Part shown: positions 1 to 37,909 of the stretch, one piece after another
Numbering within the stretch: the first letter of the stretch is position 1
How the letters are laid out: each line of letters begins with the position of its first letter
Assembly (NCBI GenBank): GCA_023249405.1
Contig: JAHFCR010000026.1
Coordinates: 1-37,909, forward strand
DNA: 37,909 nucleotides
Direction of reading: 5' to 3'
Source of the DNA: Peptococcaceae bacterium
GTDB taxonomy: Bacteria; Bacillota; DSM-12270; Thermacetogeniales; Thermacetogeniaceae
The notes under the pieces: generated by a model
What the model was told of the DNA's origin: nothing
Databases searched by the model: none
What the model saw: the letters and a program-made list of their open reading frames with translations, nothing else
Program-made: the position numbers and the translations under genes

Positions 1-1770
1 GACCTGGCGCGCCCCTGTGGTCACCTGGTCCACCGCCACCGCCACCTGGTTGAGGATGTCGTTCAGGGCCGACAGGGTGGCGTTGAGGTTATCCTTGATC
101 ACGGCGTGGTCGCCCTTATACTCTCCCCTCATCTCCACGTCCAGGTTGCCGCCTGCCATCTCCTTGAGGCAATCGGAGGCCTCGTTGACCGGTTTCAGCA
201 CTGCATCTAGGGTGTCGTTGACACCGGCCAGGATTTCATTATATGCACCCTTAAATTTTGCTGCATTACCGCGTACCTGCAGTTGCCCATCCTGCGCTGC
301 TTTGGACAATAGTCCCATTTCATTCTCCAGGTTGTTGAGGACATTGATCATGTTGGTCAAGCTTTTGGCAAGCACGTCATTTTCCGACCTGATAGAAATC
401 TCTGTCGAAAGATTGCCGTCAGCAATTGACTGCGCCACATCTGCCATTTGATTGGTAGATTCCAGCAGCTTGGTAAACGCCGGCATCAGTGTATCATTTT
501 CGCTTCTGCGCCCAATTCTCTTATATTCTTCAAGGTCGCTCAGGTTGCCATCGCTGATATGAGAAACCGTTTCCCGTATTTTTACCAGCCTGTTATGAAC
601 ATCATTGACGGCGTTTTTGATATCATTCCAGATACCTAAATAGTCTTTAGTAATTTTTTTAGAAAGGTCGTTGACCGCCATTTTTTGTAGGCATATCATT
701 ATTTCCTCGAGCGGATTGGCTATCGAGTCAATCAGCCCATTCATGCCTTGGATTGTATTATTATAGGCGCCGTGAAGCTTATCGGCGTCCCCGCGTTTGG
801 AGAGAATACCTTCCGAAGCAGCTTGCACCAGGCCGGTCATCTCTGCAGTGACGCCCTTTATCTCGTCGATACAGTTGTTCAGGTTGTTCTTGATGTTATT
901 GAAGTCACCCTTGTATTCCTCAGTGATTTTCTCCGGCATATCTCCCTTGCTGATCCGGGCGACGTAATTTTCAGCTACCTTCAGTGGACCGATCAGGGCA
1001 TCCAGGGCATCATTGATTCCCCGGAGGATCTTCCGGTAGACGCCCTTCGAACGATCAGGATTAGCCCGCTTCGACAGGTCGCCTTCGCGGGCGAGCCTGA
1101 TCACTACTCCCACCTCGTCCACCAGGACGCCGACCTCGTCGATACAGTTGTTCAGGTTGTTCTTGATGTTATTGAAGTCACCCTTGTATTCCTCGGCGAT
1201 CTTTTCGGGGATGTCGCCTTTGCTGATTCGGTCTATGTAATCAGCGGCAATATTCAGTGGACCGATCAGAGCATCCAGCATTTCATTGATTCCGCCCACC
1301 AGCAGTTGGTAATCCCCCTCGGCCCGAATATCGACCCTGGCTAAAAGATTGCCAGCCTTGGCTTTTTCCACCAGTTCCTGAATTGCTTGCAGTGCTAGCT
1401 TGTGGCCTGTCCGATCGACTATTGTCTCAATGGCGCCAGTGATATTGCCTTTGGAATCATAGGTAGGAGTAGGTATATATTCAAAGAAATACTTTCTGTC
1501 CTTGATTGTCGCCCATGTTTCAATGTGGGAGGAATCACCAGCAACAAGGACGTTCTCCACGCAACTAATCTCTGATTTGATCAGTGATGTAATCAGTGTG
1601 CCCTCCAGATGCTCCTTTCTTTTACCTACCAGTTCTGCAAAGGAATCGTTGCCATAAACAACTTTCCGATTCTTGTCTACAACGAATACGGGTGCTTGAA
1701 GCATTTCCAACACTGATAGGTCTTTCTTGCCCCCCTTGGCGGCGGCTTCCTTGTCACTGTTTGTTTCCAT
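1..1770 (-). CDS. Cytoplasmic PAS/poly-HAMP methyl-accepting chemotaxis protein (C-terminal part beyond window)
   Basis: This is a chemoreceptor that should feed the CheW-CheA pair encoded just upstream. The 590 visible residues begin with a PAS-like sensor (about 18-128), followed by roughly ten HAMP-like units, each carrying a G-[DN]-L/I turn (KAGNLL, SKGDIPEKI, REGDLSKR, ISDGNLSD, AGGNLDVEM). No hydrophobic stretch long enough for a membrane helix is visible, so the protein looks soluble. Two HAMP pairs are 91 residues apart and share a perfect 60-bp repeat. The gene runs off the left edge, so the signalling tip and methylation helices are not seen; the receptor call rests on the PAS/HAMP layout and the cheW neighbour. 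The ATG lies one base after the cheW stop, with GAGGAG inside the end of cheW as ribosome site, which suggests translational coupling. Confidence 0.85.
   Translation of the reverse strand, partial: METNSDKEAAAKGGKKDLSVLEMLQAPVFVVDKNRKVVYGNDSFAELVGKRKEHLEGTLITSLIKSEISCVENVLVAGDSSHIETWATIKDRKYFFEYIPTPTYDSKGNITGAIETIVDRTGHKLALQAIQELVEKAKAGNLLARVDIRAEGDYQLLVGGINEMLDALIGPLNIAADYIDRISKGDIPEKIAEEYKGDFNNIKNNLNNCIDEVGVLVDEVGVVIRLAREGDLSKRANPDRSKGVYRKILRGINDALDALIGPLKVAENYVARISKGDMPEKITEEYKGDFNNIKNNLNNCIDEIKGVTAEMTGLVQAASEGILSKRGDADKLHGAYNNTIQGMNGLIDSIANPLEEIMICLQKMAVNDLSKKITKDYLGIWNDIKNAVNDVHNRLVKIRETVSHISDGNLSDLEEYKRIGRRSENDTLMPAFTKLLESTNQMADVAQSIADGNLSTEISIRSENDVLAKSLTNMINVLNNLENEMGLLSKAAQDGQLQVRGNAAKFKGAYNEILAGVNDTLDAVLKPVNEASDCLKEMAGGNLDVEMRGEYKGDHAVIKDNLNATLSALNDILNQVAVAVDQVTTGARQV
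862..921. repeat. 60-bp perfect direct repeat, copy A
   Basis: This 60-base segment is identical to positions 1135-1194. On the minus strand it encodes the end of one HAMP unit (KGDFNNIKNNLNNCIDE). The copies are 273 bases (91 codons) apart, which keeps the frame. Similarity continues beyond the perfect block, for example the shared GGACCGATCAG near 987 and 1260. This points to recent duplication or gene conversion of a HAMP pair. Confidence 0.95.
1135..1194. repeat. 60-bp perfect direct repeat, copy B
   Basis: This is the second copy of the block at 862-921, identical over 60 bases. It lies in the more N-terminal HAMP pair of the chemoreceptor. No third identical copy is visible among the remaining HAMP units, which are clearly diverged. 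Confidence 0.95.
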
Positions 1771-1771
1771 A

Positions 1772-2272
1772 CTAAGCACTCTCCTCTTCGTCGAAAAGTA
1801 GTCTATTGGCGTTTAATAGAATCTTTACCTGCTCCCCGACCTTGCCCATGCCTTGGATGAACTTATTATTCTTCCCTTTTCTCATCTTTGGAGGCGGTTC
1901 AATCTCGCTTTTTTGGATGTCTAGCACCTCCAGCACGCGATCGACGATTAGCCCAACCGGCTGTTCGTCGATGTTGATCACGATGATGCAGGTGCGGTCA
2001 TCATAAGGGCGTTCTTCAACACCAAAACGAAGCCGCACATCCATAACCGGGATCACTTTACCCCGCAAGTTGATCACTCCCTTGACATAAAGAGGCATGT
2101 CCGGGACTTCTGTGATATTCTGAATGCCGATAATCTCTGTGACATATCTGATCTCAATGCCAAAATCCTCTTTATTGAGGACAAATGTCAAGTATTTATC
2201 CTCTTGAGTGTCTTCGTTTTCCTCTTCTTCGTCTTCCAGCAGATCCGCCTCAAACTTCTCCCTTGCACCCAT
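1772..2272 (-). CDS. cheW: Chemotaxis coupling protein CheW
   Basis: CheW is the adaptor that joins receptors to the CheA kinase in the chemosensory array. The 166-residue protein is one CheW domain (about 25-160) with the family pattern: YLTFVLNKEDFGIEI, then a TEVPDMPLYVKGVINLRGKVIPVMD-type core and GLIVDRVLEVLDI. The first 25 residues are an acidic leader (EDEEEENEDTQED). The ATG follows GGAGG with 8 bases between. It lies 32 bases after cheA and abuts the receptor gene, so cheA-cheW-receptor is one transcription unit, presumably read from the sigma-28 promoter at 4811-4838. Confidence 0.95.
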   Translation of the reverse strand: MGAREKFEADLLEDEEEENEDTQEDKYLTFVLNKEDFGIEIRYVTEIIGIQNITEVPDMPLYVKGVINLRGKVIPVMDVRLRFGVEERPYDDRTCIIVINIDEQPVGLIVDRVLEVLDIQKSEIEPPPKMRKGKNNKFIQGMGKVGEQVKILLNANRLLFDEEESA

Positions 2273-2304
2273 CTATACCGCCTCCGTAATTAACGTTCTT
2301 GTTT

Positions 2305-4734
2305 TTATGAAGCGTTCTTTTCTATCGAACTGACGAGATCGGCAATATCCATAATCATGCCAACCTCACCATCCCCCATGATCGCGCAGCCCGAAATGCC
2401 CCGTACCCGTTTCAGATAAGCAGGCAGCCCTTTGATCACGATCTGTTGCTGGCCGATAAGTTCATCTACAAAAAGGCAGCATTTATTGTCATTGCTGTCC
2501 ACGTAAATGAGTATTCCTTTAGTCAAGTCTTTGTGCTTTGGATCTATGTGGTAGAGTTCATGTAGCCTGGCGACGGGCAACAGTTCTCCCCGGATACGTA
2601 CAATTTCCAGATTGTCAGGCGTACAGGTGATCTGGTCTGACTTAGGTCGAAATGATTCCTTGATGGAACTGATCGGGATTATGTAACGGTTGTGGCCTAC
2701 CCTGATCACCATTCCTTCAATTATGGCAAGAGTGAGTGGAATCCGAATAGCGAACATGGTCCCAATGCCGGGTTTACTGCGGATATCCAGTTTGCCTCGC
2801 AGCTTTTCTATATTCCGCCTTACCACGTCCATACCTACGCCACGCCCCGAAATGTTGGAGACCTGTTCTGCTGTTGAGAAACCGGGTTCAAAGATCAGGC
2901 GCCAAACGTCTTCATCCTTCATATCCCGGTCTTCTTCTCTAACCAGCCCTTTTTCCACTCCCTTTCGGAAAATCTTTTCACGGTTCAGTCCGCCGCCGTC
3001 ATCCTCGACCGTAATCCATACCTCTCCTGCCGAGTGCTTGGCTTCAATGGTAACCTTGCCGGTTTCCGATTTGCCTGCGAGCTTGCGCTCGGTGACGCTT
3101 TCAATCCCGTGATCAACAGCATTTCTGATCAGATGTACTAAGGGATCAGAGATCTGTTCGATAATTGTTTTGTCCACTTCCGTGTCTTCACCGATGATCT
3201 CTAGTTCTACCTGTTTATTCGCCTTGTTGGCAAGATCCCGGACCAGGCGCAGCATTCTGCGGAATACTCCGGCCAGAGGGATCATGCGCATAGACATGGC
3301 CACTTCCTGGATTTCTCTGGATATCTTGTCCAACTGTAGAAATGCCTTGCTAAAACGGGCATTCTGCGAAACATCGACAGCCTGATCGTTAGTTACCATC
3401 GCCTCGGCGATCACCAATTCACCGACTAGATCCAGCAGTTTATCCAGTTTCTCGATATCCACTCTGATTACTTGCTGCACATTACTCGACGCCGGTTGCT
3501 TTTGTAGTGTAGCCGAATCAACGATCCCCGGATCCTCTATCCTGGCATCAGGCAACACTTTATCTTCTGCAGATATTACAGCCTGAGCTTCAGTCGCTGC
3601 AACCGGTTTATGTTCTTGTCTTTCTGGCAAAAAGTTGGAGTCGTCATAATTTTGGCCAGCTAGGTCCTGTTCCTGGGAGGAAGCAGTTTCTACATAACCG
3701 GACTCTAGCTCTTGAGTAATTTTCTCCAAACTGCCTATCAATTGCTGAAAATTGGGGATTGCTTGATTAACTCCACCTGTTGTGCTGAGGACTTTATTGC
3801 TGATGGCATCCAGAACGCTCAATAAAACGGACATTGTTGCATGATCACAGGCCTGGTTCCGTTCTCGAATAATGCCCAGGACGTTTTCAGCCAGGTGGCT
3901 CAGGTTTTCAATGTCACCGTATCCGAAGAAGCCGGCATTTCCCTTGATACTGTGAAACGATCTAAAAACCTGGGAGGAGAGTTCAGCGTCAGCAGTTTTT
4001 TCCAGGCTTAGCAGGGCCATTTCCGCTTCTTCACAGAGTTCCTGGGTTTCTTCGGCAAAGCGCCTAGCCATCTCCGGCGTTACGGACAGGACCATTTCTG
4101 TCAGATCAAGAGGTTCCGCAAACCCGTCCGGTTCAGGCTGTGCAACTGTGGCCGTAACCCGGGCAACCATACTCTCGATCCGTTTGTATTCCTCTTCCTG
4201 TTCAGGATCTGGCTCCTGTGTTGAGTTGTCGGTATCAGGGCTTAAAATCCCAGGGCGTTCCACATCCAGTTCGGTTGCCGGATTGATGGCGTTTCTGAGA
4301 TCATTGATGATAAACTCTGCTTCAGCTTCAAAACCCTCATCAGTGAGTTGGCGCTCAACAGCATCCAGGATGTTTCTGATCAGATCGCTGGTGCGGCACA
4401 GTAGATCGATATGTTCCGGTTTTATGAACGCCTTATTTTTACGCAGGATGTCCAGCAGTGTTTCTGCCTCGTGAGTGACACTGATAATTGTCTGTAGATC
4501 TAAAAAGGCGGCCGTTCCCTTAAGAGAGTGAAAAAGACGGAAGACCTCGTTTAAAATCTCCTCGTCCACCACCCCGGAGGCGGTTGCGGTCCTTTCCATG
4601 TCTATAATCCGAGGCTCAACGCTCTCTAGCAGCTCGCGGCTCTCGGTTACAAAGTCCTTGACCATTTCCAGCCTTTCTTCAAGGTCGCTGTCCAATTGTT
4701 TTGTTTCCCTCCGTGAACGAAACTTTGTTTTCAC
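2305..4734 (-). CDS. cheA: Chemotaxis histidine kinase CheA with two HPt domains
   Basis: CheA autophosphorylates in response to receptors and passes phosphate to CheY. Order (809-residue numbering): HPt 1 with FHSLKGTA (His69), HPt 2 with FHSIKGNAGF (His261), a long linker, a dimerisation helix (about 422-485, KLDKLLDLVGELVIAEA), an ATPase domain (N box HLIRNAVDHGIE near 534, DDGGG near 578, GRGVGMDVV near 630) and a C-terminal CheW-like domain. No standard P2 CheY-docking domain is apparent between HPt 2 and the dimerisation helix. The start is uncertain: the GTG at 4734 has no ribosome site, whereas an in-frame TTG at 4695 follows GGAGG by 12 bases and would give 796 residues. A sigma-28 promoter lies 77 bases upstream of the GTG. 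Confidence 0.95.
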   Translation of the reverse strand: MKTKFRSRRETKQLDSDLEERLEMVKDFVTESRELLESVEPRIIDMERTATASGVVDEEILNEVFRLFHSLKGTAAFLDLQTIISVTHEAETLLDILRKNKAFIKPEHIDLLCRTSDLIRNILDAVERQLTDEGFEAEAEFIINDLRNAINPATELDVERPGILSPDTDNSTQEPDPEQEEEYKRIESMVARVTATVAQPEPDGFAEPLDLTEMVLSVTPEMARRFAEETQELCEEAEMALLSLEKTADAELSSQVFRSFHSIKGNAGFFGYGDIENLSHLAENVLGIIRERNQACDHATMSVLLSVLDAISNKVLSTTGGVNQAIPNFQQLIGSLEKITQELESGYVETASSQEQDLAGQNYDDSNFLPERQEHKPVAATEAQAVISAEDKVLPDARIEDPGIVDSATLQKQPASSNVQQVIRVDIEKLDKLLDLVGELVIAEAMVTNDQAVDVSQNARFSKAFLQLDKISREIQEVAMSMRMIPLAGVFRRMLRLVRDLANKANKQVELEIIGEDTEVDKTIIEQISDPLVHLIRNAVDHGIESVTERKLAGKSETGKVTIEAKHSAGEVWITVEDDGGGLNREKIFRKGVEKGLVREEDRDMKDEDVWRLIFEPGFSTAEQVSNISGRGVGMDVVRRNIEKLRGKLDIRSKPGIGTMFAIRIPLTLAIIEGMVIRVGHNRYIIPISSIKESFRPKSDQITCTPDNLEIVRIRGELLPVARLHELYHIDPKHKDLTKGILIYVDSNDNKCCLFVDELIGQQQIVIKGLPAYLKRVRGISGCAIMGDGEVGMIMDIADLVSSIEKNAS

Positions 4735-4810
4735 ACTAATTTTTATTACAGAAGACTGGCAATATAGTTGTTCTGAAGCCTGAAAATCAGTGATAAAGAA
4801 CCTAGCCTTT

Positions 4811-4838
4811 ATATCGGTCTGTTTTTAGGAACTCTTTA
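4811..4838 (-). promoter_or_regulatory. Sigma-28 (FliA/SigD) promoter for cheA-cheW-receptor
   Basis: Read on the minus strand this is TAAA, 16 bases, ACCGATAT. The known sigma-D/sigma-28 consensus is TAAA, about 15 bases, GCCGATAW, so the -35 is perfect and seven of eight -10 bases match. It lies 77 bases upstream of the cheA GTG, and fliA is encoded in the same locus. Confidence 0.8.
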
Positions 4839-4995
4839 GTGCCAAACATTCTCTCCGATTCTTTACCTGCAAGTGTAGTAAACTGCATACGTAATCTTGC
4901 CAACTCTTTCTATTGATGGAAAATAGTAATTTGAGCAGTTTTTATATCTATCAGCAAAATGGAGCGCTGCTGGAGTCTGAGGAAAATACCGACAC

Positions 4996-5012
4996 GAATA
5001 TTCAAAATATTC
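4996..5012. promoter_or_regulatory. Palindrome upstream of the fliY promoter, possible operator
   Basis: The sequence GAATATT-CAA-AATATTC is a perfect 7-bp inverted repeat with a 3-base spacer. It ends 16 bases before the -35 of the sigma-A promoter, a usual place for an activator site. AT-rich palindromes also occur by chance, and no cognate regulator is encoded in the window. Confidence 0.4.
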
Positions 5013-5028
5013 TATATATAGCAATTAA

Positions 5029-5057
5029 TTGACATTTTACCCTACTAGTATTAATAT
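5029..5057 (+). promoter_or_regulatory. Sigma-A promoter for the fliY-fliA operon
   Basis: TTGACA is followed after exactly 17 bases by TAATAT. The -35 is perfect and the -10 differs from TATAAT at two positions. Transcription would start near 5064, about 160 bases before fliY. This is the best housekeeping promoter in the window and faces the long motor operon. Confidence 0.75.
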
Positions 5058-5224
5058 AACAAGATGAAACCTTTTTTTCAATAAATACATGGTAAAATAG
5101 CAAGTCTAGCTAAGATAGTTTAAGATTTAAGAATTTATTTCTCCATATATGATGCTAAAACCTATGCAGCAATTGAGATTAATCAACGTATGATTTTTTA
5201 ATATTTTGAACTGGTGGACTGGAT

Positions 5225-6334
5225 ATGGAAAGGCAAGTTTTGACACAAGAGGAACTTAATATTCTGCTGGAAGGAGATTCTTCTGACAGCATTAATGCTA
5301 ATTTGCCAGAAACTGAAGAGCTGAAACTGTCTTCAAGCGATAGAAAAACATTGGTAAGAATAGTTGATATTTCCATGAAAAAGTCAGCTGAGTCTCTGTC
5401 GCAGTTGATAAAAAGACCAGTTAGAAGTAATAGTCCGATTATTTCGGAAACGACCTGGGACAGAATTGTCAAAGAGGGAATTATCTCCTCGGAACGCATT
5501 GTCACGACAGTGAGTTTCATAGAGGGACTCCAGCATGATAACCTCATGGTGATCAAAGTTAAAGATGCGGAAGTCATCGTCGACCTGATGATGGGAGGCA
5601 AGGGCCAAGCTATCGCCGGAGAGTTAGATGAATTGAGAATGAGCGCGGTCGGAGAGGCCATGAATCAGATGATGGGAACGTCAGCAACGGCGCTGGCGGA
5701 TATGTTTGACGAAAAAGTGGTTATTTCCACACCGACGATAAAAATAGTCAATGACGAAAAACAACTGTTTTCCAAGTATCAGAATGAAAAAATAATACTG
5801 GTCCGAATAGAATTTTCAATGGTTTTAGACGAGCCTGTGCAAATGGAGCTATGCCAAGTCATGCCGATCACCAATGCTCTGGAAATGATCAGAAGAGCTA
5901 AAAATGAAGGGGCGCTCATTCCTGACCAAGCACCAGAACCCTTAAAGCCGCTGAAGACCACTACTGGGGAGCATCCGGAAAAAATGGTTTCTGCGCAACC
6001 AGTTCAATTTCTTCCCTTGGAGAAGAGCATGACTATGAAGAACGATCCCGTAAGACAGGCAGAATATAACAAATTGGAATTGATCTATGATGTTCCCTTG
6101 CAGTTCACCGTGGAATTGGGAAGAACTGAAAAGTCATTAAAAGAGATTTTAGAATTGGGACCAGGTTCGGTCATCGGATTGGAGAAATTGGCGGGAGAGC
6201 CCTTGGACATCTTGGTAAATGGCAAGTATATTGCAAAGGGCGAAGTTATTGTCATTGATGAAAACTACGGAGTCAGGATAAAGGAAATTCTCAATTGCGA
6301 AGAGAGAGTTGGCAGTATTAAAAACCGTGTGTAA
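5225..6334 (+). CDS. fliY: Flagellar rotor switch protein / CheY-P phosphatase FliY
   Basis: FliY belongs to the C-ring and in Firmicutes also dephosphorylates CheY-P. Domains: an N-terminal FliM-like CheY-binding segment (LTQEELNILLEG, 6-17), a CheC-like region (about 37-215), a charged linker, and a C-terminal SpoA/FliN domain (about 287-358, VPLQFTVELGRTEKSLKEIL). The second CheC helix keeps the S-x3-E-x2-N phosphatase pattern (S140, E144, N147). The first helix reads RKTLVRIVDISM and lacks the usual E and N, so only one site looks intact. The ribosome site (GGTGG) is weak. It is first in the operon and directly before cheY, but unusually far from fliM (14977). Confidence 0.92.
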   Translation: MERQVLTQEELNILLEGDSSDSINANLPETEELKLSSSDRKTLVRIVDISMKKSAESLSQLIKRPVRSNSPIISETTWDRIVKEGIISSERIVTTVSFIEGLQHDNLMVIKVKDAEVIVDLMMGGKGQAIAGELDELRMSAVGEAMNQMMGTSATALADMFDEKVVISTPTIKIVNDEKQLFSKYQNEKIILVRIEFSMVLDEPVQMELCQVMPITNALEMIRRAKNEGALIPDQAPEPLKPLKTTTGEHPEKMVSAQPVQFLPLEKSMTMKNDPVRQAEYNKLELIYDVPLQFTVELGRTEKSLKEILELGPGSVIGLEKLAGEPLDILVNGKYIAKGEVIVIDENYGVRIKEILNCEERVGSIKNRV

Positions 6335-6358
6335 TTTTAGGAAGGAGGCATCATCTTT

Positions 6359-6724
6359 TTGGGAAAAAGGGTATTGATCATAGATGATGCCAAGTTCATG
6401 CGGGCGATGATCAAGGATATTCTTATCGGCGGAGGCTATGAAGTAGCCGGTGAGGCCGAGAATGGAATAGAAGCGATCAGGCTTTATAAAGAATTGCAAC
6501 CGGATGTGGCGACAATGGACATAACCATGCCGGAGATGAATGGGGTTGATGCCTTGAAAGAGATTCGGAAAATTGATGCCAGCGCCAAGGTTGTCATGTG
6601 TACTGCGATGGGCCAGAAAGCTTTAGTGATAGAAGCAATCCAATCCGGAGCAAGTGATTTTATCGTCAAGCCGTTTCAGCCGGAGCGTATTTTACAGACT
6701 CTCGCCAAAGTATTGGGTACTTAA
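6359..6724 (+). CDS. cheY: Chemotaxis response regulator CheY
   Basis: CheY is a single receiver domain that, when phosphorylated by CheA, binds the FliM/FliY switch. The 121 residues carry all family residues: D9-D10, phospho-acceptor D54 (TMDITMPEMNG), T82 (VVMCTAMG) and K104 (FIVKPFQ). The start is TTG at 6359 behind AAGGAGG; the rather long spacing makes the exact start slightly uncertain, but the first beta strand (KRVLIIDD) leaves no room for a later one. It follows fliY by 24 bases. A fliY-cheY pair is usual in Firmicutes flagellar operons. Confidence 0.96.
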   Translation: MGKRVLIIDDAKFMRAMIKDILIGGGYEVAGEAENGIEAIRLYKELQPDVATMDITMPEMNGVDALKEIRKIDASAKVVMCTAMGQKALVIEAIQSGASDFIVKPFQPERILQTLAKVLGT

Positions 6725-6747
6725 CTGGATTCGTTACTAAGGCGGTG

Positions 6748-7863
6748 ATGGCCGAAGTGAAAGTAAAACGCTTTTACGGAGATAATATGCCCGATCTCCT
6801 GGGCAAGGTCAAGTCTGAATTAGGTAGCGAGGCTATCATTATTCAGTCACGCAAGGTGCGGCAAGGCGGTATCCTTGGGATCTTCGGCCCGTCTCTATTA
6901 GAGGTTATCGCTGCCGCAGACAGCGATAACCGTAAAGTGCTGGTTGACAGCGAACAAGATTGCAGGCTCGAGCAGCTTCGTCTGATCCAGAATGATGCTG
7001 TTTCCAGGCAGGTATCCGAACTCAAAAAGATACTTGAAGAGAATATGCCCGCTCCCTCATATGGCAAACCCCGCCGAGTATTCCCCGGTTGCTTTGAGCA
7101 GATCTTCCAAGTCCTATTATCAAACGATGTTGGCGAAGGTACAGCTAGAGAGATCATCGATCGCGCCATGTATAAGATCAATCAATCCCGGTGGCAGGAT
7201 CTGGCGGCGATCAAAGCCGATGTCCTGGAAATTATCACCGATTACTTTAAAGAATATATCAGTACTGAAAGCAAAGAGAAAGAGCGTATCGCTTTGGTCG
7301 GCCCCACCGGGGTTGGCAAGACGACAACGTTGGCCAAACTGGCTGCAATCGCCTCGGTCTTAAAAGAGAAAAAAGTGGCCCTGATCACCATAGACACTTT
7401 TCGAGTCGCCGCTTTAGAGCAGTTAAGAACGTACGCGGATATCATCTCTGTATCCATGGATGTGGCTCATACTCCAAAGGAGCTTAAAAGCTTATTGGAC
7501 AAGCATCAGGATAAGGATCTGGTGCTGGTGGACACTGCAGGAAGAAGTCCTTACAACAAGTTGCAAATAGCTGAAATCAAGGGTTTTTTAGATGCTTGTC
7601 CGGAATTGAAAATTTATCTGGTGTTAAATGTGGCCACCAATCAGAAGGATTTGAATGAGATTATTTTAAGTTTTGAGAAATTCTCGATTGCTAAACTGAT
7701 CTTTACAAAACTCGACGAGACGCATAGATATGGAACCATATTAAATATTGTCGCCGGTTTTAAAAAAGAATTGGCTTATGTCACTACAGGACAGAATGTG
7801 CCCGACGATATTGAAATTCCCACTCCGGTAAATATTGCACAACTAGTATTGAGGGAGGGATGA
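6748..7863 (+). CDS. flhF: Flagellar SRP-like GTPase FlhF
   Basis: FlhF is a GTPase related to the signal recognition particle that sets where and how many flagella are built. The N-terminal region begins VKRFYGDNMPDLLGKVKSEL, typical of the family, then a linker and the NG domain. Visible G motifs are the P-loop VGPTGVGKTTTLAKLA (about 185-200), DTFRVAALEQLRTYAD and VDTAGRSPYN. The ATG at 6748 is preferred over the GTG three bases before it because of AAGG spacing. The gene ends in a four-base overlap with a possible ATG of flhG. In many Firmicutes flhF follows flhA; here it precedes fliF. Confidence 0.95.
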   Translation: MAEVKVKRFYGDNMPDLLGKVKSELGSEAIIIQSRKVRQGGILGIFGPSLLEVIAAADSDNRKVLVDSEQDCRLEQLRLIQNDAVSRQVSELKKILEENMPAPSYGKPRRVFPGCFEQIFQVLLSNDVGEGTAREIIDRAMYKINQSRWQDLAAIKADVLEIITDYFKEYISTESKEKERIALVGPTGVGKTTTLAKLAAIASVLKEKKVALITIDTFRVAALEQLRTYADIISVSMDVAHTPKELKSLLDKHQDKDLVLVDTAGRSPYNKLQIAEIKGFLDACPELKIYLVLNVATNQKDLNEIILSFEKFSIAKLIFTKLDETHRYGTILNIVAGFKKELAYVTTGQNVPDDIEIPTPVNIAQLVLREG

Positions 7864-7865
7864 CA

Positions 7866-8777
7866 GTGTTAGACCAGGCTGAAAACCTTAGATTAATGGT
7901 CAGGTCTATCCATAAAAAAATGGAGGACGAACTGTTTCATTCCTTACCTAAGCGTTGCCGGGTGATAGCCATTACCAGCGGCAAAGGAGGAGTTGGCAAG
8001 ACTAATATTGCCCTGGGGTTGGCGCTTACGCTCGCTAAGGCTAGCTACCGCGTCATGCTGATGGATGGGGATATGGGGCTGGCAAACGTAGATCTGATTT
8101 TGGGTATGTACGGGAAGTACAATCTATCACATGTGATCAAAGGTGAAAAAGAACTGAACGATATTATTATAGATGGCCCTCATGGGCTAAAAATTATTCC
8201 GGGAGGTTCCGGAATTTACGAATTGGCTAATGCTGATTCCCAGACTTTACTGAGGATCTTGAAGGATGTCAATATATTAGATCAGGAGATGGACTTTTTT
8301 TTTATTGATACTGGTGCTGGTGTATCAAACCAAGTGATGACATTTCTGCTCTCTGCCCAGGAAATATTGCTGGTAACAACACCTGAACCGACTGCTATCA
8401 CTGACGCTTATAGCCTGATCAAGCTTTATCACCAACATCACGGTGGTGGACAATTAAAAATTATTGTCAACATGATCGGCGATAAGCAGGAGGGCTATCT
8501 TGCGGCAAAAAGATTGCAAAATGCAGTTCGTTCTTTCTTGCATATCGAGTTGGCGATCCTCGGTTACGTAGCACAGGACGTGGCGGTGCCAAATGCGGTC
8601 AGCAACCATAAATCATACATAATGGCCTCTCCATATACCCAGGCTTCGATAGATACGATCAAGCTTGCCTCTGAACTGGGAGACCTTCCTCTCGAGCCTC
8701 CGGCTGGCGTAAAAAACTTTTTTAGCTACGTTGTTTCCAATTTGAAGTCAACCGAGAGCAGAGGATATAAAAAGTAA
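7866..8777 (+). CDS. flhG: Flagellar number regulator FlhG (MinD-like ATPase, FleN/YlxH)
   Basis: FlhG is a MinD-family ATPase that stimulates FlhF GTP hydrolysis and limits flagellar number. The N-terminus carries the FlhF-activating motif DQAENLR, followed by a deviant Walker A SGKGGVGKTN, then MLMDGDMGLANVDL and the Walker B-type IDTGAG. The C-terminal part is less conserved, as in the family. The GTG at 7866 is chosen because GGGAGGG lies six bases before it and DQA then follows immediately; an ATG at 7860 overlapping the flhF stop is the alternative. It is translationally coupled to flhF. Confidence 0.93.
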   Translation: MLDQAENLRLMVRSIHKKMEDELFHSLPKRCRVIAITSGKGGVGKTNIALGLALTLAKASYRVMLMDGDMGLANVDLILGMYGKYNLSHVIKGEKELNDIIIDGPHGLKIIPGGSGIYELANADSQTLLRILKDVNILDQEMDFFFIDTGAGVSNQVMTFLLSAQEILLVTTPEPTAITDAYSLIKLYHQHHGGGQLKIIVNMIGDKQEGYLAAKRLQNAVRSFLHIELAILGYVAQDVAVPNAVSNHKSYIMASPYTQASIDTIKLASELGDLPLEPPAGVKNFFSYVVSNLKSTESRGYKK

Positions 8778-8808
8778 ACTAACCTGAGGGAAAGGAGAAC
8801 AATGATGA

Positions 8809-10380
8809 ATGAAGAACGATCCTAATAGTCCGATTATCGACAAAATTCTTAGCTATATCCAAAATATACCAGGATTCTTTAATGGGCTCGATAAAAACAG
8901 AAAGACGTTGTTTATCGGCGGCCTTGCTTTCGTCTTATTGGCTATTACTATCTTGACAGTATTCGTCACCAATCCACGCTATACGCCGCTCTATACCAAT
9001 CTTGATACTCAGGATGCGGCGTCGATCGCTCAATACTTGAAGGATAAAAAAATACCGTATCAGATAACAGATGCGGGAAATACCATTCTTGTTCCGGATG
9101 CTCAGAAATATCAGGTAAGACTTGATCTGGCAAATAACAATTTACCAAAGGGCAATATAGTCGGTTTTGAAACCTTTGATCAGAATCATTTTGGCGAGAC
9201 CGAAAGCGAACAAAAAATTAGGTATAACGTTGCGCTGCAGGGTGAATTAGAGAGAACTATTGGCAAGATTGACGGAGTGGCGGATGTTCGGGTTCATATA
9301 GTCAGTCCGGACCAGTCCTTATTCGTGCAGGACAGCAAAGATGCCACCGCCTCTGTTCTTTTAAAACTCAAGCCAGGGTATAGCCTGCAGGATTCTCAGG
9401 TATTGGGCGTGGCTCGCCTGGTTGCCAGCGGCGTAGAAGGCCTGAAGCCTGAAAACGTAAGTATCATTGACGCTGCCGGTAACATTCTTTCAGATAACCT
9501 GAGCACTGGATCGAAAATGGCTCTCTCCTCCGGCCAGTTGAAGATCAAGCAGGACTACGACAACCAAATGCAATCCTCGATCCAGTCGATGCTGGAGCGT
9601 GTTGCGGGACCAGGAAAAGTCATAGTGAGGGCTAACACTGCTTTGAACTTTGACCAGGTGGAAATAAACGATCAAACTTATGGCGATAAACAGGTTCGTA
9701 GCGATCATACCATCCAGGAAACTGATACTAATGGTGGGCAGCAAGGGGCTCCGGGCACATCCTCCAATATCCCTAACTATCAGCAAGTAAACGGCCAGAA
9801 CAATAATCAGACTCAAAAGGTAGATAAAACAACAAATTATGAAATAAACAACCAGACTGAACACCGGATCGTTGCTCCGGGTCAGATCAAGCAAATTTCA
9901 TTATCCGTTATTCTGGATCAGGACAACCTCGACCCGCAGCAGCAAAAAAAGATCGAAGATATGGTGACCGCAGCTGCAGGAATCAATACAGCCAGGGGCG
10001 ATAAAATTACCGTTGCCGCCATGAAATTCAACAATGATTTGGCGGTGCAGACGGCAGCCCAGATGAATGCAGATAATATACATCACGAGTTGTTTACGGC
10101 CTTGTACGCTATTTTAGGATTTATACTGCTCCTGCTGGCGTTGCGCTACCTGAATAAAGCCATCCAGGCATGGAGGGCGCCGGCGTACACAGGTCCTGGC
10201 TCCATAACGGACCTGTTGGCAGTAACCCAGCCAGAAACAGTAGCGGAAACAAGCGCGGAAGCAAGCATTGAAGAGCTTAAAAAGAGCAAGGACCAGGTAA
10301 TCGAAAAGTTGCGCAAACTGGTCAGGAGTAATCCGGATGAGACGGTTGAAGTTCTGAGGTCTTGGCTTACCGGCGAGTAG
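8809..10380 (+). CDS. fliF: Flagellar MS-ring protein FliF
   Basis: FliF builds the MS ring in the cytoplasmic membrane on which the rotor and export gate assemble. The 523 residues have a first membrane helix (about 33-54), the periplasmic ring-building region (YTPLYTNLDTQDAASIAQYLK, GFETFDQNHFGETESEQKIRY, VRVHIVSPDQSLF), a Gln/Asn-rich loop (about 305-340), a second membrane helix near 427-447 and a short cytoplasmic FliG-binding tail. Length is normal. Two ATGs just upstream (8802, 8805) are in another frame and stop after a few codons, so 8809 is the start, with AAAGGAG 11 bases ahead. Confidence 0.96.
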   Translation: MKNDPNSPIIDKILSYIQNIPGFFNGLDKNRKTLFIGGLAFVLLAITILTVFVTNPRYTPLYTNLDTQDAASIAQYLKDKKIPYQITDAGNTILVPDAQKYQVRLDLANNNLPKGNIVGFETFDQNHFGETESEQKIRYNVALQGELERTIGKIDGVADVRVHIVSPDQSLFVQDSKDATASVLLKLKPGYSLQDSQVLGVARLVASGVEGLKPENVSIIDAAGNILSDNLSTGSKMALSSGQLKIKQDYDNQMQSSIQSMLERVAGPGKVIVRANTALNFDQVEINDQTYGDKQVRSDHTIQETDTNGGQQGAPGTSSNIPNYQQVNGQNNNQTQKVDKTTNYEINNQTEHRIVAPGQIKQISLSVILDQDNLDPQQQKKIEDMVTAAAGINTARGDKITVAAMKFNNDLAVQTAAQMNADNIHHELFTALYAILGFILLLLALRYLNKAIQAWRAPAYTGPGSITDLLAVTQPETVAETSAEASIEELKKSKDQVIEKLRKLVRSNPDETVEVLRSWLTGE

Positions 10381-10395
10381 GGGAGGGGGAGAGCG

Positions 10396-11400
10396 ATGAA
10401 GGATGCGTTAACTGGGAAACAGAAGGCTGCGGTATTGGTTCTCTCCTTGGGAGAACAAATTTCCTCTAAAATCATCGAGAAGCTGGACCAGAACGAGATC
10501 GAGCAGCTTTTTTTGGAGATCGCCAACCTCGGGAAGATATCGCAGGACACGATAGAACAGGTCTCCCAAGAATTTTATGATATGTGTCTGGTCACTGATT
10601 ACATCAATCAGGGAGGGGTTGCTTATGCCCGCGATCTGCTGGAAAAAGCTTTAGGCCCGGAGAGGGCAGAGAGCATTATTAAAAATTTAACAGCCTCGTT
10701 GCGAGTGCGGCCATTTGATTTTGCTCGCAAGACGGATGCCTCCCAGTTGTTGAACTTCATCCAGGGGGAACACCCGCAAACGATAGCCCTGATTTTAGCA
10801 CATCTGGATCCGGATCAGACAGCGCGCATCTTTTCAGGACTTCCTCCAGACAAGCAGGGAGAGGTTGCCTATCGTATGGCCACTATTGATGGTACGTCGC
10901 CGGGGATCATCAGCGAGGTCGAGAGCATCCTGGAAAAACAACTGTCCACTGTGATGTCAAAAAGTTACACCAGCGCTGGAGGGTTAAAACCAGTGGCGGA
11001 GATCCTGAACCGGGTGGATCGGGCTACAGAGAAAAAGATTATCGAGGGCTTTGAGGATCGGGACCCGGAACTGGCGGAACAGGTGAAAAAGTTGCTGTTT
11101 GTGTTTGAAGACATGCTGCAACTCGATGATCGCTACGTGCAGATCATCTTGCGCGAGGTTGACTCTCATGATTTGGCTATGGCCCTTAAGGGTGCCTCAG
11201 AAAGTGTGTATCAGAAGATAGCTAATAATATTTCCAAGCGCGCTGCCGAAAACCTAAAGGACGAGATCGGCTATCTTGGCCCAGTCAGAATTAAAGATGT
11301 TGAAGAAGCCCAACAAAAAATCGTATCAGTTATTCGTAGATTAGAGGAGCAGGGCCAGGTGATCATTTTCAGGGGCGAAGAGAACCAGATTATTGCCTAA
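10396..11400 (+). CDS. fliG: Flagellar motor switch protein FliG
   Basis: FliG is the C-ring subunit that contacts the stator and generates torque. The 334 residues show the N-terminal FliF-binding part (TGKQKAAVLVLSLGE), the middle EHPQTIALILAHLDPDQTA motif (about 130-148) that binds FliM, and the C-terminal torque helix (FVFEDMLQLDDRYVQIILREVD, about 235-256) with its charged residues. Length and domains are standard. A long GGGAGGGGGAG ribosome site precedes the ATG, and it follows fliF by 15 bases. Confidence 0.97.
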   Translation: MKDALTGKQKAAVLVLSLGEQISSKIIEKLDQNEIEQLFLEIANLGKISQDTIEQVSQEFYDMCLVTDYINQGGVAYARDLLEKALGPERAESIIKNLTASLRVRPFDFARKTDASQLLNFIQGEHPQTIALILAHLDPDQTARIFSGLPPDKQGEVAYRMATIDGTSPGIISEVESILEKQLSTVMSKSYTSAGGLKPVAEILNRVDRATEKKIIEGFEDRDPELAEQVKKLLFVFEDMLQLDDRYVQIILREVDSHDLAMALKGASESVYQKIANNISKRAAENLKDEIGYLGPVRIKDVEEAQQKIVSVIRRLEEQGQVIIFRGEENQIIA

Positions 11401-11420
11401 ATGTAAAAATACCGCAGGAT

Positions 11421-11432
11421 AAGGAGGTGATC
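11421..11432 (+). promoter_or_regulatory. Full-length Shine-Dalgarno of the first rod gene
   Basis: AAGGAGGTGATC matches the entire 12-base anti-Shine-Dalgarno complement of typical bacterial 16S rRNA 3' ends. It is the longest ribosome site in the window and sits directly before the ATG at 11435. Confidence 0.85.
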
Positions 11433-11434
11433 TG

Positions 11435-12196
11435 ATGGTCAGGGGATTATACACTGCTGCCAAGGGCATGATGGTCGCCCAGGCGAATGTCGATGTTTCA
11501 TCTCAGAACATGGCCAATGTGAATACTCCCGGTTACCGCAAGGATGATACCCTGGTTTCGGCTTTCCCCGGTATGCTTTTAGCCAGACTCGACGGCAACG
11601 GTGCAGCGCCAATCGGCCGGACAACAACGGGTAGTGCCTTGGACGGCATCTACACTTCATTTGAAGAGGGGGCGGTACACGACACAGGGAACCCATTAAA
11701 CATGGCGGTGAGCGGTAATGCTTTTTTCACCGTCAAAGGCCAGCAAGGGCAGCTGTTTTTCACCAGAAATGGAGACTTCCAGCTAAACCAGAACAAGCAG
11801 TTGGTAACCAGTGCAGGAGACTCAGTTGTGGGGGACCTGAATGGGCAGGCCGAGGAGATCTTTGTTCCCGACGGCAAATTGAGCGTGGCCAGCGACGGTG
11901 CCTTGAGCGGCGCCACGGATAGCCAGGGAAGAGAGATCGCCAAGCTTTATTTGACAGCCAAACCGGCTGGCGCAACTTGGTTAAAAGTTGGCAGTTCTCT
12001 CTTTTCCGGTTCCTCTGCGGCCCCGGCACCGGGTTATGCGGTGAGGCAGGATGCCAGCGAGGATTCTAACGTGAATGCGGTCGCCGAAATGGTCAAGATG
12101 CTTGACTCTATGAGAGCATACGAAGCCAATGCCAAGGTGATTCAGGTAACAGACAGCACGCTGGAAAAGGCGGTGAGCAGTGTCGGGAATGTCTAA
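11435..12196 (+). CDS. flgF: Flagellar rod/hook-basal body protein, FlgF-like (FlhO type)
   Basis: This is a rod protein of the flagellar axial family. The 253 residues start MVRGLYTAAKGMMVAQANVD, with the conserved N-terminal SQNMANVNTPGYRK motif (28-41), a central domain with VSGNAFFTVKG and FTRNGDFQLN, and a C-terminal helix with VNAVAEMVKMLDSMRAYEANAKVIQ. It has no signal peptide because it leaves through the flagellar export gate. It is the first of two paralogous rod genes here; assignment as FlgF (FlhO in Bacillus) rather than a second FlgG rests on order and on the less FlgG-like sequence. Confidence 0.85.
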   Translation: MVRGLYTAAKGMMVAQANVDVSSQNMANVNTPGYRKDDTLVSAFPGMLLARLDGNGAAPIGRTTTGSALDGIYTSFEEGAVHDTGNPLNMAVSGNAFFTVKGQQGQLFFTRNGDFQLNQNKQLVTSAGDSVVGDLNGQAEEIFVPDGKLSVASDGALSGATDSQGREIAKLYLTAKPAGATWLKVGSSLFSGSSAAPAPGYAVRQDASEDSNVNAVAEMVKMLDSMRAYEANAKVIQVTDSTLEKAVSSVGNV

Positions 12197-12200
12197 TCTT

Positions 12201-12226
12201 GAGGCTGGACCCATTTGGGGAGCCTC
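12201..12226 (+). other. Hairpin between the two rod genes
   Basis: GAGGCT and AGCCTC can pair, with a further CCC/GGG pairing inside, 5 bases after the flgF-like stop. No U-run follows, so it is not a standard terminator. It may slow decay of upstream mRNA or partly attenuate transcription; this is inference. Confidence 0.45.
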
Positions 12227-12295
12227 CTGGGCACCGATCGAGGGACGTGCTCAAAAACAAAGTATTTGGAAAGCATTTTATAAGGAGGTTTTAGA

Positions 12296-13108
12296 ATGTT
12301 GCGGTCTCTGTTAACTGCCGCATCAGGGATGATGGCACAGCAGTTCAATGTGGACACGATATCCAACAATCTGGCCAATGCCAACACCTCTGGTTTTAAG
12401 AAGATCAGGCCGGAATTTCAAGATCTGCTCTATCTGAACATCCAGCAACCGGTCGCTTCCCAACAGGGCGGGCAGAATGCCGCCAGCGCCCCTTCGGGGC
12501 TGTTTATCGGTCTGGGCGTCAGGGATTCTGGTTCACAAACGATCTTTTCGCAGGGCAACCTGGATCCTACCGATAACCCCCTCGATGTGGCCATTTCGGG
12601 GCCGGGTTTTTTTACAGTCAGTCCGGACAGCAGTGGCAGCACCAAGTTCTATACCAGGGACGGCAGCTTCAAACTCGACGCCAACAGCAATCTGGTAACC
12701 AGTGACGGCTATTACGTCTTGGACGACAGCGGGGCGGCGATCCAGCCTAGCGACAGCAGCAGTTCCGGCAGTTCCACTGTCGATACCAGCAAAATCACCA
12801 TAGGCAAGGATGGCACGATCGGCTCTCAAAAATTGGGAGTTGCCGAGTTTGCCAACCCTGGCGGGCTTGAGCATATCGGCCACAATCTTTACCAGGCGAC
12901 GGCGACCTCCGGCGATCCTGTATCCCAACAGAGTGGCGATACCCTGGATTACACTATAGAGCAGGATTTTCTGGAATCGTCAAACGTGCAGGCTGTGGAG
13001 GAGATGGTCAACCTGATCACGGCGCAGCGTGCCTACGAGTTGAACTCCAAGGCGGTCACGGCCTCAGATCAGATGCTCAGCATCGCCAATAATTTACGGG
13101 GTGCTTGA
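12296..13108 (+). CDS. flgG: Flagellar distal rod protein FlgG
   Basis: FlgG forms the distal rod. The 270 residues carry the FlgG-type start MLRSLLTAASGMMAQQFNVD, the motif ISNNLANANTSGFKK, the central VAISGPGFFTV and FYTRDGSFKLD, and the C-terminal QDFLESSNVQAVEEMVNLIT with AQRAYELNSKAV. A serine-rich stretch (about 147-155) sits in the variable middle domain. The ATG follows AAGGAGG. A 99-base gap with a hairpin separates it from the flgF-like gene. No flgA, flgH or flgI follows, consistent with a basal body lacking P and L rings. Confidence 0.93.
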   Translation: MLRSLLTAASGMMAQQFNVDTISNNLANANTSGFKKIRPEFQDLLYLNIQQPVASQQGGQNAASAPSGLFIGLGVRDSGSQTIFSQGNLDPTDNPLDVAISGPGFFTVSPDSSGSTKFYTRDGSFKLDANSNLVTSDGYYVLDDSGAAIQPSDSSSSGSSTVDTSKITIGKDGTIGSQKLGVAEFANPGGLEHIGHNLYQATATSGDPVSQQSGDTLDYTIEQDFLESSNVQAVEEMVNLITAQRAYELNSKAVTASDQMLSIANNLRGA

Positions 13109-13109
13109 T

Positions 13110-13427
13110 ATGCAGGTAACTAATTTGAGCGCTAAACAGGGCCTGACCGGTGCTGACACCCGGCTCAGGAATGCCTGCCAGCAGGTGGAGTCCTTCTTTT
13201 GGAATCAGTTGCTGTCAGCGATGGATGAAACCATTCCGGATGATGGGGTGCTGGGTGCCAGCTTTGCCAAGGATGTCTGGCAGGACATGCAAAACCAGCA
13301 GTACGCTCTCATGCTGGCCCAGCAAGATTCCGGCAACAGCCTGAGCGACGTCCTGTATCAACAGTTCAGCAGTCAGCGGCAGGCTGTCAAGAGCAACAAC
13401 AGCGTTGATGCATCGATTGGCTCCTGA
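13110..13427 (+). CDS. flgJ: Rod-binding protein, FlgJ N-terminal domain type
   Basis: This matches the rod-binding (N-terminal) half of FlgJ, which helps cap or assemble the rod; the peptidoglycan hydrolase half is absent. The family core is visible as NACQQVESFFWNQLLSAMDE and ASFAKDVWQDMQNQQYALMLAQQ, ending in SLSDVLYQQFSSQ. At about 105 residues it is the usual size of the stand-alone form. The ATG at 13110 lies one base after the flgG stop with GGGGTG as ribosome site; an in-frame GTG at 13101 is the alternative. A separate lytic transglycosylase is encoded at 19517 and may supply the missing wall-cutting activity. Confidence 0.85.
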   Translation: MQVTNLSAKQGLTGADTRLRNACQQVESFFWNQLLSAMDETIPDDGVLGASFAKDVWQDMQNQQYALMLAQQDSGNSLSDVLYQQFSSQRQAVKSNNSVDASIGS

Positions 13428-13465
13428 TTTGATTTTCAAAGACGGTACCGGGAAGAGGGTTGGTC

Positions 13466-13774
13466 ATGTCTGTCAAGGGCACCGATCTACAGACTCTGAT
13501 CTGGAGGGCCCCGGAGGCGGGAAAGGTCCAGCAGGCCCAGAAGGCGGGAGAGTCTGCCCAGCAGCAAGACTTTGCCTTGTCATTGACAAAGCAGGCTGAA
13601 CTGGCCGGCAATACCGTCCAAAATCTTCCTAAAACCGAGCAAGGGAAAATAAACAGTGATGAATCCAAGAAAGAGCAGCATGAATTCAGTAAACAGGATG
13701 ATGAGAAAAAGGACGAAGAAAGTCCGGACGAGATGATAATAACGTCGGGCCACATCATCGATTACAGGATCTAG
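13466..13774 (+). CDS. Small charged protein of unknown function in the rod operon
   Basis: I do not recognise this family. The protein of about 102 residues has a Gln/Ala-rich first half (KVQQAQKAGESAQQQDFAL), then a strongly charged Lys/Glu/Asp segment (about 64-90), and ends with the hydrophobic GHIIDYRI. It has no signal peptide or membrane helix and is probably largely disordered. It sits between the rod-binding gene and flgB on the same strand, with GGAAGAGGG before the ATG at 13466 (TTG at 13460 is possible). The location suggests a role in rod export or assembly, but nothing in the sequence proves this. It is too short to be FliK. Confidence 0.7.
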   Translation: MSVKGTDLQTLIWRAPEAGKVQQAQKAGESAQQQDFALSLTKQAELAGNTVQNLPKTEQGKINSDESKKEQHEFSKQDDEKKDEESPDEMIITSGHIIDYRI

Positions 13775-13806
13775 CACTTGACTGGCTACCCAAAGGGGGT
13801 TGAACG

Positions 13807-14148
13807 GTGCCATCTGGAAACTCGGTTCTGAATGTAATAGAAAAGGCTTTGGATACCAACTGGTTCCGCCAACAGTTGATCGCTAACAATATTGCCAATG
13901 TCGATACTCCTCAGTATAAAAGGCAGGACATCGATTTTCAAAAGACACTGGCCAATGCCCTCAGCGGCGACGGACAGCCTGTCTTTATCGACTCGTCCAA
14001 CACCAGCAGTGCCGAGAACGGGAACAATGTCGACCTGGAAAGCGAATTGACCCAGCAGGCCATGAACTTGTTGCAGTATAATGCCCTGGCCAGGATCGAG
14101 AGCGACCAGTTAGGCATGCTCAGGACCGCTATTACAGAAGGGAAGTAA
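13807..14148 (+). CDS. flgB: Flagellar proximal rod protein FlgB
   Basis: FlgB is a proximal rod subunit exported through the flagellar gate. The 113 residues have the N-terminal axial motif IANNIANVDTPQYKRQDIDFQ and a C-terminal helix with ELTQQAMNLLQYNALARIESDQLG. It is a little shorter than many FlgB proteins, with a reduced middle. The start is GTG at 13807 with GGGGG seven bases before it. flgC follows after 6 bases, then fliE, the standard flgB-flgC-fliE trio. Confidence 0.94.
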   Translation: MPSGNSVLNVIEKALDTNWFRQQLIANNIANVDTPQYKRQDIDFQKTLANALSGDGQPVFIDSSNTSSAENGNNVDLESELTQQAMNLLQYNALARIESDQLGMLRTAITEGK

Positions 14149-14154
14149 TGGATC

Positions 14155-14610
14155 GTGGGATTGTTTACAGGAATGGAGACCAGCGGTAGCGGCCTCACAG
14201 CCCAGAGGCTGCGCATGGACATCATATCCAATAATATTGCCAACGCCGATACTACCAGATCCGGAAATGTCGATGGCAATGGCGTACCATTGCCATATCG
14301 CAGGGAATTTCCCGTTTTTACAGCCGTAGATTTTAACCAGTTTTTACAGAGCGCAGACAGCAACACGGCAGGCAGCGCTATTCCCGGGGTCAGGGTTACG
14401 GCCATTGCTGAAGACAGCAGCCCCTTCCCGACGGTCTATAACCCGGGCCACCCTGATGCCAATGCTCAGGGATACGTACAAATGCCCAACGTCAATACGG
14501 CGCAGGAGATGGTAGACATGATCGACGCCAGCCGTGCTTATGAAGCCAATATATCAGCGCTGGACGCATCGAAGGCAATGTGCACCCATGCCCTGGATAT
14601 CGGAAAATAG
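14155..14610 (+). CDS. flgC: Flagellar proximal rod protein FlgC
   Basis: FlgC is a proximal rod subunit. The 151 residues carry MDIISNNIANADTTRSGN near the N-terminus, a short variable middle and the typical C-terminal GYVQMPNVNTAQEMVDMIDA with SRAYEANISALDASKAM. Length is normal. The start is GTG at 14155, with GAAGGGAAG at the end of flgB as ribosome site. An ATG at 14148 overlapping the flgB stop is in another frame and was not used. Confidence 0.95.
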   Translation: MGLFTGMETSGSGLTAQRLRMDIISNNIANADTTRSGNVDGNGVPLPYRREFPVFTAVDFNQFLQSADSNTAGSAIPGVRVTAIAEDSSPFPTVYNPGHPDANAQGYVQMPNVNTAQEMVDMIDASRAYEANISALDASKAMCTHALDIGK

Positions 14611-14634
14611 TAAATTCGGAGGAGGCGCGCTGCT

Positions 14635-14931
14635 TTGGAAATCCAATTTGCACCGCTGTTATCCCCTGCGTCTACGACGACGACGCAGCCAGGCTCGGCA
14701 CGGGATGGGATCAATTCCTTCAAAGAGCTGCTGGATCAGGCTTTGCAAGGAGTGGACGCACTGCAAAAGAATGCGGAGCAGACGGCAGCAGATGTCGCAA
14801 CGGGAAACGCCAGCAGTTTCCATGAGGCGGTTATTGCCGGCGAAAAGGCGTCATTGGCCCTGTTGCTCACCACACAAGTACAAAATAAAATAGTCGATGC
14901 CTATAACGATATAATGCGTATGCAATTATAA
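14635..14931 (+). CDS. fliE: Flagellar hook-basal body complex protein FliE
   Basis: FliE joins the MS ring/export gate to the rod. The 98 residues fit the family: a variable Thr/Ser-rich N-terminus, then INSFKELLDQALQGVDALQ, a central DVATGNASSFHEAVIAGEKA and a C-terminal LLLTTQVQNKIVDAYNDIMRM. The start is TTG at 14635 with a strong GGAGGAGG ten bases upstream; no ATG or GTG in frame could replace it without losing conserved residues. Confidence 0.95.
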   Translation: MEIQFAPLLSPASTTTTQPGSARDGINSFKELLDQALQGVDALQKNAEQTAADVATGNASSFHEAVIAGEKASLALLLTTQVQNKIVDAYNDIMRMQL

Positions 14932-14976
14932 GCAGGCTTTTCTTGTTTACAGGCACATCGGGGTGGGTGGTTACTT

Positions 14977-15981
14977 GTGGTAGAGGTTCTATCTCAATCC
15001 GAAATAGACATGCTGATCAGGGCTATACAGTCCGGTGAAGCAACTGAAGAAACGCTGCAGGAACAACCAAAGCAGAGGATCAGGCCGTATGATTTCCGTA
15101 ACCCTGATAAGTTCTCCAAAGAACAGATCAATACTTTTCAGGTTATTTACGACAACTATGCGAGATCGGTCAGCACTTTTTTATCTGTCAACCTGAGATC
15201 GAATTTTCATGTGGCGCTTTTATCTATTGAACAGGTAAGTTATGGGGAATTTATTCGTTCACTTTTGGATCCGTCTATTAGCATCCTGTTTAATATGGAT
15301 CCGATGGAAGGAACCGCTATCTTGGAGATTTCCCCCGAAGTCATGTTTGCCCTGCTGGAAAGGCTGATGGGGGGAAGGGGGCAAAAGACGACCTATCTGT
15401 TCCGGTCGCTGACGGAGATCGAGCGCACCCTGATCGAGAATTTATGCCAGGAGATACTCGATCTCTCATCCACAGCCTGGAGCAACATCATCAACTTTAA
15501 CCCTAAAATTGAACATATCGAAACTAATCCCCAGTTTGTGCAGGTAGTTGATCCTACCGAAACCGTCTTGCTCGTGTCGCTGGAAATAAAAATTGATCAT
15601 GTAAGCGGGTCGCTGCAGTTCATTTTTCCCTATATTGTACTCGAGCCGATTTTGGATAAATTCAGCACCAAGTACTGGTTTGCAAAAACTTCTAAAGTTC
15701 CTGATAGCGATTACCGTAATAATATCAGGATGCAAATAAATTCAGTCCGGATACCTGTCTGTGTTATTCTCGGTGATGCTACGGTCACGGTTCGCGAACT
15801 GATGGAACTCCAAAGTGGAGATGTCGTGATGCTGAATAGGAGAAAAAACCAGCAACTGGACGTCTGGATTGGTGGTTCTAAAAAATATCTGGCCTATCCC
15901 GGTCTCCATGAGCATCAACTGGCTGTAAAAATTACAAGTCTCCCAGAAGAAACAGAGAATGACAATGATCTTGATGGCTAG
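14977..15981 (+). CDS. fliM: Flagellar motor switch protein FliM
   Basis: FliM is the C-ring subunit that binds CheY-P and changes rotation. The 334 residues have the N-terminal CheY-binding peptide LSQSEIDMLIRAI (5-17), the CheC-like middle domain (YDFRNPDKFSKEQINTF, LMGGRG, LTEIERTLIENL) and a C-terminal SpoA domain (about 250-325, IPVCVILGDATVTVRELMEL). The start is GTG at 14977 behind GGGGTGGGTGG. Its usual partner fliY lies about 9 kb upstream, so the common fliM-fliY pair has been split. Confidence 0.96.
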   Translation: MVEVLSQSEIDMLIRAIQSGEATEETLQEQPKQRIRPYDFRNPDKFSKEQINTFQVIYDNYARSVSTFLSVNLRSNFHVALLSIEQVSYGEFIRSLLDPSISILFNMDPMEGTAILEISPEVMFALLERLMGGRGQKTTYLFRSLTEIERTLIENLCQEILDLSSTAWSNIINFNPKIEHIETNPQFVQVVDPTETVLLVSLEIKIDHVSGSLQFIFPYIVLEPILDKFSTKYWFAKTSKVPDSDYRNNIRMQINSVRIPVCVILGDATVTVRELMELQSGDVVMLNRRKNQQLDVWIGGSKKYLAYPGLHEHQLAVKITSLPEETENDNDLDG

Positions 15982-16039
15982 AGCGCAACTGAGAGCCAGC
16001 TTTATTACATGGGAAGGACCAGCTTTAAAAGCTAACAGG

Positions 16040-16066
16040 ATGAGAGTCAGCACTTATTCAATATGA
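16040..16066 (+). other. Possible leader micro-ORF overlapping the peptidase start
   Basis: ATG at 16040 opens eight codons (MRVSTYSI) and stops with TGA that overlaps the peptidase ATG in an ATGA junction. The peptidase start itself has no clear ribosome site close by, so coupling through this short frame is possible. The evidence is only positional. Confidence 0.3.
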
Positions 16067-17370
16067 GAGCATCCAGAAGAGTCAACACGGGTGTTGGCTT
16101 GCCAGTCAACCGCAGAAAGCATAACTCTACCCACACTCTTCTGTTGATTTTACTTGTTATTTTAGTAGCCCTGGAGATCGTGCGGGATCTATCGTACCCG
16201 CAGTTTTCATTGGAATTACCGGCATCGCCTATAAATTCCATAGTGGGCCGGATCGATGCTCAGCAGCAATTAATTGACATGTCCGTGTCCGTGATCAACA
16301 GCGATGGGAAATACCTGTCAGATCCTGCAAAAGACAGCTGGACCGACAGCGATACCAGTTTCAAACTGGATGCAGTAAACATTGCCGCTACGAAAAGTCG
16401 CTATCTATACAGATGGCAGATACCCTTGGGTTTTATACTACCAACTGGTGTTTATAGGCTGGTGGTGACCGTGCGGCAATGGCCAAATTTGGTGTTCAAG
16501 AAAGTCCTGCCTTTGAATATCTCGGAAGAAGCAGATGCCAATATGCTGTTGAACTGCGTTAAATATCTGGCATCTTCGAAGTTGCAGGGACGCGCACCTG
16601 GACAGAATGGAGGCAATATGGCGGCGCAGTATATAGCCAATCAGTTTCAAGCCTATGGCCTGCAGCCTGGAGGTATGGACGGCTGGTACCAGCCTGTTAA
16701 GTGTTATCTCTTCAGGCTTATTTACTTGAATCTCCGATGGGTGCCCGTGTTGGAACGAAATAGCCCGATACCGTCGGAGAACGTGATTGGAATAGTGCCG
16801 GGCAGAAGCAAGCAGGCGATTATCGTCTCGGCTCACTATGATCATTTGGGCGTCTATGGCGGCGCTACTTATTACGGCGCCAACGACAACGCATCGGGAG
16901 TATCAGTGTTAATGGAAGCGGCGCGTATCCTGGCAAAAGAACCCTCTCCTCAATATACACTGATTTTTGCCGCCTGGACTGGTGAGGAGCAAGGTTTTCT
17001 CGGTTCCGGCTGGTTTGCCGGCCAGTATCGCGGTAAAGTACTGGCGGTGCTCAATCTCGATTCTGTTGGGAATAATGCCGGCCAGTTAGTAGCTCACAGT
17101 GACAATGAAAGGCTCAATGAGGGCATCAAGGACGCTGCTATCCGTTCCGGAGTGAAGCTGATCGATAATCCGGAGCAATTGATGCCTGGCGATGCGGTAT
17201 CGTTTTCCAAAAGAGGCACCCCGGCAGTGGATATCTACTCACCCTTCTGGCTTAGAAACAACCATACCACCAGGGATGACATAGCGAATGTTGATGCTGC
17301 GAGTCTTAAAAAAGCGGCCCAATTCTTGCTTGATCTGGTGGGGTCATTGGAAGGGCATCAGTATAATTGA
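16063..17370 (+). CDS. Membrane-anchored M28-family metallopeptidase inside the flagellar operon
   Basis: This is a predicted di-zinc exopeptidase of peptidase family M28 (aminopeptidase-like). It has a basic N-terminus, one membrane helix (about 24-40, LLLILLVILVALEIV), a beta-rich Ig-like region (about 50-155) and the M28 domain (about 160-430), which should lie outside the membrane. All expected metal and catalytic residues are present: H258 in SAHYDHLG, D275 in GANDNASG, E308-E309 in WTGEEQGFLGS, D333 in LNLDSVG and H401 in NNHTTRDD. It lies between fliM and fliL on the same strand, with gaps of 81 and 26 bases, so it should be co-transcribed. Its substrate is unknown. Such a gene is not a standard flagellar component; a wall-peptide or protein-trimming role is only inference. 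Confidence 0.9.
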   Translation: MRASRRVNTGVGLPVNRRKHNSTHTLLLILLVILVALEIVRDLSYPQFSLELPASPINSIVGRIDAQQQLIDMSVSVINSDGKYLSDPAKDSWTDSDTSFKLDAVNIAATKSRYLYRWQIPLGFILPTGVYRLVVTVRQWPNLVFKKVLPLNISEEADANMLLNCVKYLASSKLQGRAPGQNGGNMAAQYIANQFQAYGLQPGGMDGWYQPVKCYLFRLIYLNLRWVPVLERNSPIPSENVIGIVPGRSKQAIIVSAHYDHLGVYGGATYYGANDNASGVSVLMEAARILAKEPSPQYTLIFAAWTGEEQGFLGSGWFAGQYRGKVLAVLNLDSVGNNAGQLVAHSDNERLNEGIKDAAIRSGVKLIDNPEQLMPGDAVSFSKRGTPAVDIYSPFWLRNNHTTRDDIANVDAASLKKAAQFLLDLVGSLEGHQYN

Positions 17371-17396
17371 CATTTTAATAAAGGAGAGCGTAAAGA

Positions 17397-17855
17397 ATGG
17401 CTGGGGGAGAAACTGTTGCCGTTTCCAAAAATGCTGGCTCCAAGAACAATGGGAAAGCGATTTTCATAGCCGTAGGGCTGGTGGCGGTTTTATTTATCGT
17501 TATCATGGGCTTTTTTCTCGTCACTAAAACATCTGGCGCCACTAAGCCGGTACCAGAAAAAGCTATCTTGCACGATATGGGCGAATTTACCACTAACCTT
17601 TCAGACATCAGCCAACTGAAGTATATCAAGGTAAAAGTGGTTCTGAAACTGGATAACGCTAAGCTGGAAAATGAGATCAAGGATCAGGAGCCGATCCTGC
17701 AGGATAGCCTGATCGGCTTATTGAACAGCAAGACCAGCACAGATATCATGGATGATCGCTCCAAGCTAAAATCGGAGGCCATAACTCTACTTAACAGACA
17801 TCTGACTGCAGGCAAGGTCATTGATATCTATTTTTCTGATCTGGTCATGCAGTAG
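17397..17855 (+). CDS. fliL: Flagellar basal body-associated protein FliL
   Basis: FliL is a single-pass membrane protein that surrounds and supports the stator. The 152 residues have one helix (about 22-43, IFIAVGLVAVLFIVIMGFFL) and a periplasmic domain with GEFTTNLSD, YIKVKVVLKLDN and a C-terminal LTAGKVIDIYFSDLVMQ typical of the family. The ATG follows AAAGGAG. It comes directly before motA-motB, consistent with its stator role. Confidence 0.94.
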   Translation: MAGGETVAVSKNAGSKNNGKAIFIAVGLVAVLFIVIMGFFLVTKTSGATKPVPEKAILHDMGEFTTNLSDISQLKYIKVKVVLKLDNAKLENEIKDQEPILQDSLIGLLNSKTSTDIMDDRSKLKSEAITLLNRHLTAGKVIDIYFSDLVMQ

Positions 17856-17909
17856 GTGTATTAAGTGTGCGCTTGACCAAGTCCATACCAACAACTGGAG
17901 TGTTTTCAG

Positions 17910-18701
17910 ATGGATCTATCTACTCTGCTGGGACTGATCATCGGGTTTGCCTGCGTTATATCGGCATTCCTGATCGAGGGAGGCAAGATCGGAGCCCTAT
18001 TCTCCCTCTCCGCTTTATTGATTGTACTGGGCGGCACCGCCGGGGCTACCACCATTTCTTTCGGGCTGGATAATTTAAAAAACATTCCCGCCCTGATTGC
18101 TATTGCATTTAAAAACCAAAAATACGATTTGAATGAACTGATCCGGCAATTTGTAGCCTTTGCCGATCAGGCTAGGCGTGAGGGCATTTTAAGCCTGGAA
18201 AACAGCCTGGAGCATGTCGACAATACTCTTTTGAAGACTGGGCTACAATTGATCATCGACGGTATTGAAACGCCGGTTTTTCGTGATCTCTTGGAAAATC
18301 AGGTTGCTTATATGGAAGCGAGACATGAGCGGGGCATCGCCATGTTTGAAGCGGCCGGGGGCTATTCACCGACCATGGGGATTATTGGAACCGTCATGGG
18401 TCTGGTGCATGTGCTTGCCAGTATGAGTTCGCCGGAGACGCTGGCACCGGCGATCGCGGTTGCTTTCATTGCCACGCTCTACGGCATCGGACTGGCCAAC
18501 CTCCTGTGGCTGCCGATCGCCGCCAAGCTGAAAGCTAAAAGCAGCGAGGAAATACTCTACCACAGCCTCACTGTGGAGGGACTGCTGTCGATCCAGGAAA
18601 AAGAGAACCCTAACTTCATTAGGGAAAAACTGGTTGCTTTCCTGAGTCCGCAAAGTATGCGTAATCTTAAGGGGCCAATGAAGGATGAAGCCGAAGCGTA
18701 G
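17910..18701 (+). CDS. motA: Flagellar stator protein MotA
   Basis: MotA is the ion-channel and torque subunit of the stator. The 263 residues contain four membrane helices (about 4-22, 28-48, 150-172 and 183-205), the cytoplasmic loop with VAYMEARHERGIAMFEAAGG and the family motif GYSPTMGIIGTVMGLVHVL. Whether the ion is H+ (MotA) or Na+ (MotP) cannot be decided here. The end overlaps motB by 17 bases, so the pair is tightly coupled. Confidence 0.93.
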   Translation: MDLSTLLGLIIGFACVISAFLIEGGKIGALFSLSALLIVLGGTAGATTISFGLDNLKNIPALIAIAFKNQKYDLNELIRQFVAFADQARREGILSLENSLEHVDNTLLKTGLQLIIDGIETPVFRDLLENQVAYMEARHERGIAMFEAAGGYSPTMGIIGTVMGLVHVLASMSSPETLAPAIAVAFIATLYGIGLANLLWLPIAAKLKAKSSEEILYHSLTVEGLLSIQEKENPNFIREKLVAFLSPQSMRNLKGPMKDEAEA

Positions 18702-19407
18702 GGCTAAAGCAAATAATTCGGAGCGCTGGTTGCTCACGTATTCTGACTTGGTCACCCTCCTCATGATCTTTTTTATCATGATGTACGTGATCAGCAACGT
18801 CAACACTCAGAAGTTTCAAGCGCTGGCGAGGGTTCTGGGTTCGGCGTTCGGCAGTTCCAATATTCTCAACAGCGGGGATGCCATTCTTCCAGAAACAGTT
18901 AGCAATAGTGGCCCCGTTAGCAGCGATGCCTCGCAACTGGCGCTATTAAAAAAACAGATCGAAGAACAAGTAGCCGCGGCGGGTTTCGGTGGGAAAGTGA
19001 CGGTCAGCCTGGAAGAGCGCGGCCTGGTGGTCAGTATTCAGGACACCATACTCTTCATTAGCGGTTCAGCCTCTCTGACGCCTGAAGCCGGTTCCATCAT
19101 CACGAAAATCGGCATAACGCTCAAGCCGCTGCCAAATTTCGTCCGTATTGAGGGCCACACCGACAATGTACCTATTCACAACCAGCAATTTCCGTCCAAT
19201 TGGGAACTGTCGGTGGCGAGAGCGACCGATGTGGTGCAGGAGTTGATTACGCAATGCGGAATATCTCCCAGTCGCCTGTCGGCTACCGGTTACGGAGAAT
19301 ATCGCCCGCTTGCTGCCAATGACACGGATGAGCACCGGCAAATAAACAGGAGAGTGGATATCCTGATCCTGAGCGGCACCTTCAACCCGGTAGAACCACA
19401 GATATAG
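18685..19407 (+). CDS. motB: Flagellar stator protein MotB
   Basis: MotB anchors the stator to peptidoglycan and completes the ion channel. The 240 residues have the N-terminal basic segment, the membrane helix carrying the essential Asp21 (LLTYSDLVTLLMIFFIMMY), a linker and plug region, and a C-terminal OmpA-like peptidoglycan-binding domain with RIEGHTDNVPIHNQQFPSNW and ELSVARATDVVQEL. The ATG at 18685 is inside the end of motA; AAGGGG ten bases upstream is the likely ribosome site. Confidence 0.95.
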   Translation: MKPKRRAKANNSERWLLTYSDLVTLLMIFFIMMYVISNVNTQKFQALARVLGSAFGSSNILNSGDAILPETVSNSGPVSSDASQLALLKKQIEEQVAAAGFGGKVTVSLEERGLVVSIQDTILFISGSASLTPEAGSIITKIGITLKPLPNFVRIEGHTDNVPIHNQQFPSNWELSVARATDVVQELITQCGISPSRLSATGYGEYRPLAANDTDEHRQINRRVDILILSGTFNPVEPQI

Positions 19408-19516
19408 ATTGAACTGATGTTTGGAGCCGATCGCCAGCAGGCGGAAAAGAATCTAACAAATTATAAGCGAAGTTGCGTATATCGACGGCCAGATCCGTGT
19501 ATCGGGAGTGATTAGC

Positions 19517-20137
19517 TTGACACCAATTGACTTGACCCGGATTTCTGACTATGCGCAGTCGCCGGTCATAAGAGACCGGCATGACGGACCGGCGACTTTC
19601 GGAATAACGCTTGCCAATCGCTTCAGGACAATGCTGGACCGGGCGTTTCAAGATGCGGGCAGTAAGTATGGCCTCGATCCGGCGCTATTAAAAGCAATTG
19701 CCGATGCCGAATCGAGTTTTAACCCCAATGCCTTGTCCGCGCAGGGCGCCATCGGGTTAATGCAGATCATGCCTGATACCGCCAGTTCCCTGGGCGTGGA
19801 TCCTCATGACCCCGGCCAGAGTATTCTCGGCGCTGCCAAATACCTGCGGGCGCTGATAGATGGCTTTCAAGGGAACCTGCAGTTGGCGATCGCTGCTTAC
19901 AATGCAGGTCCGGGCGCAGTCAAAAAATATGGTGGGATTCCTCCCTATAAGGAAACGCAGGATTATGTGGATCGGGTTACCAGCCTCATTAGAAAGTATC
20001 AGAATCCGGCCCAGAACCAGAGTTCCGGTGGCGGGAATGCCTCCACCAGCGTTCCTCAGGATGCCGGCACGATGGCAGAGATCTTCTCGATCTGGACGCA
20101 ATTGCAATTATATGACGCCTTATCAAATTTGAAATGA
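19517..20137 (+). CDS. Lytic transglycosylase of the SLT family, motor-operon encoded
   Basis: This is a peptidoglycan-cleaving lytic transglycosylase. The SLT domain occupies about 45-165 and shows the catalytic Glu in IADAESSFNPNA (about residue 65), then GAIGLMQIMPDTA and LAIAAYNAGPGAVKKYGG. No signal peptide is visible; the leader resembles proteins exported by the flagellar gate or other leaderless routes. TTG at 19517 is favoured because GGGAG lies eight bases before it; GTG at 19508 is the alternative. It lies between motB and fliH after a 109-base gap with no clear promoter. Together with the hydrolase-less FlgJ it could open the wall for the rod. Confidence 0.9.
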   Translation: MTPIDLTRISDYAQSPVIRDRHDGPATFGITLANRFRTMLDRAFQDAGSKYGLDPALLKAIADAESSFNPNALSAQGAIGLMQIMPDTASSLGVDPHDPGQSILGAAKYLRALIDGFQGNLQLAIAAYNAGPGAVKKYGGIPPYKETQDYVDRVTSLIRKYQNPAQNQSSGGGNASTSVPQDAGTMAEIFSIWTQLQLYDALSNLK

Positions 20138-20179
20138 GCAAGTGGTGAGCAAATAGGGGCGATTAGCGAGGGCGAGGCT

Positions 20180-20953
20180 ATGACTAACAAGATTTTGAAG
20201 GCTGCTTCGGTGAGGGTATCTACTGTCCTGCCTCTTGAAGCAGGAACCGTCAAGAACTATCCGGAGCAATTCCGGATGCCGGATGAGGCCGGCAAGGAAC
20301 CGGATGAGGCCGGCAAGGAATCTGAAATGATCATTGCTGAAACCAAGCTGATTGCCTGCCAACTGTTGAACGATGCCAAACTGCAGGCCGAGAAGGTCAT
20401 TGCTGAAGCTAAGCAGCAGGCTGCCCAGATTCTAGACCAGGCTACAACCGATGCTGAGGCGATCAATGAGCAGGCTAGGCAGACCGGCTACAAGGCAGGT
20501 CATCGGGACGGTTTGCTGACACTGGCGCAAGAGAGAAAAGAAGTGGCCAATGAAGGGTCATTGCAGAAGAGAAACCTGGAGCAGGAAAGGCTGCGCATGA
20601 TCAGAGAGCTGGAGCCCTCACTGATTCAGTTATCACTGCAGATAGCCAAAAAGATCATCCATGCGGATCTCCGGTTGTTTCCGGAACAGGCGTCCAGGAT
20701 TGCGGAGTCGGTGCTCGCCCAAGTTAGAGAGTCTGGCCAGGTAATTCTCAAAACCAGTCCCTCCAATAAAAATATGGTTGCTCCACTGATCGATAACAAT
20801 ACAAGCGGTAACAAGGTTGAAATGGTAATAGACGATGCTCTTAATAGCGGAGACTTTGTCGCTCAGACCACTTTCGGCATGATTGACGGTACTGTCGATG
20901 GCCAGTTGGATGTAATCAAGCACCAACTGTTGGAGGCTGCCAAGAATGATTGA
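20180..20953 (+). CDS. fliH: Flagellar export ATPase regulator FliH
   Basis: FliH binds FliI and links it to the C-ring. The 257 residues have a variable N-terminus, a long Ala/Glu/Gln coiled coil (about 55-100, AKLQAEKVIAEAKQQAAQIL), the GYKAGHRDGL stretch of the family and a C-terminal domain (IQLSLQIAKKIIHADL onward). A perfect 21-bp tandem duplication near the N-terminus encodes PDEAGKE twice. It overlaps fliI by eight bases. Confidence 0.9.
   Translation: MTNKILKAASVRVSTVLPLEAGTVKNYPEQFRMPDEAGKEPDEAGKESEMIIAETKLIACQLLNDAKLQAEKVIAEAKQQAAQILDQATTDAEAINEQARQTGYKAGHRDGLLTLAQERKEVANEGSLQKRNLEQERLRMIRELEPSLIQLSLQIAKKIIHADLRLFPEQASRIAESVLAQVRESGQVILKTSPSNKNMVAPLIDNNTSGNKVEMVIDDALNSGDFVAQTTFGMIDGTVDGQLDVIKHQLLEAAKND
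20279..20320. repeat. 21-bp tandem duplication in fliH
   Basis: Two adjacent perfect 21-base copies (20279-20299 and 20300-20320) encode PDEAGKE-PDEAGKE in frame. They lie in the variable N-terminal part of FliH, where length change should be tolerated. The site may vary between strains. Confidence 0.95.
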
Positions 20954-22268
20954 TCTAAACAAGTATGTGCATTATCTCGATGGTTTCGATCCGATCAAGT
21001 ATCGGGGCGAGATCACCCAGATCATCGGATTGGCTATCGAATCCCATGGTCCGCCTGGCAGTATAGGAGAACTCTGCTATATCACCTCGCCGGATGCCCA
21101 GATCAGGGCAGAAATTGTGGGCTTCCGGGATCAATCGACACTGCTGATGCCGTTGGGAGAAACACAGGAAGTCAGGCCTGGCTGCCAGGTGATCGCCTCG
21201 GGAGACATCTTCCGGGTCAGGGTCGGGTTTGGCCTGATCGGGCGCATCCTCAGCGGCCTAGGCGATCCGATCGATGAGGGCGAGCCGATCTTAACCTCAG
21301 AATGGCGTCCGGTCAGTTCTGCCCCTCCCAATCCTTTAAAGCGAAGCCGGATCCGGGATGTGCTTACCTTGGGGATCAAGGCCATAGACGGGTTGCTAAC
21401 CGTCGGCAAGGGGCAGCGCATGGGGATCTTTGCCGGCAGCGGAGTGGGCAAGAGCACCTTGCTGGGGATGATTGCCAGGAATACTACAGCCGATATCAAT
21501 GTCATTGCCCTGATCGGCGAACGCGGCAGAGAGGTCAAGGAATTTATCGAGAAAAACCTCGGTCCGGAGGGGTTGAAACGCTCCGTGGTGGTGGTGGCCA
21601 CCTCTGATCAGCCGCCCCTGGTCCGGATCAAGGGAGCGTTTGTGGCCACCGCTATTGCCGAATATTTTCGGGAGCAGGGAAAAGATGTGCTGCTGATGAT
21701 GGATTCCGTCACCAGATTTGCCATGGCCCAGAGAGAGGTGGGCCTGGCCGTCGGAGAACCCCCGGCCACCCGCGGATACACTCCCTCTGTCTTTGCCATC
21801 CTGCCGAAACTTCTTGAGCGCGCCGGATCAGCAAATACGGGGACGATCACCGGCCTGTACACGGTCCTGGTAGATGGTGACGATTTTAATGAACCGATTA
21901 CCGATGCCGTGAGAGGCATCCTGGACGGCCATATCATGCTATCCCGCCAACTGGCGTCCCAGAACCACTATCCCGCCATCGATGTCCTGGGGTCGGTCAG
22001 CCGCTTGCTGAATGATCTGGTGGCGCCGGATTACCTGGAACAGGTCGGACACTTTAAGAGGGTTCTGGCCACCTATCAGGAGGCCAAGGACCTCATCGAG
22101 GTAGGGGCGTATAAAACCGGAGCCAACGTCCAGATCGATGAGGCAATCGCCATGATCGACCGGTGCGGGAGCTTTTTAAGACAGAAAGTTGATGAGGTGT
22201 TCACCTTTGACGATACGAAGAACATCCTTGGCAATCTATTTAACGTTAACCGTGGGGCGCAGCCATGA
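20946..22268 (+). CDS. fliI: Flagellum-specific export ATPase FliI
   Basis: FliI is the F1-beta-like ATPase of the flagellar type III export apparatus. The 440 residues carry the family landmarks: GRILSGLGDPIDEG, the P-loop FAGSGVGKSTLLG (about 160-172), ALIGERGREVKEFIE, the Walker B LLMMDSVTRFAMAQRE and GEPPATRGYTPSVF. The ATG lies inside the end of fliH, and the stop overlaps the ATG of fliJ (ATGA). Length is normal. Confidence 0.97.
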   Translation: MIDLNKYVHYLDGFDPIKYRGEITQIIGLAIESHGPPGSIGELCYITSPDAQIRAEIVGFRDQSTLLMPLGETQEVRPGCQVIASGDIFRVRVGFGLIGRILSGLGDPIDEGEPILTSEWRPVSSAPPNPLKRSRIRDVLTLGIKAIDGLLTVGKGQRMGIFAGSGVGKSTLLGMIARNTTADINVIALIGERGREVKEFIEKNLGPEGLKRSVVVVATSDQPPLVRIKGAFVATAIAEYFREQGKDVLLMMDSVTRFAMAQREVGLAVGEPPATRGYTPSVFAILPKLLERAGSANTGTITGLYTVLVDGDDFNEPITDAVRGILDGHIMLSRQLASQNHYPAIDVLGSVSRLLNDLVAPDYLEQVGHFKRVLATYQEAKDLIEVGAYKTGANVQIDEAIAMIDRCGSFLRQKVDEVFTFDDTKNILGNLFNVNRGAQP

Positions 22269-22729
22269 ACCGGTTCCAATTCCGCCTGCAAAAATATATG
22301 AATCTCAAGCAACAGCAGGAAGATCTGCAGCGCCTGGCGGTTGCCGGCGCTCAGGCAGCCTATGAAGAGGAAAAGAGGAAACTGGAGGCAGTAAACAAAG
22401 GAATCGCCGGCCTGCTTGAGAATAACGCCGCTCTTCGCCAGAAGGGCCTGGATGTCGAGTTGCTGTTGTCCGCGGAGTCTTACTATGCATTCCTGATCAG
22501 TCGCCGACAGGAACAGGCCGTTGCTGTGGAGAGCGCTGAGTTGCGACTGGCGGAGGCCAGGGACAAACTGCTGGCCTTTCAACGGGATCGCAAACTGCTG
22601 CAGAGGCTCCGGGACAAGCGTTGGCAGGGCTATTACCAGGATTTCCTGGCTACAGAGCAAAAAAATCTTGATGAAATCGGAACTGCCAGGTCAGGTAAGC
22701 AGGGGAGGCGGCTCAGGCGAAGCATCTAA
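22265..22729 (+). CDS. fliJ: Flagellar export chaperone FliJ
   Basis: FliJ is the small coiled-coil stalk of the export ATPase. The 154 residues are almost wholly helical, beginning FQFRLQKYMNLKQQQEDLQR, with many Glu, Gln, Leu and Arg residues and the typical KRWQGYYQDFLATEQKNLDEI near the end. The last residues (GKQGRRLRRSI) are basic and extend beyond the usual family end, overlapping the apparent start zone of the next gene. Confidence 0.9.
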   Translation: MNRFQFRLQKYMNLKQQQEDLQRLAVAGAQAAYEEEKRKLEAVNKGIAGLLENNAALRQKGLDVELLLSAESYYAFLISRRQEQAVAVESAELRLAEARDKLLAFQRDRKLLQRLRDKRWQGYYQDFLATEQKNLDEIGTARSGKQGRRLRRSI

Positions 22730-22776
22730 AAATATGGGGAGTCATTCTTCTCTGTCTGTTACTGGCCGGCGCTGGG

Positions 22777-23280
22777 GTGGCGGTGGCTTCAGCAACTGGT
22801 CGGATCAACATCAAGGATATTCTGGGCAAGATGCCCCTGGCCAATTCTCGCGCCTCTCAAAATGCGGGTGAAATTGATGCTGTGGCCTATAACTCCCTGA
22901 AGCAGGAAAACAGCAGTCTGAAACAACAGGTGGCCATGCTCCAGAAAGAGGTCGCCCTTAATCAGGAGGGCCAGCCGGGTACGCCCATAACCACGCAGGG
23001 CATTGCCACTCTAGCTGGCGTGGTGCAGCAACAGGCAACTTTCAAGGACCTGGCCGGCTACTACGGGAGCATGAAACCTGCCGAAGCCGTTGCCATCCTC
23101 AACAACCTTGATCCCCAGATGACTGCCGGCATTTTACACGCCATGGACAAGGACCAGGCAGGCCAGATCCTGGCTGCTATGGACCCGGCACAAGCGGCCA
23201 AGGCGGTGGGGCTCATTGCGGCGATCAGTAATGCCATCAATAATCAGGCAGACAGCCTGGGAACGGGGGCGACGCCTTGA
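22777..23280 (+). CDS. MotE/YlxF-like protein (MgtE N-terminal-type domain), start uncertain
   Basis: This resembles the small membrane protein found between fliJ and fliK in many Firmicutes. The part after GTG 22777 has a coiled coil (YNSLKQENSSLKQQVAMLQKE) and an MgtE-N-like helical repeat (LAGYYGSMKPAEAVAILNNL, MDKDQAGQILAAMDP). The open frame extends back to 22699, and codons 22720-22776 encode a basic start followed by a good membrane anchor (WGVILLCLLLAGAGVAVAS), which the family normally has. That extension contains no ATG, GTG or TTG. The GCG at 22717 lies eight bases after GGGGAGG, just where a start codon would be expected. Either an unusual start or a base error is likely, and the true protein probably has about 187 residues. 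Confidence 0.8.
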   Translation: MAVASATGRINIKDILGKMPLANSRASQNAGEIDAVAYNSLKQENSSLKQQVAMLQKEVALNQEGQPGTPITTQGIATLAGVVQQQATFKDLAGYYGSMKPAEAVAILNNLDPQMTAGILHAMDKDQAGQILAAMDPAQAAKAVGLIAAISNAINNQADSLGTGATP

Positions 23281-23840
23281 GAAGCAGGATAAGAGCAGCA
23301 AGCGTTTGTGTGAATGCCAGCCTCTTCTGGTTGCTTTCTTTGAGCCTGGCCGCGTACCTGACCGTTTTTAACGGGTATCCGGCGGAGGCGGCAACCGCGC
23401 AGGACAATCTGCAACTGGGGGCATCGTTACCATCCCCTGACATTGGCGGTTTCCTGCTGCGGCTGGTATTCAGCCTGATCATCGTGATCGGCCTGGTGCT
23501 GGTGCTGGTCAAGCTGTTGCAGAAGAATTCCCTGCTCTCCCGGCAGAGCGCCTGGGCCAAAGTAATCGACCAGGTGGCTATCGGGCCGAACAGGATGCTG
23601 GTTCTGGCCGAGATCTTTGGCAAAGTCTACGTGCTCGGCGTCACCGACCATAATATTACCACGCTGCTGGGCGAAAAGGAGATCGATCTCTCAGAGTTCA
23701 AGCAGGTGGTGGCGGACGCCGAGAGGAAAAGGGGCATCCCTTCATATTTCAATAAACCATTCTTACAAATATTGGAATCAAAGCTGCAGGATCTGAAAAG
23801 AAATTATTCAGGCGCTGGGAAGGGTGATCGGCCAAGGTGA
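23277..23840 (+). CDS. fliO: Flagellar biosynthesis protein FliO
   Basis: FliO helps assemble the FliP export-gate ring. The 187 residues have an N-terminal signal-like helix (about 12-35), a second membrane helix (about 60-80, LVFSLIIVIGLVLVLVKLL) and the FliO core VIDQVAIGPNRMLVLAEIFGK with VYVLGVTDHNITTLL. The start is TTG at 23277, overlapping the preceding stop, with GGGGG seven bases upstream. It leads the fliO-fliP-fliQ-fliR-flhB-flhA export-gate block. Confidence 0.9.
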   Translation: MRSRIRAASVCVNASLFWLLSLSLAAYLTVFNGYPAEAATAQDNLQLGASLPSPDIGGFLLRLVFSLIIVIGLVLVLVKLLQKNSLLSRQSAWAKVIDQVAIGPNRMLVLAEIFGKVYVLGVTDHNITTLLGEKEIDLSEFKQVVADAERKRGIPSYFNKPFLQILESKLQDLKRNYSGAGKGDRPR

Positions 23841-24613
23841 GCATCAAAAAGAAGGGTACGGTCACCATCGTCGCACTGGCGCTGGGAATCCTGTTCTACT
23901 GTGCTTTTTATACCGGGTGGGCCCGGGCGGCATCCCCTCCCGTGCCCGGTATCAGCCTGAATGTGGGAACTTCCAACAATCCCCAGGATGTTTCGCAGTC
24001 ACTGCAGATCCTGTTAATGCTCACGGTGCTGTCGCTGGCCCCGGCCATCCTGATCATGATGACCTCCTTTATCAGGATCATCGTGGTGCTCTCGTTCTTG
24101 CGCAGCGCCCTGGCCACACAGCAGATGCCCCCGAATCAGGTGCTCGTCGGGCTGGCGCTCTTTTTAACATTCTTTATCATGGCGCCGACCTTCCAGCAAG
24201 TAAACACTGTGGCCGTACAGCCGTACCTGCAGGGGCAGGTCACTCAGGCTGAGGCTTTCCAGCGCGGCATGGAGCCGCTGCGTTCATTCATGTTCAAGCA
24301 GACACGGCAAGAGGACCTGGCCTTGTTCATGTCTCTGTCCAATTTACCCAAACCTAACAGCTATGTCGATATCCCGACCTACGTGGTTATTCCGGCCTTT
24401 GCTATCAGTGAACTGAAGACGGCGTTTGAGATCGGATTTATACTCTTTGTGCCTTTCCTGATCATCGATATGGTGGTGGCCAGCACGCTGATGTCCATGG
24501 GCATGATGATGCTACCTCCGATGATGATCTCGTTGCCCTTCAAATTGCTCCTGTTTATTATGGTGGATGGTTGGGCGCTGGTGGTCAAGTCATTGGTCCT
24601 AAGTTTTCATTAG
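23837..24613 (+). CDS. fliP: Flagellar export gate protein FliP
   Basis: FliP is the main ring subunit of the flagellar type III export gate. The 258 residues start with a cleavable-type signal sequence ending in GWARAASP, then LLMLTVLSLAPAILIMMTSF, RIIVVLSFLRSALATQQMPPNQVLVGLALFLT-type helices, and the C-terminal LIIDMVVASTLMSMGMMMLPP block. The start is GTG at 23837, overlapping the fliO stop. Length and motifs are standard. Confidence 0.96.
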   Translation: MSIKKKGTVTIVALALGILFYCAFYTGWARAASPPVPGISLNVGTSNNPQDVSQSLQILLMLTVLSLAPAILIMMTSFIRIIVVLSFLRSALATQQMPPNQVLVGLALFLTFFIMAPTFQQVNTVAVQPYLQGQVTQAEAFQRGMEPLRSFMFKQTRQEDLALFMSLSNLPKPNSYVDIPTYVVIPAFAISELKTAFEIGFILFVPFLIIDMVVASTLMSMGMMMLPPMMISLPFKLLLFIMVDGWALVVKSLVLSFH

Positions 24614-24647
24614 AATGAAGCATCAACTCCGATAGGAGGACATGGAA

Positions 24648-24917
24648 GTGACAGAAGGATATATTGTCACCCTCGGCCAGAACGCTCTTTATACCGCCTT
24701 GCTGATCTCCGCTCCCCTGCTGGGCATTAGCCTGATTATCGGCCTGGTCGTCGGAATTTTTCAAGCCACGACCCAGCTACAGGACCAGACGCTGAGCTTT
24801 GTTCCCAAGATTATCGCCGTCCTGGTTACTGTGGTCCTGTTGGCGCCCTGGATGATGAGGGTGATGGACTCTTTCACGCAGAACCTGTATCTAAGTATTC
24901 AATACCTTACACGGTGA
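24648..24917 (+). CDS. fliQ: Flagellar export gate protein FliQ
   Basis: FliQ is a small two-helix subunit of the export gate. The sequence MTEGYIVTLGQNAL then LISAPLLGISLIIGLVVGIF and the second helix IIAVLVTVVLLAPWMM are diagnostic. GTG at 24648 is chosen because AGGAGG lies eight bases before it and FliQ proteins usually begin at this point; the ATG at 24642 would be only two bases from the ribosome site. The 89-residue length is typical. It overlaps the upstream edge of fliR. Confidence 0.94.
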   Translation: MTEGYIVTLGQNALYTALLISAPLLGISLIIGLVVGIFQATTQLQDQTLSFVPKIIAVLVTVVLLAPWMMRVMDSFTQNLYLSIQYLTR

Positions 24918-24928
24918 GGATCGCTGAT

Positions 24929-25714
24929 ATGCAGTGGGATATTTTTCTGTACCAGGGGTTGACGCTCTATCTGCTCATCTGGGGCCGGACTGCCGGTTTT
25001 TTCCTGACGGCCATTCCCTTCAGCGGGAACACGATCCCGGTTCAGATCAAGGTGTGGCTGGCTGCGCTATTGGCTTTTCTGGTGTTCATGATCACCTACC
25101 AGTCACCGATACCGGTTTCAGCAAGCCTGGTCGGGTATATTTTGCAGTTCGGCGGGGAACTGCTGATCGGCTGCACGCTGGGTTTTATCACCCAGATTGT
25201 CTTTGCCGTCTTCCAGTTGGCTGGTCAGCTGCTCGATATGCAGATCGGTTTTGGGATCGTCAATGTGATCGATCCGCAATCGGGCATTCAGGTCCCGTTG
25301 CTCGGTAATTTCCAATACCTGCTCGCCCTGCTGTGCTTTTTTGTGATCAACGGGCATCATGTCCTGGTGAGCGGTCTGGTGAGAAGCTATCAGCTGCTGC
25401 CCATCGGTGGCGGCGCTTACATCAATAGCAATGTCTGCGCCTTTATCTTCGGTCTGGCGGGAGCGATGTTCGCTGATGCTTTCAAGCTGGCGCTGCCAGT
25501 GCTGGGCGCTCTGTTCATCGCCGACCTGGTGGTGGGCATTATAGCCAGGGCGGTGCCGCAGGTGAACGTTTTCATCGTTTCCATGCCGCTCAAGATCGGG
25601 CTCGGGCTGGGGTTGATGATGATTGCCATTCCGGCGCTGGTTTGGGCTTTTGAGATGCAGTTCAACGCTCTCTTTCAGCATTCCAGCGATCTGCTGCTGA
25701 TCCTGAGGCGGTGA
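24929..25714 (+). CDS. fliR: Flagellar export gate protein FliR
   Basis: FliR is a polytopic export-gate subunit. The protein of about 261 residues has several membrane helices, with the family stretches RTAGFFLTAIPFSGNTIPVQIKV (about 18-40), ELLIGCTLGFITQIVF and DMQIGFGIVNVIDP. ATG 24929 has GAGG nine bases upstream; an in-frame GTG at 24914 overlapping the fliQ stop is the alternative and lacks a ribosome site. flhB follows after 5 bases. Confidence 0.94.
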   Translation: MQWDIFLYQGLTLYLLIWGRTAGFFLTAIPFSGNTIPVQIKVWLAALLAFLVFMITYQSPIPVSASLVGYILQFGGELLIGCTLGFITQIVFAVFQLAGQLLDMQIGFGIVNVIDPQSGIQVPLLGNFQYLLALLCFFVINGHHVLVSGLVRSYQLLPIGGGAYINSNVCAFIFGLAGAMFADAFKLALPVLGALFIADLVVGIIARAVPQVNVFIVSMPLKIGLGLGLMMIAIPALVWAFEMQFNALFQHSSDLLLILRR

Positions 25715-25719
25715 TCTGA

Positions 25720-26793
25720 TTGCCTGACGGGGACCGCACCGAACAGCCGACTCAAAAGCGGCGGGAGGAAACCCGCAAAAAGGGTATGGTGGCACGCAGC
25801 GTTGAGCTGAGCTCAGCCCTGATCTTTCTCTGCACCTTTTATTGCTTAAAACTTTTTGGGTTGTGGATCGGCGGCCGTTCGCTGTCTTTTACAGCGCAGA
25901 TCATGGAGATGATGGGGCATCGGTGGGGAAGCAGCACCTTCAATCAGCTGCTGATCCTATCGGCTGTGGCGTTCGCCGAAATCGCCGTGCCGATCATGCT
26001 GATAGCCATGGCTGCCGGATGCGTCGCCAATCTTGCCCAGGTCGGCTTCATGTTCATACCGGGGTTGATCATGCCCAAACTGGAGAGAATCAACCCGCTT
26101 GAGGGTTTTAAAAGGATCTTCTCCCGGCGGGCGCTGGTCGAGTTACTGAAAGCCGTAATCAAAATTTCAGTGGCGGGCTACGTCGCCTTTGGTGTCGCCA
26201 ATTCCAGCGCTTACATTTTTCCACGGCTGATGGATATGGGATTGCCGGACACTATTGCCATCCTTGGCAATCTCGTCAGCACGATTGTTTTTCGGGTGGG
26301 TCTGTTCTTTCTGATACTTGCCGTGGGCGATTATGCTTTTCAGTACGCGGAGCACATGAAAAGCATGCGTATGACCAAGCAGGAAGTGAAAGAGGAACTG
26401 CGCCAGTACGAGGGAGATCCTCAGATCAAGGGCCGGATGCGCCAGCGGCAGCGGCAGTTTTCCATGCAGCGGATGATGCAGCAGGTGCCCAAGGCGGATG
26501 TCGTCATCACCAATCCGACGCACTACGCCGTCGCCCTCAAATACGAGGCCCGCAGGGACCGGGCGCCCGTCGTGCTGGCCAAAGGCGTCGACGAGTTGGC
26601 TCAGCGGATCAGGGATACCGCCAGGGAGCATGACGTGATCATTTACGAGGACGTCCTGTTGGCCCAAACCCTGTATAAGACGGCGGAGATCGGCCAGGCG
26701 ATACCCGAGAGCCTCTATGAAGCGGTGGCTAACGTGCTGGCCTTCGTGTACAAGTTGCGGCCCGGTTACTTTAAAAACAAGGGAAGGCGTTAA
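25720..26793 (+). CDS. flhB: Flagellar export switch protein FlhB
   Basis: FlhB controls the change from rod/hook to filament export. The 357 residues have the basic N-terminus (RTEQPTQKRREETRKKGMVARS), four membrane helices between about 30 and 205, and the cytoplasmic domain with the self-cleaving NPTH at 265-268. The C-terminus PESLYEAVANVLAFVYKL is typical. The start is TTG at 25720. The intact NPTH shows that the export switch is present, although fliK, its usual partner, is not in the window. Confidence 0.96.
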   Translation: MPDGDRTEQPTQKRREETRKKGMVARSVELSSALIFLCTFYCLKLFGLWIGGRSLSFTAQIMEMMGHRWGSSTFNQLLILSAVAFAEIAVPIMLIAMAAGCVANLAQVGFMFIPGLIMPKLERINPLEGFKRIFSRRALVELLKAVIKISVAGYVAFGVANSSAYIFPRLMDMGLPDTIAILGNLVSTIVFRVGLFFLILAVGDYAFQYAEHMKSMRMTKQEVKEELRQYEGDPQIKGRMRQRQRQFSMQRMMQQVPKADVVITNPTHYAVALKYEARRDRAPVVLAKGVDELAQRIRDTAREHDVIIYEDVLLAQTLYKTAEIGQAIPESLYEAVANVLAFVYKLRPGYFKNKGRR

Positions 26794-26799
26794 CAGGCA

Positions 26800-28857
26800 A
26801 TGCCAGAGATGTCTCCAGCCGCACCACAGTTTCGTTACAATGATATACTAGTGGCCGTGGCCGTGATCCTGGTCGTGGTGATGATGATCATCCCGCTTCC
26901 GGCCGGCCTGCTCAGCATCTTGCTGATCTTCAACATCTCCCTATCCCTGCTGGTGCTGTTGGTGGCGCTATTCGTTCAGGAAACCCTGGAGTTTTCAGTA
27001 TTTCCAACCCTGATCCTGGTGATGACGATCTTCCGGCTCTCGCTCAATATTTCCACCACCAGACAGATCCTGTTAAACGCCTATGCCGGCGATGTGGTCC
27101 AGAAGTTTGGCGGCCTGGTCATCGGCGGCAACCCCGTGGTGGGATTTATCATCTTTCTGATCCTGGTGGTGATCCAGTTCGTCGTCATTACCAAGGGCGC
27201 CGAACGGGTGTCCGAGGTGGCAGCCCGGTTCACCCTGGACGCCATGCCCGGCAAGCAGATGAGCATTGATGCCGACATGAATGCCGGGCTGATCGCCGAA
27301 CAGGAGGCCAAGCTGAGGCGGGCGAAAATACAGCAGGAGGCCGATTTCTACGGGTCTATGGACGGCGCCAGCAAGTTCGTGCGAGGAGATGCCGTCGCCG
27401 CCCTGATCATTCTGGTGATCAATGTGTTGGGTGGCTTCATCATCGGTATCGCCCAGAAGAACATGGCCCTGTCATCCGCTTTGCAGACGTACACCCTTTT
27501 GACCGTGGGCGACGGGCTGGTGACCCAGATCCCGGCCCTGCTGATCTCCACGGCGGCAGGCATCATCGTCACCAGAAACGAAACCGGCTCCAACTTCGGG
27601 ACCGAGCTGACCAGACAGTTGTTTGGTTTACCGAAGGCGCTCGGCATAGCCAGCGGCATCCTGATCCTGCTGGCGCTGCTGGGCATGCCCCCGTTTCCCG
27701 TCATCCTGATGTCTGCTCTCCTGGGGGGCCTTGCCTACACCCTGGACCGCTCCTCGAAACAGTCGCGGCGGCAGGAGACGGAATCAGCGCGCAGCCGGGA
27801 ACTGGATGAGATGAAAAAGCCGGAACACGTGCTGGCCCTTGTCCAGGTGGATACCCTGGAGATCGAACTGGGGTACAGCCTGATTCCTCTGGTGGACGCC
27901 AATCGGGGCGGAGACCTGTTGGACAGGGTGCTGATGGTCAGGAAGCAGTGCGCCCTGGACCTCGGGTTCATCATTCCTCCGGTGCGCCTGCGCGACAATA
28001 TGCAGTTGGAGAATAACTCCTATTCGATCAAGATCAGGGGTTCGGCGGTCGGCAAAGGGAACATCATGATGGAACACTGCCTGGCCATCGGCCCCGATGT
28101 CAAATCGCAATTCAAGGGGATCGAAACAACGGAGCCCACCTTTGGGTTGCCGGCGCTGTGGATCTCCGATAGCATCAAGGATGAGGTGGAGGTGGCGGGC
28201 TTTACGGTGGTCGAGCCCTCAGCCGTGATCGCCACCCATCTCACCGAGATCGTTAAAAAACATGCCTATGAGATCATCAGCAGGCAGGATGTCCAGAGCC
28301 TGCTCGATTTTGTCAAGAAAACCAACGGCGCTATCGTCAGCGAGCTGGTGCCGGAGCTGTTGAGCCTGGGAGAGGTGCAGAAGGTATTGTCCAACCTGCT
28401 GCGAGAGCGTGTGCCGATTCGCGACCTGATCTCCATCCTGGAAGCTCTGGCCAATTCCGCCCGCCACACCAAGGATACCGCCCTGCTCACGGAGTACGTG
28501 CGGCAGGCCCTGGGCCGGCAGATCACCGGGAGCCTGCTGGACGTGGACCAGAAGCTCTATGTGCTGACCTTCGAGCCAGGGCTGGAGCAGTCTCTGAAAG
28601 AAGGCCTGCCCCAGAACGAACAGGGGCACCTGGCGCTGGACCCGCAGCGGGCTCAGCAGATTATGGAACACCTGCGCCTGGCCGTAGAAGAGGCGGTCCG
28701 GTCCGGACGCCAGCCGGTGCTGCTGTGCGCCCCGGGGCTGAGATTCTATTTTAAGCGCCTGTCCGAGAAAGTATTGCCAGCGCTGACCGCGATCTCCTAT
28801 AATGAACTGCAACCGGATACCCGTGTGGAGTCGCTGGGCATGGTTCGAATCAGTTAA
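26800..28857 (+). CDS. flhA: Flagellar export gate protein FlhA
   Basis: FlhA forms the nonameric export-gate ring. The 685 residues have about eight N-terminal membrane helices (to about 320), the conserved FHIPEP-family loop with VITKGAERVSEVAARFTLDA and MPGKQMSIDADMNAGLI, and a large cytoplasmic domain (about 335-685) that binds chaperones and FliJ. LIPLVDANRGGDLLDRV and RQPVLLCAPGLRFYFKRL are recognisable. Length is standard. It lies seven bases after flhB. Unusually, flhF does not follow it. Confidence 0.97.
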   Translation: MPEMSPAAPQFRYNDILVAVAVILVVVMMIIPLPAGLLSILLIFNISLSLLVLLVALFVQETLEFSVFPTLILVMTIFRLSLNISTTRQILLNAYAGDVVQKFGGLVIGGNPVVGFIIFLILVVIQFVVITKGAERVSEVAARFTLDAMPGKQMSIDADMNAGLIAEQEAKLRRAKIQQEADFYGSMDGASKFVRGDAVAALIILVINVLGGFIIGIAQKNMALSSALQTYTLLTVGDGLVTQIPALLISTAAGIIVTRNETGSNFGTELTRQLFGLPKALGIASGILILLALLGMPPFPVILMSALLGGLAYTLDRSSKQSRRQETESARSRELDEMKKPEHVLALVQVDTLEIELGYSLIPLVDANRGGDLLDRVLMVRKQCALDLGFIIPPVRLRDNMQLENNSYSIKIRGSAVGKGNIMMEHCLAIGPDVKSQFKGIETTEPTFGLPALWISDSIKDEVEVAGFTVVEPSAVIATHLTEIVKKHAYEIISRQDVQSLLDFVKKTNGAIVSELVPELLSLGEVQKVLSNLLRERVPIRDLISILEALANSARHTKDTALLTEYVRQALGRQITGSLLDVDQKLYVLTFEPGLEQSLKEGLPQNEQGHLALDPQRAQQIMEHLRLAVEEAVRSGRQPVLLCAPGLRFYFKRLSEKVLPALTAISYNELQPDTRVESLGMVRIS

Positions 28858-28875
28858 AACCTGGAGGCAGCCGAT

Positions 28876-29655
28876 GTGACCGAGTTGACATCAAAAAGCG
28901 ACGAGTGCTCTCTGCTGTGGGAGAAGATGATCAGAGAGAAGGACAAGGAGGCCCGGGAACAGTTGATCCTGGCCCATGTCTCCCTGGTTAAATACATCGC
29001 CGGCAGGCTGGCGATCTTCTTTCAGGGCTATTATGATATGGACGACCTGATCAGCGCCGGGATCCCCGGGCTGATCAACGCCGTCGACAAGTACAGCCCC
29101 GATAAAGGGGCCAAGTTTGAGACCTTTGCCACCATCAAAATTCGCGGCGCCATTCTGGATTGGGTCCGGTCTTTCAGCTGGGTGCCGCGGTCGGTCTATT
29201 CAGAGGCGCGGAAAGTGGAAGAGGCTGTCGCTCAGCTGGAGCAGGAGCTGGGGAGAACTCCCGACGAGGCCGAAGTGGCCGGGTTCCTGGGTCTGCCGGT
29301 AGAACAATACGGTCATCTGCTGGAAAGGATAGCGCCGGTGACCCTGTTGGCCCTGGATGACCTCCGGCACCAGGAGACTGGTTTTTCAGACCAGAGCGAT
29401 CAGGCCAGGGGCGCCGATGCGGTGGTCGAGCAGCTCGCTTTCGAGGAGCTGAAGCAGGAGTTGGCTGCCGGCATCTCCAAGCTGCCGCCAAAGGAGCAGC
29501 TGGTCATATCGCTGTACTACTATAGCGGCCTGTCCCTGAAAGAGATCGGGAAGGTCTTGAACGTGACCGAATCCCGGGTATCGCAGCTGCACACCAAGGC
29601 GGTATTGCGGCTCAGGCAATATTTCAAGCTGCATCTCCCGGAGGCTGTTGGTTGA
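28876..29655 (+). CDS. fliA: Flagellar RNA polymerase sigma factor FliA (SigD, sigma-28)
   Basis: This sigma factor directs transcription of late flagellar and chemotaxis genes. The 259 residues contain region 2 (LVKYIAGRLAIFFQGYYDMDDLISAG, then FETFATIKIRGAILDWVRS), region 3 (VPRSVYSEARKVEEAVAQLEQELG) and region 4 with the helix-turn-helix (LSLKEIGKVLNVTESRVSQLHTKAV). The start is GTG at 28876, with GGAGG eight bases before it. It closes the long operon, and its likely promoters are visible upstream of cheA, flgM and fliD. Confidence 0.96.
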   Translation: MTELTSKSDECSLLWEKMIREKDKEAREQLILAHVSLVKYIAGRLAIFFQGYYDMDDLISAGIPGLINAVDKYSPDKGAKFETFATIKIRGAILDWVRSFSWVPRSVYSEARKVEEAVAQLEQELGRTPDEAEVAGFLGLPVEQYGHLLERIAPVTLLALDDLRHQETGFSDQSDQARGADAVVEQLAFEELKQELAAGISKLPPKEQLVISLYYYSGLSLKEIGKVLNVTESRVSQLHTKAVLRLRQYFKLHLPEAVG

Positions 29656-29679
29656 TGATCGTGATCGATATAATTTGAC

Positions 29680-29706
29680 TCAAGTTTTATCTAAAAGTGA
29701 CGATAT
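29680..29706 (+). promoter_or_regulatory. Sigma-28 promoter for flgM-flgN-flgK-flgL
   Basis: TCAA is followed after exactly 15 bases by GACGATAT, close to the sigma-28 consensus TAAA, 15 bases, GCCGATAW. In the enteric form, TCAAGTTT matches TAAAGTTT at seven of eight positions. Transcription would start near 29713, only about 13 bases before the flgM ATG. Confidence 0.75.
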
Positions 29707-29725
29707 ATAATCAGAGGTGAACGAG

Positions 29726-30043
29726 ATGGAAGTGATCATACCGCCGAGTAACGCCACATCGGTCTCCAAGACATATAAAACTGTCGTCAAGCCAGCCAGC
29801 CAGTCAGGAGACGGACAGCCTGCCGTCGCCGATGCTGCCGACAGCGTGGCCCTGTCTTCCGATGCCAAGGCGGCGTTGTCGATTACCAAGGCGGCGGCAG
29901 CCAAGGCCCGCACGCTTCCGGATACCAGAGACAAACTGGTCGAGTCTCTTCAAGAGGAGATCCGGAACGGACAATACCAGCCTGATCATGTGAAGACGGC
30001 CGCCAACATGCTGTCCGAGCTGATCACCGGGGAGCAGCGGTAA
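29726..30043 (+). CDS. flgM: Anti-sigma-28 factor FlgM
   Basis: FlgM holds FliA inactive until the hook is complete and FlgM is exported. The protein of about 105 residues has a disordered Ser/Ala-rich N-terminal half and the C-terminal sigma-binding helices (RDKLVESLQEEIRNGQYQPD, then VKTAANMLSELITG). The ATG at 29726 has AGAGGTGA five bases upstream; GTG at 29717 would lie on top of that ribosome site. The sigma-28 promoter just upstream means that FliA drives its own antagonist, the usual feedback. Confidence 0.9.
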   Translation: MEVIIPPSNATSVSKTYKTVVKPASQSGDGQPAVADAADSVALSSDAKAALSITKAAAAKARTLPDTRDKLVESLQEEIRNGQYQPDHVKTAANMLSELITGEQR

Positions 30044-30048
30044 CAGCC

Positions 30049-30522
30049 ATGAGCGACCACCATGCCAACCTGCTCGCCGTTTTAAAAGAGCAGTCCGCTG
30101 TGGTCAATCTGCTGATCGAGCTAGGGCTGTCGGAGGTGGAAACCCTTAAGCAGGACGACGTTCCGGGCCTGATCTCCATCACGGAGAGGCAGAGGGGCGC
30201 TGTTGACAGGGCACATCGCCTGGAGCAATCGAAGGCGGCTCTCTTGAGGGATATCGAGTCTCAGCGGGCGGCGGATAAGATCAGCCAATGCCAGGTTGCG
30301 ACCGGTCTCAAGAATGAGATAGAAGAGGAGAGCAGGCATCTGGCAGAACTGGTCAAGCGGCTCAGGGAGATCAATGGAACGAACCGTGTGCTGGTAAACA
30401 TGTCCCTGAGTTTCGTCAAGGCGATCCAGAGAGCGCTGGGGATGGCCACCGGCAGTTACGATGCCAGGGGGATGCTGTCCGGGCCTCCGGCATCTAGAGG
30501 GAAGCTCGACGCTTCGGTATAA
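30049..30522 (+). CDS. flgN: Flagellar export chaperone FlgN
   Basis: FlgN is the cytoplasmic chaperone of the hook-filament junction proteins FlgK and FlgL. The 157 residues are helical, beginning with a LLAVLKEQSAVVNLLIELG helix pair, an Arg/Glu-rich centre (LISITERQRGAVDRAHRLEQ) and a C-terminal FVKAIQRALG followed by YDARGML, the usual family end. It lies between flgM and its client flgK, which supports the call. The ATG lies five bases after the flgM stop. Confidence 0.88.
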   Translation: MSDHHANLLAVLKEQSAVVNLLIELGLSEVETLKQDDVPGLISITERQRGAVDRAHRLEQSKAALLRDIESQRAADKISQCQVATGLKNEIEEESRHLAELVKRLREINGTNRVLVNMSLSFVKAIQRALGMATGSYDARGMLSGPPASRGKLDASV

Positions 30523-30536
30523 GTGGAGGTGCAACC

Positions 30537-32333
30537 TTGTCCGATCTGGGTTTATCAATTGCGGTGAGCGGGCTTCTAGCCCAGAAGCAGAGCCTGGATG
30601 TCACCAGCCAGAACATCGCCAACTCCAGCACTGACGGCTATAGCAGACAGAGGGCGGAGTTGGCGACGAAGAGCCCATGGCCCACTCCCTCCATGGCAAT
30701 GAGTTCCGGCCCCGGCCAGTTCGGTACCGGGGTGGAGGTGCAAACCGTCAGCCGCGCCCGGGACCTGTTTCTGGACCAGCAGATCAGGCAGCAGACCGGC
30801 CTGCAGGGAGAGTGGCAGCAGCGCAGCGACGCTCTCAGCCAGGTGGAAACCGTCTTTGCAGAGCCTTCGAAGACCGGGCTGAGTTCGGCCATGAGCAGTT
30901 TCTGGTCGGCCTGGGACAAGCTGAGCGAGACCGCCGACAGTTCCTCGGGGCGGACCACGGTGACAGAGTCCGCCGTTACCCTGACAGACACTTTGAGGAA
31001 CACCTACAGTCAGTTGCAGGCACTGCAGGGCAACCTGAACGATGAGATCGCCACCAAAGTGAGCCACGTCAACGACGACCTCACTCAGATCGGCGCCCTG
31101 AACAAGCAGATCCAGATTATCGGCATCTCCGGATTGGCTCCCAACGACCTGATGGACCGGCGGGATGCTCTTTTGAAAGACCTCAGCCAGACGGTCGATA
31201 TACAGACCACTATACAAAAAGACGACACTGTAACAGTTGCCGTGGGAAACACTACCGTGGTGAACGGTCCGAACGTCGTCAATCTGCAGCTGGTTACGGA
31301 CAGCAAGGGCAACAACCAGGTATCGTTTGAAGCGGGTGGAAACGGCAGCACCGTCTCATGGTCCGGCCTGGGCGGCGAGCTGGAGGGCCTGGCTTACGCC
31401 CGGGATCACGATGTGGCGGGATATATGGCCAGCCTGGACCAACTGGCGGCCAGCCTGGCCAGTCAGGTCAACAGCCAGCACATGGAAGGGTATGGCCTTG
31501 ACGGAGAGACCGGCATCCCCTTCTTTGTGGGAAGCGATGCCCAGGTCACTGCAACCACCAATCCCAACCAGGTGATCAGCGCCAGCTCCATCTACGTCAA
31601 TCCCTACGTTACCGCCAACACTGACCGGGTCGCCGCCGCCGTCGGCCTGACCCAGTCAACCACTGCCACGCAAGGAGTTGCTTCGAGTACCGCTCAGGTG
31701 GAAACCCTGACAGTCGGCAGCGGAGCAACAGTGAGCGGGACGATCAAGGTTGTGGTGACGGCGGCGGGAATGGGGAATTCTCCTAAAACACTTTCCGTGG
31801 CTGTGGCGGCCGGAGACAGTGCCTCAGCTATTGCCGGCAAGATCCAGACTGCCCTGAACAGCGACAGTGATATTCAGGGTTTTTTTACCGTCGGGGGCGC
31901 TGACGCCGGGGTGACCCTGACTGCAAACAGCGCGGCGGCCAACGATGATACCATGAAGCTGGCTGTCTATGGCAACAACATCGCCTCTGGCGACAATGGC
32001 AACGCCTTGTTGATCTATCAGTTGAAAGATCAGAAGACGACCTTTACAGATGACGCGGGCGCGGTCGTCTCCACGGCTACCGCGGATAATTTCTTCGACA
32101 GCATGATCTCCAAGCTGGGAGTGGATTCCAGTCAGGCCGGCAACATGGTGACCAACCAGAAGGCACTGGTGACACAGCTCCAAAATAAGGAAGATTCGGT
32201 GTCGGGGGTGTCCCTGGACGAGGAGATGACCAACCTGATCCAGTATCAGACTGCCTATGCGGCCTCGGCCAGGCTGATCAATGTGATCGACGAGATGATG
32301 ACCACCGTCATCGGCCTGGGCTCGACGACATGA
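30537..32333 (+). CDS. flgK: Hook-associated protein 1 FlgK with an inserted module
   Basis: FlgK is the first junction protein between hook and filament. The 598 residues have the N-terminal axial motif SQNIANSSTDGYSRQRAE, the VQTVSRARDLFLDQQIRQQTG stretch, and the C-terminal end SGVSLDEEMTNLIQYQTAYAA. Between about residues 370 and 482 there is an extra beta-rich segment (TLTVGSGATVSGTIKVVVTA, then LSVAVAAGDSASAIAGKIQT) separating the normal NTDRVAAAV from ASGDNGNALLIYQLKDQ. This resembles modules of surface or tail proteins rather than core FlgK. The start is TTG at 30537 with GGAGG seven bases before it. Confidence 0.93.
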   Translation: MSDLGLSIAVSGLLAQKQSLDVTSQNIANSSTDGYSRQRAELATKSPWPTPSMAMSSGPGQFGTGVEVQTVSRARDLFLDQQIRQQTGLQGEWQQRSDALSQVETVFAEPSKTGLSSAMSSFWSAWDKLSETADSSSGRTTVTESAVTLTDTLRNTYSQLQALQGNLNDEIATKVSHVNDDLTQIGALNKQIQIIGISGLAPNDLMDRRDALLKDLSQTVDIQTTIQKDDTVTVAVGNTTVVNGPNVVNLQLVTDSKGNNQVSFEAGGNGSTVSWSGLGGELEGLAYARDHDVAGYMASLDQLAASLASQVNSQHMEGYGLDGETGIPFFVGSDAQVTATTNPNQVISASSIYVNPYVTANTDRVAAAVGLTQSTTATQGVASSTAQVETLTVGSGATVSGTIKVVVTAAGMGNSPKTLSVAVAAGDSASAIAGKIQTALNSDSDIQGFFTVGGADAGVTLTANSAAANDDTMKLAVYGNNIASGDNGNALLIYQLKDQKTTFTDDAGAVVSTATADNFFDSMISKLGVDSSQAGNMVTNQKALVTQLQNKEDSVSGVSLDEEMTNLIQYQTAYAASARLINVIDEMMTTVIGLGSTT

Positions 32334-32369
32334 TGACTGCCGTCATCAAGGTGAGAGGGGAGTAGGAGA

Positions 32370-33284
32370 ATGCGTATCACCAACCATATGCTGGCGACAT
32401 CTACCTTGAACAACCTGCAGAACAGCCTGGCAAGCCTTCAGAATGCCCAAAGCCGGATGTCGTCAGGCAAGATTGTGAGCAAGCCATCGGACAACCCGGT
32501 GGCCACCGGCCGGATCATGACCCTGAACACCAGCCTGGCGGATCAGGATAGCTATGACAGCAATATCGGGGATGCCAAGAGCTTTCTGAGCATCTCGGAC
32601 ACGGCTATCAACAACCTCTCCAGCTCTCTGCAGAGCATCAGGGACCTGATGCTCCAGGGAGGAACGAGTACCACCACTCCCAGCGATCGGGCCGCCGTCG
32701 GGGAGCAGGTCGACCAGTTGATCAACCAACTGTTGGAGGTCGGCAATACCATGAACGGCAACCAATATATATTCGGTGGGTACAGCACCTCTTCCCAGCC
32801 GCTGACCAGGAATGGCGATGTCATCACCTACCACGGGGATGGCGGGCAGATCAATTACGAGGTGGCCAAGGGCGTCCAGGTCGTCGTCAATACCGACGGC
32901 AACAGCCTCTTCCAGGTGGAGACGGCGGCGGCCGGGCAGGGGAACTCCGGCATGTTCAATACCCTGATCGAGATCAAGAACGATTTGAATGACAATACCA
33001 ATGTTTCGGATCTGACGGGAACACTGTTGACCAAGCTTGACGATATCAGCAGCCAGGTGCTCTCTCTGCGGTCTGTCGTCGGGGCCAAGACCAACCGCCT
33101 CGATGCGGCCAAGAGCAGGAATGAGGCCGACAATACGGCGATGACCACTGTGCTGTCCAATCTGGAAGACGTCGACGTGGCCCAGATCTCCGTGGATTAC
33201 AGTGAGAAGTACTATGCCTACCAGTCTGCCCTGTCCGCAGCCGCCAAAGTGTTGACCCCCTCCCTGGTGGATTACCTGAAGTGA
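32370..33284 (+). CDS. flgL: Hook-associated protein 3 FlgL
   Basis: FlgL is the second junction protein, next to the filament. The 304 residues show the flagellin-like N-terminus MRITNHMLATSTLNNLQNSL with LQNAQSRMSSGKIVSKPSDN, a central NQYIFGGYSTSSQP and a C-terminal helix EDVDVAQISVDYSEKYYAYQ. The ATG follows GGGGAGTAGGAG. It is the last gene of the sigma-28 unit beginning with flgM. Confidence 0.94.
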   Translation: MRITNHMLATSTLNNLQNSLASLQNAQSRMSSGKIVSKPSDNPVATGRIMTLNTSLADQDSYDSNIGDAKSFLSISDTAINNLSSSLQSIRDLMLQGGTSTTTPSDRAAVGEQVDQLINQLLEVGNTMNGNQYIFGGYSTSSQPLTRNGDVITYHGDGGQINYEVAKGVQVVVNTDGNSLFQVETAAAGQGNSGMFNTLIEIKNDLNDNTNVSDLTGTLLTKLDDISSQVLSLRSVVGAKTNRLDAAKSRNEADNTAMTTVLSNLEDVDVAQISVDYSEKYYAYQSALSAAAKVLTPSLVDYLK

Positions 33285-33598
33285 TCTGCGCTTTTCTGCC
33301 CCTAGATGGTGAAAGAGAGCCCAAAGCGCTTGAATAGACCATTCTCTACCCCCCTTATGCCCGGTCTCCTTCCATTGTCGGCTTCCGGCCGCCTCCGACC
33401 GTTCATGTTTGCCTCCCGCTGACCCCCGGCTGTTAAAATCCGTGACGGGGGTGCCGGCTTTTGAAAAAAACAGGCTCTTGCAGCAGTACTGAATGCAGGA
33501 ATTTGGAGTTATAAATAAAAATATATAATTCATGGCGAGCAGGTTTGAAAAGGCAGGAAATCACTGCCATTTTCGGGAGGGAGCATCAGGAGATGAAA
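33285..33598 (+). other. Gap between flgL and the HD-GYP gene
   Basis: No gene is seen in these 314 bases. They hold an inverted repeat (ACCCCCG at 33422-33428, CGGGGGT at 33446-33452) that may act as a weak terminator, with CTTTTG a few bases downstream and A-runs beyond. An AT-rich tract with TATAAT at 33524-33529 could be a -10 element for the HD-GYP gene, but no good -35 is at the right distance. No sigma-28 motif was found. Confidence 0.6.
33422..33463 (+). terminator. Weak possible terminator after flgL
   Basis: A 7-bp inverted repeat with a 17-base loop, or alternatively CCGGC/GCCGG, is followed by a short T-run (CTTTT). The structure is poor for an intrinsic terminator and lies about 140 bases after the flgL stop. 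Confidence 0.3.
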
Positions 33599-34723
33599 AT
33601 GCCCGTATCGCACCTCACCCCTGGCATGAGACTCCTGAGACCGGTTTATGGGCTGAGAGGGCAGCTGCTTTTGAACAGAGGGGTAGAACTGACTTCTTCA
33701 TACATCGAAGCCCTGCAGAAGCATAGGGTGCTGGCCGTCTCCATCGAAAGCGTGCCGGATCTGGATGACATTGTGGCTGAGAACACGCTGGAGGAAAGAA
33801 TTCGAGCGCAGGCGATGGTATCGATCAAAAAATGGACGGAGTCCCGCAAGCGAAGCGTAGAGTTCTCCAGCGTGGTAGATACCGTGGGCTCCATTATCAG
33901 CGAGATTCTGTCCGGAAAAACCCCTTCTGGCGGGCTGGCGGAAATATCGGCGGCCGATGTCTACACCTTTGCCCATTCAGTGGACGTCTGCGCCTTCGCC
34001 GTATTCCTGGGCGTCAATTACGGCTATAAGAAGAACGCCTTGTTAAGGCTGGGTATTGGCAGTATCTTGCATGACCTGGGCAAGGTCAAAGTCAACCCCG
34101 ATATTCTCAATAAAACATCCTCCCTGACCGAGGAAGAGTACGAAGAGATCAAACGTCATCCGGCCATGGGCTATGACATGCTCCTGGATGACGCCTCCCG
34201 CCATCTCAGCGACAGTTCGCTGGAAATAGTATTGGGACACCACGAGAGGCATAATGGCAGGGGATATCCCCGGGGCCTCGCCGGCGACGAGATCAGCGAC
34301 ATGGTGGCCATCTGCGCCATTTCCGACGTCTATAACGCCATGACCACAGACCGGGTCTACCGCAAGGCCCTGCCCGTCAATGAGGTTTACGAGATGATCA
34401 CGGGCTTGGGCGATATCAACTTTAAGCATGACCTGATCAAGCTGCTGCAGTCGAGCGTGTATCCCTATCCGGTGGAGACCCTGGTGATGTTGAGCACGGG
34501 ACAGACCGGGCTGATCACGGGCAACAACCGCAATCTGCCCTTGCGCCCCATCGTGGCCATCCTCAACACCTCTGAGAAACTTGACCTGAGCAGGGAACTG
34601 TCGGTGGTCATCGAGCGGACGCTGACGGCCGATGAGGCCGCCAGCGTCATCATCAAAGGCGCCCTGACAACGCGGCATAACTCTGTGATCCCAGTCTCAG
34701 GCTTTAAAAATATTAGCGAATAA
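33599..34723 (+). CDS. HD-GYP domain protein, probable c-di-GMP phosphodiesterase
   Basis: HD-GYP proteins hydrolyse cyclic di-GMP, a signal that usually suppresses swimming. The N-terminal region (SHLTPGMRLLRPVYGLRGQLL) is the common lead-in; the HD-GYP domain follows with the metal-binding SILHDLGKVKVNPDIL, then HPAMGYDMLLDD, GHHERHNGRGYPRGL and AICAISDVYNAMTTDRVYRKAL. Both the HD dyad and the GYP motif are intact, so it should be active. ATG 33599 has AGGAG six bases before it; upstream in-frame TTG 33545 and ATG 33593 fit less well. There is no membrane helix. Its place among late flagellar genes suggests control of motility by c-di-GMP, which is inference. Confidence 0.92.
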   Translation: MPVSHLTPGMRLLRPVYGLRGQLLLNRGVELTSSYIEALQKHRVLAVSIESVPDLDDIVAENTLEERIRAQAMVSIKKWTESRKRSVEFSSVVDTVGSIISEILSGKTPSGGLAEISAADVYTFAHSVDVCAFAVFLGVNYGYKKNALLRLGIGSILHDLGKVKVNPDILNKTSSLTEEEYEEIKRHPAMGYDMLLDDASRHLSDSSLEIVLGHHERHNGRGYPRGLAGDEISDMVAICAISDVYNAMTTDRVYRKALPVNEVYEMITGLGDINFKHDLIKLLQSSVYPYPVETLVMLSTGQTGLITGNNRNLPLRPIVAILNTSEKLDLSRELSVVIERTLTADEAASVIIKGALTTRHNSVIPVSGFKNISE

Positions 34724-34774
34724 TTGAGGGGTCGATTTGCAGGCTGTCAGATCGTGTGGCGGGCCGCTGCCTGG

Positions 34775-35206
34775 TCACCGCTTGGTGTCGATGAAGGCCC
34801 CGGTATTGGCATGGCGGTGGGGACGGTAGGTGCGGTTGGCCGCCCTGGTCTGCCGCACCTGCTCGATCTCCTGCGCCAGAGTCTTCAGCCGCGCCTGCAT
34901 GGCCTGCTTGATCCGTTCGTTAGCCTCGGCGAGGCGTGCCAGTGTTGCCCCGACCTCTTCCGTTACCGCTGCCATTTCAGCGGTCTGTCTGCCCGGAGCC
35001 GGCTGCGCCGCCCAGGAAATGATTCCATGCCGCTCCTTCATGGCGTCCAGCCGGTCGGACAGCTGTTGGCGCTCCTGAAGCAACGGCGCTATCCCGCCGG
35101 TTTCATTGCCCGCCACCAGCGCTTCGATCTCACCGGTAAGCTCTTCCCAGCGTTTTAGCAGATTCCTGGCCTCAGACCATGCCTCTCGTTCAGTGTGCTC
35201 CGGCAT
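34775..35206 (-). CDS. fliT: FliT-like flagellar export chaperone
   Basis: This is a small helical protein of 143 residues downstream of fliS, where FliT-type chaperones for FliD are usually encoded. It has charged helices (NLLKRWEELTGEIEALVAGN, LLQERQQLSDRLDAMKERHG, LAEANERIKQAMQARLKTL) and a basic tail ending GAFIDTKR, a type of ending common in Firmicutes FliT-like proteins. Similarity within the family is weak, so the name rests mostly on position and helical character. It starts two bases after the fliS stop behind GGCGGGGG. It is convergent with the HD-GYP gene, and no terminator is evident in the 51 bases between them. Confidence 0.7.
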   Translation of the reverse strand: MPEHTEREAWSEARNLLKRWEELTGEIEALVAGNETGGIAPLLQERQQLSDRLDAMKERHGIISWAAQPAPGRQTAEMAAVTEEVGATLARLAEANERIKQAMQARLKTLAQEIEQVRQTRAANRTYRPHRHANTGAFIDTKR

Positions 35207-35208
35207 CT

Positions 35209-35595
35209 TTATCCCCCGGCAGGAGCCTGCCTGGCCACGGTTACCCAGGCAGCCCGCAGTTCTTCTACCATATTCAACACTTCATCGATGATCTCCTGCT
35301 CTTTCCTGATGTTGGCCGTGATCAGGCGCCGCCGAAGATAGTCATAGAGCCGGTAGAGGTCCGGGGAGATCTCATACTCCATCTTCAGGGTGCCCATCAA
35401 TTCGGTGATGATATTCTGCCCCTTCACCAGCCAGCCGTGGGCGCCGGCGGGGTCTTTCTGCTCCAACGCCTGCCTGGCCTGCTTCAGATCGAGCACCAGC
35501 CCGTCATAGAGCATGATCAGCAGCTTCTCCGGTCTGGCTGTGGCTATAGAGGTGGTGCGATACTGGTGATAGGCGTTCTCCAGTTCTGGCGACAT
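35209..35595 (-). CDS. fliS: Flagellin export chaperone FliS
   Basis: FliS binds flagellin in the cytoplasm and stops early polymerisation. The 128 residues show the family pattern YHQYRTTSIATARPEKLLIMLYDGLVLDL, then HGWLVKGQNIITELMGTL, and SPDLYRLYDYLRRRLITANI. The ATG has GGAG seven bases upstream. It lies in the fliD-flaG-fliS-fliT unit next to flagellin, its client. Confidence 0.95.
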   Translation of the reverse strand: MSPELENAYHQYRTTSIATARPEKLLIMLYDGLVLDLKQARQALEQKDPAGAHGWLVKGQNIITELMGTLKMEYEISPDLYRLYDYLRRRLITANIRKEQEIIDEVLNMVEELRAAWVTVARQAPAGG

Positions 35596-35629
35596 GTGAT
35601 CACTCCGTTCGGGGGATAATGGGCAGTTA

Positions 35630-35968
35630 TCAAATTTGTTTGTCGATCAGGATTCCCGCCATCTGTTGGAGACTGGCCGCCAGATCGAGGATCTCCTGGG
35701 GCGGGATCTGCCTGATCACCTCGTTGGTAGCCGGATTGATCACCTTCACCACCAGTTCTTTGGAATCCTTGTCAATGCTGAAGTTGAGCTGGAAGTTGAC
35801 GTTGCCTCCGCCCTGCTTCAATAGATCGGCATAAGTACCCTGAGACACGTCTGGCTGCTTCTGGATTGCCTGGTCCGGACTGTTCCCGGCAACTGCAGCC
35901 GCCGTTCGATGGCCGGAGCCATTGCCTGGAAGCTGCACGCTGAGCGGGGTGCCGTTCTCGATCTGCAT
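35630..35968 (-). CDS. flaG: FlaG family protein
   Basis: FlaG proteins influence filament length; the mechanism is not well known. The protein of 112 residues has a disordered N-terminus and the FlaG domain (about 50-112) with NFQLNFSIDKDSKELVVKVINPATNEVIRQIPP-type sequence, ending in EILDLAASLQQMAGILIDKQI. ATG 35968 is preferred because GGAG lies nine bases upstream; ATG 35983 would add five residues. It lies between fliD and fliS, as in many Firmicutes. Confidence 0.92.
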   Translation of the reverse strand: MQIENGTPLSVQLPGNGSGHRTAAAVAGNSPDQAIQKQPDVSQGTYADLLKQGGGNVNFQLNFSIDKDSKELVVKVINPATNEVIRQIPPQEILDLAASLQQMAGILIDKQI

Positions 35969-36022
35969 TGCCCCCTTCTCCATCCTCTACTGCCGGTATC
36001 GTACCCTCCCGAGTCTTGTTTA

Positions 36023-37645
36023 TCAGCTGCTGCTACTGCTACTGCTGCTGAACATCTGCGATAGCCAGGAGCCCTGGGCGTTCAACTGGGAGATCGCCTG
36101 CTCCATGACCGTGAACTCGTTGTAATAGCGGGTCTCCATATCCTGCAGCCTGGTGTTCATATCGGAGATCTGGCTGTTGGTATCGCTGATCTCTTTTCCA
36201 ATGTAGCTCTCATCGACCAGATCGCTGGAGGAGCCGGCCTCGTTGCTGATCTGCGAGATGGAATTGTTGAGGGAGTTGTAGAGGCGCATCGCCAGCCCCT
36301 GCTGGCTGCTGTTGGTGATCTGGCTGCCGGAGGCGTCGGTGCTCTTGGTGAACAGGTCCATCACCGCCTGGGGGTTGGACTGCAGCGCCTCCCGCAGCCT
36401 GTCCTCGTCCAGGGTCAGCTTGCCGTTATCTGTGTAGCTGCCGGTGGTGATGCCGATCACGCCCATCTGGTTGGCGGCGGTGGTCACCTGCTGCGATCCG
36501 ACAGTGACGGTCACTTGGCCGGACAGGCCGCTCACGGGGGAGGACATGGCATTGCGCATGGAGTAGATGGCGCCGCTCAGGAGGCTGTCGTTGTTGAGCA
36601 TGCCGCTCTTGGCCTTGGCATTATAATCGTCGATCTGGGTGTCGGTATAGTTCCCCGAGGACAACTGGCTATCGGTCAGCGGCTTGTAATCCGAGTAGAC
36701 CTTCTCGGTCAGCTTGCCGTTCAGGTCTGACAGGGTGCTGTTGTACTGGGTGATGAAATCCTTGATGGTGCTCACGATCGAGTCGACATCGTTGCTCACG
36801 GTGACCGTGGCCGTGCCGCTCGTCGTTCCCTTGAGGCTGTAGGTGACGCCGTTTACCTGGATCTGGTTGCTGTTAAAGGAGTAGGAGGCACCGTCGATCT
36901 TCACCTGGGCGTCGGTGCCGCTGACCGTTTGCGTTGCAGCGCTGGTGCCGAACAACTGCTGCATCAGGTTCCCGCTCTCGTCGGTGTAGCTGACGCTGTT
37001 GCCCTGGCCAGCCTTGGTGGAGGTCAGGTAGAAGCGATCGAGGTTGTCGTCCCAGGAGGCCTTCAGATTGAGGCCGCTGCTGTTGATCTGGCCGATCAGA
37101 TCGTTCAGTGACTGCGTGGCCGGATTGATGGTAAACTCCTTGGTTGACTCTCCATCTCCGATCGCAATCTTGATATTGCCGTCAGCCCCGGTGGTCAATC
37201 CGTTTAACATGGTATTCAGGCTGCCGGTATCGGCCCCGTTGGTGGAGATCGCCGCCGCCGAGGTCAGCACCGCTCCTGTGGCCAGCGAGGTCACCTCGAT
37301 CGTGTGGGTGAGATTCGATGTGCTGGTTCCGGCAGTGGCGGTCACGGCGGTGCTGGAGGAATCGACCTGTTTGGTCAGGTATGAACCCTGCAGCCTGAGT
37401 TTGGACACGGTATCTTTTAGAGTGCTGAGGTCGGTATTGACCGTGCGGTAGTCATCCTGTTTCCATTGCATGATCTGCAGGTTCTGCTTGAGGGTGTCCT
37501 CCGGCTGGCGCGCCGCTGCCATCAGGTTGGAGACAATCTTATCGACGTCTATCCCCGAGGCCAGCCCGGAGACCCGGTTGATGGTGTTCGGGTCGATACT
37601 GGAAGAACTCGTTGTCGACGAACTTGTCGCGCTGATGCTGGACAT
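36023..37645 (-). CDS. fliD: Flagellar filament cap protein FliD
   Basis: FliD forms the cap that folds flagellin at the filament tip. The protein of about 540 residues has the N-terminal INRVSGLASGIDVDKIVSNL motif, the coiled segment (LKQNLQIMQWKQDDYRTVNT), variable D2/D3 domains and the C-terminal helix MNTRLQDMETRYYNEFTVME with QAISQLNAQGSWL. Both ends are serine-rich: the N-terminus has ATSSSTTSSSSID and the C-terminus ends in eight Ser codons. ATG 37645 is preferred over GTG 37657, which lies too close to GAGGGAA. A sigma-28 promoter lies 52 bases upstream. Confidence 0.93.
   Translation of the reverse strand: MSSISATSSSTTSSSSIDPNTINRVSGLASGIDVDKIVSNLMAAARQPEDTLKQNLQIMQWKQDDYRTVNTDLSTLKDTVSKLRLQGSYLTKQVDSSSTAVTATAGTSTSNLTHTIEVTSLATGAVLTSAAAISTNGADTGSLNTMLNGLTTGADGNIKIAIGDGESTKEFTINPATQSLNDLIGQINSSGLNLKASWDDNLDRFYLTSTKAGQGNSVSYTDESGNLMQQLFGTSAATQTVSGTDAQVKIDGASYSFNSNQIQVNGVTYSLKGTTSGTATVTVSNDVDSIVSTIKDFITQYNSTLSDLNGKLTEKVYSDYKPLTDSQLSSGNYTDTQIDDYNAKAKSGMLNNDSLLSGAIYSMRNAMSSPVSGLSGQVTVTVGSQQVTTAANQMGVIGITTGSYTDNGKLTLDEDRLREALQSNPQAVMDLFTKSTDASGSQITNSSQQGLAMRLYNSLNNSISQISNEAGSSSDLVDESYIGKEISDTNSQISDMNTRLQDMETRYYNEFTVMEQAISQLNAQGSWLSQMFSSSSSSSS
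36026..36049. repeat. Serine-codon repeat at the fliD 3' end
   Basis: Eight consecutive serine codons (AGC/AGT on the minus strand) directly precede the fliD stop. Such a trinucleotide run can slip and change length in steps of one residue. Confidence 0.9.
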
Positions 37646-37696
37646 TGCTATCACCACTTCCCTCGTTTCTTTATTTGGAAAAACCTTCCCTATTAA

Positions 37697-37723
37697 TTAT
37701 CGTCATGAGCGGTGAGATCTTTA
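37697..37723 (-). promoter_or_regulatory. Sigma-28 promoter for fliD-flaG-fliS-fliT
   Basis: Read on the minus strand this is TAAA, exactly 15 bases, GACGATAA. Only one base differs from the enteric -10 consensus GCCGATAA. It lies immediately downstream of the flagellin terminator and 52 bases before the fliD ATG. Confidence 0.82.
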
Positions 37724-37725
37724 GC

Positions 37726-37763
37726 AGAAAAAGAAAAATGGGGCTGCGGGTTTTCGCAGCCCC
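37726..37763 (-). terminator. Intrinsic terminator of the flagellin gene
   Basis: On the minus strand GGGGCTGCG and CGCAGCCCC form a perfect 9-bp GC-rich stem with a 6-base loop, followed by ATTTTTCTTTTT. The hairpin begins 12 bases after the flagellin stop. This is the clearest terminator in the window. Confidence 0.93.
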
Positions 37764-37775
37764 GGGGTGCGATGT

Positions 37776-37909
37776 TTACTTGAGGAGCGAGAGCACCGTC
37801 TGCGGCTGCTGGTTGGCCTGGGCCAGCATGGCGGTGGCCGCCTGAACGAGGATGCTGTTCTTGGTGTAAGTTGACATCTCCTTGGCCATATCCACGTCTT
37901 CGATCGTGG
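37776..37909 (-). CDS. hag: Flagellin, C-terminal end only
   Basis: Flagellin is the filament subunit. Only the last 44 residues are in the window, and they match the conserved C-terminal D0 helix: [20 protein letters not shown], then [15 protein letters not shown] and the ending VLSLLK. The rest of the gene lies beyond the right edge. It reads in the same direction as fliD and is closed by the terminator at 37726-37763. Whether this is the only flagellin gene is not known. Confidence 0.93.

Follow-up and report, generated by a model that had tools for sequence, protein, structure and literature searches.

A flagellar operon in the window, the whole 37,909-nucleotide stretch of Peptococcaceae DNA that was analyzed, contains a gene for what is most likely a binuclear-zinc M28 exopeptidase, predicted to be an aminopeptidase. 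The gene (16063..17370) has the switch gene fliM on one side and fliL and the stator genes on the other; the window features given below as start..end coordinates are on the plus strand. The explanation that we prefer, and hold tentatively, is that the product is an envelope exopeptidase made with the motor, anchored in the membrane, and acting on its outer face. A preliminary description of this DNA had read the gene as an active peptidase working close to the motor, and our analysis supports that interpretation in part.

Domain organization of the M28 protein

The gene begins with ATG and encodes a putative membrane-anchored protein of 435 amino acids. Residues 240–425 (16780..17337) match Pfam PF04389 (Peptidase_M28) over nearly the whole profile with E = 2.3e-38 and a score of 132 bits (cut-off, 21.3). 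The metal ligands H258, D275, E309, D333, and H401 and the catalytic E308 are all located in this domain, and they are unchanged throughout a 22-sequence alignment. The claim that the enzyme looks active, which named these six residues, is therefore borne out. The catalytic domain was modeled with a pLDDT mostly >90, and the best folds returned by Foldseek are the Vibrio and Streptomyces aminopeptidases (1AMP/1QQ9-type, E ~1e-18). The features used to recognize a member of family M28, namely the profile match, the five binuclear-site ligands with the catalytic Glu, and an aminopeptidase-type fold, are all present. The top NCBIfam match is NF007568 (PRK10199), named ‘aminopeptidase’ (E = 3e-9), but the score of 36.6 bits does not reach the curated equivalog cut-off of 298. 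The aminopeptidases of Vibrio proteolyticus and Streptomyces griseus (1AMP, 1CP7) have the fold and the binuclear metal set in common with the window M28; however, they are secreted, soluble enzymes without a membrane anchor, an Ig-like domain, or a flagellar link.

It is very improbable that the protein is a glutaminyl cyclase with the M28 fold or a receptor-like protein that has no enzymatic activity. Glutaminyl cyclases are also among the Foldseek matches, and M28-fold proteins without peptidase activity exist, nicalin being an example. Glutaminyl cyclases are single-zinc enzymes, however, whereas the window protein has all five binuclear-site ligands and the catalytic Glu, and these are invariant. 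Both the glutaminyl cyclase and the pseudoenzyme readings were rejected on these active-site residues.

The amino terminal part of the protein consists of a predicted membrane segment followed by a predicted beta domain. The single membrane segment spans about residues 22–44 (16126..16194; hydropathy >1.6) and is a helix at residues 22–43 in the model, in agreement with the membrane anchor of the preliminary description. The N terminus preceding the helix is short and positively charged, and by the positive-inside rule for membrane topology the catalytic part is reasonably expected to lie outside the cell. Residues 45–156, approximately (16195..16530), are assigned to an Ig-like beta-sandwich domain. 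The query residues 15–134 align at 29% identity (E = 1.8e-6) with a domain of Ig-like type in a surface protein rich in FN3 repeats. The N-terminal domain was folded alone because residues 45–153 are unreliable in the full-length model. The resulting AF2 model, built from the single sequence, is all-beta, and most of its strands have a pLDDT of 75–84. The PDB folds that match it best are for the most part Ig-like sandwiches, none of them at E ≤ 0.001. The domain has no Pfam family match, and a PDB sequence search with it returned nothing convincing. The Ig-like region proposed earlier is thus upheld with moderate confidence from the sequence match, the model, and the fold search. This domain is absent from all 21 M28 relatives in the alignment.

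The start codon of the gene is uncertain, since the ATG has no good Shine-Dalgarno sequence in front of it and overlaps (ATGA) the stop codon of an 8-codon mini-ORF at 16040..16066. The same two features suggest that translation of the M28 may be weak or coupled.

The flagellar operon and the origin of its M28 gene

The operon reads fliE, fliM, M28, fliL, motA, motB, SLT transglycosylase, fliH, and fliI, where fliE, fliH, and fliI are presumed identities taken from sequence and position. The upstream neighbor fliM (14977..15981; PF02154, 5e-62) is separated from the M28 gene by 81 nt (15982..16062) of ordinary folding energy (z −0.53). The downstream neighbor fliL (17397..17855; PF03748, 3.8e-17) follows after 26 nt that include an AAAGGAG ribosome site. 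Profile searches identified the stator genes motA (17910..18701) and motB (18685..19407), the latter with an OmpA-type wall-binding domain, and an SLT lytic transglycosylase (19508..20137), which is the operon's next wall-acting gene. The M28 gene ends 539 nt before the start of motA with fliL alone in between, and it counts as adjacent to motAB. The gene is therefore in line between fliM and fliL as first described. No promoter-like or terminator-like site was detected in the 81-nt and 26-nt gaps flanking the gene, so that a separate promoter, which the preliminary description had listed among the results that would count against it, is not apparent at the sequence level. The common strand, the short gaps, and the lack of an intervening promoter or terminator are the properties of an operon member, and we infer that the M28 is co-transcribed with the flagellar genes. 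An ORF of 104 aa at 13460–13774, between a flgJ-like gene and flgB, has no convincing Pfam match.

The draft genome to which the window belongs, as contig C30, comprises 3.57 Mb in 168 contigs, and G+C in the window rises from ~43% to ~60% between positions 4000 and 37000. A draft with such a composition could contain a contig that fuses unrelated pieces, but we regard an assembly artefact as very unlikely. The ORFs are intact, the gaps are short, and the genes are on one strand. The change in composition is gradual and shows no step at the M28 gene, and the closest relatives of FliM, MotA, and the M28 all belong to the same family.

This family (f1) includes Thermacetogenium phaeum, a bacterium in which flagella have been seen by electron microscopy and the L- and P-ring genes are lacking. 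FliM is present in 13 of the 20 genomes of the class, including the window genome. The genes at the relatives’ loci were named by BLAST against the window proteins or by reading the sequences. The preliminary description had set absence of the M28 gene from this position in close relatives as the result that would count against it, and none of the 12 relatives’ fliM loci in the family (L038–L049) has an M28 adjoining fliM. A slot shared among flagellated relatives, the mark of a conserved flagellar gene, was thus not found for the window M28. Both same-genus genomes examined are incomplete (84% and 71%) and have no FliM. The fliM-M28-fliL slot is, so far, found in one genome only. Flagellated relatives without this M28 subtype exist both in the family (G007, G012, G013, and G016) and in another class (G442, G463, and G465). 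These data show that the M28 is dispensable and not essential for flagella.

The relatives also differ from the window in gene order. The fliL gene directly precedes fliM in 11 of the 12 loci (fliL was not found in L049). Orthologues of the window motAB occur in five relatives at 58–63% identity, and in the three relatives read they are at a separate locus. The window operon has therefore been rearranged and brought together into one cluster; across the flagellar cluster (8809–28857) the order is strongly unlike that of the relatives, with fliM ahead of fliL and motAB within the cluster. The window FliM falls within the family in the tree with moderate support on a long branch, and MotA is nearest to its own family. 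These placements disfavor horizontal transfer of the whole flagellar cluster, and vertical descent with rearrangement is the preferred account of its origin.

The closest sequences to the window M28 are in seven genomes of the family, at 41–45% identity. These proteins are mostly 320–340 aa long and have no Ig-like domain, and their genes are outside the flagellar cluster. Where the context was read, the gene is upstream of mraZ, mraW, ftsL, and PBP genes; the exception is G004 (L086), where the flank on one side of the M28 is shared and is followed by other genes. A second M28 gene of the window genome (G000:C76:1032-2006, equal to L067:1032-2006, minus strand) encodes 324 aa with no Ig-like domain, and its neighbors are rpe, rsgA, a PASTA kinase gene, and a PBP gene. 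The window copy, the C76 copy, and the family M28s form one group in the M28 tree (support 100/97), and the window copy is long-branched. A scan of the genome_contigs collection with the window protein returned only distant M28s of unrelated phyla. The genome retains a second M28, and the window gene therefore resembles an additional, diverged copy in a rearranged operon. The grouping of both copies within the family and the long window branch are compatible with a duplicate that is old or evolves fast.

The same observations can be read as a chance event, in which a copy of an ordinary extracellular aminopeptidase gene came to lie between fliM and fliL during the rearrangement and remained there harmlessly, with a role in peptide turnover or general envelope proteolysis that is unrelated to the motor. 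We consider this explanation nearly as likely as the preferred one. The unique slot, the unusual placement of fliL and motAB, the second M28 at C76, and the long branches of both FliM and the window M28 are all consistent with it. On the other hand, the active site is wholly retained, and the GC3 of the gene (0.54) is like that of its operon neighbors (0.50–0.59) and not that of the C76 copy (0.67), so the gene does not resemble a fresh insertion. The same subtype has also come to adjoin motAB independently in f4/f94 and G052, as described below.

M28 genes beside stator and wall-growth genes

A survey of the phylum with reading of gene context led to another class containing the families f4, f94, f50, and f107. 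Among the 59 f4 and f94 genomes with a flagellar-type motA, 48 have an M28 gene just past motB, 0.83–1.3 kb behind motA. These neighboring M28 and motB genes of the other class lend separate support to the stator link suggested in the preliminary description. The M28 gene is convergent in 47 of the 48 cases, and it is thus not co-transcribed with motAB. A twin-arginine (Tat-type) leader, for example TRRTFLK, is present in all six of the motAB-linked f4/f94 proteins read. These proteins, such as that of Syntrophobotulus glycolicus, are of the same subtype as the window M28 and are likewise encoded next to stator genes; however, they have a Tat leader in place of the anchor and Ig-like domain, their genes are convergent, and they form a separate branch of the tree. 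The f1 M28s are the group to which the window copy belongs, and a lineage shared with the f4/f94 copies was not found. In S. glycolicus (G373) the M28 is next to motAB, though fliM is 2 Mb away. Genes of cheR type are found beyond the f4/f94 M28, mostly with an intervening DUF327 gene. The arrangement motA-motB-(convergent Tat-type M28)-(DUF327)-cheR is conserved in L068, L074, L075, L076, L080, and L081 and is apparently undescribed.

A third placement beside the stator genes is found in G052 (f34), where a divergent M28 gene adjoins motA; the same locus in two relatives has the M28 without motAB. The subtype is also found near dcw genes (f1, f50, and f76) or near a prpC-ftsW-pbpA-prkC cluster (f34). 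Tat-type M28 genes beside hydrogenase-maturation-like genes were observed in G022 (L073:7147-8196) and, as a second copy, in G170 (L088:6764-7861), and in G022 the gene is also beside apparent [NiFe] hydrogenase genes.

The presence of M28 tracks the presence of flagellar-type motA in the f4 and f94 genomes that are ≥90% complete (p = 0.0017), and physical linkage alone can yield co-loss of the two genes. Co-occurrence of M28 with FliM is not significant in f4 and f94 (p = 0.08), and in f1 (8/0/5/7, p = 0.010) it is suggestive and was not taken as proof. A Poisson model of chance linkage gives an expectation of 0.011 over nine lineages and a probability of ~2e-7 for three, a rough, post hoc estimate that ignores repeated relocation. 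Most of the 48 f4/f94 linkages may trace back to one ancestral event, and these counts are not independent. A wider hypothesis is that the exported M28 subtype is a recurrent stator accessory in monoderm Bacillota that was recruited to motAB at least three times, where it would condition the membrane-wall interface or stator-associated proteins for stator anchoring or exchange. We regard this hypothesis as doubtful, with a modest chance of being correct.

Possible work of the peptidase at the cell envelope

That genes of this M28 subtype repeatedly adjoin stator or wall-growth genes speaks for a function in the envelope. In the preferred explanation, the window M28 would come from this envelope-associated subtype of the phylum, as a diverged extra copy that entered the rearranged flagellar operon. 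One N-terminal membrane helix would anchor the enzyme, and the Ig-like domain, as a spacer or a binding domain, would hold it on the outer face. Transcription between fliM and fliL-motA-motB would cause the M28 to be made during motor building, and its probable site of work would be the surface of the membrane or of the wall near the motor. We infer the topology, activity, substrate, and place of action around the motor from these data. Possible substrates would be the N termini of exported envelope proteins, or else peptides released as the neighboring SLT transglycosylase and similar enzymes open the wall.

The proposal that the enzyme trims wall peptides around the motor fared less well. 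A free L-amino terminus, the end that an exopeptidase needs, is missing from intact stem peptides, and direct cutting of the intact wall peptides is therefore unlikely. Trimming of exported proteins or of peptides released from the wall is more plausible. The Escherichia coli enzyme Iap (alkaline phosphatase isozyme conversion aminopeptidase) trims the N terminus of an exported protein. Iap and Pseudomonas AaaA are, likewise, exported envelope M28 aminopeptidases. Both have been placed in M28C (PMC3426542). The window M28 differs from them in its anchoring and in falling short of the NF007568 cut-off, and Iap and AaaA have no known motor linkage.

Nutrient scavenging, in which an enzyme expressed together with flagella would release amino acids from external peptides and so combine foraging with digestion, is an unlikely role. 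M28 aminopeptidases are commonly extracellular digestive enzymes, as the solved relatives illustrate, but the window enzyme is predicted to be anchored by a single pass and no peptide transporter gene is seen alongside. The subtype is placed by stator and wall genes, not uptake genes.

To our knowledge, no peptidase is recognized as part of the stator or switch module. Searches of open-licence text returned nothing relevant and no paper on this linkage. As a passenger, the window gene would still be a clear example of the capture of an unrelated enzyme by a motor operon. The motAB linkage in f4 and f94 is a hint of a motor-related envelope function that has yet to be described, and this arrangement is testable because cultured species carry it. 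A recurrent motAB-tied peptidase, if true, would provide a new handle on stator-wall contact in monoderm bacteria.
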